From: Serratia liquefaciens
GTDB lineage: Bacteria; Pseudomonadota; Gammaproteobacteria; Enterobacterales; Enterobacteriaceae
Assembly: GCF_027594825.1 (NCBI RefSeq)
Contig: NZ_CP088930.1
Location: 5,283,175 to 5,347,174, forward strand
Length of the DNA: 64,000 nucleotides
Direction: 5' to 3'
Numbering within the stretch: position 1 is the first letter of the stretch; every line of letters begins with the position of its first letter. Below, one piece after another: positions 1 to 64,000 of the stretch. The position numbers and the translations under genes were made by a program. A model generated the notes under the pieces. That model did no database searches. It was not told the DNA's origin and saw nothing but the letters and a program-made list of their open reading frames with translations.

Positions 1-184
1 CACTACCTCAAAAATTGGCGATGACCAACTGTTCTACTGCCTGCAACGCGGCATCAGTGAAGACAATGCCATTTCGATGATCGTCAACGGATTCTGTAAG
101 GACGTGTTCTCTGAGCTGCCGCTGGAGTTCGCCGTCGAGGCGCAGAAGTTATTGGCCATCAGCCTGGAACACAGCGTGGGCTAA
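1..184 (+). CDS. sufB: SufB, C-terminal end (cut by the window edge)
   Basis: Only the last 60 codons are present, in frame from base 2 to the TAA at 182-184. The translated tail ends in [11 protein letters not shown] and contains [17 protein letters not shown], the conserved end of the SufB/SufD fold. SufB is the cluster-building scaffold of the SufBC2D complex, where sulfur from SufS-SufE is assembled into Fe-S clusters in the cytosol. It is followed after 42 bp by sufC, as in other enterobacterial suf operons. The gene is partial only because the window starts inside it; nothing suggests that it is broken. Confidence 0.95.
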
Positions 185-226
185 CCGCCGGATTTACAGC
201 GCGAAAGCGCGACCTAAGGACACTGC

Positions 227-973
227 ATGTTAAGTATCAAGAATTTAAAAGTCAGCGCGGAAGGCAACGAGATCCTCAAGGGTCTGGATCTGGAGATCAA
301 ACCCGGTGAAGTGCATGCCATCATGGGGCCGAACGGCTCGGGCAAAAGCACGCTTTCGGCGACTCTCGCAGGGCGCGAAGAGTATGAAGTCACTGCGGGC
401 GAGGTGACCTTTAAAGGTAAGGACCTGCTCGAGTTGGATCCGGAAGATCGTGCCGGTGAAGGCGTGTTTCTGGCGTTCCAGTATCCGGTGGAAATTCCCG
501 GCGTCAGCAACCACTTCTTCCTGCAGACTTCGGTGAACGCGGTGCGAAAATACCGCCAGCAGGAGGCGCTTGATCGCTTCGACTTCGCTGATTTTATCGA
601 AGAGAAGATTGAACTGCTGAACATGCCGCCCGATCTGTTGACCCGTTCGGTCAACGTCGGTTTCTCCGGTGGGGAGAAAAAGCGTAATGATATTCTGCAG
701 ATGGCGGCGTTGGAGCCGGATCTGTGCATTCTGGATGAAACCGACTCCGGTTTGGATATCGATGCGCTGAAGATCGTCGCCAACGGCGTTAACTCGCTGC
801 GCGACGGCAAGCGCTCGTTCATTATCGTCACGCACTACCAGCGTATTCTGGATTACATCAAACCGGATTACGTCCATGTTCTTTCTCAGGGGCGCATCGT
901 CAAATCCGGCGATTTCTCCCTGGTGAAACAGTTGGAGGAGCAGGGCTATGGCTGGCTTACCGACGAACAATAA
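227..973 (+). CDS. sufC: SufC, Fe-S assembly ATPase
   Basis: 248 residues, the normal family length. SufC is the ABC-type ATPase of the SufBC2D scaffold; ATP binding drives opening of the SufB-SufD dimer for cluster assembly. A Walker A (GPNGSGKST, about residues 33-41), an ABC signature (SGGEKKR, about 147) and a Walker B (CILDETDSGLD, about 167) are all readable, as is the H-loop region (IIVTHYQR). The last 26 bp overlap the sufD start, a sign of coupled translation within the operon. Known regulators of suf (IscR, OxyR, Fur) would act upstream of this window. Confidence 0.97.
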   Translation: MLSIKNLKVSAEGNEILKGLDLEIKPGEVHAIMGPNGSGKSTLSATLAGREEYEVTAGEVTFKGKDLLELDPEDRAGEGVFLAFQYPVEIPGVSNHFFLQTSVNAVRKYRQQEALDRFDFADFIEEKIELLNMPPDLLTRSVNVGFSGGEKKRNDILQMAALEPDLCILDETDSGLDIDALKIVANGVNSLRDGKRSFIIVTHYQRILDYIKPDYVHVLSQGRIVKSGDFSLVKQLEEQGYGWLTDEQ

Positions 974-2240
974 TTCACGCGCGCTGCAGCAGCTTTATAG
1001 CCTGTTCGAAGAGCGCGGTGGCGAGCATTCCGCTCATGCGCTGGCGCACTGGCAGCAGGCTTTGCGCCTGGGCTGGCCGACCCGCAAGCATGAGAACTGG
1101 AAATACACGCCGCTGGAAGGCCTGCTGGAGCAGCAGTTCCTGGAACCGCCCGTAGAGCAGATCAGCGCCGCTCAGGTCGATGCGTTGGCGTTGGCCCTCG
1201 ATGCTTATCGCTTGGTGTTTATCGACGGCCGCTACAGTGCGGCGCTGAGTGACACTGAACTGGGTGATTACCAGTTTGATGTGGCCTCCTACGGCACGCC
1301 GCAGGCACTGCCTGAGCCGGTTCAGCCCGAGATATTTCTGCACCTGACCGAAAGTCTGGCGCAGGAAACCAGCATTATCCGCGTGGCGGCCGGCAAAAGC
1401 GTGGCGCGCCCCTTATACCTGTTGCATATCAGCAGCGGACGCGGTGCTGCGGGCGAAGTGAATACCGTGCATCATCGTCATCACCTTGAGATTGGGCGCA
1501 GCGCACAGGCCGAAGTGATTGAGCATTACGTCAGTTTGAACGATGCCGCGCATTTTACCGGCGCACGCCTGACCGCCAACGTGGCTGACAATGCCCAGCT
1601 GCATCACTGCAAACTGGCGTTTGAAAGCCAGCCAAGTTACCACTTTGCCCATAACGATTTGGTGATTGGCCGCGACGCGCAGGTGAAAAGTGACAGCTTC
1701 CTGCTAGGCGCGGGCCTGACGCGCCACAACACCAGCGCGCAGCTGAACGGCGAAGGATCTAATTTGGTGATCAACAGCCTGGTGCTGCCGGTCGGCAAAG
1801 AAGTATGCGATACCCGAACTTATCTGGAGCACAACAAGGGTTACTGCGAAAGCCGCCAACTGCACAAAGTGGTGGTTAGCGACCGCGCCAAGGCCGTGTT
1901 CAATGGCATGATCAAAGTGGCCAAGCACGCGATTAAAACCGATGGGCAGATGACCAACCACAATCTGCTGTTGGGCAAGGTGGCGGAGGTCGATACCAAA
2001 CCGCAGCTCGAAATCTATGCCGATGACGTGAAGTGCAGTCATGGCGCCACCGTCGGGCGTATCGATGAAGAGCAGCTGTTCTATCTGCAATCGCGGGGCA
2101 TCGACAAGCACGCGGCGCAGCAGATGATTATTTTTGCCTTTGCCGCTGAGCTTACTGAGGGGATCGGCAACGAAACCATCCGTGAATCGGTGTTGGCGCG
2201 CATTGCACGGCGCTTGCCGGAGCCGGGGGAGGCCGCATGA
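948..2240 (+). CDS. sufD: SufD, Fe-S scaffold subunit
   Basis: 430 residues. SufD pairs with SufB and two SufC subunits in the cytosolic Fe-S scaffold and is needed for iron acquisition by the complex. The ATG at 948 gives an N-terminus [10 protein letters not shown] like that of E. coli SufD, and the block [20 protein letters not shown] (here [16 protein letters not shown]) is the family hallmark. The C-terminal half is the beta-helix shared with SufB, including KCSHGATVG. The gene starts inside sufC and its stop overlaps the sufS start (ATGA at 2237-2240), so sufCDS are likely translationally coupled. Confidence 0.97.
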
Positions 2241-3457
2241 GTTTTCCCATCGAACGGGTACGCGGCGATTTCCCGATCCTGTCGCGTGAGGTCAACGGCC
2301 AGCCTTTGGCTTACCTCGACAGCGCGGCCAGTGCACAAAAGCCGCAGGCAGTAATCGATCGCGAGTTGGATTTTTATCGTCACGGTTATGCGGCGGTGCA
2401 TCGCGGCATCCACACCATGAGCGCCGAGGCGACTCAGGAAATGGAAGCGGTGCGTGAAAAGGTGGCGGCGTTTATCAATGCCGGCTCGGCGGAAGAGATC
2501 GTATTCGTTAAAGGCACCACCGAAGGCATCAATCTGGTGGCCAACAGCTTTGGCCGCCACTTCCTGCAGCCCGGTGACAGCATCATCATCACCGAGATGG
2601 AGCACCATGCCAACATCGTGCCCTGGCAGATGCTGGCGCAAGAGCGTGGGCTGAACCTGCGCGTCTGGCCGCTACAGCAAGATGGCACGTTGGATTTGGC
2701 ACAGCTGCCTGGATTGATCGACGCTTCCACCAAACTGCTGGCGCTGACCCAGGTTTCCAACGTGCTGGGCACGGTCAACCCGGTGCAGGAAATTACGGCG
2801 CAGGCTAAAGCAGCCGGTCTGAAGGTGCTGATTGACGGCGCGCAGGCGGTCATGCATCAACGGGTTGATGTGCAGGCGCTGGATTGCGATTTCTACGTGT
2901 TCTCCGGCCACAAGCTGTATGGGCCTTCCGGCATTGGCGTTCTCTACGGTCGTCAGGCGCTGTTGCAGCAGATGCCACCGTGGGAAGGGGGCGGCTCGAT
3001 GATTCAGCAGGTGAGCCTGACCCTCGGCACCACCTATGCCGAGCCACCGTGGCGTTTTGAAGCCGGTTCCCCCAATACTGCGGGCATGATGGGACTGGGG
3101 GCGGCGATTGACTACGTGAATGCGCTGGGGCTGGAGGCGATTGCTGACTATGAGCATTCGCTGATGCATTATGCGCTGGAAGCGCTGCAGCAGGTGCCGA
3201 CGCTGAAGATCTATGGTCCGGCGGATCGCGCTGGAGTGATCGCCTTTAATCTGGGCGAACACCATGCCTATGACGTCGGCAGCTTCCTCGATCAGTACGG
3301 CATCGCCATTCGCACCGGACACCATTGCGCGATGCCGCTGATGGCGTTCTATAATGTGCCGAGCATGTGCCGCGCCTCGTTGGCGTTGTACAACACCCGC
3401 GAAGAAGTTGACCGGCTGGTGGCCGGGCTGCAGCGAATTCAAAAACTGCTGGGATAG
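2237..3457 (+). CDS. sufS: SufS, cysteine desulfurase
   Basis: 406 residues, PLP-dependent group II cysteine desulfurase. It removes sulfur from L-cysteine and passes it as a persulfide to SufE. The PLP lysine lies in [17 protein letters not shown] (about residues 222-238), and the persulfide cysteine lies in [11 protein letters not shown] (about 364), the short-loop arrangement typical of SufS rather than IscS. The start overlaps the sufD stop by four bases. sufE follows after 93 bp, and the pair is expected to act together on the SufBCD scaffold. Confidence 0.97.
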
Positions 3458-3550
3458 GGTAGACTGTCGGGCATGGCGCTATTGGCTGAACGCCGGTGGC
3501 CAGTGACATGGGGTCGGCATGCCGGCCTCTGAATTATTGAAAGGAACCTC

Positions 3551-3964
3551 ATGGCGAACTTGCCGGATAAAGAAAAGTTGATGCGTAATTTTTCCCGTTG
3601 CCTGAACTGGGAAGACAAGTACCTGTATGTCATCGAACTGGGTGCGAAGCTGCCGGCGCTTGACGATAGCGAACGTCAGGCGAGCAATCTGATTTCCGGT
3701 TGTCAGAGCCAGGTATGGATTGTGATGCGGCTCGATGCACAAGGGCAGGTCGAGTTTCACGGGGATAGCGACGCCGCTATCGTCAAAGGGCTGCTGGCGG
3801 TGGTGTTTATTCTTTATCATCAAATGACGCCACAGCAGATTGTCGAGCTGGATGTGCGGCCGTTTTTCGCCGAACTGGCGTTGAGTCAGCACCTGACGCC
3901 TTCGCGTTCTCAGGGGCTGGAAGCGATGATCCGCGCTATCCGCAGTCAGGCCGCCAAACTCTGA
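3551..3964 (+). CDS. sufE: SufE, sulfur acceptor for SufS
   Basis: 137 residues, slightly shorter than or equal to known SufE proteins. SufE accepts the persulfide from SufS on its single active cysteine and carries it to SufB. That cysteine is in the motif SGCQSQVW (about residues 50-57). The conserved [16 protein letters not shown] stretch closes the fold. A good ribosome site (AAAGGAA, 3539-3545) precedes the ATG. This is the last gene of the suf operon; 292 bp without a gene separate it from ldtE. Confidence 0.96.
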
Positions 3965-4256
3965 TATTCCCAAGGCTCATTGATACGGCGCCCGTATTTG
4001 CTATGTCAATGAGTCTTTACAAAACCCGCCCAGCCCTGCCATTCACCCCGCAAATCAGTGACATATCAGCAGCTTATCCCTTGACGTTATATTGACAAAT
4101 GGAGAAAGCGATTACGTTATAACATGTTGATTTTTAGAGGACTTATTGCCTTTGACGTCAGCATTGCTAGTATTAATCAGGTCTTGTCTGATTTACCGGT
4201 CGCCAAGTGCCAGATAGCCTTGTGGCCGAACCGTAATAAGCATAATAGGGATGATA
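3965..4256. other. Intergenic region sufE-ldtE with promoter-like sequence
   Basis: No gene is seen here. The stretch holds a TTGACA at 4092-4097 and a TTATAA at 4117-4122, spaced 19 bp, a possible weak sigma-70 promoter for ldtE. A reading frame starting at 4124 runs into ldtE in another frame and has no family features, so it is not called. No clear sufE terminator hairpin with a T run was found. Confidence 0.4.
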
Positions 4257-5270
4257 ATGAAACGTGCGTTGAGTTTAATGGGCATGCTATTTGCCACCGT
4301 ACTGACTGGCACGCAAGCCGCCAGTGCGAGCGAATACCCGCTGCCGCCGCCGGACAGCCGTCTGATTGGCGAGAACACCACTTATACCGTACCGAACGAT
4401 GGGCGTCCGCTGGAGGCCATTGCTGCCGACTATAAAATTGGTCTGCTGGGCATGCTTGAGGCCAACCCGGGTACCGATCCCTTCTTACCGAAGCCGGGTT
4501 CGGTGTTGACCATCCCGACCCAAATGCTGTTGCCGGACACCAAGCGCGAGGGGATTGTTGTCAACCTGGCTGAACTGCGTCTGTACTACTACCCGAAAGG
4601 CGAGAACAAAGTCATCGTTTATCCTATCGGCATCGGCCAGACCGGGATGCACACTCCGCTGCAGGTGACCTCCGTTAGCCAAAAGATCCCGAACCCGACC
4701 TGGACGCCGACGGCCAATATCCGCAAGCGCTATCTGGAGAAAGGCGTGAAGCTGCCAGGGGTGGTGCCGGCAGGTCCGGATAACCCTATGGGCCTGTTCG
4801 CCATGCGTCTGGCTATGGGGCACGGTGAGTATCTGATCCACGGCACCAACGCCAACTTCGGTATCGGCATGCGCGTCAGCTCCGGCTGTATCCGCCTGCG
4901 TCCAACGGATATCGAGGCGTTGTTCAACATGGTACCGCGCGGTACCCGCGTTCAGGTCATTAACGACCCGGTGAAAATCTCCGTTGAGCCGGACGGCAAA
5001 CGTTACGTAGAAGTGCATCAGCCGCTGTCGAGAGTCGAGAGCGACGATCCGCAGACCATGCCGATTACGTTGTCCAAAGCCGAGAAGGCTTTTGTTGGTG
5101 ATGCACAGACCGACAAGGCCGTGTTCGATAGCGCGGTTGTACGCCGCTCTGGCATGCCGGTGCTGGTTAACGTGGGGCAGAACCCCTCTGACGTCAGTTT
5201 GGCGCCTGTAGCCTCACAGGAAGCGAATAAGGGCCCATTCAAGGGTGCACCTATCAGTTCGGTGAATTAA
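4257..5270 (+). CDS. ldtE: L,D-transpeptidase LdtE (YnhG family)
   Basis: 337 residues from the ATG at 4257, matching the MKRA start of E. coli LdtE; an ATG two codons earlier is also possible. LdtE makes 3-3 (meso-DAP to meso-DAP) crosslinks in periplasmic peptidoglycan. The order is signal peptide (residues 1-25, ending near QAASA), LysM-like region (about 45-95, ending LTIPTQMLLPD) and YkuD catalytic domain with HGTNANFG and the SSGCIRL active-site cysteine motif (about 195-220). It sits next to lpp, whose product is attached to peptidoglycan by related enzymes. A terminator follows 27 bp after the stop. Confidence 0.93.
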   Translation: MKRALSLMGMLFATVLTGTQAASASEYPLPPPDSRLIGENTTYTVPNDGRPLEAIAADYKIGLLGMLEANPGTDPFLPKPGSVLTIPTQMLLPDTKREGIVVNLAELRLYYYPKGENKVIVYPIGIGQTGMHTPLQVTSVSQKIPNPTWTPTANIRKRYLEKGVKLPGVVPAGPDNPMGLFAMRLAMGHGEYLIHGTNANFGIGMRVSSGCIRLRPTDIEALFNMVPRGTRVQVINDPVKISVEPDGKRYVEVHQPLSRVESDDPQTMPITLSKAEKAFVGDAQTDKAVFDSAVVRRSGMPVLVNVGQNPSDVSLAPVASQEANKGPFKGAPISSVN

Positions 5271-5297
5271 AACGGGTCGTAATGGATGATCCTGAGG

Positions 5298-5325
5298 GGG
5301 TTCAGCGTGCTGAGCCCTTTTTTTT
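5298..5325 (+). terminator. Terminator after ldtE
   Basis: A nine-pair stem, GGGTTCAGC/GCTGAGCCC (one G-T pair), with a two-base loop is followed by eight T residues on the + strand, a textbook intrinsic terminator. Confidence 0.9.
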
Positions 5326-5362
5326 CGCCTGGTGGCAGGGGGTAATCTGGGGGATTTGCAGA

Positions 5363-5394
5363 CAAAAAAAACGGCGCACATTGTGCGCCGTTTT
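5363..5394 (-). terminator. Terminator of lpp
   Basis: A ten-pair stem (ACGGCGCACA with its complement) at 5371-5391 is followed on the minus strand by a run of T residues (the A run at 5363-5370). It lies directly downstream of the lpp stop. Confidence 0.92.
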
Positions 5395-5411
5395 CAATAA
5401 CCGAAGCTAAC

Positions 5412-5669
<258 letters not shown>

Positions 5670-5684
5670 TTAATCTCCATGTAG

Positions 5685-5722
5685 CGTTACAAGTATTACA
5701 CAAACTTTTTTCGAAAGAGAAT
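5685..5722 (-). promoter_or_regulatory. lpp promoter
   Basis: On the minus strand, TAATACT (5692-5698) followed by TGTAACGCTACATGG matches the E. coli lpp promoter and start site almost base for base. Transcription would begin near 5685. The upstream DNA is very A/T rich, as is known for this strong promoter. The -35 element is poorly conserved. Confidence 0.75.
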
Positions 5723-5901
5723 AATTTTTTTGGATTGGAGTGCTTTATTTTGATCGTTCGCTCAAACTTACACCTTCTTTTGAAAAATAGTTAAAAAATG
5801 TAGGGAAAACAGCTGGATTCCATGGGACAACTCCGATTTATAATTAGCTAAATAATGAGCAATCCACGGTTGCGTTTTTGAGAAAACAGTTTACCAGTGC
5901 T
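5723..5901. other. A/T-rich spacer between lpp promoter and pykF terminator
   Basis: No gene, repeat or RNA was recognised. The sequence is markedly A/T rich, which fits an upstream element for the lpp promoter. Confidence 0.4.
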
Positions 5902-5930
5902 AAAAAAAACGCCGCTAAGCGGCGTTTTTG
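5902..5930 (-). terminator. Terminator of pykF
   Basis: The stem AACGCCGC/GCGGCGTT with a three-base loop is flanked by A and T runs on both sides, so it could work in both directions. It lies 27 bp after the pykF stop. Confidence 0.9.
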
Positions 5931-5956
5931 TCAAAATAATTATGTCACGTTTTATA

Positions 5957-7369
5957 TTAAAGCACGTGAACCGAGGCAGTATTGGTAGTGCCGCTTGGAA
6001 CCAGTGCACCGGAAACCATCACCACAACGTCGCCTTTTTGTGCCAGACCGCTGGCCAGCGCCGCTTCTTTACCGATGCGATAGAAGTCGTCGGTAGAGGC
6101 AATTTCCTTGACCATCTGTGGGATCACGCCCTTGGTCAGAATCAGTTGATGCGCGGTGGTTTCGTTGGTGGTCAGCGCCAGGATCACGGCGTTAGGAAAG
6201 TACTTACGCACGGATTTGGCAGATTTGCCGCCGCTAGTGGCAACCACGATCAGTGGCGCATCCAGTTTCTCTGCGGTTTCAACGGCGCCACGGCATACGG
6301 CTTCGGTGATGCGCAGCTTGCGGTTGTCGTTCAGGCTGTCGATACGGCTCGGCATCACGCGATCTGTGCGCTCACAGATGGTCGCCATGATGGTAACGGC
6401 TTCAAGCGGGTACTTACCCTTGGCGCTTTCGCCTGACAGCATCACCGCGTCGGTACCGTCCAGAATGGCGTTGGCCACGTCGCCGGCTTCTGCACGGGTA
6501 GGGCGCGGGTTCTTGATCATGGAATCGAGCATCTGGGTGGCGGTGATCACCACTTTACGTGCGCGGTTACATTTTTCGATCATCATCTTCTGAGCGAAGA
6601 TCACTTCTTCTACCGGGATTTCTACGCCCAGATCGCCACGAGCTACCATGATGCCGTCAGAAGCTTCGAGGATTTCATCGAAGTTGTTTAGGCCTTCCTG
6701 GTTTTCGATTTTGGAGATGATCTGGATTTGCTCGCCGCCGTGGGCTTTCAGGTGCTCACGGATTTCCAGCACGTCTGAACGCTTGCGGATAAAGGAAGCG
6801 GCAACAAAGTCCACACCCTGTTCGCAGCCGAAGATCAGATCGCGCTTGTCTTTTTCAGCCAATGCCGGCAACTGGATGGAAACGCCCGGCAGGTTAACGC
6901 CTTTGTTTTCGCCCAGGTCGCCGCTGTTAAGCACCTTACAAACCACTTCATTTTCGGTCACGTTGGTGACTTCCATGCCGATCAGGCCGTCGTCCACCAG
7001 TACGGTGTTGCCGATTTTCAGATCTGCGCTAAAACCGGCGTAGGTTACTGCAACGCGTTCGTTGTTGCCGATAACGCTCTGATCGGTGGTGAAAGTAAAG
7101 GTCTGGCCGGCAACCAGAGAGGCATCTTTGCCGCCTTCCAGTTTCATGGTGCGGATTTCCGGGCCTTTGGTATCCAACAGGATACCGGCGTTCTGACCGG
7201 TTTTCGCCATCACGGCGCGCATGTTCTTGATGCGGTTGCCGTGCTCTTCGTAATCACCGTGGGAGAAGTTAAGGCGCATTACGTTCATGCCGGCGTTCAG
7301 CAGGTTGGTCAGCATTTCTTCCGATTCGGTTTTTGGACCGATGGTACAAACAATTTTGGTCTTTTTCAT
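5957..7369 (-). CDS. pykF: Pyruvate kinase I (PykF)
   Basis: 470 residues, the length of E. coli PykF. It converts phosphoenolpyruvate and ADP to pyruvate and ATP; the type I enzyme is activated by fructose 1,6-bisphosphate. The N-terminus [15 protein letters not shown] and [13 protein letters not shown], the metal/lysine region [17 protein letters not shown] (about 215-230) and [12 protein letters not shown] (about 241-252) are the family signatures, and the C-terminal allosteric domain ends in [10 protein letters not shown] Cra-type operator lies about 220 bp upstream. The gene stands alone between terminator and promoter. Confidence 0.98.
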
Positions 7370-7773
7370 GACGGAGTTTTCTACAAGTTGTGATGGATAA
7401 TAAAACGAATAAAACCAGCGGTCAGGCCACTGATAAGGGATTTGAGTCGTGCCTGGTGGTGCAAAACATAGTTAAGGATAGGTGACCGGAGTCGAAATGG
7501 GGCGGAAAAATTCAGCCCGCGCCGGGATGCGGGGATGCTGCGCAACGTGATGAGATGAAAATGTGTTGTTATTGCGTTTTCGCAGATCAAGGGCTGAAAC
7601 CATTCAACTGAAAGACGTTGCGCATTATAAAGGCTAAGCGGCGGGAAACAAAATAAAAAACCGGTGCTAACGCTCGGATCCGCTAAATCAGCAGCAAATG
7701 TGGCGCAAATGCAAACTGACAGCTGCGGTTTGTTGCGCAAATAACCTTAGTGTAAACATGTCATTGGCCGATT
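7370..7773. other. Upstream region of pykF, no gene
   Basis: 404 bp separate pykF from the cupin gene. Apart from the Cra-like site at 7593-7606 and presumed pykF promoter sequences, nothing is recognised. A 119-codon minus-strand frame here has no family features and is not called. Confidence 0.5.
7593..7606 (+). promoter_or_regulatory. Cra (FruR)-like operator upstream of pykF
   Basis: GCTGAAACCATTCA matches the Cra half-site consensus TGAAWCGNTTNA with one mismatch. pykF is a known Cra-repressed gene in E. coli, so position and motif agree. Confidence 0.6.
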
Positions 7774-8079
7774 TTAGCCGGATACGATAATTTCCAGCAG
7801 CGTACCGGCCGACAGGCAGAAGCAGCCGCTGGCAATGTTAGCGGGGATGGCGATAGTTTCACCGGCCACGATCACCTGGGTATCATTGCCGACGGTGAAT
7901 TCAAACTCACCGGAAACCACCCGCGCCTGCAGAGCGTAAGCCCGCTTTTGCAGTTGGCCGAAGGTTCCTGCGTCGAACTTCACTTCCGTGGCGCTGGTGC
8001 CGTCGCTCATTACCCCTTGTCTGCGGGTAAGGCCGTTATCCAGTTTTTCAAACGGAGTTTCTGCGGTAAATTTCAGCAT
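7774..8079 (-). CDS. Small single-domain cupin without histidines
   Basis: 101 residues. The size and pattern (GTFGQL..., VVSGEFEFTVGN, IAIPANIASG) fit a single-domain cupin of the KdgF-like type. The two cupin motifs normally supply metal-binding His and Glu residues, but this protein has no histidine at all, so it cannot bind metal in the usual way. Whether it is an enzyme, a sugar-binding protein or a degenerate relative is unknown. An AGGA ribosome site precedes the ATG at 8079. It lies between pykF and the tRNA-Val cluster and appears to be transcribed alone. Confidence 0.75.
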   Translation of the reverse strand: MLKFTAETPFEKLDNGLTRRQGVMSDGTSATEVKFDAGTFGQLQKRAYALQARVVSGEFEFTVGNDTQVIVAGETIAIPANIASGCFCLSAGTLLEIIVSG

Positions 8080-8200
8080 GAGATCTGTCCTGATAGGGTA
8101 TTGGCCTTGATGATACCTGATGTGGCTTGCGGTAGCAGGAGCAAAGTTTTTAAAGGAGGAAGTGCCGGGCCGATAGGGTGAAACTGTGGATATTATGATT

Positions 8201-8277
8201 TGGTGCGTCCGAGTGGACTCGAACCACCGACCCCCACCATGTCAAGGTGGTGCTCTAACCAACTGAGCTACGGACGC
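8201..8277 (-). tRNA. tRNA-Val (anticodon GAC), copy 3 in transcription order
   Basis: 77 nt on the minus strand including an encoded CCA. The acceptor stem GCGTCCG/CGGACGC pairs perfectly; the anticodon stem-loop CCACC TTGACAT GGTGG gives anticodon GAC; the T-loop GGTTCGAGTCC is intact. It corresponds to valV/valW of E. coli. Confidence 0.97.
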
Positions 8278-8297
8278 ACTGCACTGCTTTAGAATTT

Positions 8298-8374
8298 TGG
8301 TGCGTCCGAGTGGACTCGAACCACCGACCCCCACCATGTCAAGGTGGTGCTCTAACCAACTGAGCTACGGACGC
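8298..8374 (-). tRNA. tRNA-Val (GAC), copy 2
   Basis: Sequence identical to the copy at 8201-8277, in tandem with a 97-bp period and a 20-bp spacer. All cloverleaf stems pair. Confidence 0.97.
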
Positions 8375-8394
8375 ACTGTACTGCTTTAGGAATT

Positions 8395-8471
8395 TGGTGC
8401 GTCCGAGTGGACTCGAACCACCGACCCCCACCATGTCAAGGTGGTGCTCTAACCAACTGAGCTACGGACGC
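8395..8471 (-). tRNA. tRNA-Val (GAC), copy 1
   Basis: Third identical copy, the first to be transcribed. The three copies are probably cut from one transcript. E. coli has two copies at the equivalent place beside mdtK/ribC. Confidence 0.97.
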
Positions 8472-8660
8472 ATCTTTTCCTGTCTGTCATGGCTGACAGC
8501 GGGGACGAATATTAACGAGCTACCCGCGCGCTGGCAAGGAGAAAAACGTAATTTTATCCGGTATTTCGCGCGATTGCTGCGCTTGTGTGCAGTGCGGCGG
8601 TTTTTTCTGCAATCCATGCCGATGAAGCCACCGGTCGGCATAACCGGCCGGTGGCGATAC

Positions 8661-10037
8661 TTAGCGTGCAGAGCGCTGCAGGATCAGTGCGGCGGGCTGT
8701 TTTTGCAGCCAACGCATACGCAAGGCCATCATGATAGCGGCGAAGGTCAGCCCGATAATAAACCCAATCCAGAAGCCGCTTGGCCCCATCGCCGGCACGA
8801 CAATGTCGGTCAATGCCAACAGATAACCGCTTGGCAGCCCCAGCACCCAATAGGCGATAAAGGTGATGAAGAATATCGAGCGGGTGTCTTTGTAGCCACG
8901 CAGAACGCCGCTGCCAATCACCTGAATAGAATCGGAGATCTGGTAAATGGCTGCCAACAGCATCAGCTGCGATGCCATGGCCACTACCGCCGGGCTGTCG
9001 TTGTACAGCAGCGCGATTGGCTCGCGGAAGGTGGCGGTGAACAACGCGGTGCCGCAGGCCATCAGAATACCAACGCCGATAGCCGAATAAGCGGCAATCC
9101 GCGCCCCTTCGACCGAGCCTTCGCCCAACCGATAGCCGACGCGAATCGTCGCGCTGACGCCTAACGACAGAGGCAACACGAACATCAGCGAGCTGAAGTT
9201 CAGGGCAATCTGATGCCCGGCCACCGAAACGATACCCAACGGAGAAACCAGCAGGGCGACGACGGCGAACAGCGTAACTTCAAAGAACAGCGCCAGCGCG
9301 ACCGGCAGACCGATGCCGAACAGGCGTTTTATTGCCGGCCAGTCGGGCCGCAGGCTGCTGCCTTCGTGTGGCAAAATATCGCGCTGCGAAGAGGCGCGCT
9401 TTACGTACCAGCGCATCGCCAGGAACATAAACCAGTAAACGCTGCCGGTCGCCACGCCACAACCTATGCCGCCCAATTCAGGCATGCCGAACTTACCGTA
9501 GATAAAGATATAGTTGATCGGGATGTTCACCAGCAGGCCGAGGAAGCCAATTACCATGCCGGGCTTGGTTTTTGACAGCCCTTCACACTGGCCGCGCAGC
9601 ACCTGGAAGAACAGATAACCCGGCGCGCCCCACATGATGGCATGCAGATAACCCACGGCTTTATCCGCCAATTGTGGGTCGATGTTGTGCATCATGTCGA
9701 TGACGAACTTACTGTTATACAGCACGATAATCACCAGCAGCGAGACCGCCGCCGCCAGCCAGAAGCCCTGGCGCACCTGATGAGCAATGCGATCTCGTCG
9801 GCCCGCGCCGTTAAGTTGTGCGATGACCGGCGTCAACGCCAACAACAGACCGTGACCGAACAAAATGGCCGGCAGCCAAATAGAGGTCCCGACGGCGACC
9901 GCCGCCATATCTGTGGCACTGTAGGCGCCGGCCATAATGGTATCTACCACGCCCATTGCGGTTTGTGATATTTGCGCGATGATTACCGGGATTGCGAGGG
10001 CCAATAAACTACGCGCTTCAATGAAGTACTTCTGCAC
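8661..10037 (-). CDS. mdtK: MdtK, MATE-family multidrug efflux pump
   Basis: 458 residues with twelve hydrophobic segments. MdtK (NorM type) exports cationic drugs and dyes across the inner membrane in exchange for Na+ or H+. The N-terminus [19 protein letters not shown] and the conserved [15 protein letters not shown] loop identify the family. The start is a GTG at 10037 with AAGG seven bases upstream; a nearby ATG at 10041 is out of frame. It is divergent from ribE, as in E. coli, and followed by the tRNA-Val cluster. Confidence 0.96.
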
Positions 10038-10280
10038 GCATACACCTTTTCTATTTATTTATGATGGAGGGGAGGGTCGTCGCGAAAGGACAACAATTAA
10101 AAATAGCGGAATTTTGTCAAAAAGATTGTACCCGCTCGGCGGGGTTAAGCAAATGCTGTGATGAAATAGTTATTAAATGCGCAGGCGCAGACTTTTTGTC
10201 GCCCCGGGTTTGGATTTCCTCGCCAACTGGGGCAAACTGCCTCCAAACGTTGTAAACATTTTCAGAAAGAAGAGGCTCAC

Positions 10281-10931
10281 ATGTTCACCGGTATCGTACA
10301 AGGCACCGCGCCGCTGGTCGCCATTGATGAAAAATCCAACTTCCGTACCCACGTCATAGAAATGCCTACCGAACTGCTTCCTGGGCTGGAGCTGGGCGCG
10401 TCCGTGGCGCATAACGGCTGCTGCCTGACCGTCACCGCGGTAGAGGGTAACCGCGTCAGCTTTGATCTGATCAAAGAAACCCTGCGTCTGACCAACCTCG
10501 GTGATCTGGCGCTGGGCGATGTGGTTAACATTGAAAGAGCGGCCAAGTTTAATGATGAAATTGGCGGTCACCTGATGTCCGGCCATATTATCTGCACGGC
10601 GGAAGTGGCCAAGATTTATACCTCCGAGAATAATCGCCAGGTATGGTTACGTATGCCGGATGCGGAACTGATGAAATATGTTCTGCACAAAGGGTTTATC
10701 GGTATTGACGGAATAAGCCTGACCATCGGTGAAGTGGTGAATAACCGTTTTTGCGTGCACCTGATCCCGGAAACGCTGGAACGCACCACGCTGGGCAAAA
10801 AACGCCTGGGCGATAAGGTGAATATTGAGATCGACCCGCAAACGCAGGCGGTGGTAGACACCGTCGAGCGGGTGTTGGCAAGCCGCGAAGCGGCAATGGC
10901 GGCGGCGAGCGCGCTGGCGCAGAAGATCTGA
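10281..10931 (+). CDS. ribE: Riboflavin synthase, alpha subunit
   Basis: 216 residues made of two similar lumazine-binding barrels. The enzyme joins two 6,7-dimethyl-8-ribityllumazine molecules to riboflavin and a pyrimidine by-product. The first barrel starts [12 protein letters not shown] and carries NGCCLTVT; the second contains [16 protein letters not shown] (about 137-152). This is the gene called ribC in E. coli. The 243 bp upstream show no FMN riboswitch that could be recognised. A lipoprotein gene follows 29 bp later and may share the transcript. Confidence 0.96.
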
Positions 10932-10960
10932 CAAACGACCCACCAGAGAGGAGCAATCGC

Positions 10961-11257
10961 GTGAAGTTTTATGGGAAAACGTTGATGTTAACGGCGCTGC
11001 TGGCGCTGAGTGCTTGTAGCAGTTCGCCCGATCAGGGCGCGGCCAACCCGGCAGTGGATGCCGATAGCGACACCTGCGGCGCGGCGCAATACCAGAATTA
11101 TGTCGGTAAACCGATGTCGTCGCTGGAAGGTGTTCAGATTGAATCGCAGGTGCGTGCGATTCCTTATAACTCAGCGGTCACGATGGATTTCAATCTGCGC
11201 CGTCTGAATTTCCTGGGTGATAGCGAGGATAAAATTATCCGCGTTTATTGCGGCTGA
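10961..11257 (+). CDS. I78-family peptidase-inhibitor lipoprotein
   Basis: 98 residues from a GTG start with a strong AGAGAGGAG ribosome site. The signal peptide ends in a lipobox (LSAC, Cys about 19), so the mature protein is a lipoprotein; the Ser residues after Cys predict outer-membrane sorting. The mature part CGAAQYQNYVGKPMSSLEG ... IPYNSAVTMDFNLRRLN fits the I78 serine-protease inhibitor family (potato inhibitor I-like fold). The role is probably protection of the envelope against proteases. It follows ribE closely, and its stop codon touches the edge of a palindromic repeat. Confidence 0.85.
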   Translation: MKFYGKTLMLTALLALSACSSSPDQGAANPAVDADSDTCGAAQYQNYVGKPMSSLEGVQIESQVRAIPYNSAVTMDFNLRRLNFLGDSEDKIIRVYCG

Positions 11258-11459
11258 TATACCCGTCGTATTTCAAGTTGTAGCGTTGTTACCTGCTTTA
11301 CAAGACCCATCCGTGGGTCTTGCCCCTTTGGGGCCGCTGCAAGCAGCGTTCAAATCTGTTCCCGACAGATTTGTCGCTCATCCCAGTTACTTACTTAAGT
11401 AAGCGCCTGGGAATGAGCGAGCTGGTCGCCTAGCTACAACTCGAAATTCATAGGGTATA
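11258..11459. repeat. 202-bp palindromic intergenic repeat
   Basis: The ends are inverted repeats of 27 bases, starting TATACCC and containing ATTTC.AGTTGTAGC, with about 21 matches. Inside are further hairpins (AGACCCATCCGTGGGTCT, AAATCTGT...ACAGATTT, CATCCCAG...CTGGGAATG). There is no coding capacity. It resembles the ERIC/YPAL-type repeats of Serratia and Yersinia, a non-autonomous element type. It starts at the base after the TGA of the upstream gene and may act as an RNA-folding terminator for it. No other copy was found in this window. Confidence 0.8.
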
Positions 11460-11480
11460 TGCTTTTATACTGAATGATAA

Positions 11481-12632
11481 TTAGCGCGTCACGCGGATAC
11501 CGCCTTCGACGCCTTTCGGGCTGAAGACGACCTGCCACAATTGAATGTCACGGGCGCGAAACGCACCGGCGCAGGCGTTCAGGTAATAACTGAACATGCG
11601 CTCGAAACGATCCGAATAACGCTGGGCCAGTTGCGGCCACGCCTGTTTGAATCGTTCGTACCACACCATCAGAGTGCGATCGTAATCAGCGCCAATATTG
11701 TGCCAATCTTCCATCACAAAATGCCCTTCGCTGGCCTGAGCAATATGGGCGACCGACGGCAGGCAGCCATTCGGGAAGATATATTTGTTGATCCACGGGT
11801 CAACATTCATATCTGTCTGATTCGAGCCAATGGTATGCAGCAGGAAAAGGCCGTCCGGCTTTAAATTACGTTCGACCACGTTGAAGTAGGTGCGGTAATT
11901 TTTCGGGCCGACGTGCTCAAACATGCCGACGGAAACAATGCGGTCAAACTGCAGGTGCAAGTCGCGGTAGTCCTGCAGCAGGATCTCGACGTCCAGCCCG
12001 GCACAGCGCTCCTGCGCCAGCTTTTGCTGCTCGGCGGAAATGGTTACGCCAACCACCGAAACGCCGTAGTTTTTCGCCGCATAGGCAGAAAGGCCGCCCC
12101 AGCCGCAGCCGATATCCAGCAAATTCATGCCGGGTTGCAGCTGCAGTTTTTCGCAAATCATCCGCAATTTGGCTTCCTGCGCTTCTTCCAGCGTGGTCGC
12201 CTCTTTCCAGTAGGCGCAGGAATATTGCATATAAGGATCCAGCATCAGGGTAAAGAGATCGTTCCCCAGATCGTAATGTTCTTTGCCGACTATCCAGGCG
12301 CGTTTCTTCGATTGCAGATTAGTTAATCGCGCGGCGGCAATACGCAGGGTATCTTTGAGATGGCGGGGCAGTTTCTTTTCCAGACCGGCGCGGACCACGT
12401 GATGAAAGAATATATCCAGCCGTTCGCATTCCCACCAGCCGTCCATATAACTTTCGCCCAGGCCGAGAGAACCCTCCTGCAGCACGCGTTTAAAAAAATT
12501 AGGATTTTTAACCTGAATATCGAAAGGGCGCGAGCCGTTTATTTCAATACCGGCCATGCTGAGCATTTCATGAGCGATACGGTACCATTGGTTGTCCTGG
12601 ATGCTCACATCTTCTATACACGATGAACTCAT
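11481..12632 (-). CDS. cfa: Cyclopropane-fatty-acyl-phospholipid synthase
   Basis: 383 residues from the ATG at 12632 (MSSSCIED, as in E. coli Cfa; GGAG five bases upstream). An earlier in-frame ATG at 12671 adds 13 unconserved residues and is rejected. The enzyme transfers a methylene group from S-adenosylmethionine to double bonds of membrane lipids, hardening membranes in stationary phase and acid. The SAM site LLDIGCGWGGLSAYAA (about 163-178) and the bicarbonate/active-site region with C355-type NACAGAFRARDIQLWQ are present. It stands alone, with a long upstream region. Confidence 0.97.
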   Translation of the reverse strand: MSSSCIEDVSIQDNQWYRIAHEMLSMAGIEINGSRPFDIQVKNPNFFKRVLQEGSLGLGESYMDGWWECERLDIFFHHVVRAGLEKKLPRHLKDTLRIAAARLTNLQSKKRAWIVGKEHYDLGNDLFTLMLDPYMQYSCAYWKEATTLEEAQEAKLRMICEKLQLQPGMNLLDIGCGWGGLSAYAAKNYGVSVVGVTISAEQQKLAQERCAGLDVEILLQDYRDLHLQFDRIVSVGMFEHVGPKNYRTYFNVVERNLKPDGLFLLHTIGSNQTDMNVDPWINKYIFPNGCLPSVAHIAQASEGHFVMEDWHNIGADYDRTLMVWYERFKQAWPQLAQRYSDRFERMFSYYLNACAGAFRARDIQLWQVVFSPKGVEGGIRVTR

Positions 12633-12974
12633 AGCTTCTCCATCACCTTCTTCTGACTTATGACCCGTCAAAAAAATAGCTTAGACCTATTCTGCGGGTG
12701 CATACGTTTACCTACGGTAAAAGATCCCGTGGCGTCTGATATCCGACTATGAACAGAGGAAAATTTTAAGAAGGTTCCTGCGCAAGAAACGCGGGAAAGA
12801 CAATCCTTAAAAAAGTGTGACGCCATACGCGTACACAACAGCTACTTGTGATAAAGAAATTATAAAAGTGTTATTTTTAAAGGTCGTTTTTGAGTATAGG
12901 CTTGCCGAGGCGCTTACTCAACTGTAAATCGCACTCGGCAAATATATTCTTTAAGTGATTATTAATGCAGGTAA
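12633..12974. other. Upstream region of cfa, no gene
   Basis: The region is A/T rich and holds presumably the cfa promoters (sigma-70 and sigma-S in E. coli) and the end of the punC transcript. No RNA gene, repeat or hairpin terminator was recognised with confidence. Confidence 0.45.
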
Positions 12975-14186
12975 TTATGACGCAGAGTTAGCATGCTCCT
13001 GGCGCGTCGCCTGCCGATCGTCCATCACCTTTCTCCGTTGCATCAGATAGCCCAACGCGGCCAGTACCACCGTCGAAACCATCACCGTGACCGTTGCCAA
13101 CAGAGGCTGAGCAATAAAGGCCGAAACCAGCATGCTGGCGACAAAACACAGGCCTAACTGCAGCGTGTTTTGCAAGGCGGCAGCTTTACCGGTGCCCTCC
13201 GGGAACGGGGTCAACGCATTGGCTACCACGATAGGGTAAATGGCTCCGTTGACCAACGCCATCACGCAGAACGGAATTAACAACGTAGTAAGCGTGGGCT
13301 GAGTAAGCGTGGCAACCAGATATAATGCAACCATACTGATGCCATAAACTACCAGCAGCCAGGGCAACAAGGTGTTGCCATTCATGCGGTTTAACGCGGT
13401 ACGGCAACCATAGCCTCCCAATAAGAAAGCCAGAGTCTGCGGCACATAGCTAAGGCCGATATCATTGGGGCTGTAGCCCATCTCGCCAAGAATAAACGGC
13501 GAACCGGTCAGCCAGGCGAAGAAACCGGCAGAACAGGCGGCAAAGATCATGACGTTGCCGCTGAAAATGCGAGATTTCAGCAGTTGCATGAAGCTGAGCG
13601 CGCTCTTCTTATTGTCGATGGAAGGCACGGTTTTGGCGCTTTCTTTCAGCATCAGCGTCGGCAGCAACAGGATCACGGTGATGCCCAGCAACACGGCGAA
13701 AATGGCGCGCCAGCCCATGTGGTTCAGCAACCAGGCACCCACCAATGGCGCCAGCGCCGGTGAAAGGGCCACCAGCGGCATAATGGTGGCGAACACGCGG
13801 TTAGCCTTGCCTTCGCGATAGCGGTCAATCACCAACGCCTGCCAGGTAACGGCAGCGGAACAAACCCCAATCGCCTGGATAAAGCGCAGCGACCAAAGTT
13901 GCACGGCATTTTGCACCCACAACATGCCGAGGCAGCCGAGGGCAAACAGCGCCAGGCCGATCAGCAACACCGGTTTGCGGCCGAGGCGATCGGAAAGCGG
14001 GCCCCACAGCAGTTGTGCAAAGGCAAACCCAGCCAGGAAGATGCTCAGGCTGGCGCTGATGGCCCCGGCGGAAATCTGCAGGTCTCGCTGCATCATGCCA
14101 AAGGCGGGCAGGTACATGTCGGTGGCCAGGTAACCCAGCATGCTCAGGCCGGCAAGGTAGAACATAAAACCAAAGGAATTTCGCAT
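12975..14186 (-). CDS. punC: PunC, purine nucleoside importer (MFS, Bcr/CflA family)
   Basis: 403 residues from the ATG at 14186, the same length as E. coli PunC (YdhC); 16 upstream in-frame codons are not conserved. Twelve hydrophobic segments and the MFS loop [19 protein letters not shown] (about 60-78) are present. In E. coli this carrier takes up adenosine under control of PunR. It is divergent from the LysR-type punR gene with 123 bp between the starts, which supports regulation by it. The older annotation as a drug efflux protein comes from the Bcr/CflA family resemblance. Confidence 0.92.
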
Positions 14187-14309
14187 GGTATTTCTCGTTA
14201 ATATTTTATTGTCGCAGGTTTTTAGCGCCGGCAAGTGTATCCGGCTGGATCTCTGCTTGTGAAACGGTAATATTTGCGAGGTGCTGTTAAAAAAATTGAA
14301 GGCAAAACT

Positions 14310-15218
14310 ATGTGGTCTGAATATTCACTGGATGTCGTAGATGCGGTAGCCCGCACCGGCAGTTTCAGCGCCGCGGCGCAGGAGCTGCATCGTGTGCCGT
14401 CGGCGGTCAGTTACACGGTGCGGCAGTTGGAGCAATGGCTGGCGGTGCCGCTGTTTGAGCGCCGTCATCGTGACGTGGAATTGACACCTGCGGGCGTGTT
14501 GTTTATTCAGGAAGCGCGCGGTGTCATCAAAAAAATGCTCGACACGCGCCGACAGTGCCAGCAGGTGGCTAACGGCTGGCGGGGTCAATTGAAAATTGCG
14601 GTGGACATCATCGTTAAACCCCAGCGTAGCCGCCAATTGGTGCTGGATTTTTACCGCCATTTCCCCGACGTCGAACTGCTGGTTCAGCCGGAGGTGTTTA
14701 ATGGCGTATGGGATGCGCTGGTGGACGGTCGTGCCGATATGGCGATCGGTGCCACAAGGGCAGTACCTGTGGGCGGCGGCTTCGCCTTTCGCGATATGGG
14801 GGATATGCGCTGGCTGTGCGTGGCCAGTCCGCAGCACCCATTGGCCACGATAGAAGGGCTGCTGAACGACGATCAACTCCGGCCTTTTCCGTCGCTGTGC
14901 CTGGAAGATACTTCGCGCAACCTGCCCAAGCGCGTGACCTGGACGTTGGACAACCAACGACGCCTGGTGGTACCAGACTGGGCTTCTGCGGTGGATTGTC
15001 TGTGTGCCGGGTTGTGCGTTGGCATGATGCCCGCGCATCAGGTACTGCCTCTGGTGCAGCGCGGGGAACTGGTGGCGCTACAGTTGCAACAGCCATTTCC
15101 CGCCAGCCCTTGTTGTCTGACCTGGCAGCAAAATACGCCGTCACCGGCGATGGCCTGGCTGCTCGATTATCTGGGGGACAGTGAAACCTTGAATCAGGAG
15201 TGGCTAAGCGAAGAATGA
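14310..15218 (+). CDS. punR: PunR, LysR-type activator of punC
   Basis: 302 residues from the ATG at 14310 ([14 protein letters not shown], nearly identical to E. coli PunR/YdhB). The helix-turn-helix is at about residues 18-37 ([19 protein letters not shown]), followed by the LysR effector domain. The equivalent protein senses purine nucleosides and activates punC. It is divergent from punC. It converges with purR; a hairpin overlaps the region just after its stop. Confidence 0.92.
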
Positions 15219-15245
15219 CGCCGGAAACCGCGAGGGTTTCCGGCG
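15219..15245. terminator. Hairpin between convergent punR and purR
   Basis: A ten-pair perfect stem (CGCCGGAAAC with its complement) starts right after the punR stop and ends seven bases from the purR stop. It lacks a T run on either side, so it may stop transcription only weakly or protect mRNA ends. Confidence 0.6.
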
Positions 15246-15252
15246 CAGATAA

Positions 15253-16278
15253 TTAGCGGCGATAATCGATGAACGGGCCGTCAGCGACCGAACGGCGCTC
15301 AACCAGCTTGGGATGAACCTCAATGACCTGCGACTCTTCACGTTTGCTGATAATGCGATCCAGCAGCATGGTGAATGCCATCTCGCCCAAACGCTCTTTG
15401 GGCTGATGAATAGTGGTCAGTGCCGGGGTAAAGTAGCGGGCATTTCGTACGTTATCGTAGCCAATTACCGAAATGTCCTGCGGCACGCGCAGTCCAAGTT
15501 CATCGGCGGCGCAGATCGCACCCATTGCCATGATATCGCCACCGCAGAATATCGCGGTAGGGCGTTGCTTCTGCGACAGTATCTGATGCATGGCCTTGTA
15601 ACCGGATTCCGGCTCAAAGTCGCCCTGAACAATCCACTCTTCGCGCACGTCGATATTGGCTTCTTCCATGGCTTTTAAAAAGCCCTGATGGCGGCCGCCG
15701 CCGGTATTGCGTGCCAGCTGGCCCGGAATGGCCCCGATATCGCGGTGGCCGCGTTCAATCAGGTAGCGCCCGGCCAGATAGCCGCCTTCGAAGGCGTTAT
15801 CGATAATGGTGTCGGTAAAGTCACCGCGTGCGGCGCCCCAATCCATGACGACCATCGGGATATTGCGATAATCTTCCAGCATGCCGAGCAGTTGGTCCGG
15901 GTATTCCGAACACATGACTAACAGACCATCGACGCGCTTTTGCGCCAACATCGCCAGATAGGCGCGTTGTTTGTCCAGATTGTTATGCGAGTTGCACAGG
16001 ATCAGCGTATAGCCTTTGCTGTAGCAGCTGTTTTCCACCGCCTCGATCACTTCGGCAAAGTAAGGCGCTTCGCTCGACGTGGCCAGCAGACCAATAGATT
16101 TGGTGTGGTTGACCTTGAGGCTGCGCGCCACGGCGCTGGGTGAATAGTGCAGCTCTTTGATCGCGGCGCCAACGGCCGCTTTTGTCTCTTCGGCGACGAA
16201 ACGAGTCTTATTGATGACGTGCGAAACGGTGGTGGTGGAAACGCCAGCGCGTTTGGCCACATCTTTAATCGTTGCCAT
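15253..16278 (-). CDS. purR: PurR, purine repressor
   Basis: 341 residues from the ATG at 16278 ([20 protein letters not shown]), exactly the E. coli length; the eight extra in-frame codons upstream are rejected. LacI-family repressor: helix-turn-helix and hinge helix at about 4-60, then the periplasmic-binding-protein-like domain that binds hypoxanthine or guanine as corepressor. It represses purine synthesis genes and its own gene. A PUR-box-like site lies upstream. The neighbour punR/punC pair serves purine uptake, so this is a small purine cluster. Confidence 0.97.
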
Positions 16279-16323
16279 GTAAAGAATGACTCCTGAACTC
16301 ACATGTTGCAGTATGTAAGTGTG

Positions 16324-16340
16324 ATGTTAATCGTTTGCCT
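16324..16340 (-). promoter_or_regulatory. PUR box candidate upstream of purR
   Basis: Read on the minus strand, AGGCAAACGATTAACAT matches the PurR operator core GCAAACGTTT with the same AGGCAAACG beginning as the autoregulatory E. coli purR site. It lies 46 bp before the start codon. Confidence 0.6.
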
Positions 16341-16601
16341 GCGTAGATCCTTCTCCAAAGAAGCGAAAACTGAGTTTTTAGTGTGTTGAAGTCGTCAGCG
16401 CTTGGTCAGGAGGGGCATTTTGCCGGTACACAGTTGTGAACTGCGAATTTTGTCCCATATTGAGCAAAAGGGGAAGAGGTAATCGGTATTATAAACTGGG
16501 AAATGATAACAAGATTTTATCGGCCAACTGTGGGAAAATGGTTTAACACATTAATTGTGTGCCTTTTACCCTTGGGAAACCCAATCTGAAAAGGAGTTAT
16601 A

Positions 16602-16691
16602 ATGGATACCGATTTGAAAATGTCACTGTTCACCACCCTGGGTGCGCTGGCTGTGATTATCGCTTTTAGCTTCACCGCAGCATTGAACTGA
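16602..16691 (+). CDS. ynhF: YnhF, 29-residue membrane microprotein
   Basis: 29 codons with a strong ribosome site (AAAAGGAG, 16589-16596). The sequence starts MDTDLKMSLFTT and ends FTAALN, like E. coli YnhF (MSTDLK... TAALH), and has one hydrophobic membrane segment at about residues 8-26. YnhF is a small inner-membrane protein of unknown function located next to purR in E. coli too. It is easy to miss because of its size. A hairpin 12 bp downstream probably ends its transcript. Confidence 0.9.
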   Translation: MDTDLKMSLFTTLGALAVIIAFSFTAALN

Positions 16692-16703
16692 TACTCTTCA
16701 GTC

Positions 16704-16731
16704 AACCAGGCGCAGCTCGCTACGCCTGGTT
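16704..16731 (+). terminator. Hairpin after ynhF
   Basis: A nine-pair stem, AACCAGGCG/CGCCTGGTT, with a ten-base loop lies between convergent ynhF and sodB. The following bases are only partly T rich. Confidence 0.65.
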
Positions 16732-16746
16732 GTACTTTCCCCCGCG

Positions 16747-17325
16747 TTACGCCAGATTTTCCTCCACAAATGCCCAGTTAACCAGCGCCCAGAAGTTTTC
16801 CAGGTAGGTCGGTCGTGCGTTGCGATAATCGATATAGTAGGCGTGTTCCCAAACGTCGACGGTCAGCAGCGGTTTGTCTTCACCGGTCAACGGCGTGGCC
16901 GCGTTCGAGGTATTAACAATCGCCAGCGAGCCATCCGGCCTTTCCACTAACCAGGTCCAGCCTGCGCCGAAGTTTTTCACCGCGGCGTCGCTGAATTGTT
17001 CCCGGAAGGCGGTAAAAGAACCAAAAGCCTGGTTGATCGCCGCGGCCAATTTGCCCTGAGGCTCTCCGCCGCCCTGAGGTGACAGGCAGTGCCAATAGAA
17101 GGTGTGATTCCATACCTGGGCCGCATTGTTGAAGATGCCGCCGCTGGAAGCCTTGATGAGGGCTTCAAGGGAGGAACCTTCAAACTCGCTGCCTTTCAGC
17201 AGATTGTTCAGGTTGACCACGTAGGCGTTGTGATGCTTGCCATAGTGGTATTCCAGGGTTTCTGCCGAAATGTGCGGTTCGAGGGCGTTTTTTTCATAAG
17301 GTAGTGCGGGCAGTTCAAACGACAT
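16747..17325 (-). CDS. sodB: Iron superoxide dismutase SodB
   Basis: 192 residues from the ATG at 17325 ([15 protein letters not shown] ribosome site); 17 upstream in-frame codons are rejected. The cytosolic enzyme converts superoxide to oxygen and hydrogen peroxide. Metal ligands are seen in [10 protein letters not shown] (about H27), WNHTFYWHC (about H74), and [13 protein letters not shown] (D and H at about 157/161). The [10 protein letters not shown] context, with Gln before the second histidine, is the iron type rather than manganese. In E. coli its mRNA is controlled by Fur through RyhB; no sRNA gene is seen here. Confidence 0.97.
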
Positions 17326-17518
17326 TGCTTCCTCCTTGTACAGTGCCAATTTTCCGTCAGAGCAACGGAAATGCAATTGACCTGTTTTTATTGTGGGTAT
17401 TTAGCTTAGCAATTTTCGCGATGAAATACAGTGGGGCGGGCTAAAGGATTGGGTGCTTTAGGGACAGCAGGAAAATCAGTCAGGGGAGTGCGGCTGGACA
17501 GGCCAGCCGCGAAGGAGT

Positions 17519-18337
17519 TTATCGAATGGTTTTCGGTGTTACTACACGGCGAGCGCCGATGTAATGGTTTTGCCAGTAGTCATTGTCGAGCTGGCTGATC
17601 CGAATTTCTTCACCGGTACGCGGTGACTGAATGAATTTGCCGTTGCCCAGATAAACGCCAACATGGTCTGCTACGCCGCGGTTATTAATGCGGAAGAACA
17701 CCAGGTCACCGCTTTCCAGCTCGCTTCTCTTGATCGGCGCGGCGTCGCGCAGGTGGTACATCTCGTTGGCGGTGCGCGGCATTTTGATTTTCACCACGTC
17801 TTTATACGCGTAGTAAATCAGGCCGCTGCAGTCGAAGCCGGTTCTTGGCGAAGTACCGCCCCAGCGGTAAGGCTTGCCCATTTGGTCCATCAGCTTGGCC
17901 ATCGCGGTTTGCTTGGCATGCTGGTAGCGTTTTTTGTGCGCTGGAGTCAGCTTCAAGGGTTTATCATCACGCACCAACTTCGCAGTAGCCATACCGGCTT
18001 CGCGGTGGCGACCATAGCCTTTTTTGTAACCCTTTTTCGGCGGGGTAACTTTGATTTTAGCTATTTTCTGAGTTTTGCCTTTCGATTTGGCGCTGACGAT
18101 CTTTTTAGCGGTTTTTTCCGTTTTGGCTTTGGAAAGCTTGGCGGTTTTCTGCGGGGTGGTGGTTTTGGCTTTTTTGCTGGCTTTTACCGCTTTCTTTTTC
18201 TTGCGGTCATCGGGCCGGGCTTCGTTGACATGGCTCTTGCGCTGCTCGGCGGCAATGCGTCCCTGCGGCGCAGCATGCGCCAGATTGAAGAATAGCTGTG
18301 TAAACAACAGCACAAAAAGCGTAAGAATTAAACGCAT
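17519..18337 (-). CDS. mepH: MepH, NlpC/P60 murein DD-endopeptidase
   Basis: 272 residues. The N-terminal signal peptide (about 1-22, ending HAAP) is followed by a long Lys/Ala-rich low-complexity linker (about 25-115) and an NlpC/P60 domain. The catalytic Cys is in RTGFDCSGLIYYAYK (about 166-180), the His in ADHVGVYLGNG (about 221-231). MepH (YdhO) cuts D-Ala-mDAP crosslinks so that new peptidoglycan can be inserted. It lies upstream of sodB as in E. coli, in the same direction but with a 193-bp gap to the sodB start. Confidence 0.93.
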   Translation of the reverse strand: MRLILTLFVLLFTQLFFNLAHAAPQGRIAAEQRKSHVNEARPDDRKKKKAVKASKKAKTTTPQKTAKLSKAKTEKTAKKIVSAKSKGKTQKIAKIKVTPPKKGYKKGYGRHREAGMATAKLVRDDKPLKLTPAHKKRYQHAKQTAMAKLMDQMGKPYRWGGTSPRTGFDCSGLIYYAYKDVVKIKMPRTANEMYHLRDAAPIKRSELESGDLVFFRINNRGVADHVGVYLGNGKFIQSPRTGEEIRISQLDNDYWQNHYIGARRVVTPKTIR

Positions 18338-18752
18338 GTCGACGTTACCAACCTTGGCCCCGGAACAGATATCGAAAGAAGGACAGTATTCCCGAATTTC
18401 GCCATATAAAACAGCGAAGAACTCATAAATGATAATCCATATTGTGAGAAAACGTTAATGGCATTTTTTTTGCCGAAAAATCAAACCGTTGATGTATAAA
18501 AAAAAGACAATCACCGTCGGCGGGATTATTTAGCGGCGCATTTTGATGACAAAATATATTAGTGAAATGGCCAGATTAAAAATGTTATTCTGCGCATATG
18601 TTTTGACCGGAAAGGCTTTGCCGGTAAGACGCGACTGACTACGGGGAAATGCCCTTGCAAAAGATGGCGTTTTCTTGCGACTGTTCCAGCCGCTACAATG
18701 GCCGGTGTGATGCATGTTGTAGCCATAAGACTTGGCTTGAGGAAGCAATACA
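18338..18752. other. Divergent upstream region of mepH and grxD, no gene
   Basis: 415 bp, A/T rich in its middle. Short minus-strand frames here lack conserved features. It must hold the promoters of mepH (minus) and grxD (plus); no recognisable operator was found. Confidence 0.45.
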
Positions 18753-19100
18753 ATGACGACGACGATTGAAAAAATTCAGCACCAGATCGCTGAGAACCCG
18801 ATTCTGTTGTACATGAAGGGTTCACCGAAATTGCCAAACTGCGGTTTCTCTGCGCAAGCCGTGCAGGCGCTGTCTGCCTGTGGCGAACGCTTTGCCTACG
18901 TTGATATTCTGCAGAACCCGGACATCCGTTCCGAGTTGCCTAAATACGCCAACTGGCCGACCTTCCCACAGCTGTGGGTCGACGGTGAGCTGGTAGGCGG
19001 CTGCGATATCATCATCGAAATGTATCAGCGCGGCGAACTGCAGCAGCTGATCAAAGAAACGGCAGAGAAGTACAAACAGCAGGAAGACCAGCAGCCATAA
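18753..19100 (+). CDS. grxD: Monothiol glutaredoxin Grx4 (GrxD)
   Basis: 115 residues. The monothiol active site CGFS is at about residues 30-33 in SPKLPNCGFSAQAVQAL, with the glutathione-binding WPTFPQLWVDGELVGGCDI stretch at about 70-88. Grx4 carries [2Fe-2S] clusters in a glutathione-bridged dimer, or with BolA-type partners, and delivers them to target proteins. Together with the suf genes it belongs to the Fe-S theme of the region. A terminator follows. Confidence 0.96.
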   Translation: MTTTIEKIQHQIAENPILLYMKGSPKLPNCGFSAQAVQALSACGERFAYVDILQNPDIRSELPKYANWPTFPQLWVDGELVGGCDIIIEMYQRGELQQLIKETAEKYKQQEDQQP

Positions 19101-19126
19101 TCGGCTCGGTTTTACTGTTGGGTTCC

Positions 19127-19167
19127 ATCGGGCGGCACCAGTGAAGACTGGGCCGCCCGATTTTTTT
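19127..19167 (+). terminator. Terminator of grxD
   Basis: The ten-pair stem ATCGGGCGGC/GCCGCCCGAT, with further pairing in the loop, is followed by seven T residues on the + strand, just before the convergent rnt stop. Confidence 0.9.
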
Positions 19168-19170
19168 GTC

Positions 19171-19818
19171 TTAGTCGGTGTTTTCGACCGCCAGTGGCCA
19201 GCCACCCAGGCGTTTCCAACGGTTGACCAGCTCGCAGAACAGCAAAGCGGTTTGCTCGGTGTCATACAGGGCTGAGTGCGCCTGAGAACTGTCGAACGGG
19301 ATATTGGCGGCGATGCAGGCTTTGGCCAGCACCGTCTGCCCCAGTACCAGCCCACTCAGCGCCGCAGTATCAAAGGTGGCGAAGGGGTGGAACGGGTTGC
19401 GTTTCAGGCTGGCGCGCTCTGCGGCCGCCATCAGGAAGCTGTGATCAAAATTGGCATTGTGCGCCACAATGATTGCCCGGTTGCAGCCACGATCCTTGAT
19501 GCCCTTGCGCACGGCTTTAAAAATAGCGTGCAACGCATCGTGCTCACTGACCGCACCGCGCAATGGGTTACTTGGGTCGATGCCGTTAAAGGCCAGCGCT
19601 TCCGGCTGCAGGTTGGCGCCTTCAAAAGGTTCCACGTGGAAGTGCAGGGTCTCGTCCTGCTGCAACCAGCCGTTTTCATCCATTTTTAACGTAACGGCGG
19701 CAATCTCCAGCAGCGCGTCGGTTTTGGCATTAAATCCGGCAGTTTCTATATCTATGACTACGGGGTAAAACCCACGAAAACGGCCACTCAGGGCGTTAAG
19801 ATCACTTTTTTCGGCCAT
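19171..19818 (-). CDS. rnt: Ribonuclease T
   Basis: 215 residues from the ATG at 19818 ([17 protein letters not shown]), the E. coli length; eleven upstream codons are rejected. RNase T is a DEDD 3' exonuclease that trims tRNA and other stable RNA ends and turns over the CCA end. The catalytic acids lie in [10 protein letters not shown] (ExoI motif, about 22-31), [12 protein letters not shown] (ExoII, about 119-130) and [11 protein letters not shown] (ExoIII, about 181-191). It converges with grxD and is upstream of nothing obvious; gloA lies behind it in the same direction. Confidence 0.96.
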
Positions 19819-19901
19819 CAGTTTCTTATCTTCATCGAATGCAGCGCGCATTATGGCAAATTTTGCGCCCGGTTGCAGGCGGTTATCACGCAGATAAAAA
19901 T

Positions 19902-19922
19902 AAGGGCGCAGGAAGCGCCCTT
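19902..19922 (-). terminator. Terminator of gloA
   Basis: The stem AAGGGCGC/GCGCCCTT is followed on the minus strand by TATTTTTATC. It lies eight bases after the gloA stop. Confidence 0.8.
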
Positions 19923-19930
19923 AATCGACC

Positions 19931-20338
19931 TCAGTGGCCCAGACCATGCCCGGCATGTTTGTTCTCGATCAGTTCGATCTTGTAACCGTCCGGGTCTTCA
20001 ACAAAGGCGATCACCGTGGTGCCACCTTTTACCGGTCCGGCTTCGCGAGTAACCTTGCCACCGGCGTTGCGGATGCTGTCACAGGTTGCGGCGACATCGT
20101 CGACGCCCAGCGCCAAATGACCAAACGCGCTGCCCATTTCGTAGCTGTCGGTGCCCCAGTTATAGGTCAGTTCAATCACCGCACCTTCGCTTTCATCGGT
20201 ATAGCCCACAAACGCCAGCGAGTATTTGTATTCCGGGTTCTCGCTGGTACGCAGCAAGCGCATGCCTAATACCTTGGTATAAAAGTCGATGGAACGTTGC
20301 AGGTCACCGACGCGGATCATGGTATGGAGTAAGCGCAT
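19931..20338 (-). CDS. gloA: Glyoxalase I (lactoylglutathione lyase)
   Basis: 135 residues from the ATG at 20338 ([13 protein letters not shown]), same length as E. coli GloA; ten extra in-frame codons are rejected. It isomerises the methylglyoxal-glutathione adduct to S-lactoylglutathione. Metal ligands (Ni2+ type) are expected at H5 in LLHTM, E56 in [12 protein letters not shown]74 in [11 protein letters not shown] and E122 in GYKIELIE, all present. In E. coli it is the third gene of the nemRA-gloA operon; here idi, on the other strand, separates it from nemA. Confidence 0.97.
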
Positions 20339-20662
20339 AATTCCTCTGATTGGATGTGCCGTTGCCAATGGCGGATGGATTGAAGCGAAATTCAGTATAG
20401 CGTTGCCGCATAAGGGATTTCAATGTATGCCGGGGCGGGAGCGGGAGAGTTGGAGTGACATTGTCACCTTATTAATGGCAATCGCACAGTATGTGCCCTA
20501 TGGTTGATGGAAATAGGTACTATACCCCCCGCAAGGAACAGCAGGGTCGGATAGCGATCCAGACTCAGGCGGATGGCCTCAATTTATACATTTGGATCTG
20601 GTTAATATGTTTTTTTGTTTTTTCCCGTGCGGAATGATGGCTACTGCCGAAGGAGATCATCA
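20339..20662. other. Divergent region between gloA and idi, no gene
   Basis: 324 bp containing the start regions of gloA (minus) and idi (plus). No NemR-type operator like those near nemRA was found here, so gloA probably has a separate control. Confidence 0.45.
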
Positions 20663-21202
20663 ATGGACGAAATGCTGATTCTGGTGGATGCCGAAGATAA
20701 TTCCGTGGGGTCACAAACCAAAACGCTGGTGCACCAGCAGGGATTACTGCACCGGGCGTTTTCAATTTTTATTTTTGACAGCCAGGGCCGACTGCTGCTG
20801 CAACAGCGGGCTTTCAGTAAATACCATTCTGCCGGGTTGTGGACCAACACCTGCTGCGGTCACCCGCGTTGGGGTGAAGCGACGCAGGCGGCCGCACAGC
20901 GGCGGTTACAGGAAGAGATGGGCTTTTGCACTGAGCTACTGAAGGTATCGAGTTTTACCTACCGCGCGGAAGTGCCAGGCGATTTAATTGAGCACGAATT
21001 TGATCATATTTACGTGGGCTTGTTTGACGGTGAACCGCAAGAGGATCCTGAAGAAGCCCACAGCTGGTTGTGGGTCGATATTCGGCAATTAACCCAGGAG
21101 CTAAAAAATGACCCTGATAAATTTACCGTTTGGTTTCGCAGCATAATGAATAATATCGACGCCGCTGAGATTGACCGTTGGAGACAGTTGGTCTCCCGTT
21201 AA
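20663..21202 (+). CDS. idi: Isopentenyl-diphosphate delta-isomerase, type I
   Basis: 179 residues from the ATG at 20663, which has AGGAGA ten bases upstream; 16 earlier in-frame codons are rejected. It interconverts isopentenyl and dimethylallyl diphosphate for isoprenoid synthesis. The type I Nudix-like fold is shown by NTCCGHPRWGEATQAAAQRRLQEEMGF (Cys active site in CCGHP, about 71; Glu in the REMGF-like box) and the later EFDHIYVGLFDGEP. It lies between gloA and nemA on the opposite strand and seems to be its own unit. Confidence 0.95.
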   Translation: MDEMLILVDAEDNSVGSQTKTLVHQQGLLHRAFSIFIFDSQGRLLLQQRAFSKYHSAGLWTNTCCGHPRWGEATQAAAQRRLQEEMGFCTELLKVSSFTYRAEVPGDLIEHEFDHIYVGLFDGEPQEDPEEAHSWLWVDIRQLTQELKNDPDKFTVWFRSIMNNIDAAEIDRWRQLVSR

Positions 21203-21230
21203 ATTGCCCCCGAACCGATAAACGACAAAA

Positions 21231-21267
21231 GCCCGCCGGCATTCGCATACCGGCGGGCGTTCTTATT
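21231..21267. terminator. Bidirectional terminator between idi and nemA
   Basis: The nine-pair stem GCCCGCCGG/CCGGCGGGC has T-rich sequence on both sides (CTTATTTTG on plus, TTTTGTCG on minus). It separates convergent idi and nemA. Confidence 0.85.
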
Positions 21268-21282
21268 TTGTTTGTCGCATTC

Positions 21283-22380
21283 TTACAGCGTCGGGTAGTC
21301 GGTGTAACCCTCAGCACCGCCGCCATAGAAGGTTTCTGGCTGAGGTTCGTTTAGCGCAGCATTTTGCTTCAAGCGCTCTACCAGATCTGGGTTGGCGATA
21401 TAGCTACGACCGAAGGCCACCGCATCGATAAAGCCTTTGTTGATCAGCTCTTCTGCTTTCTCGGCGGTATAAGCGCCGGCACCGACGATGACGCCTTTAA
21501 AGTGGGCGCGCACCGAGTCACGGAAGGCGTCAGAATAAGGCTTGCCGCCGGCCCAGTCGGGCTCGGAAATGTGCAGGAAAGCGATATTGCGCTTGTTCAG
21601 CTCTTCCACCAGATACAGCGCCGCTTCTTCCTGATCTTCCCCGTTATCCAGGCCGTTGAACGGACCCAGCGGTGAAATACGGATGCCAATGTGTTCTGAA
21701 CCCCATTCGGCGATGCTTGCGTCAACCACTTCCAAAGTCAGGCGAGTGCGGTTTTCGATGCTACCGCCGTATTGGTCGATACGTTGGTTAGACGCCGGCG
21801 ACATAAACTGGTGCAGCAGATAGCCGTGCGCCGCGTGCAGTTCGATAAAATCAAAGCCGGCTTCACGCGCGTTGGCGGTGGCCTGACGGAAATCATTAAT
21901 GATCCCCGGGATCTCTTCGGTTTCCAGCGCTCGTGGGGTAGAGGTCGGCACTCGTACCCAGGCACCGGTTTCGTCACGTACGGTGGTGCGGGTGTCGGCA
22001 TTGATCGCAGAAGGGGCCACCGGTGCCTGCTGGCCCGGTTGCAGGCTGTTGTGGGAAATACGGCCCACGTGCCACAGTTGAACGGCGATATGGCCATTCT
22101 TATCGTGTACCGCCTGGGTGATTTTTTTCCACGCGGCGATCTGCTCTGGGGTGTGCAGCCCCGGAGCGCCGGCATAGCCTTTCGCCTGGAAAGAAATCTG
22201 AGTGGCTTCAGTGACGATCAGGCCGGCACTGGCGCGCTGAGCATAATATTCGCCCATTAACGGAGTAGGGATATCGCCGGGCTCAATGCTGCGCAGCCGC
22301 GTCAGTGGGGCCATAAACACGCGGTTTGGCAGGGTGACAGCGCCAACCTTCAACGGGGAGAACAGCTTTTCAATCTTCAT
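21283..22380 (-). CDS. nemA: N-ethylmaleimide reductase, Old Yellow Enzyme family
   Basis: 365 residues from the ATG at 22380 ([20 protein letters not shown]), as in E. coli NemA; 40 upstream codons overlap the nemR side and are rejected. FMN-containing NADPH reductase of electrophilic alkenes, nitroaromatics and related compounds. Family marks are [13 protein letters not shown] (about 19-31), [16 protein letters not shown] (about 180-195, with the substrate-binding His) and the C-terminal IGVGAYT-like flavin phosphate site (here [17 protein letters not shown]). It lies downstream of nemR in the same direction, with an extra NemR-like palindrome between them. Confidence 0.95.
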
Positions 22381-22397
22381 AGTGCATCCTATATTAA

Positions 22398-22412
22398 TAG
22401 ACCGGTCGACTA
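22398..22412. promoter_or_regulatory. Second NemR-type operator (between nemR and nemA)
   Basis: TAGACCGGTCGACTA is a near-palindrome sharing TAGACCG.TCG.CTA with the site upstream of nemR and with the known E. coli site TAGACCGGTCTA. It lies 17 bp before the nemA start codon. Confidence 0.6.
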
Positions 22413-22468
22413 GTAATGAGATAAAACCGCCCCGCAGGGCAAGTTTCGATAAAATCAGGGTGTTTCGT

Positions 22469-23074
22469 TTAAGGTTGCGGTGGACGCAACAGCAATTCAA
22501 TACTTTCCAGCGCGCTGGTCAACGGAGCGACCGAACGGCGGATTTTGGCACGCAGCGAAGCGCCAAGCCACAGCGAATACAGCGTTTCTGCTGTTGCTGC
22601 CGGGCTCATGGCAATCGACAGGGCGCCTTCACGGATACCGCGTTCAATCGCATCCTGCAGGTGAGCAATCACCCGGGCGGTTCCGGTTTCCAACGCATGC
22701 CGCATTGGCTCTGACAAATCACTCACCTCGGCGGAAAGCTTCACCGCCAGGCAGGCATTGTGGCATTCGCTACGGCAGTGGTAGCTGATTGCCTGGGCGT
22801 AATAGCTCAGCAACTGATGACGCGCATCGCTCTTATCGTCGGCAAACAGCTGTTTCATTTCCGCATCGTAATGCTCGAAATAACGCTGCAGCATCGCTTC
22901 TCCAAAGGCTTCCTTCGAACGGAAGTAGTGGTAGAACGAGCCTTTCGGCACCCCGGCCGTGTTCAACAGCTCGCTTAAGCCCATCCCGGTAAAACCAAGG
23001 CGCAGGCTGAGCGTCTCGCCGGTGGCGAGCAAATGTTCACGGGTGTCTGTCGGGCAATGCGCATGTTTAGTCAT
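22469..23074 (-). CDS. nemR: NemR, TetR-family electrophile sensor
   Basis: 201 residues from the ATG at 23074 ([20 protein letters not shown]), matching E. coli NemR; a start five codons earlier is less likely. The helix-turn-helix is at about 28-47 ([20 protein letters not shown]). The redox-active cysteine of E. coli NemR (in SGCLTVKLSAEV) is kept in [12 protein letters not shown] (about residue 105). NemR represses nemRA until modified by bleach, methylglyoxal or quinones. A perfect palindromic operator precedes the gene. Confidence 0.94.
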
Positions 23075-23091
23075 AATGGTTGTCAGCATAA

Positions 23092-23107
23092 TAGACCGAT
23101 CGGTCTA
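23092..23107. promoter_or_regulatory. NemR operator upstream of nemR
   Basis: TAGACCGATCGGTCTA is a perfect 16-bp palindrome 17 bp before the nemR start, matching the known NemR site. Confidence 0.8.
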
Positions 23108-23118
23108 GGTCAAGAGCA

Positions 23119-23148
23119 ATAAAAAAAACCGGCGTTAGGACGCCGGTT
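23119..23148 (-). terminator. Terminator of eptA
   Basis: The stem AACCGGCG/CGCCGGTT with a six-base loop is followed on the minus strand by eight T residues (A run at 23121-23128). Confidence 0.85.
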
Positions 23149-23193
23149 GCGATGAAAGGTATTTTGCCCGAGCAGGGTGAAGAAGTTAAGTCT

Positions 23194-24831
23194 TTATGCC
23201 CCGCTGCGGCAGCGTTGCAGGATGTCCAACTGCGGCTGATACTCGCGAGTTTGCACGTTCAACATACCGAGCATGGTATGGAACAGGTTGTCCTGCGACA
23301 CCTCGTCTTTTTCCGCCAGGGTGTTCAGGCACTGACGATCAACTTTGAAGTTGCGCTCATAGTCCGCAGACATCCACATCAGGAAGGGCACGTGGGTCTG
23401 CTGGCTTGGGGCGAAGACATAGGGCGTGCCGTGCAGGTACATGCCGTTTTCACCCAATGATTCGCCGTGGTCGGAAAGGTACACCAGCGCCGTGTTGAAC
23501 TTGTCGCTGTACTGCTGCAGCAGCTTGATGGTGTCGTCGAGCATGGCATCGGTATACAGCAGAGAGTTGTCATAGGTATTGACCAACTGCTCGTGGGTGC
23601 AATCCTGAATCTGATTGCTGTCGCAGGTCGGCGAGAACTTCTGGAACTCTGGCGTACTGCGGCGGTAATAGGCCGGCCCGTGGCTGCCCATCTGATGCAG
23701 TACGATCACGCCGTCGTCTTTCAGGCTGTTGATGTAGTCGTTCAGCTTGTACAGCAACACATTATCCATGCACACATCACCGTCGCAATCCTGCGGCAGT
23801 TTCAGCTTGGTCATGTCTACGTGCGGTACGCGATCGCAGGCACCTTTGCAGCCACCGTCATTTTCACGCCACAGCACGTTAACACCGGCATGGGCCAGTA
23901 CGTCTAGTACGCCTTCCTGATGCGTAGCCAGAGTCGCATCGTAATCCTTGCGCGGCATGTTGGAGAACATGCAGGGGACGGATATGGCGGTTTCGGTGCC
24001 ACAGGAGCTGGCGTTTTTAAAGTAGGTCACATTGTCTTGTTTCAGGCGCGGGTTGGTTTCGCGGCCATAGCCTCCGAGCGAGAAATTCTCGGCGCGCGCC
24101 GTTTCGCCCACCACCAGGATCACCAGGGTTTTCTTTTGCTGTGAGGCTATCAGCGGTCCTTTGCGAGCATCTTCACCGATTTTCACCAGCGGCAGGTTAC
24201 GGGTGAAGTACCGTTGCTGGGTAAACTTGATGGTGCCGGCGACAAAGTTAGAAGGCGTCAGCATTTTCACTACGCTTTTGTTATTGCGGATCAGCGAAGC
24301 GTAGTCCTTATAAAACAGCGCGGCGATAATCAGGATCACCACCACGGAAAGCATCACGTTGGCGGCTCGCAGCCCGGCCATGTACCACCAGGGGCGGGTT
24401 TTCCGGATCTCGGTGAAGCAGACCACCACCGCCGGAACAATACCGAGCAACACCAGCCACAGCCCCATGCGAGGTGTCAGCAGTGCCGTGGCCTCCTGCG
24501 GGTTGGTCTCGAAGGCGTTCTGCATCATGTTGCCGTCGATGACCACGCCATAGCTGAACATAAAGTAGTTGGCGGCCGCGCTGCCGAGCAGGAAGAAAAT
24601 CATCAGCGGTTTGCGCAGGAAGGGCACGGTCAGCACGCTGAAGATGATATTCAACGCGCAAAAAATCACGACCGGCATGGTGGCCGCGAAAATAACGCTG
24701 TGGACGTTATCGAAGCTGATATACGACCAGGCCTTATGAAGGAATAACGCGTTCTGGAACAGAGTGAAGAACAAGGCGCTGGCGAGGATAAAACCCAGGC
24801 TGTTGCACTGTAAGCGTTGACGTAACCACAT
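23194..24831 (-). CDS. eptA: Lipid A phosphoethanolamine transferase, EptA type
   Basis: 545 residues from the ATG at 24831 (MWLRQRLQCNSLGF); a TTG two codons upstream is less likely. Five N-terminal membrane helices (about 12-185) are followed by a periplasmic sulfatase-like domain. The zinc/catalytic marks are VGETARAENFSLGGYGR (about 245-261), CGTETAISVPCMFSN with the nucleophile Thr (about 283-297), and the late HGESLGENGMYLHG. The enzyme adds phosphoethanolamine to lipid A phosphates, lowering affinity for polymyxin and other cationic peptides. A PmrA-like box lies 54 bp upstream. No pmrAB or mobile element adjoins it, so it looks like a core chromosomal gene. Confidence 0.92.
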   Translation of the reverse strand: MWLRQRLQCNSLGFILASALFFTLFQNALFLHKAWSYISFDNVHSVIFAATMPVVIFCALNIIFSVLTVPFLRKPLMIFFLLGSAAANYFMFSYGVVIDGNMMQNAFETNPQEATALLTPRMGLWLVLLGIVPAVVVCFTEIRKTRPWWYMAGLRAANVMLSVVVILIIAALFYKDYASLIRNNKSVVKMLTPSNFVAGTIKFTQQRYFTRNLPLVKIGEDARKGPLIASQQKKTLVILVVGETARAENFSLGGYGRETNPRLKQDNVTYFKNASSCGTETAISVPCMFSNMPRKDYDATLATHQEGVLDVLAHAGVNVLWRENDGGCKGACDRVPHVDMTKLKLPQDCDGDVCMDNVLLYKLNDYINSLKDDGVIVLHQMGSHGPAYYRRSTPEFQKFSPTCDSNQIQDCTHEQLVNTYDNSLLYTDAMLDDTIKLLQQYSDKFNTALVYLSDHGESLGENGMYLHGTPYVFAPSQQTHVPFLMWMSADYERNFKVDRQCLNTLAEKDEVSQDNLFHTMLGMLNVQTREYQPQLDILQRCRSGA

Positions 24832-24884
24832 TGCCAAATCTAAGTCCTGCTATTAAGTAATGCGCTGAAATTTACAGGATGAAA

Positions 24885-24901
24885 CTTAAGAAAACCTTAG
24901 A
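24885..24901 (-). promoter_or_regulatory. PmrA (BasR)-like box upstream of eptA
   Basis: On the minus strand TCTAAG-GTTTT-CTTAAG fits YTTAAK-N5-YTTAAK with one mismatch and the required 11-bp period. EptA genes are known PmrA targets. Confidence 0.6.
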
Positions 24902-24950
24902 GATTCAGAATGGTGGCGGAGTCGTTCAGTTTTGGTTTAGAAATAAGGTC

Positions 24951-24973
24951 GCCAGACCGGGGGTCGGTCTGGC
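24951..24973 (-). terminator. Hairpin after the NAD(P)H-binding oxidoreductase gene
   Basis: The perfect nine-pair stem GCCAGACCG/CGGTCTGGC has a five-base loop. It is followed on the minus strand by GACCTTATTTC, only partly T rich. Confidence 0.65.
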
Positions 24974-24980
24974 GATGCGA

Positions 24981-25622
24981 TCAGTAAGCGGCGGTAAATT
25001 GCGCTTTGATAAACTGCGGCTTTTCAATTTCGTCGATGATGGCGACCGACAGATCTTCCACCGAGATACCGGCTGGCGCCTGGCCGTTCATCAACAGCTG
25101 GGTGGTGCCGAGGCGGAACTGGCCGGTGCGCTTGCCGGGCTCCAGTAGGGCGGCTGGCGACAAATAGGTCCAGTCGAGGGACGAGTCGTTGCGCAGTTTG
25201 TTGCGTAAATCACGCACTGCACGAGCACCTGGACGGATATTTTCCGGGAATTCCGGCGTGTCTACCAATTCAACGCCCGGCGCGACCTCCAGACTGCCGG
25301 CACCTCCCACCACCAACAGGCGTTTAACACCGGCTTTTTTAACCGCGTCCAGGATTTGCTGTGCGCCCCGGCTGGTTTTTTCGTAGAGGTTATCTTCCGC
25401 CCAGCCTGGGTTATAAGCGCTGATCACCGCGTCCTGCCCGGACAGCTGTTTCGCCAGCCATTCGGTATCGGCGACGTCGCCCAAAGCTATGCTCAGGTTG
25501 GCGTTCTCCGGCAGGTCTTTTTGCTGACGGGCAATCGCCGTAACTTGCAGTCCACGCGCCAGCGCTTCGTCCAGCACGCGGCGGCCTACAAAACCTGTTG
25601 CTCCAATAATGGCTACTTTCAT
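24981..25622 (-). CDS. NAD(P)H-binding oxidoreductase (NmrA/atypical SDR family)
   Basis: 213 residues from the ATG at 25622 (GGAGCAAACAG upstream). The frame stays open much further, but that part is antisense to the LysR gene and not conserved in character. The Rossmann motif GATGFVGRRVLDEALARG lies at about 7-24, with SAYNPGWAEDN and VVGGAGSLEVAPG later. No catalytic YxxxK is obvious, as usual for atypical SDRs of this type. Substrate unknown. It is divergent from a LysR regulator with 141 bp between the starts, so that regulator probably controls it. Confidence 0.85.
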   Translation of the reverse strand: MKVAIIGATGFVGRRVLDEALARGLQVTAIARQQKDLPENANLSIALGDVADTEWLAKQLSGQDAVISAYNPGWAEDNLYEKTSRGAQQILDAVKKAGVKRLLVVGGAGSLEVAPGVELVDTPEFPENIRPGARAVRDLRNKLRNDSSLDWTYLSPAALLEPGKRTGQFRLGTTQLLMNGQAPAGISVEDLSVAIIDEIEKPQFIKAQFTAAY

Positions 25623-25763
25623 CTGTTTGCTCCTGTCAGGAAGGGATTCAATGTTATCTCTCTGCTCAGGCTGACCTGAGCGGCTATAGACACTGTAGTA
25701 CTTAACAATCGAGCTGATTAGTGCCATATTCATGCTTTCTTGATTAAGTAAAACTTCATAATC

Positions 25764-26693
25764 ATGGATAAATTGAATCGAATGGCGGTATTCGCCACCG
25801 TAGTGGCGGAAGGTTCGCTGGCCGGTGCCGCACGGCGGCTGGGCATGACGCCGTCGGCGGTCAGTCAGCATATGCGGTCGCTGGAGAAAACGCTGGGGGT
25901 GCCGTTGTTGCATCGGTCCACGCGGCGCCTGGCCCTCACCGAGGCAGGGGCGGCCTTCTATCCCGGCTGTGAAGCCATGCTGTTTCAGGCGCAACAGGCG
26001 GAACAGCGTCTGGCGGAACTGCGCGATACGCTGGTGGGGGAATTGCGCATCGCGACGACCATCGGTATCGGTGGTCGCCCGTTGGCGGAGGCGCTGGCGC
26101 CGCTGTTGCAGGCTCACCCCAAACTGACGCTGAAGGTGCTGGCAGACGACCGGATCGTCGATATGATCGATCAGCGTATCGATATCGCACTGCGGGTGAA
26201 TCGCCAACTGGCGGATGCCAATATGATCGCCCACCCGCTGGCCGAGTGGCCAATGGTGCTGTGTGCCGCTCCTCGCTATCTCAGCCAGCATGGTGTGCCG
26301 GAGACACCGCAAGACCTGGTGCAACACCGGTGGATCTCGGGGGTTTTCAGCGGCGCGTATCTGGAGCTGCACCACCAGAGCGGCCAGCAGCTTAAATTGC
26401 GTCTGTCGGAAGGGCAAATCGTCAGCGACAACATGACCGTAATACGCGCGTTTACCCGCAGCGGTCTGGGGATCTCGAGTCAGCCTTTATACGAAATTGA
26501 AGATGAACTGCAACGCGGCGAGCTGATTCAACTGATGCCAGAATGGCGCCCGGTAGCGTCGCGGCTGCATGCGATGACGCTCGAACGGGCAATGCCGGAG
26601 AAAAATCGTCAGGCGCTACGTTACTTACGCGACTATTTTCGGCGCCATACCGAAAAGTCACTTGCCAGCGGCGCCAATGGCGTCTTCAATTAG
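25764..26693 (+). CDS. LysR-family regulator divergent from the oxidoreductase
   Basis: 309 residues. The N-terminal winged helix-turn-helix is at about 17-36 (GSLAGAARRLGMTPSAVSQH), and the rest is a LysR substrate-binding domain of the CrgA/DsdC-like class with SDNMTVIRAFTRSGLGI near 225-241. The partner is most likely the divergent NAD(P)H-binding protein. The inducer is unknown. ydhL begins 21 bp after its stop, so they may be co-transcribed. Confidence 0.88.
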   Translation: MDKLNRMAVFATVVAEGSLAGAARRLGMTPSAVSQHMRSLEKTLGVPLLHRSTRRLALTEAGAAFYPGCEAMLFQAQQAEQRLAELRDTLVGELRIATTIGIGGRPLAEALAPLLQAHPKLTLKVLADDRIVDMIDQRIDIALRVNRQLADANMIAHPLAEWPMVLCAAPRYLSQHGVPETPQDLVQHRWISGVFSGAYLELHHQSGQQLKLRLSEGQIVSDNMTVIRAFTRSGLGISSQPLYEIEDELQRGELIQLMPEWRPVASRLHAMTLERAMPEKNRQALRYLRDYFRRHTEKSLASGANGVFN

Positions 26694-26714
26694 CAAGAGA
26701 CAGCAGGAGGACGC

Positions 26715-26954
26715 GTGCCGCAGCAGCTTGAGTTTTTTGACATCCCCAGCCCCTGTCGTGGCATCTGTCAGGCCGACGATCGAGGTTTTTGCCGTGGCTG
26801 CTTGCGCAGCCGCGAGGAACGTTTTGGCTGGATGCAAATGAGCGATGCGCAAAAGCGGGACGTATTGCGTCTGTGCCACCAACGCTTCCTGCGTCTGCAG
26901 CGAGCCAACAAACAGCCTGAAGAACCGCAACCCGAACAGCCGTCGCTATTTTGA
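26715..26954 (+). CDS. ydhL: YdhL, DUF1289 cysteine-rich small protein
   Basis: 79 residues, same as E. coli YdhL, from a GTG start with AGGAGG four bases upstream. The DUF1289 core SPCRGICQADDRGFCRGCLR (about 11-30) has four cysteines in a C-x3-C-x7-C-x2-C pattern suited to a metal site, and the C-terminus PEQPSLF is conserved. Function unknown. It precedes ydhF as in E. coli. Confidence 0.9.
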   Translation: MPQQLEFFDIPSPCRGICQADDRGFCRGCLRSREERFGWMQMSDAQKRDVLRLCHQRFLRLQRANKQPEEPQPEQPSLF

Positions 26955-27053
26955 CCGGTAGCCGATCCGCCGCACGTTAGCGCGGCTTTCCCCTTTCCAC
27001 GTCGTTATCCGCTTGTGTATGCTGGCATCAAACACTGTCATGAGGTTTCAATA

Positions 27054-27950
27054 ATGGTAAACCGTATTCAACTCGCGCCGCAGGGGCCTGAATTTTCCCG
27101 CATGATTTGCGGATACTGGCGTTTGATGGAGTGGGGCATGTCGCCACAACAGCTGTTGGCGTTCATTGAGCAGCATATCGAGCTGGGCGTGACCACTGCC
27201 GATCACGCGGATATTTACGGCGGCTATGCCTGCGAACAGGCTTTTGGCGAAGCGATGCGTTTGAAGCCGTCATTGCGCCAGTCGATGGAGCTGGTGTCCA
27301 AATGCGGTATCGCCACTACGGCCAAACCGGGCAACGCCATCGGCCATTACATCACCGACCGCGAACATATCGTTTACAGCGCGGAACGTTCGTTGGCACA
27401 TCTTCATACCGACTATCTTGACCTGTTGTTGATCCACCGCCCGGATCCGCTGATGGATGCCGATGAGGTCGCCGAGGCCTTTGTGTCTCTGCACCAAAGT
27501 GGCAAAGTGCGCCACTTCGGTGTTTCCAACTTCACACCGGCGCAATTTACGTTGCTGCAATCGCGGCTGCCATTCTCGTTGGTGACCAATCAACTGGAGA
27601 TTTCACCGATTCACCAGCCGAGTATCCTGGATGGATCGCTGGATCAGTGCCAGCAGTTGCGCATCAAGCCGATGGCCTGGTCTTGTCTGGGGGGCGGACG
27701 TCTGTTCAGCGACGCCGAGTTCCAGCCGCTGCGCGATGAGTTGCAGGCGGTGGCGAAGGAAATAGGGGCCGACACTATCGAACAGGTGGTCTACGCCTGG
27801 GTGATGCGACTGCCGTCGGCACCGTTGCCGATTATCGGCTCCGGCAAGATTGAACGCGTGCGTTCGGCATTGAAGGCGCAGCAATTGACGCTGGATCGTC
27901 AACAGTGGTTCCGTATCCGCAAAGCAGCGCTGGGTTACGACGTACCTTAA
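27054..27950 (+). CDS. ydhF: YdhF, aldo/keto reductase
   Basis: 298 residues from the ATG at 27054 (MVNRIQLAPQGPEFSRM), the same start as E. coli YdhF; 13 upstream codons are rejected. The AKR barrel shows the catalytic Asp/Tyr in TTADHADIYGGYACE (about 41-55), Lys in LVSKCGIAT (about 83), and the NADPH-binding IIGSGKIERVRSAL near the C-terminus. The physiological substrate is unknown. A shared terminator separates it from the convergent lipA. Confidence 0.93.
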   Translation: MVNRIQLAPQGPEFSRMICGYWRLMEWGMSPQQLLAFIEQHIELGVTTADHADIYGGYACEQAFGEAMRLKPSLRQSMELVSKCGIATTAKPGNAIGHYITDREHIVYSAERSLAHLHTDYLDLLLIHRPDPLMDADEVAEAFVSLHQSGKVRHFGVSNFTPAQFTLLQSRLPFSLVTNQLEISPIHQPSILDGSLDQCQQLRIKPMAWSCLGGGRLFSDAEFQPLRDELQAVAKEIGADTIEQVVYAWVMRLPSAPLPIIGSGKIERVRSALKAQQLTLDRQQWFRIRKAALGYDVP

Positions 27951-27960
27951 GCGGCACGAT

Positions 27961-27989
27961 AAAACGGGCAGCCTCGGCCGCCCGTTTTT
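27961..27989. terminator. Bidirectional terminator between ydhF and lipA
   Basis: The stem ACGGGC.GGC/GCC.GCCCGT has A and T runs on both sides (AAAACGGGC... CCCGTTTTTAAC). It suits both convergent genes. Confidence 0.85.
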
Positions 27990-28008
27990 AACGTTAATGC
28001 CCCGGTGT

Positions 28009-29856
28009 TCAGGCCAGTACCACTTGGCCGTCCGACAGGCTATCGAATCCGATCCCAACTAAAGTGACCGTATTGCCGCCAAAGTTAAACACCAGGTTGT
28101 CGTTCACCTCGGAAACAAAATCGCGATAATTACCGCCCGAGCTGCTGCCTTCGGTACCGATAAACACCAGCTTATCCTGCGCCTGATAACCGTAAATCAG
28201 ATCCTGACCGAAGTCGCCGCTGAACAGGAAGGTATTGCTGCCACCCTGGCTGTGCATAACGTCGTTACCCGCGCCGCCGACGAACACGTCATTGCCTTTG
28301 CCGCCAAACAGCTGGTCATTTCCCTCCAAACCGAAGAGCCAGGAGCCGGACTCTTTAGCAGTCAGAACGTCATCGGCCGCGGTGCCGTTTGCCGAACTGG
28401 CATAGGCGGTCAGCCCCTTGGTGGAAAGCAAGCCGTTGTCGGTCACCTGGTGATCAACCTCTTTGGTGAAAATCAACAGTGACGACTCTTTGCTTTTCAG
28501 CGTGCCGATCGAGTTAGCCAGGGTGATGCCACCGTCAGCATCGCGCAAATAGAGCGTATTGCCGTCGTACGCGACCTCGGTGTTTTTCAATGCATGCTGC
28601 AAATCCAGGGTGTTATGGCCTTCACCGCCGGAAATAATATTAAAACCGCCATCGTCACGGAATGTGTCATTGCCGGCACGGCCCTCGAGATAATCATTTC
28701 CAGTGCCGCCCTTGATAAGGTCATTGCCGTCGCTGCCGACAATAAAGGTTGGGCCGCTGTGTTGCTCGGCGTTGCGGTTGAGGTCTTCCACCCAGGTATT
28801 GCCGCGGGTGACGTCAGAAAGGTTGGAAACGATCACCGTCGAGTCTTTGCTGGTCAGCGAGTAGAACTCTGAATTCAATACCCGCATCAACCCGTCCTGA
28901 TAAAAGAACGGCAGGTGAGATAACCAGGTTGGAATATTGAGGATCGAGAAGAGCAGAATATTCCAGGCGGCGGAGGCATAGTGGTCGTTGAAATTAACGA
29001 TGTTGTTGGTGGCGGAGTCTTGCGGTGCGTCATGTACGCCCAGCGTTGCAGAGGTGCGCGTTGTACCGTCCAACGCGCGGAATACCGGGTCATTTTCGTA
29101 ACCGACGTTAATCACTTTGCCGCCGGTTTCGTATTGGGTAGGAGAAGCAAAGGCGACATAGTTGGACTGCGCATAGAAGCCCCCCCAATTGCCGTCGCTG
29201 AGCGCCGCCATGCTGTTCACGGCCAGGCCGCCGAGGCTATGGCCACTGATGGTAATGTCATCCCCACTCAGCCCGTGCGCCTGGGCGAACTTGGCCACAT
29301 CCCCCAGCAGGGTGCCGAAGGCTTTCAGACTGTAGTTATCGGCATAGCCATTCGGGCCGAAACCGGCCAGCAGGTCATTGACCAAATCGCCGATGGTATC
29401 GGTGATCAGAGATTCGCGCGGGCCGCTGGTGCCGCGAAAAGCAATGCCGATGCCGGTGAGATTACCCTCGCTGTCGTATTTTCCCAGCACTTCAGCCTGT
29501 GCCGTGGTGTAGCCGAACGTTTCACCGTAATAGGTGCCGCGGGCATCCGTTTTGCCCTGATAGCCTAGTTGGTCTGCGCTTATCAATGACCAGCCAGCGT
29601 TATTTACCGCTGCCAGCGCCGCTTGTTCCGAGTCGGGATTCCAGGGAATACCGGGTAGGCCACCCTGAGATTGCGTGCTGCCTATCAGCGCGGTCACCAG
29701 CGTGAAGGGCAAGCCCAGGCCAAAACCGGAGCTGTGATAGCCCTCGTCAAAACCATTATCGATATTGTGATAGGCGTAGGTGGAAATCGCCATGGCGTCG
29801 GTAAATAACGTTTTGGATTTCGCCTCATCGAGACCTTGATAATTAAAGATTCCCAT
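28009..29856 (-). CDS. lipA: LipA, RTX-type extracellular lipase of Serratia
   Basis: 615 residues. It has no signal peptide and carries C-terminal RTX repeats (GGTGNDYLEGRAGND near 378-392 and GGKGNDVFVGGAGNDV near 519-534), so it is a type I secretion cargo. The lipase triad is S207 in GHSLGG, D256 in YENDPVF and H314 in WLSHLPFF, the exact positions known for Serratia marcescens LipA. The C-terminal tail contains VTLVGI and ends in VVLA, close to the VTLIGV...VVLA tail of that protein. The enzyme hydrolyses triglycerides and is activated by Ca2+. Its exporter LipBCD is not in the window. It sits between ydhF and sodC, which adjoin in E. coli. Confidence 0.97.
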   Translation of the reverse strand: MGIFNYQGLDEAKSKTLFTDAMAISTYAYHNIDNGFDEGYHSSGFGLGLPFTLVTALIGSTQSQGGLPGIPWNPDSEQAALAAVNNAGWSLISADQLGYQGKTDARGTYYGETFGYTTAQAEVLGKYDSEGNLTGIGIAFRGTSGPRESLITDTIGDLVNDLLAGFGPNGYADNYSLKAFGTLLGDVAKFAQAHGLSGDDITISGHSLGGLAVNSMAALSDGNWGGFYAQSNYVAFASPTQYETGGKVINVGYENDPVFRALDGTTRTSATLGVHDAPQDSATNNIVNFNDHYASAAWNILLFSILNIPTWLSHLPFFYQDGLMRVLNSEFYSLTSKDSTVIVSNLSDVTRGNTWVEDLNRNAEQHSGPTFIVGSDGNDLIKGGTGNDYLEGRAGNDTFRDDGGFNIISGGEGHNTLDLQHALKNTEVAYDGNTLYLRDADGGITLANSIGTLKSKESSLLIFTKEVDHQVTDNGLLSTKGLTAYASSANGTAADDVLTAKESGSWLFGLEGNDQLFGGKGNDVFVGGAGNDVMHSQGGSNTFLFSGDFGQDLIYGYQAQDKLVFIGTEGSSSGGNYRDFVSEVNDNLVFNFGGNTVTLVGIGFDSLSDGQVVLA

Positions 29857-30097
29857 ATCAGTTCCTTATGAATTTGCTGCATTGCCGGGTTAATCTTTGG
29901 GTAGCTGTTGCAGCGAGTGTAGGTGAACAGAGTACGCCAAATGCCAGCTGGTCAGAGGACTGACATCGGTAGAATTATTATTAGTACTAATTATTGAGAA
30001 TGCGAATTTGATCGACAAAATTGTGTGTGTTTTGAGCGGTGACGCCGCACATTCCCCTATACTTGAACACTCACAGAGACTTCAAGGAGATTGATTG

Positions 30098-30622
30098 ATG
30101 AAACATTATTGGTATGCGGCCTTCGGTCTGATGGCCTGCGGAGTCGCTCAGGCGGCAACCGTGGATGTTGACATGAATCTGGTGACCGGACAGGGAATTG
30201 GTCAGGATATTGGCAAGGTGACGATCAGCGAAACCCCTTATGGGTTGTTGTTTACACCGCAACTTAAAGCCTTACCGGCCGGTGTGCACGGCTTTCACGT
30301 TCATGAGAACGGCAGCTGCGAACCAGGCATGAAGGACGGCAAGGCCGTCGCGGCGTTGGCGGCCGGCGGACATCTTGACCCGCAAAAAACCGGTAAGCAC
30401 CTTGGACCGTATGCCGACGGTCATTTGGGCGATTTGCCGGCCATTTACGTGACCGACGACGGCATGGCCAGCTATCCGGTACTGGCACCTCGGCTGAAGA
30501 AAATCAGTGAAATCAGCGGCAAGGCACTGATGGTGCACGCCGGTGGCGATAATCACTCCGATCATCCCAAACCCCTGGGTGGCGGAGGCGAACGCTTCGC
30601 CTGCGGCGTGATTAAGTCATAA
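30098..30622 (+). CDS. sodC: Periplasmic Cu/Zn superoxide dismutase
   Basis: 174 residues from the ATG at 30098 (AAGGAGA upstream); a TTG one codon earlier is less likely. A signal peptide ends near VAQA (about 20). Copper and zinc ligands are seen in [13 protein letters not shown] (about 62-74), [26 protein letters not shown] (in parts, about 94-119) and [12 protein letters not shown] (about 147-158), and the disulfide cysteines are present. It removes superoxide in the periplasm. It is convergent with ydhK. Confidence 0.96.
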
Positions 30623-30628
30623 CATCAG

Positions 30629-32662
30629 TTAGCGGGCGGTGGATGTCGCCGCTGCGCTATCAACAGGGGCAATCGCCTGCTGTAGCTGCTGCAGCGAACA
30701 GTAAAGCCGCCAAATCAAACCTGCCAGATCGCGCGCCGCCTGTTCAGGGTGGTGCGCCAGAGTATTGCTCATTCGCTGCAGTTCTTGCAGGCTGGCGTCC
30801 AGCGAACGGTGCTGCACGCCTTTCTCCGTCATGATACCCCGCAGGCAGTGAATACAGACGTCTCGCACCGCGGAGAGTGGATCGGATCGGGTTTGCCAGT
30901 CACGCAGTTGCCAAACGATATGGCTGCAATTGAGCAGCACCACGCCCCAGCGCAATAACCAGCTGCGCGCTTCTTGATCCTGACTTTGATTCAGTTGGCT
31001 GATGCGGTGGTAAATCAACGATTCAAACTGGCTCTCGCTTTGCTGCGGCTTTTTGCTTAGCTGATCGATAAAGTCGCGCCGCAGAGCGCGGATAATGCGC
31101 CGGCTTTTGCGCTTGTCCGAGCTGGGCCGCAAGATCTGGAATGCCAGACCCGCCAGCAATACCCCGACAATTTTGCCGATGCTGTCATTGATAAAGGACT
31201 GGTAATCGTAGCTCGGTGGATTGGTGACGGAGAGAAAAGAGCCCATAAATACGATCAGTTGGCCCCAGAGTGCTGCGTAGGAGGGGTGTTGCAGCTTGAA
31301 CATCTGCATTGTCACCAGCACCGGGAACAGAAAGGCGCAGAACAGCCAAAAATCATCAATTTGAATCATCAGGCCAAATTTCACAACAAAGCAGGCTATC
31401 GACAGCAAAAGCACCGCTTTCAGCAGGGTGGTGATGCTGCTGATGGGGGACGGCGTGGAAGAGTAGAGCACGCAGCTGATGGCGATCAGCGTCAGGGCCG
31501 AGCTGCCTGCGTCCCATTGGGTGTTAATCCAGTAAGCGCAACCGATGACAATGCATAAAAAGGTGCGCAGGCCGTTATAGGCTGCTTCGTAGCTGTCGGT
31601 GTGGCGAGCCAAAGAGGTCGCTCGGGGCGGCTGGATATTGCTGACCGGCGTGGCGCTTTCCAGGCGCTGCAACCAGCGACTGGCGCCCAGATACAGCCAA
31701 CAGAAATGGCGCAGACGCAGCCAGAAGGCGCGATGGCGGTAATCAGCAGGATCTTGCGGCGCGATTTGCTGCAAAAGACGCGCCAAACGGTACTTGTCAG
31801 TCTCGGGGTTACGCAGTTCGGTCAGCAGTTGATCCAGCACGCTGGCCAGGTTGGCCGGGCGGTCCGGCCAGTTCAGCAGCATGCGGCGCAGGCTTGAGAT
31901 CACGCTGGTGATGCGTAGCTGCTGGTGCAGCATATAGTTAAGCAGATTATTCTGTCGACGCAGCCGGTAGTGGCTCCAGAAGGCCTGTATACGCAGCAGG
32001 TTCATGGTCAGGATTTGGCCGATAACCCCTTCGTGCGAGGTACGCATCTGCACGGTGATTTCCGGCTGCCAAAGCATCGCGGCATGTTCCAATAACCGCA
32101 GGTGCATGCGCCGCAGCGAGGTTAACAAGGCTTCGCCGTCAGAGGTGCTGGGCAGGATCATCATCATCAAACCGCCGCACAGAATACCGGTGATGACCTC
32201 ACAAACGCGCGCCTGGGCAATATCAAAGATCTGTTGAGTGTCCGTCACGTTGACGGTGCTGAAGGCGATGATGGCGGCGGTGTAGCCCGCCAGCGCAAAG
32301 GCGTAGGAAACGTTGTTCTGATAGTGGTTTGAAATGTAAGTGCACAGGCCGATCCAGGCGGCGATAAACAGCGTGAACAGCCAGGGATCGTTCAGGCAGT
32401 GCCCGGCGATGGCCACCGATGCCGCCGCGCCGACCAGGCTGCCGAAAACCCGGCCGATGCTTTTGCTGATCACGCCGCCGACGGTGGGGAAGCTGACTAC
32501 CGCTGCCGATGTCAGCGCCCAGTAAGGCTCGTCAAGATTGAGAACGAACGCGACCCAGAGCGACAGGCACATCGCCAGCGAATTGCGCAGTGCATAACGC
32601 CATTGTCCGCCGGTGGCTTTTCCCCAAGGGGTGCGTTTCCATTCCAAAAAAGGCAGGTTCAC
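30629..32662 (-). CDS. ydhK: YdhK, FUSC/aromatic-acid-exporter family protein
   Basis: 677 residues from a GTG at 32662 with AAGG seven bases upstream. Two sets of about five to six membrane helices (about 25-180 and 365-520) flank soluble regions, the layout of the fusaric-acid/aromatic acid exporter family. It is the third gene of a three-gene operon ydhIJK: a DUF1656 protein, an HlyD-type periplasmic adaptor and this inner-membrane pump. The substrate is not known in E. coli either. The operon is divergent from slyA. Confidence 0.92.
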
Positions 32663-32671
32663 ACGTTAGCC

Positions 32672-33529
32672 TTACTGATGAATCGAGATGGTGCAGGTGG
32701 TGCCCGCGACCAAGGGTAAATCAGCCGGGACATTCAGCAGTTTTATCCGTACCGGCACGCGTTGTGCCAAACGAACCCAGGGCACGTTAGGTTTTACGTC
32801 CATTAATAAATCGCTGCTGCTTTCGACGCTTTGATCGTAAATGGCGCGGCCGATACTCTCAACTTCGCCCTGAAGCGGAATGTTGCCATTATATAAAACG
32901 ATGTCCGCTTTATTGCCTTCTTTTATATGTTTTAGCTTGGTTTCTTCAAAATAACCGAGCACATAAAACGAGTGCACATCAACCAGCGCAACCAGCGGTG
33001 AGCCAACGCTGGCGTAGTTACCCACGCGCGTTTGTAAATTGGTGATATAGCCATCGGTAGGGGCATAAATTTTAGTTTTACTTAAATTCCATTTTGCCTG
33101 TTCCAGATTAGCTTGCGCGGCTTTATACGCGGCTTTCATTGCCTGTGCCGCTAAATTCGATTCGTCCATATCTTCCGCTGAAATAACATTTTGCGGCAGA
33201 CCACGGCGCCGAGCCGCCTCATGATCGGCCTTGGCCAGGTCAGACTGCGCTTTTGCTAACGCGGCCTCAGCATTGTCGAGCGCAATCTGGTATGGCACCG
33301 GGTCGATCGTAAAAATCAGACTTCCCGCAGGTATGAACTGATTGTCATGAACGGTTATTTTCTCTAATCTTCCAGAAACTTCTGGTGTGATATTGACGAG
33401 TTCGGCGCGCACCTTTCCATCGCGGGTCCAGGGGGATTGCATATAGTAATTCCATAACCACCAACCGGCACAGATGGCAATGGCGCAGACGATTACCGTA
33501 GAAAAATATTTTAATGTTTTATGCGTCAT
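32672..33529 (-). CDS. ydhJ: YdhJ, HlyD-family periplasmic adaptor
   Basis: 285 residues. One N-terminal membrane anchor (about 8-27) is followed by biotinyl-lipoyl-like halves (YMQSPWTRDGKVRAELVNIT and VGNYASVGSPLVALVD), a helical hairpin (about 80-135, Ala/Lys rich) and a beta-barrel domain. It should link the YdhK pump to an outer-membrane channel. The ydhI stop lies three bases upstream of its start, and ydhK starts nine bases after its stop, so the three are one operon. Confidence 0.92.
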   Translation of the reverse strand: MTHKTLKYFSTVIVCAIAICAGWWLWNYYMQSPWTRDGKVRAELVNITPEVSGRLEKITVHDNQFIPAGSLIFTIDPVPYQIALDNAEAALAKAQSDLAKADHEAARRRGLPQNVISAEDMDESNLAAQAMKAAYKAAQANLEQAKWNLSKTKIYAPTDGYITNLQTRVGNYASVGSPLVALVDVHSFYVLGYFEETKLKHIKEGNKADIVLYNGNIPLQGEVESIGRAIYDQSVESSSDLLMDVKPNVPWVRLAQRVPVRIKLLNVPADLPLVAGTTCTISIHQ

Positions 33530-33532
33530 CAG

Positions 33533-33769
33533 TTACCAACTTGCTAAAAGCCACAGGGAGCCGCTGACGGCGATGACGAAAATAGACAAATCCATCAGCA
33601 TGGGATGCCAAATTTCGCCGGAATAAATCCAGTCACGCAACAGGTGGTGTACCAGTAGCCATAAAATCAGGCCGAGCAAAACAGCCTTAAATAGGGGCGG
33701 AAAATAAAGCGAGGCGCCCAGCACCAAATCGGGTAGCGGGGACGAGGCATGAAGCCATGAAGTATTCAC
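33533..33769 (-). CDS. ydhI: YdhI, DUF1656 inner-membrane protein
   Basis: 78 residues, two hydrophobic segments (about 24-44 and 55-77). DUF1656 proteins accompany FUSC-type efflux operons (also AaeX next to AaeAB). First gene of ydhIJK; the promoter region is shared with slyA. In E. coli and Salmonella this operon responds to SlyA, which fits the SlyA-like box nearby. Confidence 0.9.
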
Positions 33770-33921
33770 ATTAACAATCCCAGTGAGTGAATATGTTGAG
33801 CGGTTGCATAGAGAATAAACAATAACTGATCAAAATGGTGGCTATTTCCACAATATACATTATATACATTTGTGTTTTTAATGTGAGTTACTCAAAATAG
33901 TCTAAGCTCTGGGAGGGTATG

Positions 33922-33933
33922 TTAGCATGCTAA
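33922..33933. promoter_or_regulatory. SlyA operator upstream of slyA
   Basis: TTAGCATGCTAA is a perfect palindrome and differs from the SlyA consensus TTAGCAAGCTAA at one base. It lies 16 bp before the slyA GTG, where binding would block the gene's own expression. Confidence 0.7.
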
Positions 33934-33949
33934 TTATAAGGAGGGGTAA

Positions 33950-34384
33950 GTGGAGTCAACATTAGGTTCAGATTTAGCACGATTAGTTCGTGTATGGCGC
34001 GCGCTCATCGATCATCGGCTCAAGCCGCTGGCGCTCACGCAAACGCACTGGGTAACCTTGCACAGCATCAATCGTTTGCCGCCGGAGCAGTCGCAGATCC
34101 AACTGGCTAAAGCGATCGGTATTGAGCAACCGTCATTGGTTCGTACGTTGGACCAACTGGAAGAGAAGGGGTTGATTACTCGCCATACCTGCGCCAATGA
34201 CCGGCGTGCAAAGCGTATCAAACTGACTGAAGCGGCCGATCCCATCATCCGGGAGGTGGACAGCGTCATCAGCTCTACGCGGGGCGAAATTCTGAGCGGT
34301 ATTACTACAGATGAAGTACAACAGTTGGTTGGTTTGATTGGCAAGCTTGAACAAAACATCACTGAACTGCAAAACAAACAATAA
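33950..34384 (+). CDS. slyA: SlyA, MarR-family regulator
   Basis: 144 residues from a GTG start with AAGGAGGGG upstream; the length and [17 protein letters not shown] start match E. coli SlyA. Winged helix at about 45-100, with the wing [12 protein letters not shown]. SlyA counters H-NS silencing and controls envelope and virulence-type genes; in Serratia it also affects secondary metabolism and exoenzymes. It is divergent from ydhIJK, and a shared terminator separates it from slyB. Confidence 0.96.
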
Positions 34385-34427
34385 GAATTTCTTTTTATTC
34401 GATTAGATTTCACAGCATCGGAAATGA

Positions 34428-34454
34428 AACCGGAGGCCTAAAGCCTCCGGTTTT
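34428..34454. terminator. Bidirectional terminator slyA/slyB
   Basis: The stem AAACCGGAGGC/GCCTCCGGTTT has a four-base loop and a T run on the + strand. It lies between convergent genes. Confidence 0.88.
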
Positions 34455-34470
34455 ACCCTACGCGTAGCGC

Positions 34471-34935
34471 TTACAGTGGCGATACGGTAATGGTGTCGCC
34501 GGTGCGAGCCATACGAACGCGCTGACCTGGGCTGAACTTGGTTGCGCCTGCCTTCTGAACCACCACGATGTTCTCTTTCTGGTCAGTCTTGATTTCCAGC
34601 TCGTAGCCTGAGGCACGGCCGGCGGCTTCGCCGATGCTGTTACCCGCCACGCCACCGGCTACTGCGCCGGCTGCGGTTGCCAGACTGCGACCGGTGCCGC
34701 CGCCGACGGTGTTACCAAGGAAACCACCCAGTACCGCCCCACCAATGGCACCAATGGTATTCGACGTTTCACTGCCCTGGATTTTGACCGGGCGAACAGA
34801 AACCAGCGTGCCGTAAGTCACGGTTTGAACCTGCTTGGCCTGTGAAGCGGTATAAACGTCGCCGGACATGGAATCATTGGCGCACCCTGCCAGCGTAACT
34901 GCGGCGATGGCAACGACGAGAAGACGCTTGATCAT
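34471..34935 (-). CDS. slyB: SlyB, outer-membrane lipoprotein with glycine zipper
   Basis: 154 residues from the ATG at 34935 (MIKRLLVVAIA); nine upstream codons are rejected. Lipobox LAGC (Cys about 17). Two glycine-zipper stretches, GAIGGAVLGGFLGNTVGGG and AGAVAGGVAGNSIGEAAG (about 63-105), can form membrane hairpins. SlyB is a PhoPQ-regulated lipoprotein that forms rings around outer-membrane proteins during envelope stress. A PhoP-box-like sequence lies about 140 bp upstream. Confidence 0.95.
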   Translation of the reverse strand: MIKRLLVVAIAAVTLAGCANDSMSGDVYTASQAKQVQTVTYGTLVSVRPVKIQGSETSNTIGAIGGAVLGGFLGNTVGGGTGRSLATAAGAVAGGVAGNSIGEAAGRASGYELEIKTDQKENIVVVQKAGATKFSPGQRVRMARTGDTITVSPL

Positions 34936-35304
34936 ATAAAACTCCTGTTGATAGTAGTCCATAACCTGGGGAACCTTACCAGGCCAGATTCAATGAAAAT
35001 GATAGACAAAGTATGGCTCAAACGCACGTACATCACCATGACCCGCTACTGCACGCAGCTTAACTTTGCGCTGTTCAACCAATAATAAACGGTGGTTTAG
35101 CTTTATAACAGCGCCGTGAGAAATTCCGTTGCACGTTGAGCGATTGTTTAGCGGTGACGGCTCAGCGGGAAAGCAGGCAAAAAAACAGGCGCATCGTTCA
35201 CAGAGGTGAAAAAAAACATCAGAATTCATGGCGTTAATTTTTTAATTCTGGTTTATTTGTTGGGTCAAAAATTTGCTTCCCCGCACAGGGTAAAGGATGT
35301 TGCT
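34936..35304. other. Divergent region slyB-anmK, no further gene
   Basis: 369 bp. The only regulatory signal recognised is the PhoP-like box. An open frame from 35206 reads into anmK but its first 33 codons show no conservation pattern, so anmK is started at 35305. Confidence 0.45.
35075..35091 (-). promoter_or_regulatory. PhoP box candidate upstream of slyB
   Basis: On the minus strand CGTTTA-TTATT-GGTTGA fits the (T/G)GTTTA-N5-(T/G)GTTTA direct repeat with two mismatches. slyB is a known PhoP target. No convincing -10 element was identified. Confidence 0.4.
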
Positions 35305-36426
35305 ATGAAGTCAGGCCGCTATATAGGTGTTATGTCCGGCACCAGTCTGGATGGCGTCGACGTGGTGCTTGCCGCGATAGACGGACGAATGGTGGCGCAG
35401 CAGGCCAGCTACAGCCATCCGATGCCGATCAAGCTCAAGCAGGATATTCTCGGTATGTGCCAGGGGCAGCAAACCACGCTTGCTGCGGTGGGGCGGCTGG
35501 ATGCGCAGCTTGGCACCCTGTTCGGCGAGGCAGTGCTGGGGCTGCTGAAACAAACCGGCGTTGCGGCTCAGGATATCACCGCCATCGGTTGCCATGGTCA
35601 GACGGTTTGGCACGAGCCAGAAGGCGACGCGCGTTTTTCTATGCAATTGGGTGACAATAACCGTATTGCGGCGCTGACCAATATCACCACCGTGGGGGAT
35701 TTTCGTCGGCGTGATATGGCCTACGGCGGCCAGGGCGCACCGCTGGTACCGGCCTTCCATCAGGCATTACTGGCGCATCCGGTGGAGCGCCGCATGGTGC
35801 TGAACATCGGCGGCATCGCCAATCTTTCGATGCTGTTGCCGGGGGCACCGGTGCGCGGTTTCGATACCGGGCCGGGCAATATGCTGATGGATGCCTGGAT
35901 CTGGCGCCATCACGCTCAGCCTTACGATAAAGACGGTGGCTGGGCGATGGAAGGGCGTGTCTGTTTGCCATTGTTGCAGCAGATGCTGGCGGATCCTTAC
36001 TTCGCCCTGCCGGCGCCGAAAAGCACCGGCCGTGAGTATTTCAACGCCGCCTGGCTGGAGAACCAGCTTTCGGGGCTGCCGGCAGTCAAGCCGGTTGACG
36101 TACAAACCACGCTGGCGGAATTGACGGCGGTGACCATTTGCGAGCAGGTTCAGTTGGCGGGTGGTTGTGAGCGTTTGCTGGTCTGTGGCGGCGGGGCGCG
36201 TAACCCGTTGCTGATGGCGCGGATGTCGGCGCTACTGCCCGGCACCGAGGTGAGCCTGACCGACGATTTTGGCATCAGCGGTGACGATATGGAGGCTTTG
36301 GCCTTCGCCTGGCTGGCGTTTCGCACCTTGTCCGGTCAGTCCGGCAACCTGCCTTCGGTCACCGGTGCCAGTCGTGAAACCCTGCTGGGTGGGATTTATC
36401 CGGTTTTGCCTTTAGGGGGCCGTTAG
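35305..36426 (+). CDS. anmK: Anhydro-N-acetylmuramic acid kinase
   Basis: 373 residues from the ATG at 35305 ([26 protein letters not shown] upstream). AnmK phosphorylates and opens 1,6-anhydroMurNAc released by lytic transglycosylases, so that the cell wall sugar can be recycled. The ATP site [12 protein letters not shown] (about 8-19), the catalytic Asp in [13 protein letters not shown] (about 182-194) and [15 protein letters not shown] (about 292-306) are all present. It is followed by mliC and pdxH in the same direction. Confidence 0.96.
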
Positions 36427-36471
36427 CTCTGTTAGGATAGAAATCGACAGATTTTCCTAAGGAGCAACAGC

Positions 36472-36774
36472 ATGAAAAAAATCATTATTGCCGCCGGTGC
36501 ACTGGCGTTGGCCGGTTGCAGCTATGTTCTGCCGCAAAACAGCCAGACTCTGCATTATCAGTGTGGCACCACGCCGCTGACGGTGGCGCTGGACGGCAAG
36601 GAGAGCACCGTCAGCCTGCTGATGGACGGCGAACAGTTGAAACTGAAACAGGTGCTGGCCATGACCGGCGCAAAATACAGCGACGGTAAATACACCTTCT
36701 GGTCGAAAGGCCAAAATGCTTACCTCGAGCGTAATGGCAAAGTGATCATGAGCGACTGTACGCTGGCGAATTGA
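36472..36774 (+). CDS. mliC: MliC, membrane-bound C-type lysozyme inhibitor
   Basis: 100 residues. The lipobox LAGC (Cys about 16) marks a lipoprotein. The mature domain [15 protein letters not shown] ... [31 protein letters not shown] (in parts) is the MliC/PliC barrel, with a conserved Ser/Lys region and paired cysteines. It protects peptidoglycan from host lysozyme. It lies between anmK and pdxH as in E. coli (ydhA). Confidence 0.93.
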
Positions 36775-36860
36775 TCCGGCGATTGCGGTGTCAGATCATT
36801 GAGATCCTGACGCCGCTGGCGCAGAATAGAATCACGATTTTTCAGTTGGTTGATCACCGA

Positions 36861-37514
36861 ATGATTGAAAATAATGAATTTGATGTTTCGGACCTGCGCC
36901 GTGAATACACCCGTGGCGGTCTGCGTCGTAACGATTTGACCGCCAATCCACTTGAGCTGTTCGAAAAGTGGCTGAAACAGGCCTGCGACGCGCGCCTTGC
37001 CGATCCTACCGCCATGTGTGTGGCGACGGTGGATGAAAACGGCCAACCCTACCAGCGCATTGTCTTGCTCAAGCATGTGGATGACAAAGGGCTGGTGTTC
37101 TTCACCAACCTCGGTAGCCGCAAAGCGCAGCAGTTGGCGAATAACCCGCATATCAGCCTGTTGTTCCCGTGGCACATGCTTGACCGCCAGGTAATTTTCC
37201 TGGGTAAGGCGGAGCGTTTGTCGACTTTCGAAGTGATGAAGTACTTTGCCAGCCGGCCGAAAGACAGCCAAATCGGTGCCTGGGTGTCACAGCAGTCATC
37301 GCGTATTTCCACACGCGGCGTGCTGGAGAGCAAATTCCTCGAGCTTAAGCAAAAATTCCAACAGGGCGAAGTGCCGCTGCCGAGTTTCTGGGGCGGATTC
37401 CGGGTCAATTTCGATTCCGTCGAGTTCTGGCAGGGCGGTGCCCACCGTCTGCATGACCGTTTCCTGTATCAACGGGACGGGAATGACTGGAAAATTGACC
37501 GACTGGCGCCCTGA
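36861..37514 (+). CDS. pdxH: Pyridoxamine/pyridoxine 5'-phosphate oxidase
   Basis: 217 residues from the ATG at 36861 ([20 protein letters not shown]); an upstream in-frame extension to 36771 is unlike the family. FMN enzyme that makes pyridoxal phosphate. Marks: [12 protein letters not shown] (about 10-21), [18 protein letters not shown] (about 64-81), [13 protein letters not shown], and the C-terminal [11 protein letters not shown]...WKIDRLAP. The ribosome site is weak. With tyrS downstream, and pdxY beyond the insertion, this is the usual vitamin B6 neighbourhood. Confidence 0.96.
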
Positions 37515-37653
37515 AGACCGAAAATCCCCCTTAAGCGCTGGCACTGATGTCGCCGGCGCTTTATTCTATGCGTTATTCTGAATTTTATATTTCGCCAGTG
37601 GGCGAAAGGTCGTGTACCGACAAAGGTGCATTCGTTTATACATGGAGTCATTG

Positions 37654-38928
37654 ATGGCAAGCAGCAACTTGATTAAACAACTGCAAGAGCGGGGCCTCGT
37701 TGCCCAGGTTACGGATGAGGAAGCGTTAGCAGAGCGACTGGCGCAAGGGCCAATTGCACTGTATTGCGGTTTCGATCCGACCGCTGACAGCTTGCATTTG
37801 GGCCATCTGGTTCCTCTGTTGTGCCTGAAGCGTTTCCAGCTTGCCGGCCACAAACCGGTTGCGCTGGTGGGGGGCGCCACTGGACTTATCGGCGATCCGA
37901 GCTTCAAAGCGGCTGAACGTAAGCTGAATACCACCGATACCGTGAACGAGTGGGTGGAAAAAATCCGCAAACAGGTTTCTCCGTTCCTGGATTTCGACTG
38001 TGGCAGCAACAGCGCGGTAGCCGCCAACAACTACGACTGGTTCGGCGGCATGAACGTGCTGACCTTCCTGCGTGATATCGGCAAGCACTTCTCCGTCAAC
38101 CAGATGATCAACAAGGAAGCGGTGAAGCAGCGTTTGAACCGTGACGATTCCGGCATCTCGTTCACCGAGTTTTCTTACAACCTGCTGCAGGGTTTCGACT
38201 TCTCCGAACTGTACAACCGTCATCAGGTTGAGCTGCAGATCGGCGGCTCCGACCAGTGGGGCAACATCACCTCTGGTATCGATTTGACCCGCCGCATGCA
38301 TCAGCAGCAGGTGTTCGGCCTGACCGTGCCTTTGATCACCAAGGCCGACGGCACCAAATTCGGCAAGACCGAAGGCGGCGCAGTCTGGTTGGCACCTGAA
38401 AAAACCAGCCCGTACAAGTTCTACCAGTTCTGGATCAACACCGCCGACGCCGACGTGTACCGCTTCCTGAAGTTCTTCACCTTTATGGATCTGGCCGAAA
38501 TCAACGCGCTGGAAGAAGAAGACAAGAACAGCGGCAAGGCACCGCGTGCCCAGTATGTGTTGGCAGAAGAAGTGACCGGCATGGTGCATGGGACAGAAGG
38601 TTTGGCTGCGGCCAAGCGCATCACCCAGAGCCTGTTCTCCGGTGCGCTGCACGACATGACTGAAGCAGACTTCGCTCAGTTGGCGCAGGACGGCATGCCG
38701 ACCATCAAGCTCGATGGCGACGCCGATCTGCAACAGGCGCTGGTGAATGCCGAGCTGGTACCTTCACGCGGCCAGGCTCGCACCATGATTGGCTCCAACG
38801 CGGTGACCATCAACGGTGAGAAGCAGTCTAACGCCGAATACACCTTCAGCGACGCCGATCGCCTGTTCGGCCGTTATACGCTGCTGCGCCGCGGCAAAAA
38901 ACATTACTGCCTGGTAGATTGGCAGTAA
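37654..38928 (+). CDS. tyrS: Tyrosyl-tRNA synthetase
   Basis: 424 residues from the ATG at 37654 ([18 protein letters not shown]), the E. coli length; 14 upstream codons are rejected. Class I synthetase: HIGH-type motif HLGHLVPL (about 48-55), tyrosine-binding [12 protein letters not shown] (about 37-48), KMSKS-type KFGKT (about 234-238), and a C-terminal S4-like RNA-binding domain (about 357-424). Essential gene. In E. coli pdxY follows directly; here a 6.9-kb accessory segment lies between. Confidence 0.98.
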
Positions 38929-38941
38929 TCTCTTTGGATTG

Positions 38942-38981
38942 AAAAAAAGCCCGGGGTGCAGTCCAGACCTCCGGGCTTTTT
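38942..38981. terminator. Terminator of tyrS, also usable by the SlaA-like gene
   Basis: The stem AAAAAGCCCGG/CCGGGCTTTTT has T runs on both strands. It closes tyrS on the plus strand and could end the minus-strand SlaA-like transcript. Confidence 0.88.
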
Positions 38982-39025
38982 ACTTCATCAGACTGTGGAC
39001 CTGGTTAGCGGAGATTAGCCAATTA

Positions 39026-42000
39026 TTATGCTATCGCCTCAGCTAAGTGGCTCTCAGCAGCACCGTTAACAGTGATTGCCGGCGCTTTGTAGTGCAGGCT
39101 CACCGCAGCCAAGTAAGGGTCCTGATTGCCAATCGAAAATACAATGTCATCCGCATCAAACGTCTGGTTATGGTTTTTGTCCACAATGACATAAACCGAC
39201 TTGTCCAGCTTCAGCAAACCAACTTCGGACAGGTTATTGGTACTGGCTCCATGGGTCATATTAGCCAGTACCTGTGAGAACAGGTCGTGGGCGTTGTCGG
39301 TTGCTGTCAGACCGGTAAATGCATTCTTGATCTCAGCTTCCGTAGTAGCGCTGCCATACAGCGTGGCGCTTTTGTCACCTGTCTTGGAGAAAATCCATTG
39401 ATTGCCGGTATCACCGGCGGTAATGATGCTGTTTTGATAACCGCCATTCAAGGTGACCATGCTATCGATAGTACTGTCGGTAAAGGTTAGCGCTCGTGTA
39501 GTGTCCAGAGTGGTATTGCCTTTGACGTTGGCCGAATGTACGGTCAAGCCGGTGTTGGCGACCTTGAGCTGGTATCCGGTCAGATCGTCGATGATATGGC
39601 TAAAATCACTTTTGTTGGCAAGAGCGTTAAGCGTGTTGTAAAAGCTGCCACCGCCAGTACCACTTTTTTCCGAGACCAGGTTGAGATCTATTTCGGAGTA
39701 TACGGGCCCCATAGAGGCATCGATGCCGGTAATGGTTTGCAGATTATCCCCGAAATCCGATTTGATTGTCAGATTTAGCAGCATATCCGGCCTGGTCGTC
39801 AGGCCTGAGAGCAACAGCGTTGATATATGGTTTTCTCCTCCGCTCAACGTTAAAGCACGCTCTACTGAGTGGGTTGATGCGTGAGTCATGGAGATTTGCA
39901 GTGTGTCTTTATGTGTTGACGTCAGGCTGAATGTACCCATATCGATGTTGCGTATTTCAGTCGCGGCCTCTGACAACGCAAGAGAAAATGATTTGTCACT
40001 TTGAAGCGAGTCATACACGTGTACGCGGCTTTGATTGGTCAAATCACCGTTAACATACAGATAAGAATTGCTGACGTTGATAAGGGTCAGTTCGCCGGAA
40101 TAGGCGGAAATGATCGCGCCTTGGGAGCCTGTATAGTTACCAAAATGCGTTTGTGCGCGGTCAGATTGTTGAAGCATACTGACATTGCTGTAGGTTTGGT
40201 TAAAGATCGTGGCCTGTTGGTCAATCACGCCAAAATCAAAAACTTTGTTGCCTTCCGTCGCCACTAACTGTCCGTTCATATAAATATTGCCGGTGCCGCT
40301 ATAGTGGGTGAGGTCGATAAGGGAAAAGTACAGGAACTGGTTGATATTACTTACGATACTTCCATCGGTCCCCCCCGTACTATTGCTGGTTAAATAAATC
40401 GACTTGGTAATGAAATTTGCCGATATCATTGAGTTTGTGTTGTTGTCTTGGAGATCGCTCTGGGCCAGGAAACTGTCGCTGATATGATTGGCTCCCCCGT
40501 TTATGCTATTTCCTTCCCAGTATAATTGGTTGTTTAATAAAAGATTGATTTTTGCGTTACTGAGGTCGGTTCCTGCCTCAATCATTGCATTTGTGGCCTT
40601 TATCTGCTGCGTTGCATCAGCATTAGCGATGTTTGTTTCATTAAGCAACAGATCAACCGCGTACTTGCTACCTAATGAATCAAGAACTTTTGCGCTGGTG
40701 GCATAGTCGCCGGAAAGTACGATTTTATTGGTATTCATTAGTGGCAACCGGTTTAAATCCACCGCAATATTCATATTGGCGTTGATATTCAACTGGTTCA
40801 ATGAGGTCAGTGAAGCCATTTCTGCATAGGTAACTTCATGGAGCGTGCGGGTGTTGATATCCGCCATCAGCTTACCGCTGTCGGAAAGCGTGAAACTACC
40901 GTTAAACATCTTTTGATAGCCTAATGCAGTTCCTAAATTCACCTCATATTCATGCAGCAGGTTAGCGGGAGGGGGGCTGGGGTGATTGTCCAGAGGATAT
41001 TTCCCTTCACGGAAGGCATCGATGATAAGTGAGGTAGCCTTGATCTTGTCGTTACCTGCCTTCAGCAGGATTGCCTGCGCGGAAATGCTGTCGAGCGGAC
41101 TGCCATAGAGCTTCATATAAATGGACTGATAGTCCCCGGCATTACGGAATAGGTCTGTTTTGGATAAGATATTGAGTACTTCTGCTTGCGTTTTGCCCCC
41201 TACGAGCAGTCGGCTAAAAGAATCAATCGCAGTGGCATCGGCAGAGACTCCGGCGACCGTCAGGTAAAGTGACATGACGACTTCGGCATATTTAGCCGGA
41301 GGAAACTCGCCAGAAGCATAAACATGGGTTGCGGCAGTAAAGTTCTGTCTTGCTACATCGTGGCTGGTGTCATTTCTGATGTCGTTCATCATGCGCATCA
41401 TGACGTCGCCCCGTGTTTCACTCCCGTCGTTCAAGCTGGTGACATATTTTTGCAGTTCACTGTTGCTGGCGAAGGTGCCAAAGGCTTGTGAAAAAATCTT
41501 CTGCACAAAATCTTCGTTATTGAGTGAACTGATGTAACCTTTGAGGGAGACGAAATAGTTGGCCATTTCTACGGCGGTTTTTTTACCACTGTCTAAAACT
41601 CCACTCCAGTAATCGATGGCGGCGGAGTTGATCATACTACCGAGCAAGTAAAACATGCCTTGCACATTTTCTGCAGCTGAAAGCTGAGAGGGCAGTTCTA
41701 TTTGTGATGGGTACAGAGTAGTGCTGATGATGATTTCGAGATGCTTCTGTTGGTTCAGGGATGTTACATCTTGACCGTCATAATTTTTAGTTTCGTTAAT
41801 TAACGTTGTGGTCAGACTGCCCAATGTTTTGCCTGCATCGACTTGTGCGGCCAGAGAGCTTAAGGTTGCAGCATCCGGCGGCGCGCCATTGGTATTTTGA
41901 TAGATGTACTGCACCTTTTGGCTGGTTGACAGACCATCGTAACGATGTTGGCCATCTTGAGAGTTGATAAACTTGGCAGCCAATTCACTCTGAGTATAAG

Positions 42001-42112
42001 TGCCTTTTTCAAGCTGTCTGGCGAAATAGGTCAATGCTTTTTCATCTGCTTTTTTTCCGAGTGTGGAATAAAAAAGAATGGCGACATCTTGTTGTAACGT
42101 CAATAAGCTCAT
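39026..42112 (-). CDS. Giant SlaA-like surface protein with DUF4214-type N-terminus (copy 1)
   Basis: 1028 residues, no cysteine, no signal peptide. The N-terminal ~390 residues are helical with repeated DUF4214-like units (e.g. VAILFYSTLGKKADEKALTY, and Y.S.YMKLYGSPLDS near 330). The C-terminal ~600 residues are Asn/Thr/Ser/Leu-rich and beta-type. Near the end lies DKNHNQTFDADD (978-989), whose positions 1,3,5,7,9,12 fit an EF-hand calcium loop. There are no RTX nonapeptides. Length, composition and lack of a signal peptide suggest an S-layer protein exported by a type I system, as is known for SlaA of S. marcescens, which uses the Lip exporter. AAGG lies seven bases before the ATG. Base composition looks more A/T rich than the neighbours. 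Function is inferred. Confidence 0.75.
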   Translation of the reverse strand: MSLLTLQQDVAILFYSTLGKKADEKALTYFARQLEKGTYTQSELAAKFINSQDGQHRYDGLSTSQKVQYIYQNTNGAPPDAATLSSLAAQVDAGKTLGSLTTTLINETKNYDGQDVTSLNQQKHLEIIISTTLYPSQIELPSQLSAAENVQGMFYLLGSMINSAAIDYWSGVLDSGKKTAVEMANYFVSLKGYISSLNNEDFVQKIFSQAFGTFASNSELQKYVTSLNDGSETRGDVMMRMMNDIRNDTSHDVARQNFTAATHVYASGEFPPAKYAEVVMSLYLTVAGVSADATAIDSFSRLLVGGKTQAEVLNILSKTDLFRNAGDYQSIYMKLYGSPLDSISAQAILLKAGNDKIKATSLIIDAFREGKYPLDNHPSPPPANLLHEYEVNLGTALGYQKMFNGSFTLSDSGKLMADINTRTLHEVTYAEMASLTSLNQLNINANMNIAVDLNRLPLMNTNKIVLSGDYATSAKVLDSLGSKYAVDLLLNETNIANADATQQIKATNAMIEAGTDLSNAKINLLLNNQLYWEGNSINGGANHISDSFLAQSDLQDNNTNSMISANFITKSIYLTSNSTGGTDGSIVSNINQFLYFSLIDLTHYSGTGNIYMNGQLVATEGNKVFDFGVIDQQATIFNQTYSNVSMLQQSDRAQTHFGNYTGSQGAIISAYSGELTLINVSNSYLYVNGDLTNQSRVHVYDSLQSDKSFSLALSEAATEIRNIDMGTFSLTSTHKDTLQISMTHASTHSVERALTLSGGENHISTLLLSGLTTRPDMLLNLTIKSDFGDNLQTITGIDASMGPVYSEIDLNLVSEKSGTGGGSFYNTLNALANKSDFSHIIDDLTGYQLKVANTGLTVHSANVKGNTTLDTTRALTFTDSTIDSMVTLNGGYQNSIITAGDTGNQWIFSKTGDKSATLYGSATTEAEIKNAFTGLTATDNAHDLFSQVLANMTHGASTNNLSEVGLLKLDKSVYVIVDKNHNQTFDADDIVFSIGNQDPYLAAVSLHYKAPAITVNGAAESHLAEAIA

Positions 42113-42189
42113 GAGGTAACCTTGCGTGTAAAGGAAATATCCAGCAACAAGTACAGCTTAAAATAGGCAGATTACAAGGCGATAACACA

Positions 42190-42207
42190 TAAGGAAATTC
42201 TGGTTTT
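42190..42207 (-). promoter_or_regulatory. Shared 18-bp leader motif, copy 1
   Basis: On the minus strand AAAACCAGAATTTCCTTA; the same motif with one change stands before the second SlaA-like gene. It lies 77 bp before the start codon. Around it GGAAA/TTTCC forms a dyad with a seven-base spacer. Probably part of the promoter or a regulator site. Confidence 0.55.
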
Positions 42208-42211
42208 CCAA

Positions 42212-42238
42212 GGGCGGTGTCATGGTGACAGCCGCCCC
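42212..42238 (-). terminator. Hairpin between the two SlaA-like genes
   Basis: The stem GGGCGG.TGTCA/TGACA.CCGCCC (one bulge) lies 14 bases after the stop of the upstream copy. No T run follows, so it may be a partial terminator or an mRNA-end stabiliser. Confidence 0.6.
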
Positions 42239-42252
42239 ATAATGAAGCTAAA

Positions 42253-45200
42253 TCAAACTAATTCAACACTGTGCTGGCTCAGACCGTTAACCGCGATAGG
42301 TGGCGCCTGATAGTGGACATCGTTAGCAATCTGATATACATCCTTGTCTCCCAGAGCAAATACCATATCGTCCTTATCAAATTGCTGATTATGATTTTTA
42401 TCAATTACCACATACACGTTACCAGCCATTTTTACGGCTCCTGCCTCGGCCAGACTTCCGTTACTGGCACCGTGAGTTATTTTTTCCAACGCTTTGGCAA
42501 ATATATCCTGTCCGTTGTCTTCACTTCCTACAGTGATTGAGTTAAAGAGCGCATTAACATCAGACGGTTTACTTACACTGCCGTAAACGGCCATTGTCTG
42601 ACTGGTGCCAGAGCCAAATAACCACTGCTCGGCACCCTTGCCGACGAAGATGGTATCGCTTTTCTCAAGGACTTCTATAGTAACCATGCTGTCGATATTG
42701 CTGTTACCAAAGCTGATTTTATTGCCGCCACTATAAGGGTCACCATCCCGATAGCGTGTCAGAGTCGTGTTGCCCTGGATCTCAAAACTGTTAGTTGCTG
42801 TGTAGGCGATGGTTAGTTGATTGCCAGACAGATCGTTAATGAGCCCATCATAAGCACGGTGATCATTCAGGGATTGCAACAGCTTATAAAACGTTCCCCC
42901 ACCGGTACCGCCTTTTTCCAGAATCAGGTTTGCCTTGATAATCGGTGGTTGGCTCCAGGGATCTTCTATCACAGGGATGGTGATGTCTTTCAGTGAGTCA
43001 CTAAAATCGGCTTTAATCGTCAGGTTTAGGTCGGTAGAACCACTTATCACCATTGTTTCAATATGATTGCTGCCGCCTGCCAGAGTGAGTGAATTGTTCG
43101 AAGTGCCGGAAGAGCTAACATATAATAATTCACCGGAGACGGCAGTCGAGTGACTGGTAAGGCTTACTGTGCCGCCATCCACCATGGATGTTTTAGTGTT
43201 GCCTACCACGATGCTCCAGGTGGGCGTTTCACTGCCGGTGGCAGTCTCGAGGTGCACTTTGCTTTTACTGGTGGCATTTTCCGTGATACGTAATAACGCA
43301 GGTTTCGCCAAAGAAACGTTTATGACATGAACATTGTCGGCAAAACCTGACAGATTAAAACCCATTGAGCCGGTCCAGATTTTGCCGGTACTGTCTTTTT
43401 GAGCTGCATCGGCCTGGGTAAGGCGAGTTACTCCTGAGTACTTGCTATTGTAGATGCTGGCCGTTTGATTCAATAAGCCTGCATCAAACAGGTTTGCGCC
43501 CTCAGTCGCTATCTGTTGCCCATCCAGATAAATATTTCCTGTACCTCGATAATTTGCCAAATCGATAAATTGAAAATGTAGGAACTGATTCAGATTGCTT
43601 TGAAGAAATCCGCTGATACCTCCGTCTGACTCCGTGGTCAACAACACATCTTTAGTTATGAAGTTCGCCGAAATGACGCTGAAGTTATTGTATTGCCCAG
43701 TGGATGTAGACGTAGCGGTAAAGTCGTTGCTGATCTTATTGACTCCGCCGGGGATGGCATTGCCTTTCCATAGCAGCCGGATTTCGTCCGCGCCGTCTAT
43801 GTTTATATGTGTGTGCGCGGTGCTGACATTGAGTTGATCGGCCACGATGCGACTGCTTAGATTGTTGAAATCAATCAAGCCCGCAGCGTTGGTTACGTTG
43901 TTATCGTTGAGGTAAAGCGTAACATTCTTGTTTCTCAGTGAGTCGAGTGTAGCTTGGTTGGCCGCAAAATCACCTTGCAAAGAGACCTGTTGCAATGATT
44001 TGGCAAAGCTGAGATCGACAGCTGTTTCGACATCCACGTTGAGGGTAATTTGGAGGAGTTGCGCGATTTCGGCATGGCTTAATTGGTGTTCGACACCGGT
44101 GTTAATACTCCCGCTGAGGATGCCATCGGTATTCGATAATGTCACATTGCCGCGGATCTGATAACCCAGTTCGCTGCCGATCTTGTACTCGAGGTTGACC
44201 ATACTCTCGGCACCAGGTACGGGGCCACTGTCCAGCGGGGCTTCGCCATTGCGGAATGTATCGATAATATTCAACGTTGCCTGTAGTGGATTATTCCCTG
44301 CTTGCTGGAGAATAGCCTGTTTCTGCAATTCATTGAGGGCAGTACCGTAGAGTTTAAGATACACGGCACCGAAGTCCGCGGCACCCTGGAAATGGGGCGA
44401 TTTTGCTAGAAAAGTCAGCAGATCCAGATTGGTCTTCCCACTGGCTAGCATTTTGCTGTAATAGTCCAACCCGGCAGCATTCAGGGTGGTTTTGCTCGCT
44501 AACTGCAGAAAAAGTAATGCTACAGTTTCTTGGTAATTCAGTGCAGGAAGCTCACCCGCGGCATAAACATGGGTGGCATTAAGGAAGTTTTGTTTGGCCG
44601 TATCGTGTGAGTTATCGTTGCGAATATCAGTAATCAAACGAATAAGGACATCGCCACGAGTTGCTGTATTGTTATTTAACCCAGCTACATAATCGGTGAT
44701 TTCACTTTCATCAGCCTCTACACCAAAAGTATTCTTATATACGGTTTTTACAAAGTCTTCGTTACTCATTTCTTTCAACCAAATGCGCGTATCTACAAAT
44801 CGCCCTGCGATATAACTGGCACTGGCTTTCCCTTCGGCAAGAACACTGCTCCAATAATTAATACCGTCTGCAACCATGAGGCTTCCAACTACATAAAACA
44901 TAGCCTGAATGTCGGCGGCTGCGTCAGCATTGGCTGGATAGGGCGTCAACGCCGGATATAACGTAGTATCGATAACGTCGAACAAATGCTGTTGTTGTCC
45001 AACCTGAGCGGCATCGCTGCCAGTATAACTCTTTACTCCGCTAACTAAATCTTTAGTGAGTTGTCCCAGAGATTGGCCACCGTTGACCTGCGCGACTAAT
45101 GTTCCCAGCAGGCTCGGCGCCGGAGCTTCGCCTGTGATGTTTTTATAAATATATTGAATTTTTTGCGCGATGGTTAAACCGTCATATCGCTGATGTCCAT

Positions 45201-45357
45201 CCAGAGATTGGATAAATTTTTCGGCTAGTTGGTCTTTAGCACACAGCCCCAAATCCAGTTGCCTGGCGAAAAAATCCAGTGTTTTGGCATCGGCCTTTTT
45301 ACCGAGCGTCGCATAAAAAAGAATGGCTACGTCCTGTTGTAAGGAAAGGAAGCTCAT
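42253..45357 (-). CDS. Giant SlaA-like surface protein (copy 2, first transcribed)
   Basis: 1034 residues from the ATG at 45357 (MSFLSLQQDVAILFYATLG), which has GGAG eight bases upstream; an ATG four codons earlier lies on the ribosome site. It is a clear paralogue of the neighbouring protein along its whole length: shared blocks include LQQDVAILFY, HVYAAGE-type, ANFITK, GTGNIY, SNLNQFL, GTGGGTFYKLL and THGAS. EF-hand-like loop DKNHNQQFDKDD at about 986-997. Only one cysteine (about 43), no signal peptide, no RTX repeats. Identity between copies is moderate, so the duplication is not recent. A likely type I secreted surface or S-layer protein; this is inference from composition and family resemblance. 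Confidence 0.75.
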   Translation of the reverse strand: MSFLSLQQDVAILFYATLGKKADAKTLDFFARQLDLGLCAKDQLAEKFIQSLDGHQRYDGLTIAQKIQYIYKNITGEAPAPSLLGTLVAQVNGGQSLGQLTKDLVSGVKSYTGSDAAQVGQQQHLFDVIDTTLYPALTPYPANADAAADIQAMFYVVGSLMVADGINYWSSVLAEGKASASYIAGRFVDTRIWLKEMSNEDFVKTVYKNTFGVEADESEITDYVAGLNNNTATRGDVLIRLITDIRNDNSHDTAKQNFLNATHVYAAGELPALNYQETVALLFLQLASKTTLNAAGLDYYSKMLASGKTNLDLLTFLAKSPHFQGAADFGAVYLKLYGTALNELQKQAILQQAGNNPLQATLNIIDTFRNGEAPLDSGPVPGAESMVNLEYKIGSELGYQIRGNVTLSNTDGILSGSINTGVEHQLSHAEIAQLLQITLNVDVETAVDLSFAKSLQQVSLQGDFAANQATLDSLRNKNVTLYLNDNNVTNAAGLIDFNNLSSRIVADQLNVSTAHTHINIDGADEIRLLWKGNAIPGGVNKISNDFTATSTSTGQYNNFSVISANFITKDVLLTTESDGGISGFLQSNLNQFLHFQFIDLANYRGTGNIYLDGQQIATEGANLFDAGLLNQTASIYNSKYSGVTRLTQADAAQKDSTGKIWTGSMGFNLSGFADNVHVINVSLAKPALLRITENATSKSKVHLETATGSETPTWSIVVGNTKTSMVDGGTVSLTSHSTAVSGELLYVSSSGTSNNSLTLAGGSNHIETMVISGSTDLNLTIKADFSDSLKDITIPVIEDPWSQPPIIKANLILEKGGTGGGTFYKLLQSLNDHRAYDGLINDLSGNQLTIAYTATNSFEIQGNTTLTRYRDGDPYSGGNKISFGNSNIDSMVTIEVLEKSDTIFVGKGAEQWLFGSGTSQTMAVYGSVSKPSDVNALFNSITVGSEDNGQDIFAKALEKITHGASNGSLAEAGAVKMAGNVYVVIDKNHNQQFDKDDMVFALGDKDVYQIANDVHYQAPPIAVNGLSQHSVELV

Positions 45358-45436
45358 TGGGTGCTCCATGAAAGTATGAGATGAAATTAAGCTTTAAGTA
45401 CAGTCGAAAATCCTTAAAACACAACATACTTGTCAG

Positions 45437-45454
45437 TAAGGAAACTCTGGTTTT
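45437..45454 (-). promoter_or_regulatory. Shared 18-bp leader motif, copy 2
   Basis: On the minus strand AAAACCAGAGTTTCCTTA, 17 of 18 bases as in copy 1, 79 bp before the start codon. A hairpin (GTGCGG/CCGCAC, 45462-45487) stands just upstream, in the same relative place as the hairpin before copy 1. Confidence 0.55.
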
Positions 45455-45501
45455 ACGAAGTGTGCGGGCCCGTTGTTGCTGCCGCACGGTTGGGGAGGGG
45501 A

Positions 45502-45545
45502 TTATGCTAATTCAGCGCTAGAGGCGGATAACCCCGAATCGCTCT
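45502..45545 (-). pseudogene. 3' end remnant of a third SlaA-like gene
   Basis: The minus-strand frame ending SASSAELA-stop (TAA at 45502-45504) resembles the copy 1 ending HLAEAIA-stop at DNA level (both end GCATAAT). Its stop lies 47 bp before the shared leader motif of copy 2, as copy 2's stop lies 45 bp before the motif of copy 1. The coding part left is very short, so this call rests mainly on position. Confidence 0.5.
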
Positions 45546-45558
45546 GTCCGCGTCTGGA

Positions 45559-45748
45559 TCACGGTTCTTCACGTCGCGTAATCAGTTGACAATCATGGTT
45601 GCTGCTCAGCGATAGCGCCCTACATGCCTGGCGTTTACTCTTCGTAAACTGCACGGTCAGATAACTGACAGGCTAACGTTTTATCGATGGTTTTAAAGTT
45701 TTTTTCGATGATATCTTTCAGCGTTCGACATTCCAGGGTGAGATCGGC
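45559..45748 (-). mobile_element. Fragment of an IS3-family transposase
   Basis: On the minus strand, 45748-45635 reads ADLTLECRTLKDIIEKNFKT..., like the end of IS3-group OrfA (ADLSLEN..LKDVIEKKL). From 45642 to 45559, in another frame, KSKRQACRALSLS resembles the OrfB beginning (VSVRQACRALSLSR). A frameshift and stops break it, and no terminal inverted repeats were found. It is a dead scar of an insertion sequence. Confidence 0.65.
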
Positions 45749-45749
45749 A

Positions 45750-45815
45750 AACACCATTGGTATTTTTATACATGTACTTCACCTTTTGTCCGGTGAACAG
45801 TCCATCGTAATGATG
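45750..45815 (-). pseudogene. N-terminal remnant of a third SlaA-like gene
   Basis: 22 codons read [20 protein letters not shown] plus GV, corresponding to HRYDGLSTSQKVQYIYQNTN of copy 1 (about residues 56-75). The DNA match is also strong. The frame is stopped upstream and is cut at the IS fragment two bases downstream. Confidence 0.8.
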
Positions 45816-45993
45816 TTCTGGTTATTCTATTTTTTTGCTGCTGGGCTTTCGCTATAATATGACGCCGCCAAAAAATAAAAAGGTCCTCCAGTTTCTTGTT
45901 TTTAGACGCGCCGGCATAACGTTTGTACGTTATTTATCCACTCTATTTCGCCGCGGGCAGATGCACACGGTATGGCGAGGTCAGGTTGTTCCA
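45816..45993. other. Upstream region of pdxY
   Basis: It contains a TATAAT at 45853-45858 that may serve pdxY, without a good -35 element. The open frame running from 45835 into pdxY is not conserved and is not part of the gene. Confidence 0.4.
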
Positions 45994-46854
45994 ATGAAAA
46001 ACATTCTTTCTATTCAGTCCCATGTGGTGTTTGGCCACGCGGGCAACAGTGCGGCAGAATTTCCGATGCGTCGCATGGGCGTTAACGTCTGGTCGTTGAA
46101 CACCGTCCAGTTCTCCAATCACACCCAGTACGGCAAGTGGACCGGTTGCGTGATGCCGGCCAGCCACCTGACGGAAATTGCCCAGGGTATTGCGGATATC
46201 GATCAACTCAAGCATTGCGATGCCGTGCTGAGTGGCTACATCGGTTCGCCGGAGCAGGGTAGCCATATTTTGGAGATCGTTCGTCAGGTCAAACAGGCCA
46301 ATCCACACGCCTGGTATTTTTGCGATCCGGTTATGGGGCACCCTGAAAAAGGCTGCATCGTGGCACCGGGCGTGGCGGAGTTTCATTGTCAGCAGGCATT
46401 GCCGTGCAGTGACATGATTGCGCCAAACCTGCTGGAACTGGAGTTGTTGAGCCAGCGCACCGTCGCGGACGTTGATCAAGCGGTAAGCGCTGCGCGTGAG
46501 TTAATTGCCAAGGGACCGAAAGTGGTGCTGGTCAAGCACCTGAGCCGCGCCGGTTACCATCCGGACTGTTTCGAAATGCTGTTGGTCACGGCTGACGAAG
46601 CCTGGCACATCAGCCGTCCGCTGGTGGATTTTGGCAGCCGTCAACCGGTAGGCGTGGGCGATCTGACCAGCGGCCTGTTGCTGGTTAACCTGCTTAAGGG
46701 CAAGGCGCTGGATAAGGCGCTGGAGCACGTGACGGCGGCGGTTTATGAAGTGATGCTGACCACCCAGGCAATGGGACAGTATGAATTACAAGTGGTGGCG
46801 GCTCAGGATCGTATCGTGCAGCCAAACTGTGATTTTAAAGCGGTAAAACTGTAA
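45994..46854 (+). CDS. pdxY: PdxY, pyridoxal kinase
   Basis: 286 residues from the ATG at 45994 ([20 protein letters not shown]). Phosphorylates pyridoxal in the vitamin B6 salvage pathway. Ribokinase-like fold with [20 protein letters not shown] (about 25-44), [12 protein letters not shown] (about 110-121) and the catalytic Asp in [14 protein letters not shown] (about 216-229). In E. coli it directly follows tyrS; here it probably needs its own promoter because of the opposite-strand insertion. Confidence 0.96.
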
Positions 46855-46868
46855 TAAGCTGACGCTGT

Positions 46869-46894
46869 GCCCCGGCGGATTATCGCGCCGGGGC
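46869..46894. terminator. Hairpin between pdxY and gst
   Basis: The stem GCCCCGGCG/CGCCGGGGC lies between convergent pdxY and gst; T content after it is low on both strands. Confidence 0.65.
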
Positions 46895-46901
46895 TCGGGA
46901 A

Positions 46902-47507
46902 TTATTTCAACCCTTCCGCGTTCAAGGTGGCATCTACTGCCGGCCGTGCGGCCACGCGATCAAAATAGGCCGAAAGGTGAGCGTGCTTTTTGAGATCAAA
47001 CTGCATGGCGATAGCCCAGCGCAGAACGGTAAACAAATAGGCATCCGCCACGCTAAACCGGTTCCCCAGCATGAAATGCTGCTTCGCCAGCACCGAATCC
47101 AGATAGCTGAACTGCTTCTCCAGTTTTTCCCGCGAGAAGGCTTTGTATTCTTCAGGCGTTTTCGGGTTAAACAGCGGGCTGAATCCCTTGTGCAGCTCGG
47201 TGGCAATATAGTTTAGCCACTCAATCGCATGGTAGCGCGACAGCGTGCCCGCCGCGGGGATCAGGCCGCGATCTGGCACGCGATCGGCCAGGTATTGCAC
47301 AATCGCAACGCCTTCGGTCAGCAGACTGCCGTCATCGAGCAGCAGCGCAGGCACTTGTCCTTTTGGGTTGATGGTCAGATAGTCGGCACCGCTTTCCGTT
47401 TTCTTCAGCGCCAGATCGACCTTTTCCGCCGTGAAATCCAGGCCCGCCTCACGCAGTACAATGTGTGGAGACAGAGAACAGGCACCGGCTTTATAGAACA
47501 GTTTCAT
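46902..47507 (-). CDS. gstA: Glutathione S-transferase GstA
   Basis: 201 residues, the E. coli Gst length. Beta-class GST: the catalytic Cys10 is in [13 protein letters not shown], the glutathione site in [14 protein letters not shown] (about 48-61), followed by the helical domain with [12 protein letters not shown] and the [12 protein letters not shown] block. It conjugates glutathione to electrophiles, in line with the nearby nemRA and gloA. Convergent with pdxY. Confidence 0.96.
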
Positions 47508-47599
47508 CGAAAGCTCCTTGATAATGATGAGTGACAGGCATGCTTAACTTCTGATCCTAGCTCTATAACGCCAAAATTACAGCGGGTTAAACGACAAAT

Positions 47600-48484
47600 T
47601 TAACTTATCAACGCGGCTTCGGGCTGCAACTGCGTCAGGGTGACGGCAATTTGCTGTTGCAAGGCCTGCGGTGCGATTTGCATTGGCGAACGCAGCTCGT
47701 TACGGATCAGACCCTGCTGCGCCAATGCGGCTTTGACCGGGGCCGGGTTCGGGAAGCTGAACATCTGCTGGATCATCGGCAGCAGGCCGTAGAAGTTAGC
47801 GCGGGCGGCAACCAAATCGCCGTCGGCGACCTGTTGCACCAGTTGCACAAAGCGCTGCGGCTGAATATGCGCGGAAGCGGAAATCGCGCCGGTGCCGCCC
47901 AGGCACAGCGTCGTCAGGATCAGGTTATCTTCCCCGGTCAGTACGTCGATTTCACCGTCGTTAATCAGCGCCATGGTGGTGTCCGGGTTACCGCCGCAGT
48001 CCTTGATAGCTTTCACCTGCGGATGACGTGCAATCTGGCGCAGGGTGGCCAGTTCCATCACCACACCGGTGCGTTGCGGGATGTTGTACAGGATCACCGG
48101 TACGCTTGAGGCGTCGGCCAACTGGGTGAAATAGTCCACCAGACCGCATTGCGACGGGCGAATGTAGTAGGGCGCGGGGATCAGCACGCCGGCGACGTCG
48201 CGTAGCTGGATCGCCTGTTGCATTTGCAAAGTGTCGATCAGGTTATTGCCGGCCAGCCCCATCACCACCTGATGGGCTGGCGTCACGGCCAGCACGGCAT
48301 CGAGCACCGCCAGCTGTTCCTCCTTGCTTAACGCGGCAGCCTCACCGGTGGTACCGCAAACCACCAACCCGTCGACGCCAGAGGCGATCAGGTGTTGGGC
48401 CAGCCGTTGGGTGGCGGGCAGGTCAACGGCGTTGTGATTAAATGGGGTCACCAGCGCAACCCAGATACCGGAAAATGAGGCCAT
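47600..48484 (-). CDS. DapA-family lyase/synthase (4-hydroxy-tetrahydrodipicolinate synthase-like)
   Basis: 294 residues from the ATG at 48484 (MASFSGIWVALVTPFN, AAGGAAA upstream). TIM barrel of the DHDPS/NAL family. Visible residues: VCGTTGEAAAL (Thr-Thr pair, about 43-53), ILYNIPQRTGVV with Tyr and Arg (about 132-143), and the Schiff-base lysine in VKAIKDCGGN (about 158-167). All residues for a DapA-type reaction are present, but this is not the usual dapA locus (which lies by bamC/purC), so it is a paralogue whose true substrate is not certain. A short leader frame stands upstream. Confidence 0.85.
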   Translation of the reverse strand: MASFSGIWVALVTPFNHNAVDLPATQRLAQHLIASGVDGLVVCGTTGEAAALSKEEQLAVLDAVLAVTPAHQVVMGLAGNNLIDTLQMQQAIQLRDVAGVLIPAPYYIRPSQCGLVDYFTQLADASSVPVILYNIPQRTGVVMELATLRQIARHPQVKAIKDCGGNPDTTMALINDGEIDVLTGEDNLILTTLCLGGTGAISASAHIQPQRFVQLVQQVADGDLVAARANFYGLLPMIQQMFSFPNPAPVKAALAQQGLIRNELRSPMQIAPQALQQQIAVTLTQLQPEAALIS

Positions 48485-48590
48485 AGTAATTTCCTTCAAT
48501 GCGAACAATAAGAAGCCAGATGAGATAACAAGAGGGGAAACGAGTCGTACACCGCCCAGTCAGCTCATCTGACGGGACAGCGCGCCCCGA

Positions 48591-48686
48591 TCAAATGAGC
48601 GTCTGTTTCTTCAAGTAAACCGCCACCACACCTTCAAGGGGCAATGCCGACATTTGCGCAGCGTCATTGTGGTTGAAGTGAGTCAT
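48591..48686 (-). CDS. Possible 31-residue leader peptide upstream of the DapA-like gene
   Basis: ATG at 48686 to TGA at 48591-48593, starting MTHFNHNDAAQMSALPLEG and ending KKQTLI. A weak AAGAGA precedes it. 106 bp remain before the DapA-like start. It could be a regulatory leader or a microprotein; no family recognised. Confidence 0.35.
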   Translation of the reverse strand: MTHFNHNDAAQMSALPLEGVVAVYLKKQTLI

Positions 48687-48823
48687 GGCGGTCTCTTGAA
48701 AAGGGGGTATGCGGTGATAATGAATATTCTGCATGATGCTGTCAATTTACAACAGGTTGATAACACGGTTATTCATGATTAAACCGCGCTGATGAGTTTG
48801 GCTAATAAACCGGGAAAAGAAGA

Positions 48824-48841
48824 ACCCCGCCTTGGCGGGGA
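48824..48841 (-). terminator. Terminator of yjbD-like gene
   Basis: The stem CCCCGC/GCGGGG is followed on the minus strand by TTCTTCTTTTCC. It lies nine bases after the stop. Confidence 0.8.
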
Positions 48842-48849
48842 GAAATCGA

Positions 48850-49116
48850 TTAGCGGGGACGGCGTGCGCCGTTGATCGAAGCCGACCAACTGAACGTTTC
48901 CCCGGTGGGTTGAACGCGGTTGGCTTTGCGCTCGGCCCGGGTGGCTTTTTCAATTTTCTCGCGGGCGGCAGTGATACGAGCCACCGCTTCATCTTTGATC
49001 TTGTTATTCTCGGCGTTGGTCAACGCGCGGCCGAGGCTTTTGCGTGCCTTGTCCAGCTCGGTTTTTACTTCACGTTGCTCGCTTTCCGTCATGTCTTTCA
49101 GCGTCAGTTTTTTCAT
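48850..49116 (-). CDS. YjbD-like DUF3811 protein
   Basis: 88 residues from the ATG at 49116 (MKKLTLKDMTESEQREVKT). It resembles E. coli YjbD: EMTE.EQRE.KT.LD.AR and the ending GETFSWSASINGARRPR match its FSWSA...GRR tail. Highly charged, mostly helical. Function unknown. A long upstream extension of the frame is antisense-like and rejected. It lies after yedJ in the same direction (103 bp apart). Confidence 0.8.
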   Translation of the reverse strand: MKKLTLKDMTESEQREVKTELDKARKSLGRALTNAENNKIKDEAVARITAAREKIEKATRAERKANRVQPTGETFSWSASINGARRPR

Positions 49117-49219
49117 CGTTGTAGCCTGGTCAGTGAAGTTGGCTTCCAGTGTACAGCAATTAACGGCGTGAAGATGCTGCCGCCGTAACGGAAATGCCAG
49201 ATTGCAGGGCGCTGGCGCG

Positions 49220-49885
49220 TTACATCTCTTCCAGCAGTTCGCTAAGGAAACGCCGCATGCGTTCGGTACGTTCCAGCGCCATTTTCTTGCCGGTGGCGGT
49301 TTGGAAACCTTCCTGCAGTTTGAACAACTTGGTTTCGAAGTGATCCAGAGAAAAACGCTTGTCATCATATTGGCGCTGTTCCGCCAGCGGATCGGCGGCA
49401 TCGTACAGCGCGCTGCGCATGCGTCCACCAATATAGAAACAGCGCGCTACGCCAATCATGCCGATAGCGTCCAGACGGTCTGCGTCCTGAATGATTTTTG
49501 CTTCCAGACTCTCCGGGGTAATAGCGGCGGAGAAGCTGTGGGCCTCGATGGCATGGGCGGTTTCGGCAATGTCCTGCGGCTCCCAGCCCAGCTGTTTGAG
49601 CATCAGGGCGCCTTTCTCCGCCGCCATGCGTGAAGCCAGATGGCGCTGTGGCGAGTTTTTTTCCACTGCCACACAGTCATGCAACAGCACGGCGGCACAC
49701 AGGATGCGACGGTTGCCGCCTTCCTGTTGGCTGATTTTGCGGGTGTTTTTCCACACGCGATGCAGATGTGCCACGTCATGAGAGCCATCATCGGAATCGA
49801 GAGTCAGCGGCAACAACGCCTGAGCCAGTTCCTGATGGGGGGCGAAAGGCTGCAGCAAGGCTTGCGCCAGGGGTGAAGAATGCAC
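49220..49885 (-). CDS. yedJ: YedJ-like HD-domain phosphohydrolase
   Basis: 221 residues. The HD superfamily metal site is complete: H in SHDVAHLHRVW (about 34-44), HD in AAVLLHDCVAV (about 64-74) and D in KIIQDADRLDAIG (about 131-143). The E. coli relative YedJ is an uncharacterised phosphohydrolase. Likely a nucleotide or phosphate-ester hydrolase; the substrate cannot be read from the sequence. Confidence 0.88.
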   Translation of the reverse strand: MHSSPLAQALLQPFAPHQELAQALLPLTLDSDDGSHDVAHLHRVWKNTRKISQQEGGNRRILCAAVLLHDCVAVEKNSPQRHLASRMAAEKGALMLKQLGWEPQDIAETAHAIEAHSFSAAITPESLEAKIIQDADRLDAIGMIGVARCFYIGGRMRSALYDAADPLAEQRQYDDKRFSLDHFETKLFKLQEGFQTATGKKMALERTERMRRFLSELLEEM

Positions 49886-50119
49886 GTTTTGCTCCTTTGT
49901 GGTCGGAAAACCTCAATCATAACCCCCTTTGATGCGGCGGTGATGACAGCGCAATATTCTCATTGTTTACTACAATGCAACAGACTATTGCCGCAATCGC
50001 AGTTTTTATACCGGAATAAGCAACTTACAATGGCCCCATTCCGGTCATCTCCGCTTGGTGTAAACCTGTGTCTGCGGGGTATGGCCGGGATATCCTGCAG
50101 ACGCCACCGGAGAAAGATC

Positions 50120-50515
50120 ATGCCTACTAATCTTGAAATTGTACGCGCCACCTATCAGGGCGGCAGTGCCGAAGAGAATGGCCGCAACCTGCTGGCGGCA
50201 CTGGCGCCAGACGCAGAGTGGACCGAAGCGGCGGGATTTCCTTATGCCGGCACCTATATCGGCCCGCAGGCGATATTCAAAAATGTTCACCAGCGTTTGG
50301 GCACGGAATGGCAGGGCTATCGCGCCGACGTTGACCATTTCTATGATGCCGGCGAAACCGTGATCGCGCAGGGGTTCTACCATGGCACCTACGCGGCCAC
50401 CGGAAAGTCCTTCACCGCCTCCTTTGCGCATATTTACCAGCTGCGTGCAGGAAAAATCGTTAAGTTCGTGCAAATCGTCGACAGCGCAAAAGTGCTGGAA
50501 GCGATGCAGGACTAA
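50120..50515 (+). CDS. NTF2-like/SnoaL-type small protein
   Basis: 131 residues from the ATG at 50120 with GGAGAAAG upstream; the long in-frame extension from 49880 has no conserved character. The NTF2-like fold is shown by N-terminal helices (IVRATYQGGSAEENGRNLL), WTEAAGFPYAGTYIGP (about 33-48) and the closing strand pair FAHIYQLRAGKIVKFVQIVD (about 102-121). Such proteins are ketosteroid-isomerase-like enzymes or binding proteins. Substrate unknown. Its stop overlaps the convergent gene by four bases. Confidence 0.82.
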   Translation: MPTNLEIVRATYQGGSAEENGRNLLAALAPDAEWTEAAGFPYAGTYIGPQAIFKNVHQRLGTEWQGYRADVDHFYDAGETVIAQGFYHGTYAATGKSFTASFAHIYQLRAGKIVKFVQIVDSAKVLEAMQD

Positions 50516-50781
50516 AGGCCGCTGTGCTTGCCAAATTTGCGATCGTACTCCCGCCGATAACCGCGCGCTTTGTTGCGATCGCGGATCCACAAATACCCGC
50601 ACACCAGCGCAACGGCGCCTGAAAAGGTAATGTTGCGCATGTCCCGGTCATAAAAAAATACCAGTATGGCGTCCAGCGCCGCGATAAAGGCAATCCACTT
50701 ATACATGTGGGATTGCCGACGCGTGGCGGCGTTGAGGCGCTTTAATTGTCTGGCTTCGTGCATAACCGGCTTTTGCTGCAT
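50512..50781 (-). CDS. Small two-helix membrane protein, unknown function
   Basis: 89 residues; a second ATG at 50763 would give 83. Two membrane segments (about 28-44 and 51-65) sit between a basic N-terminus and a basic C-terminal tail (IRDRNKARGYRREYDRKFGK). The pattern fits small YbbJ-like or DUF-type inner-membrane proteins, but no family was identified. It is convergent with the NTF2-like gene. Confidence 0.65.
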   Translation of the reverse strand: MQQKPVMHEARQLKRLNAATRRQSHMYKWIAFIAALDAILVFFYDRDMRNITFSGAVALVCGYLWIRDRNKARGYRREYDRKFGKHSGL

Positions 50782-50880
50782 TAACGTCTCGGCGGTAATA
50801 AATTTCCTAGCTGTAAATTAGCAGAATAGTCCCAATGGCGGCAAAGGGTAACGCACGCGATGCCTACCCGCGCCCTAATG

Positions 50881-51258
50881 TCACAACGCCAGGACGGCTT
50901 CGATCTCAACGCTGACCTGTGGCGAGAACAATGCGCTGACCGCGACCAGTGAGCAGGCGGGGAGCGCACCATCACAATAGTCAAACAGCACCGGTCGGAT
51001 GGCCGGTAAATCGCCGATATCGGTCAGAAACACGGTTATTTTAATCAGCGCCTTGAGGTTCGTACCCTCTGCGGCGGCGATGGTCGCCAGCTGCTCCAGA
51101 ACCGCCTGCGTCTGTTGCTGAGTCGTTAGCCCCTGAGCCTCGGTGGCAAATGCCGTCAGGCCGGAAACATACAGCGTATCCCCGTGGCGTACGGCATGAA
51201 CATAGGGGCCCCCCGGCGTAGGCAGATGCGGATAATTAATGCGCTTTAATGATGTCAT
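50881..51258 (-). CDS. RidA-family (YjgF/UK114) protein
   Basis: 125 residues from the ATG at 51258 (MTSLKRINYPHLPTPGGPYV). RidA-like trimer fold: G.YVHAVRHGDTLYVSG (about 17-31), a central QQTQAVLEQLATIAAAEG helix and the closing strand QVSVEIEAVLAL. The arginine used for deaminase in RidA (in the RPVLFDYC region, about 91) is present. Members hydrolyse reactive enamines or imines from PLP enzymes. It is a paralogue of the housekeeping ridA and has a weak class assignment. Confidence 0.85.
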   Translation of the reverse strand: MTSLKRINYPHLPTPGGPYVHAVRHGDTLYVSGLTAFATEAQGLTTQQQTQAVLEQLATIAAAEGTNLKALIKITVFLTDIGDLPAIRPVLFDYCDGALPACSLVAVSALFSPQVSVEIEAVLAL

Positions 51259-51401
51259 GGTAAAAACCCCGAGAGATAAATTAAAAAAGTAAACAAACTT
51301 GGTTAGGATAGTGCGATGAACATCGGAAGTACGCTGAGATATATTGATTTTTAATAATATCACTACCATTCATTTATAACTGTGAAGGACGTTTCAGGGT
51401 A

Positions 51402-52256
51402 ATGAATTCGGCCTTAATTCCTTACATGCAACGCTGGCAGTTACAGCCCGACGGCCAGGCGTTTGAAACTCACAGCAGCCTGCTGATGCCCGTTCGCTAT
51501 CAGGGGACCGCTGCCATGTTGAAAATAGCCCGCGAACAGGAAGAAAAGTTCGGCGGTTTATTGATGTGCTGGTGGCAGGGCGAAGGTGCTGCGCGGGTGC
51601 TGGCCTGGCACGACGAGGGTATTTTGCTGGAGCGCGCTCAAGGCAGCCGCTCGTTGCCGCAAATGGTGCGCGATGGCGACGATCGTCAGGCGACGGAAAT
51701 TCTTTGTCAGGTCGTTGCCCGCCTGCATGCGCCACGTGCAGAACCTTTGCCGGAACTCATTCCTCTGCACCAATGGTTTAACTCACTGTGGCCGGCGGCG
51801 CAGGCGCACGGTGGCATGCTGCGCCTCAGCGCCAGAGTGGCCGCAGAGTTGCTGACCAGCCCGCGCGAACAGACCGTGTTGCACGGAGATATACACCATG
51901 ACAACGTGCTGGATTTCGGTGAGCGTGGCTGGCTGGTGATCGACCCTAAACGCCTTTATGGCGAACGCGCCTTCGACTACGCCAATATCTTCTGCAACCC
52001 CAACTACGGCATAGCTACTGACCCAGATATTTTTCAACGGCGAGTGGCACAGATCTGCCAACTGGCCGGGTTGGAGCGCCAGCGTCTGCTGCAGTGGATC
52101 CTTGCCTGGGCAGGACTCTCCGCCGCCTGGTTCATGGAGGACGGTGAGGCGGCGGATATCGACTTCCGTGTCGCCGAGCAGGCAGCGCTTGCACTGGGCC
52201 TGTCGTTACCGGAAGGGGATTCAGGGTTCATCCTGCCAATAATCGAGCGAGGCTGA
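51402..52256 (+). CDS. APH(6)/hydroxyurea-type phosphotransferase
   Basis: 284 residues. Aminoglycoside 6-phosphotransferase-like fold: AMLKIAREQEE (ATP-site Lys about 42), the Brenner motif VLHGDIHHDNVLD (catalytic Asp about 167), and VIDPKRLYGERAFDYANIFCNP (in parts, about 181-202) with the Mg-binding Asp. The family inactivates streptomycin or phosphorylates hydroxyurea. As a chromosomal gene without mobile neighbours it is probably intrinsic; the actual substrate is untested. The end overlaps the convergent cupin gene by 36 bp. Confidence 0.88.
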   Translation: MNSALIPYMQRWQLQPDGQAFETHSSLLMPVRYQGTAAMLKIAREQEEKFGGLLMCWWQGEGAARVLAWHDEGILLERAQGSRSLPQMVRDGDDRQATEILCQVVARLHAPRAEPLPELIPLHQWFNSLWPAAQAHGGMLRLSARVAAELLTSPREQTVLHGDIHHDNVLDFGERGWLVIDPKRLYGERAFDYANIFCNPNYGIATDPDIFQRRVAQICQLAGLERQRLLQWILAWAGLSAAWFMEDGEAADIDFRVAEQAALALGLSLPEGDSGFILPIIERG

Positions 52257-52724
52257 TGGGCGTTGCAAATAGCGCACCGGTTCACCATTTTGGTCCACGG
52301 CCATCGCCTGAAACTTGCCTGAGTCAGGATATTCCACCAGTTCGGGCTGCTCGCGGGTGCTGACAGACAGATATTTCAGCGGCGCATCCGACGTGTTGAT
52401 GATCTGATGCGGGTATTGCGGCCCTGGCGGAATAAAAATAACGTCCCCACTTTTGATCGGCAGCCGCTCCCCGGCAACCCGTAAGGTGCCGGTCCCCTCC
52501 AGCACAATGAACATCTCCTCCTGCGCATAGTGGAAGTGATAGGGGCAGGAACGCATGCCCGGGGCGACCACGTCGATGGAAGCTCCCAGCTTGCTTGCTG
52601 CGGTACCTGTGCCCAAACGGGCGCCCAGGCTGTCATACAGTGGGGGGCGGCTGTCGTGTGATTTCTCAACCTGGTCGAAATTGCGGATCAGACGCTGGGC
52701 TAACAGCGCGGCATGCTCATTCAT
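52221..52724 (-). CDS. Metal-binding cupin protein
   Basis: 167 residues from the ATG at 52724, which has CGAGG six bases away; the ATG two codons earlier sits too close to that site. A single cupin domain at about 45-135 has the metal pattern HFHYAQEEMF (His-His-Glu) and PHQIIN (His). Substrate unknown; it may be a dioxygenase or an isomerase. It overlaps the end of the APH(6)-like gene. Confidence 0.85.
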   Translation of the reverse strand: MNEHAALLAQRLIRNFDQVEKSHDSRPPLYDSLGARLGTGTAASKLGASIDVVAPGMRSCPYHFHYAQEEMFIVLEGTGTLRVAGERLPIKSGDVIFIPPGPQYPHQIINTSDAPLKYLSVSTREQPELVEYPDSGKFQAMAVDQNGEPVRYLQRPSASLDYWQDEP

Positions 52725-52862
52725 AGACATCCTCGTGACAATGTCACTTAGCGATTGGCGATGGCAAGGGAAAAACCGTCCATGGTTCCTCCATCAGTTA
52801 AGCAGAAGATCGCTAAAGGGGGAACATTGTCGAATGGAGCCAGTCACCTTAAGCCGGCGGGC

Positions 52863-54056
52863 TTACTTCTCCGTGCGGCTCGCGCGTTGGGGCAGCGACA
52901 GAATGATATGGGCGATTGCGCCGCCAATAATCCCCCAAAATGCCGAGCCGACGCCCAGCAGCGTCACGCCGGACGCGGTGATCAGAAAGGCGATCAGCGC
53001 GGCATCGCGCTGTTTTTCATCTTGCAGTGCGCGTTGCAGACTCCCGGCAATGGTGCCCAGCAGCGCCAGCCCGGCAATGGTGTGGATCAAGGCGGTGGGC
53101 AATGCGCTGAACAACATGCCGATAACGCCGCCGAAAGCACCGGCCAGCAGGTAAAATACCCCGGCGGCAGCGGCGGCCATATAGCGGCGCTGCGGATTCG
53201 GATGCACGTCAGGCCCCATGCAGATCGCGGCGGTAATGGCGGCGATACAAACCGAAAACCCGCCGAACGGCGCCAACAACAGTGCGGTCAGCGCCGTCCA
53301 GCTGATCAACGGCGAGGTGGGCACGCTGTAGCCGGCGGCCTTGAGGGTGGCGATGCCGGGAGCGTTTTGTGACGCCATAGTGACCACGAAGAAAGGCACA
53401 CCAATCCCCAACAGCGTAGACGCACTAAAGTGTGGCGCAATAAACTCCGGCATGGCGAACGCCAACGGTTGCTGTGCAAGATGGATATTCCCTTGCACAG
53501 CCGCAATCGCCAGGCCGGTCAACAAGGTCAGGACGATCGCGTAGCGGGCCAGATAACGGCGGGTGATTAAGTACATCAGCCCCATCCCGGCACTGAGCAC
53601 GAAATTCACCTGTAGCGAAGCAAAGGCATCCAGGCCAAACCGCAGCAGGATCCCCGCCAGCATCGCCGCCGAAATCGCCTGCGGGATGTAATCCATCAAC
53701 CGGGCAAACAGCCCGGTCACGCCACACAGCAGGATCAGCCCGGAGGCAAAGATGAAAACGCCAATCGCTTCGTTGAGCGGGGTACCTGGCAGACTGGTGA
53801 CTAGCAGCGCGGCGCCGGGCGTCGACCAGGCGGTCAGGATCGGCGTGCGGTAATACAGGGACAGTCCGAGGGAGGTGATACCCATCCCCAGCCCCAACAT
53901 GGTCAGCCAGCCGCCAATCTGCATTGGCGTCGCGCCGGCGGCCGCGGCCGCCTGAAAGATAATGGCGGCAGAGCTGGTGTAACCCACCAAAACCGCAACG
54001 AACCCGGCCATCACGGCGGGCAGGGACAGATGACGCAAAGAGAGAGCTGGGCGCAT
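52863..54056 (-). CDS. ydcO: BenE-family transporter (YdcO)
   Basis: 397 residues from the ATG at 54056 (MRPALSLRHLSLPAV, GGAG six bases upstream). About twelve membrane segments; benzoate/H+ symporter (BenE) family. E. coli YdcO lies divergent to ydcN (sutR) just as here. The transported compound in enterobacteria is not established. Two palindromes before its start are likely operators of the divergent regulator. Confidence 0.9.
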   Translation of the reverse strand: MRPALSLRHLSLPAVMAGFVAVLVGYTSSAAIIFQAAAAAGATPMQIGGWLTMLGLGMGITSLGLSLYYRTPILTAWSTPGAALLVTSLPGTPLNEAIGVFIFASGLILLCGVTGLFARLMDYIPQAISAAMLAGILLRFGLDAFASLQVNFVLSAGMGLMYLITRRYLARYAIVLTLLTGLAIAAVQGNIHLAQQPLAFAMPEFIAPHFSASTLLGIGVPFFVVTMASQNAPGIATLKAAGYSVPTSPLISWTALTALLLAPFGGFSVCIAAITAAICMGPDVHPNPQRRYMAAAAAGVFYLLAGAFGGVIGMLFSALPTALIHTIAGLALLGTIAGSLQRALQDEKQRDAALIAFLITASGVTLLGVGSAFWGIIGGAIAHIILSLPQRASRTEK

Positions 54057-54075
54057 GGCGGACTCCGGCAACGGT

Positions 54076-54093
54076 TGTGCGTTATAACGCACA
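54076..54093. promoter_or_regulatory. Operator 1 of the SutR-type regulator (perfect palindrome)
   Basis: TGTGCGTTATAACGCACA is a perfect 18-bp palindrome 19 bp upstream of the ydcO start. Confidence 0.7.
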
Positions 54094-54114
54094 GTGAAAC
54101 GGCAGCATAGCATC

Positions 54115-54130
54115 GTGCGTTATAGCGCAC
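54115..54130. promoter_or_regulatory. Operator 2 of the SutR-type regulator
   Basis: GTGCGTTATAGCGCAC repeats the first site with one mismatched pair, 38 bp away centre to centre and 37 bp before the sutR start. Confidence 0.65.
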
Positions 54131-54167
54131 AAGTGGCTATAATCAGCCGAAATCAAGGGAGAAAAAC

Positions 54168-54731
54168 ATGCAGGAACTGTCCGGTCATCTGGCACAAACG
54201 CTTCGTTCTTTGCGCGTGCAGCGCGGCTGGAGCCTGAATCAGGCGGCGGAAAACACCGGCGTCAGCAAGGCCATGCTGGGGCAGATCGAACGTGGTGAAT
54301 CCAGCCCAACGGTGGCAACGCTGTGGAAAATTGCCACCGGGTTTAACGTGGCGTTCTCCGCATTTCTCGAGATCTCACCGTTGCAACAACAGGCCACGCT
54401 ACACCGCTATGGCGATGCGCCGGTATTTAATCAATACAACGCCGATATGCGTGTCGTCCCGTTATTTCCATTCGATCGCCAACTGGGGTTCGACATGTTT
54501 GTTATCGATCTGGCTCCGGGGGCGCTCAGCGAATCTTCTGCACATGAGCCGGGGGTGATTGAGCATGTGATTGTCATCAACGGCGAGCTGGAGCTGGCGG
54601 TCGACGGTCAGTGGTATCACCTGACCAGCGGCGAGGCGATGCGCTTTCAGGCCGATCGGCCACATGCTTACCGCAATGCCAGCCAACAGACGGTACGCAT
54701 TCACGATCTGATCCATTACCCTAAATTTTGA
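54168..54731 (+). CDS. sutR: SutR-type XRE-cupin regulator (YdcN)
   Basis: 187 residues. XRE helix-turn-helix at about 24-60 (WSLNQAAENTGVSKAMLGQI) plus a C-terminal cupin domain (about 95-180, ESSAHEPGVIEHV and FQADRPHAY). E. coli SutR (YdcN) regulates sulfur-related genes; similarity is strong, including SSPTVATLWKIATG. It is divergent from the BenE transporter and probably represses it through the two palindromes. Confidence 0.9.
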   Translation: MQELSGHLAQTLRSLRVQRGWSLNQAAENTGVSKAMLGQIERGESSPTVATLWKIATGFNVAFSAFLEISPLQQQATLHRYGDAPVFNQYNADMRVVPLFPFDRQLGFDMFVIDLAPGALSESSAHEPGVIEHVIVINGELELAVDGQWYHLTSGEAMRFQADRPHAYRNASQQTVRIHDLIHYPKF

Positions 54732-54823
54732 TTCAACGGCGTGGGCGCAGGCTTTGACTCTGCGCCGCCAAACGCCTACCTTGTTGAAAATGAGTCTTAT
54801 TAACTTTCAAAGGGAGATTGAAC

Positions 54824-56980
54824 TTGCCAGTCACCAATCGACGCCAGTTTATTAAACTCAGCGCACAAACCGCAGGAGCCGTATTCGCGATGACTTCATT
54901 ACCCAACAGTATCCGCCTGGCGATGGCGGCAGAAGGGGGCACCAGCGCCGCCGACGAATTCTTGTGGCTGGAAGAGCTGCAGGGCAAAGCCGCACAGGCA
55001 TGGATCAAACAGGAAAACCAGCGCACCACCGCGCGTTTTGCTCAAGGCGAAGGTTTTCGTCAGGTGGAAAAACAGGTGCTGGCCATTCTGAATAAAGAGA
55101 GCCAAATTCCGTGGGTCACCAAGCGGGGTGAGTACTATTACAACTTTTGGCAGGATCAAACCAATCCGCGTGGCCTGTGGCGACGGACTACCTTGCAGGA
55201 ATATCGCAAGGAGCAACCGAACTGGGAAACGGTGCTGGATATTGACGCGTTGGGCAAGGCCGAAGGCAAAGATTGGGTGTTCCACGGCTCGCAGTCGCTG
55301 GCTCCCGAATACCGTTATTGCCTGCTGGAGCTGTCGCCGGACGGCGGTGACGCCACCGAAATCCGCGAATTCGATCTGGTGACCAAGCAGTTTGTTAAAG
55401 ACGGCTTTGTGCTGCCGGTGGCGAAAAGCCAGGCTTCGTGGATCGATAAGGATACGCTGTTTGTCGCCACAGATTTTGGCGCGGGCTCCATGACCCAGTC
55501 AGGTTATGCGCGCATTGCCAAACGCTGGCGACGTGGTACGCCGTTGAGCGCGGCTCAAACGCTGTATGAAGCGCAACCGCAGGACATGGTGGTATATGCC
55601 TATCATGACCATACGCCAGGCTTTGAGCGAAACTACGTGGGCCGCAGCCTGGATTTCTATCGCCGCGAAACCTATCTGCTGACCGCACAAGATCAGAAAA
55701 TCAAAATTGATATTCCCGCCGACTCCGAGTTCAGCACCCACCGCGAGTGGCTGTTGGTTAAGCCGAGCAGCGACTGGCAGGTCGGGGAGACGCTCTATCC
55801 TTCCGGTGCATTGTTGGCGACCCATTTTGACGATTATCTGGCCGGCAAGCGCGAATTTACGGTGTTATTCACCCCGACCGCGCAGGTAGCTTTGAGTGGC
55901 TACAGCGCCACGCGCGATCACCTGATCCTCAGCATTATGGACAACGTGGTAAACCGGTTGGAAGTGCTGACGCCGCAGGAGAACGGCTGGCAGCGCAAAC
56001 CGCTGGGCAAACCGGGAGCCATCAGCACCTTGTCTGCCGGCGGCATTGATGAAGAGACCAACGATTACTTCCTGACCCTCAGCGGCTTCCTGCAGCCGAC
56101 CTCTTTGTACATGGGCAATCTGGACGGCGGGGAGCCGGAACTGCTCAAGCAAGGGCCGCAGGATTTTGACGCCAGCGGTTATCAGGTCAGCCAGCATTTC
56201 GCTAAGTCAAAAGACGGGACGCGGGTGCCGTATTTCCAAATATCGGCCAAGGACATCAAGCTGGACGGCAGCAACCCAACGCTGCTGTACGGTTATGGCG
56301 GGTTTGAGGTGTCGCTCACGCCGGGTTACATGGGGGCCAAGGCGCCGGCCTGGCTGGAGCGTGGCGGGGTGTACGTCGTGGCCAATATTCGCGGCGGCGG
56401 TGAGTATGGTCCAGCCTGGCACCAGGCGGCGCTTAAGCAAAACCGTCATCGTGCCTATGAGGACTTTGCCGCAGTGGCGGAGGATCTGATTGCGCGAAAA
56501 GTGACATCGTCACAACATCTGGGCGCCCGCGGCGGCAGTAACGGCGGCTTACTGGTAGGCAACATGCTGACGCTGTACCCGCAGCTGTTCGGTTGCATCG
56601 TCTGTGAAGTGCCGCTGCTGGATATGCAGCGCTATACCCAGCTTTCTGCCGGTGCTTCGTGGATTGCCGAATACGGCGATCCGAGCAAAGCGGAAGAGTG
56701 GGCATACATCAAGACTTTCTCGCCGTACCACAACATCAAACCCAATGTGGCTTATCCGCCGGTGCTGTTTTACACCGCCACCAGTGATGACCGGGTCAAT
56801 CCGTCGCACGCGCGTAAAATGGCGGCGCGGATGCAGCAGATGGGGTACCAGCAGGCCTATTTCTATGAGAATACCGAGGGAGGGCACAGTGCGGCGGCAG
56901 ACAAGCAACAAGCCGCTTTCCATGGTGCGCTGGTCAGCGAATTCATGTGGACGACTTTGAGCGTCGAACCCAAGGTCTGA
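54824..56980 (+). CDS. Tat-exported prolyl oligopeptidase family serine peptidase
   Basis: 718 residues. The TTG at 54824 has AGGGAG seven bases upstream and is preferred over the TTG at 54818. The N-terminus starts with a twin-arginine signal TNRRQFIKLSAQ and a cleavage site near AMAA (about 34). Then a beta-propeller region (about 110-430) and an alpha/beta hydrolase domain: Ser572 in RGGSNGGLLV, Asp in SDDRVNP (about 656), His688 in EGGHS. The S9 family cuts after proline in short peptides and is usually cytosolic, so export by Tat is noteworthy. A shared terminator with dtpA follows. Confidence 0.88.
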   Translation: MPVTNRRQFIKLSAQTAGAVFAMTSLPNSIRLAMAAEGGTSAADEFLWLEELQGKAAQAWIKQENQRTTARFAQGEGFRQVEKQVLAILNKESQIPWVTKRGEYYYNFWQDQTNPRGLWRRTTLQEYRKEQPNWETVLDIDALGKAEGKDWVFHGSQSLAPEYRYCLLELSPDGGDATEIREFDLVTKQFVKDGFVLPVAKSQASWIDKDTLFVATDFGAGSMTQSGYARIAKRWRRGTPLSAAQTLYEAQPQDMVVYAYHDHTPGFERNYVGRSLDFYRRETYLLTAQDQKIKIDIPADSEFSTHREWLLVKPSSDWQVGETLYPSGALLATHFDDYLAGKREFTVLFTPTAQVALSGYSATRDHLILSIMDNVVNRLEVLTPQENGWQRKPLGKPGAISTLSAGGIDEETNDYFLTLSGFLQPTSLYMGNLDGGEPELLKQGPQDFDASGYQVSQHFAKSKDGTRVPYFQISAKDIKLDGSNPTLLYGYGGFEVSLTPGYMGAKAPAWLERGGVYVVANIRGGGEYGPAWHQAALKQNRHRAYEDFAAVAEDLIARKVTSSQHLGARGGSNGGLLVGNMLTLYPQLFGCIVCEVPLLDMQRYTQLSAGASWIAEYGDPSKAEEWAYIKTFSPYHNIKPNVAYPPVLFYTATSDDRVNPSHARKMAARMQQMGYQQAYFYENTEGGHSAAADKQQAAFHGALVSEFMWTTLSVEPKV

Positions 56981-57000
56981 ATCTCGCAGGACGAGAGATA

Positions 57001-57035
57001 AAAAAAGCCGGGGCAAATGATTGCCCCGGCTTTTT
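57001..57035. terminator. Bidirectional terminator between the oligopeptidase and dtpA
   Basis: The stem AAAAAGCCGGGGCAA/TTGCCCCGGCTTTTT with a four-base loop has A and T runs at both ends, serving both convergent genes. Confidence 0.93.
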
Positions 57036-57060
57036 ATTGCGATGGAAACCTCGCGGGCGA

Positions 57061-58581
57061 TCAGTTGGCCGCAGCGGCCGCCTGTGCTTTCTTGTTGGTA
57101 TCTTCAGCGGTGTCCAGCGTCATACGGTACAGCTTCGGCGCGGTCAGCATCATCAGGATGGCGATCACGGCGGTAGCGATACCGATTTGCATAAACACGT
57201 GGCTGTAGATAGCCAGTGATGCGTGCGCGTCGTTGACGTCGCTTGGCACGGCGGTCAGACCGGCGACCTTACCGGCAATCAGCGCGGCAGCGGCGGTGGT
57301 CAGGAACCACGAGCCCATGATAAAGCCCATCAGGCGTTGTGGTACCAACTGCGCCACCATCGCCAGGCCCAGACCGGAGATCATCAGTTCGCCGATACTC
57401 TGCAGCGCATAGCTCAGGATCAGCCAGTTAACCGACACGATGCCCTGTTCGTTGGCGAAGCTGGCACCCCACGGCAGTACCAGGAAGGCACCGGAACACA
57501 GGATCATACCGAAAGCGAACTTGTGCGGCATCGGCAGACGGTCACCCATCTTGTTATACAGCGCCGCCAGAATAGGACTGGCCAGCATGATCCAGAATGG
57601 GTTCAGCGCCTGATATTGCTCAGGTTCGAAACCAATACCAAGGATGCTGTGTTCCACGTTGTGGATCGCGAAGAAGTTCAGCGAGGTCGGCATCTGGCTG
57701 TAGAGCACAAAGAAGACTACCGCTTCCAGCATCAACAGGAAGGCGACGATCATCTTGCGGCGAGCGGCACCGTGCAAGGCAAAGGTTTCTTTGGCGAACA
57801 CAATCACGATACCGACGGAGACAATCGCCAGCGCCCAGCGGGCAATCACCTGGTTGTGCAGCAACCAGCTGGAAAGGGCCACCAGAGCGACCACGCCAAC
57901 CAGCACCATCAGCAGCTTTTTCACCTGCAGGGGTTTAAAGTCAGGCTTGGAACCGTGCTGTTTAACCCACTTGTGGCACACCATAAAGTTGACCAGGGTG
58001 ATCAGCATGCCCACCACGCTCAGTGAGAACGCGACGCTCCAACCGTATTTAGCCGCCAGCCAGGGGGTGGCCAACATGGAAAGGAAAGAACCGATATTGA
58101 CGGACATGTAGTACATGGTAAATGCACCGTCCAAACGCGGATCGTCTTTCTCATAGCAGGTTGACAGCAGGGAGGATGGGTTAGCCTTGAACAGGCCGCT
58201 ACCCACGGCGATGGTCGCCATACCCAGGTACACCCAGAAAATTTCATGGCCGGAATAGGCCACCATGGCGTAGCCGACGGCCAGCACCAGCGCACCCAGC
58301 ACGATCACGCGCTTGGAGCCCAGTACTTTATCTCCGAGCCAGCCACCGATGGCGACAAAACCGTACACCAGTGCGCTGAAGGAGGAGAACAGGGTAATCG
58401 AGTCGGCTTCGCTCAGGCCAAGCATTTTGACCAGATATACCGCCATGATGCCTTGCAGGCCGTAATAGCCAAAACGTTCCCACAGCTCGATAGAGAAGAT
58501 CAGGTAAAACGCCTTGGGTTGTTTGAAGGCGTTGAGACTCACGCTTTCAGGTTGTTCGCTGTTGTTGTTTGCTGTTGACAC
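57061..58581 (-). CDS. dtpA: DtpA, proton-coupled di/tripeptide permease
   Basis: 506 residues from a GTG at 58581, which has AGAGG five bases upstream and starts with STANNN as in E. coli DtpA; 17 upstream codons are rejected. POT family with the [10 protein letters not shown] motif (about 31-40), [12 protein letters not shown] (about 129-140) and [12 protein letters not shown]. Twelve to fourteen membrane helices. It imports small peptides; the E. coli gene responds to OmpR. It lies next to nth as in E. coli (tppB). The preceding oligopeptidase could feed it with peptides, but this is inference. Confidence 0.95.
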
Positions 58582-59187
58582 TGGTACCTCTGATTTTTCA
58601 CAGCCCCGTCCCAGAGAGACGAGAAATTGCAAAAGGTGATGCAGGACTGCATCCTTCTGCGTTGTTATAGGATGGGATGACGGCGGTTAATGTTCACTAT
58701 CTTTGTCAACGAGGCAAGGCGTTTGTCATATCCTGTTACATATAACGCTCGCGGAGTGAAACAACCATGTTGCAAATGTTATGCAGCATTAACGTTCGTC
58801 TTTATTTGCTTTGCCGAGTTTTTGTTTTGATTAAAAGCTATACGGAATTTAAACAGTGATATATTCTGCTGAATGGAGTTTTATTAGTCCATATCAATAG
58901 GTGGGGTGATTAATCCATTGGATTGTTGTGCATATGACGCATTTTGTAAAATTATAGAAATTTAAGAAAACGGGGCTGGCGCTTGTGACGGTAATGTGAT
59001 CTTTAAAACGTGAGGTTTACCGCAATTTTTAACTAATTTTTCGCTTGAAAATAAGCGGGAATTGGTTTTTCTACTGAAATCCGCGAGAACACCAAGGTTA
59101 CTGCTGCTTGATATCACATTTCCGATAAAAAATAGCTCAATGGGATATGAGGAAGAGACGGGCGCGCGTTGCGCCCGGTGGCAGCGA
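58582..59187. other. 606-bp region between dtpA and nth without a recognised gene
   Basis: A/T-rich upstream region of dtpA (OmpR-type promoter expected) followed by the 3' end of the nth transcript. A GGGCGC/GCGCCC hairpin lies at 59160-59176. A 134-codon minus-strand and a 93-codon plus-strand frame show no conserved features. A small RNA cannot be excluded but no signals for one were seen. Confidence 0.4.
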
Positions 59188-59829
59188 TCAGGCGTCGGGA
59201 TAAACCTTCTCGTTAAACTCGCAAAGATCTTCAATGATGCAGGAACCGCAGCGCGGTTTACGTGCGATGCAGGTATAGCGGCCGTGCAGGATAAACCAGT
59301 GGTGGCAATCGACCTTGAACTCGGCCGGCACCACCTTGAGTAGCTTCTCTTCAACCAGATCGACATTTTTGCCCGGAGCGAAACGGGTGCGATTGCAAAC
59401 GCGGAAGATGTGGGTATCTACGGCAATGGTCGGCCAGCCAAAGGCGGTATTGAGCACCACGTTGGCGGTCTTGCGACCGACGCCAGGCAGGGCCTCCAGC
59501 GCGGCACGATCTTCCGGTACCTCGCCGCCGTGCAGTTCTAACAGCATGCGACAGGTTTTGATCACGTTCTCGGCTTTGCTGTTAAACAGACCGATAGTCT
59601 TGATGTAATCCTTGACGCCGTCGACGCCCAGGGCCAGCAGGGCGGCCGGCGTATTGGCCACCGGATAAAGCTTGGCGGTGGCCTTGTTGACGCTGACGTC
59701 GGTCGCCTGTGCGGAGAGCAGCACGGAGATCAGCAGTTCAAACGGCGTGCTGTACACCAGTTCCGTGGTCGGCTGCGGGTTGTTGTCTCGCAGCCGGGTA
59801 AGAATTTCCAGCCGTTTTTGCTTGTTCAT
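59188..59829 (-). CDS. nth: Endonuclease III
   Basis: 213 residues. Bifunctional DNA glycosylase/AP lyase that removes oxidised pyrimidines. Helix-hairpin-helix LPGVGRKTANVVLN (about 114-127, with the catalytic Lys), catalytic Asp in TIAVDTHIFRVCNR (about 133-146), and the [4Fe-4S] ligands C-x6-C-x2-C-x5-C in CIARKPRCGSCIIEDLC (about 187-203). Its start overlaps the rsxE stop by one base (TGATG), so the two are translated together as part of the rsx-nth operon. Confidence 0.97.
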   Translation of the reverse strand: MNKQKRLEILTRLRDNNPQPTTELVYSTPFELLISVLLSAQATDVSVNKATAKLYPVANTPAALLALGVDGVKDYIKTIGLFNSKAENVIKTCRMLLELHGGEVPEDRAALEALPGVGRKTANVVLNTAFGWPTIAVDTHIFRVCNRTRFAPGKNVDLVEEKLLKVVPAEFKVDCHHWFILHGRYTCIARKPRCGSCIIEDLCEFNEKVYPDA

Positions 59830-60527
59830 CAGGCTTTCTCTGTCTGTCCTTGTCCCAGCGTCGGTTCGGCCAGCAAGGCTTTGGCCGTACGCGCTTTCAT
59901 CCGTTCATCAATCAGGTATTTCAACGCCAGCAGCAGGCCCAGGCCGATAAAGGCCCCCGGTGGCAGCATGGCCAACAGGAATGGGCTGTCAAAGTGAACC
60001 ACCTCAATGCGCAATACCTTGGCCCAACTGCCCAACAGCATATCGGCACCGTCGAATAGGGTGCCGTTGCCCAGCAACTCACGCATCGCACCTAGCGTCA
60101 CCATCACGCCGGTTGCCCCCAGACCTATTGCCAGGCCGTCCAGCGCCGACAAACCGATGGGCTTTTTAGAGGCTACCGCTTCGGCGCGGCCAACCACGAT
60201 ACAGTTGGTGACGATCAGGGGAATAAAGATCCCCAGCGATTGATACAGGCCAAAGGCATAGGCATTGATCAACATCTGCACGATGCTGACCGCCGCTGCA
60301 ATGATCATGACGTAAATGGGAATACGCACTTCATTCGGCACCCAGCGACGCACCGCGGAAATGGAGCCGTTGGTCAGCGTCAATACCAGGGTAGTCGCCA
60401 GCCCAAGCCCGAGGGCGTTGGTCACGGTAGAGGTTACTGCCAGCAGCGGGCACATCCCCAGCAACTGTACCAGTGCGGAGTTGTTCTTCCACAACCCCTG
60501 GACAATCAGATCTTTGGCTTCACTCAT
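59829..60527 (-). CDS. rsxE: RsxE, electron transport complex subunit
   Basis: 232 residues from the ATG at 60527 ([21 protein letters not shown]). About six membrane helices; the motif [17 protein letters not shown] (about 107-123) is typical of RnfE/NqrD. Subunit of the Rsx (Rnf-like) complex, which in E. coli keeps SoxR reduced. It overlaps rsxG by four bases upstream and nth by one base downstream. Confidence 0.95.
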
Positions 60528-61153
60528 TCGCTGGCTCCACACACGGGTAAGCTATCAAGTTTAGGCGGCAGCGTTTCCATATACAATGCCGTGCGCCGAA
60601 CGGCGTTGACCACCGCGCGCGGTGTGATGGTTGCGCCGGTGAATTGATCGAACATACCGCCATCTTTCTTCACCGCCCAGCGTTTATCGTCCGGGCCTTC
60701 AATTTTCTGGCCGCTGAAGAACGAAATCCAGTTCGAGATGCGCAGCTCAATTTTATCGCCCAATCCGGGCGTTTCATGGTGTTCGACCACGCGGGTGCCC
60801 AGCACGGTGCCGTTGAAATCGGCACCGACCAGCAGCTGAATGGCGCCGGAATAGCCGTCCGGCGCGGTGGTTTCTACCGCGGCTGCCGTAGGTTGACCGT
60901 TTTTACGCGCCAGATACAGGCGGTGAGGGGCGCTGTTGCCCAGCGCCGGATCGCTGATCAGGAAGCACTCGGTCTGCATGTCGTTGTCGTAGTGTTCCGG
61001 TGGCACCACCTGGTCAAGCAGGGCTTTTTGCTGCAATGCCGCCTGGTGGGCGATGGTTTTTTGCGTCAGGCTATGCACCACCGCGGTCAGACCGGTAGTC
61101 ACTGCGGCAAACACCGCCAGCGTGGTGCCATGCTTTCTCATTGAATTCAGCAT
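60524..61153 (-). CDS. rsxG: RsxG, electron transport complex flavoprotein subunit
   Basis: 209 residues from the ATG at 61153 ([14 protein letters not shown]). One N-terminal membrane helix and a periplasmic FMN-binding domain; the FMN attachment threonine is in [15 protein letters not shown] (about 168-182), and the [18 protein letters not shown] block is family-typical. The upstream rsxD stop is ten bases away. Confidence 0.95.
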
Positions 61154-61162
61154 CATGGCTCC

Positions 61163-62248
61163 TTAGCGATGGCCGTACACGCGAGGCTGCGTGTAGTGGT
61201 CGATGAGCGGTACGGTAATGTTGGCCAGCAGAACGGCGAAGGCAACGCCGTCCGGGTAGCCGCCATAAACACGGATAAGCCACACCAGCACGCCAATCAA
61301 TGCGCCGTAAATCAGGCGGCCTTTTGGCGTGGTGGACGCGCTGACCGGGTCGGTAGCAATAAAGAAAGCTCCTAACATGCTGGCCCCGGAGAACAGGTGG
61401 ATCAGCGGCGATGCCTGCTGCAGCGGGTCAAGCCACCAGGCCAGCCCGGAGCACACGGCGATAGCCGCCAACATGCTGAATGGGATCTGCCAGTGGATCA
61501 GGCGGCGAGCCAGCATAAACAGCCCGCCGGCCAGGAAACCGAGGTTGACCCATTGCCAACCGATACCGGCCAAAGCGCCGCCAAACAGCGGTTGCTGCAA
61601 CACTTGTTCGACGCTATGACCACTGCGCAACCCGGTTTTGAAACCGTCCAGCGGGGTGGCCTGACTGATACCGTCGATGCCCATTTGCAGTTCATGAATG
61701 GTGGCGCCCTGCGAGGTATGGCCGCTGAAGATCGCCAGCAGGGTATCCTGGAACGACAGCGCGGTGGCTCGCAGTTCATCCGGCGGCAGCCAACTGGTCA
61801 TTTGTACCGGGAAGGCGATCAGCAGCACCACGTAACCGACCATCGCCGGGTTGAACGGATTTTGCCCGAGGCCACCGTACAGCTGCTTGGCGATGACGAT
61901 GGCAAAGAAAGTGCCGATGACAATCATCCACCAGGGTGCCAGTGGCGGCAGGCTGATACCCAGCAGCAAGGCGGTCAGCAGGGCAGAATTATCTGCCAGA
62001 CGCGTGCGAACCGGCAGCTTGCGCAAGGCGAGGATAGCGCCTTCGGCCAGCAGGGCGACCAGCATTGCCAGGGCGGTTTGAATCAGAGTGCCGTAGCCAA
62101 AGAACCACACTTGCGCCGCGACACCGGGAATACAAGCCAGCATGACCCACAGCATAATACGGCTGGTGCTCTGCTGGTTATGGGTGAAGGGGGAACTGGC
62201 GATGTGCAAGCCTTTGGCGGCTGTGGGTTGTACCGGCCTGAACTTCAT
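61163..62248 (-). CDS. rsxD: RsxD, electron transport complex membrane subunit
   Basis: 361 residues from the ATG at 62248, nine longer than E. coli RsxD; the longer in-frame extension upstream (to 62557) is not conserved. About nine membrane helices. The FMN-binding threonine is expected in [13 protein letters not shown] (about 181-193), and [14 protein letters not shown] is typical. In E. coli rsxC stands directly upstream; here a Rob-like regulator gene on the other strand lies between, so rsxDGE-nth must use a separate promoter. Confidence 0.94.
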
Positions 62249-62628
62249 AGAATAACTACACCTATCTTTGCCGTACATCGGCAGGTTCAACGCGCCTCTC
62301 AGAGGCGTCGCAGGAAAAATTATAGCGCTGCATTCTACCTGAATCACTGCGAGGGTAATACGTCTTAATTGTGCGGGTATTCGGCTTTTAGCACGGGGTG
62401 TACGCGAGGGGGAAATTTCTAATGGCGCAATTGGATTTTTTTTGCCGGCAAAAGCGGGGTAGCTTGGTCGGTCAAAAGAAAAATCGTCGGCATCACTGGC
62501 CGGCAACAGGCGATAACCACTGGATTTGCAGGGTATTTTAGGGCCGTTTTTTCGCACAAAATAACAACTTTTGCATAATCTATGTGGGTTATTATCCCGA
62601 GTATTATTAAGTTAGTGAATGTACATTA
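62249..62628. other. 380-bp intergenic region rsxD/Rob-like gene
   Basis: It should contain promoters for rsxDGE-nth (minus) and the regulator (plus). A hairpin CGCCTCT/AGAGGCG lies at 62293-62307, 45 bp before the rsxD start. No known operator (e.g. a SoxS/Rob box) could be identified with confidence. Confidence 0.4.
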
Positions 62629-63522
62629 ATGACAAATGAAGATGTATTTTTTATTGAAGAACTGATTGAGTGGGTTGAGATACATCTGGAAAAACGGCCT
62701 AATCTGGACGAAGTCGCGCGTATTTCCGGCTATTCCAAGTGGCATCTGCAACGCAAATTTAAACGCATCACCGGTATTCAGCTCGCCACCTATATTCGCT
62801 CACGTATTCTGACGCGTGCAGCGGTGGCACTGCGTATCACCCACCGGTCTATCATCGATATTTCAGACGAACTGGGCTTTGATTCCCAACAAACCTTTAC
62901 CCGCATGTTCAAACAGCGTTTCGACACTACGCCGAACCGGTATCGTTCGATGGACACGTGGGACGTAAAGAACCTGATGCCGCGCTTTAGTTTCGATGCC
63001 AATTTTGCCGCCGATTACTACCCGGAGATCAAACGCCTGACGCTGCCGGATATGCAGCTTGTGGGGGTTTCACGCCAGCTGGATTTCGCCTCGGAAACCG
63101 AGATCGAACATTCGTCCTGTATGGCGATGAAGGATGAAATTTTCACCGATTTCTTCCGCGGATTAAGCGTGGATTGCCATCGGGTGTACAGCATCCATTC
63201 AGTGCTCAAACGGGGGGACACCGAATATTCGGCTACCCACATCATGGCGGTGGATCCCGAGAACAAACAGGATATTTTGTCGGGCTACCAGATCGACACC
63301 ATCCCTATCGTCGGTCGTGAATATATTTCTATTAATCATCTGGGCACCGCGAAAGAGTGTTCGCAATTCTTTGCTTATCTGATTACCCACGTGATGCCGG
63401 GACTGCGTGATAAAGTGAAAGGAAGCGTGGAGATGGAAATTATTCAACCCAAGGCGTGGAATCAGGACTCCAAAATGCGCCAGATTGACGTTGATTATAC
63501 CTATCTAATTTCTATTGATTAG
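62629..63522 (+). CDS. Rob-like AraC-family regulator
   Basis: 297 residues. Two helix-turn-helix units of the AraC/XylS type at about 22-112 (NLDEVARISGYSKWHLQRKF, SIIDISDELGFDSQQTFTRMF), then a GyrI/Rob-like effector domain (about 128-297) that ends YLISID. The resemblance to Rob (MarA/SoxS/Rob group) is clear. Members activate stress, efflux and superoxide-response genes. It is inserted between rsxC and rsxD and convergent with rsxC. Confidence 0.88.
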   Translation: MTNEDVFFIEELIEWVEIHLEKRPNLDEVARISGYSKWHLQRKFKRITGIQLATYIRSRILTRAAVALRITHRSIIDISDELGFDSQQTFTRMFKQRFDTTPNRYRSMDTWDVKNLMPRFSFDANFAADYYPEIKRLTLPDMQLVGVSRQLDFASETEIEHSSCMAMKDEIFTDFFRGLSVDCHRVYSIHSVLKRGDTEYSATHIMAVDPENKQDILSGYQIDTIPIVGREYISINHLGTAKECSQFFAYLITHVMPGLRDKVKGSVEMEIIQPKAWNQDSKMRQIDVDYTYLISID

Positions 63523-63676
63523 GGCGCGACCCGAAGGGCGGGGCCATCTGAACGCGCCCTGTGTTACGAACCGACTGTTTGACCCACTCACACATCTCGC
63601 GCTGGCGGCGCTCACGCATTCATTATTGAGTGACACAGCCAGGGCCGCCTTGCGTTTTGCAAGGCGCCGCTTTCCG

Positions 63677-64000
63677 CTACTCTTTATCGGTTTCCGCCGT
63701 GGCCAGGTTTTGCTCGGCCTTTTTGGCCTTGACGCGCGCAATAGCTGCCGCAACCGCCGCCTTGCGTGGATCTTCTTCCGGCGTGGCAGCTGCCGGTTCA
63801 GCAGGCGATTCAACCGTTTCGGATTGCTGCGCGGCTTTCTTGGCTTTAGCGCGTGCAATGGCCGCTGCAACCGCCGCCTTGCGTGGATCTTCTTCCGGCG
63901 TGGCAGATGCCGGTTCTGTCGGTGATTCAACCGTTTCGGATTGCTGCGCGGCTTTCTTGGCTTTAGCGCGTGCAATGGCCGCTGCAACCGCCGCCTTGCG
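63677..64000 (-). CDS. rsxC: RsxC, C-terminal repetitive tail (cut by the window edge)
   Basis: Only the last 107 codons are inside the window; stop TAG at 63677-63679. The tail is made of tandem 39-residue repeats, each with [19 protein letters not shown], at 117-bp period, as is known for enterobacterial RsxC. RsxC is the NADH-binding, Fe-S electron-entry subunit of the complex. The tail ends [12 protein letters not shown]. The rest lies beyond 64000. Confidence 0.93.

Follow-up and report, generated by a model that had tools for sequence, protein, structure and literature searches.

Between a tandem pair of SlaA-like genes and a pdxY-type kinase gene of Serratia liquefaciens lies a short ruin, which is very probably the dead relic of gene A of a three-gene array (A-B-C) for SlaA-like proteins of the surface-layer type (DUF4214). 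An IS3-family element would have entered this gene, and illegitimate deletions would have removed most of it. The window, that is, the whole stretch of DNA that we analyse, has 64,000 nucleotides (G000:C1:5283175-5347174, survey label G000). In it the ruin is located between copy 2 and the kinase gene, and both SlaA-like copies lie on the minus strand between the two border genes, which we take to be tyrS (37654-38928, +) and pdxY (45994-46854, +). The parts of the ruin and the joints between them are seen directly in the DNA, as are the open A genes of two relatives. The features are collected in Table 1.

Table 1. Features of the tyrS-pdxY site, with positions counted along the window
Feature	Position	Strand	Evidence or remark
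tyrS	37654-38928	+	left array border; found in 30/30 genomes
Copy 1 = gene C, SlaA-like, DUF4214	39026-42112	-	83% to C of G018; Pfam
Promoter-like element of copy 1	42150-42177	-	aligned upstream regions
Copy 2 = gene B, SlaA-like, DUF4214	42253-45357	-	84% to B of G018 and G019; Pfam
Former A/B intergenic region (present copy 2 leader)	45374-45492	-	72.2% to G018 (115 bp), 77.4% to G019 (93 bp)
Promoter-like element of copy 2, conserved	45397-45424	-	aligned upstream regions
Stop codon TAA, probably gene A's own	45502-45504	-	ungapped extension puts it on the A stop of G018 and G019; sequence support weak
Internal IS3-family fragment (orfA end / orfB start) without either end and with a broken frame	45541-45753	-	76-80% to L043, L035, L044, L036; right edge uncertain by ~20 bp
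Rfam isrN (RF01396) match, antisense within the IS piece	45556-45694	+	64.1 bits, cut-off 44, full model length
Gene A remnant, ~codons 56-76, without start codon	45754-45817	-	DNA alignments to copy 1, G019 A, G018 A
5' deletion junction at a short repeat common to the pdxY flank and SlaA coding sequence	45809-45817	-	overlapping alignments
pdxY 5' flank, running unbroken into the ruin	45809-45990		88.8% (G019), 86.3% (G018) over 205 columns, 46010-45809
pdxY-type kinase gene	45994-46854	+	right array border; in relatives adjoins SlaA-like gene(s) or tyrS directly

The array and its intact relatives

We begin with the two copies in the window. Each has a single Pfam match, DUF4214 (E 7e-16 to 3e-15 in copies 1 and 2 and in the A gene of G019), and neither reaches a family model in the NCBIfam search. 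A sequence search of the PDB with copy 2 returns nothing at E <= 0.01, and a Foldseek search with a model of residues 1-400 of copy 1 (pLDDT 89.3) returns nothing at E <= 0.001, its best match being a weak one to a phycobilisome linker (E 0.0088). The start of copy 2 is probably the second ATG, at 45357, and not the in-frame ATG upstream at 45369, in agreement with the other copies.

Using tyrS as an anchor, we survey the site in 30 genomes of the genus. The order pdxY-A-B-C-tyrS is present in two of them, G019 (locus L033) and G018 (S. proteamaculans UME734, NZ_SWDE01000001.1; locus L034), with A and B open in both. The original prediction, made from the window alone, had pointed to other Serratia genomes as the place to look for an intact third gene, and these two genomes provide it; a genome with the full IS inside gene A is not found among the 30. 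The B genes of the relatives are 84% identical to copy 2 and their C genes 82-84% identical to copy 1, while their A genes have 47-51% identity overall to copies 1 and 2. The C gene of G019 is frame-broken near codon 893 (L033, about 11962), so the decay of that array may be continuing. Because both outer flanks of the ruin align to G018 and G019 on either side of A, the ruin, judged by its sequence, is gene A, the first of the array.

Within this one genus the site ranges from no SlaA-like gene, with pdxY directly after tyrS (20 of 30 genomes; in G027 pdxY itself is fragmented), through a single gene (G012, G016, G021 and G024) and the two genes plus ruin of the window, to the three genes of G018 and G019. 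G006 has no SlaA-like gene at the site though its tyrS is 99% identical, and G014, where the site runs off the contig edge, is left out of these classes. G007, the only other genome marked as the same species, carries at least one gene, which differs from those of the window; we dropped it as a remnant-only carrier because its locus is split by contig ends. In G005 the only SlaA sequence is a C-terminal remnant, which belongs to a separate wreck at the same site (L037 2867-3317), where a C-like SlaA tail is followed towards tyrS by what looks like the end of an IS3-type OrfB, the latter recognised by eye and not by a family search. This parallel wreck supports the array origin of the ruin.

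The remnant of gene A and its junctions

A SlaA-like peptide of 20 residues had been proposed upstream of copy 2, and we find it on the minus strand at 45815-45756. The proposed similarity of 45815-45750 to the paralogues also holds in alignment: the DNA from 45817 to 45754 matches copy 1 in the same register (85.9% identity over 64 bp, E 7.8e-18), the A gene of G019 (84.2%, 57 bp) and that of G018 (82.8%, 58 bp). Chance similarity is ruled out by shuffles, since the ungapped score against copy 1 is 46 and the maximum among 300 shuffles is 13. When the first 400 nt of each of 14 SlaA-like genes are searched, 13 share nt 164 as the best register of the remnant, and the remaining one, the slaA linked to the exporter, gives at best 27/64, at another register. 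At the common register the remnant is identical to copy 1 at 55 of 64 bases, to A of G019 at 52, to G018 A, G018 C and G019 C at 51, and to the other eight genes at 36-44. In copy 1 the best DUF4214 stretch (10-55) ends before the first codon that the ruin keeps. A DNA search of the window's own genome with 45370-45990 returns, besides itself, the match of 45817-45754 to copy 1 (86%) and a match of 45753-45602 elsewhere (80%).

The joints can be placed with different precision. At the 5' joint the flank alignment to G019 ends at 45809, past the start of the SlaA alignment to copy 1 (45817), and the resulting overlap of nine bases is typical of a deletion between short repeats. Relative to G019 and to G018, 282 bp are missing here, and with them the leader of A, its start and about 56 codons. 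The joint of A to the IS (45754/45753) is sharp, with little common sequence, and the joint of the IS to the 3' end of A lies between about 45541 and 45505, its exact point not being located by alignment.

The predicted stop at 45502 is indeed a TAA (45504-45502), and its predicted spacing to the leader of copy 2 (47 bp, against 45 bp from the stop of copy 2 to the leader of copy 1) agrees with the mapped positions. Extended without gaps from the anchors 45492 (G018) and 45466 (G019), the TAA falls on the stop of the intact A in both relatives. In the 21 bases up to and including the stop, a stretch chosen post hoc, 13 are identical to G019 (reached by 21 of 20,000 shuffles) and 12 to G018 (76 of 20,000). 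A free alignment of 45541-45493 is at chance level against the end of A (228 and 409 of 500 shuffles reach the score) and not clear against the IS (55 and 64 of 500). The leader of copy 2 aligns over 45466-45374 with G019 and over 45492-45378 with G018.

The IS3-family fragment

The original prediction placed a decayed IS3-type OrfA/OrfB fragment at 45748-45559. The fragment is real and these limits are too narrow, for it runs from 45753 to about 45541-45546, with the edge at 45753 recurring in 22 of 26 alignment rows of IS-bearing loci. The IS3 match is borne out. The piece matches 317 plasmid records, and among the 20 listed, 16 are annotated as 'IS3 family transposase', one as 'hypothetical protein' and three carry no annotation; the OrfB of a relative matches transpos_IS3 of NCBIfam at 222.8 bits (cut-off 160). 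The IS relative L043, to which the piece has 80% DNA identity over 214 columns, contains the domains HTH_Tnp_1 and rve and matches NF033516 (transpos_IS3). Across all matches of at least 150 bp, the identity is 74-80%, and a DNA search with a 621-base query that includes the flanks gives some match in 19 of the 30 genomes of the genus.

The full IS relatives (L043, L035, L044 and L036) are 1205-1207 bp long and have TGTAAGTATCC at both ends (pattern search, 4 of 5 loci); for L032, the other IS copy of the window's genome, only the left end is recovered by the same search, and a general repeat search at its settings recovers no IS ends. What the ruin retains corresponds to about nt 285-497 of 1207; both terminal inverted repeats lie outside this piece, which is therefore a fragment and not an element, its decay marked by stops and frame changes. 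The genome holds one other IS match (80% over 153 bp), which means that a near-identical donor is no longer present there.

Promoter-like elements and mosaic genes

The element CTGTACTT is found in 10 of the 13 SlaA upstream regions compared (it is absent from those of G018 C, G019 C and G007), which suggests a promoter for each gene of the array. In copies 1 and 2 a TTG hexamer is followed, after a gap of 16 nt, by TGTACT. Because the sigma-70 consensus scan does not report the elements of copies 1 and 2 (it gives five sites against a shuffle mean of 6.1), we infer their putative promoter function from conservation. The ruin has neither a start codon nor a promoter-like element.

The genes themselves are uneven in their relationships (loci compared: L033 2811-12374, L034 2720-12281 and L040 9154-12258). 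Taken in bins of 100 residues, the identity between A and C of G018 is 91, 80, 93 and 66% in the first four and 27-45% beyond. In trees of 12 proteins, which carry a long-branch warning so that some placements are unsure, A groups with C for residues 1-330 (100/100), and the two separate from residue 600 on. The single gene of G021 has a B-like front and a C-like back: in the N-terminal tree it falls with B and the genes of G012 and G024 (89/96, unresolved within), and in the C-terminal tree it joins C together with the gene of G007 (100/100). Among columns of the same residue in the first 320, the codons are identical in 216 of 279 between A and C of G018 and in 166 of 266 between the C genes of G018 and G000, a pattern that gene conversion would be expected to give. 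The array genes have the look of mosaics in which N- and C-terminal halves were swapped, and a recombining array seems to be supported.

As a tentative extension, which we would call conceivable rather than probable, the tyrS-pdxY site may be a surface-layer diversification locus, where homologous recombination exchanges N-terminal (putative anchor) and C-terminal (putative lattice) halves among paralogues and where copies are gained, fuse with one another or disappear, the ruin being one frozen loss. If this is true, surface variety would be generated by shuffling domains within a tandem array and not by inverting a promoter.

Alternative readings of the pieces

The next question is whether 45556-45694 is a working isrN-type small RNA, for which the IS piece was kept. 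The covariance score is above the cut-off (64.1 against 44 bits) over the full length of the model, but IS copies score too: one of 14 IS-bearing loci lacks a match and the other 13 reach 111-149 bits (11 loci) or 82 and 64 bits (the remaining two), and the places in the IS relatives (L043 1861-2003, L036 1891-2033) lie on the strand opposite the orfA/orfB overlap. Across the 30 genomes there are 24 isrN places above the cut-off, in 16 genomes. The window's own and 22 others overlap IS places from the DNA search (23 of 24, compared by eye) and the last (G001:C27:349348) lies within orfA and orfB of the same IS, that is, all 24 are inside an IS; 14 control genomes give no match. The pairing is decayed as well. 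The ruin keeps 18 of 25 pairs and L043 keeps 24, with 29 substitutions between them, while 29 random substitutions leave 17.3 pairs on average and reach 18 in a fraction of 0.48, so that pairing beyond random decay is not found in the ruin. Nor does the sigma-70 consensus scan report a plus-strand promoter-like site in 45400-46000. With the IS copies matching, all places inside IS and the pairing decayed, we reject a working isrN gene as extremely improbable; the match reflects IS ancestry. In this genus the Rfam label isrN marks a piece of an IS3-family element, which may affect small RNA annotation elsewhere.

Two other readings concern how the pieces came to be in place. The IS piece could be filler DNA captured during break repair within A, without transposition into it, as might be thought from the internal position of the piece, the loss of both IS ends, the lack of a target duplication and the absence of a near-identical donor. 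Filler inserts, however, are usually short, and insertion with later deletions is the commoner history; we regard such a capture as unlikely. The SlaA piece, in turn, could be a fragment of a C-type gene that arrived by recombination among array members, and not ancestral A. With 55/64 bases it is indeed nearer to copy 1 of its own genome than to A of G019 (52/64) or of G018 (51/64), and the N-terminal third is common to A and C in the relatives. Against this, the piece sits at the place of A, with the pdxY flank on one side and the A/B intergenic region on the other, and the 3-4 bases of difference in 64 are few and would arise equally by conversion of A by C, which makes a C-type origin rather improbable. 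The closeness to copy 1 would be explained if A and C shared their N-terminal part here as in the relatives, though 64 bp are not proof.

The probable death of gene A

We return to the reading of the ruin as gene A. The original prediction of a three-gene array, whose first gene was hit by an insertion sequence and then mostly deleted, is upheld in its array, with open A genes in two of the 30 genomes and matching flanks; one insertion with one deletion is insufficient because neither IS end survives. An IS3-family element most likely inserted in gene A, a transposition that we infer, since no target duplication or IS end survives. Illegitimate deletions would account for the loss of both IS ends and of the larger part of A's body, together with its leader, its start and the first ~56 codons, and the loss of 282 bp at the short repeat would be an event separate from the loss on the IS side. 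The order of events is not readable from the sequence. An adjacent deletion mediated by the IS was considered and dropped, for one IS end would be expected to remain and none is kept. What is left is about 21 codons, the internal IS piece, probably the terminal codons with the stop, and the A/B intergenic leader.

Some points stand against the gene A reading. The array is rare (two of 30 genomes have three genes besides the window), G007 differs and G006 is empty; the remnant is marginally nearer its own copy 1, and the 49 bases before 45492 are at chance level in free alignment.

No SlaA-type protein would be expected from the ruin, because it is without a start and a promoter-like element. 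The loss of A need not silence B, because copy 2 keeps a promoter-like leader of its own; the simplest view would be dead sequence beside a copy 2 that is still independently expressed. As a pseudogene the ruin is ordinary and the surrounding array is the more interesting. With intact relatives to compare, the ruin shows the erasure of a large surface-protein gene.

Comparison with known systems

The same genome encodes a 995-aa DUF4214 protein beside an exporter of the ABC / HlyD / TolC type (identified by TIGR01842, TIGR01843 and TIGR01844). This is likely the slaA-lip locus, the pair being presumably the SlaA surface-layer protein and the Lip type I exporter. Copy 2 resembles the 995-aa protein at about 30-33% over nearly its full length, whereas the copies at the tyrS-pdxY site stand in tandem next to these two genes and match no NCBIfam model. 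As a separate observation, the IS family is represented, at least by a fragment, within about 2-10 kb of slaA at the exporter locus of G001, G005 and G002 (L091 3663-4754, L092 4016-5145 and L093 3018-3152), three genomes that were examined because their matches lay close; this is perhaps coincidence or shared descent.

Compared with an IS3-family element of 1205-1207 bp, the ruin is without the ends, has a broken frame and has no self-mobility. Compared with Rfam isrN (RF01396), it is alike in its covariance match and differs in its eroded pairing, the match being the opposite strand of the IS piece.

A further comparison is the surface-layer locus sap of Campylobacter fetus, where switching works by one promoter that inversion moves among silent genes. 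The Serratia array is like it in having several surface-layer-like genes with common N-terminal parts and differing remainders, but its genes all point in one direction, each with its own leader.
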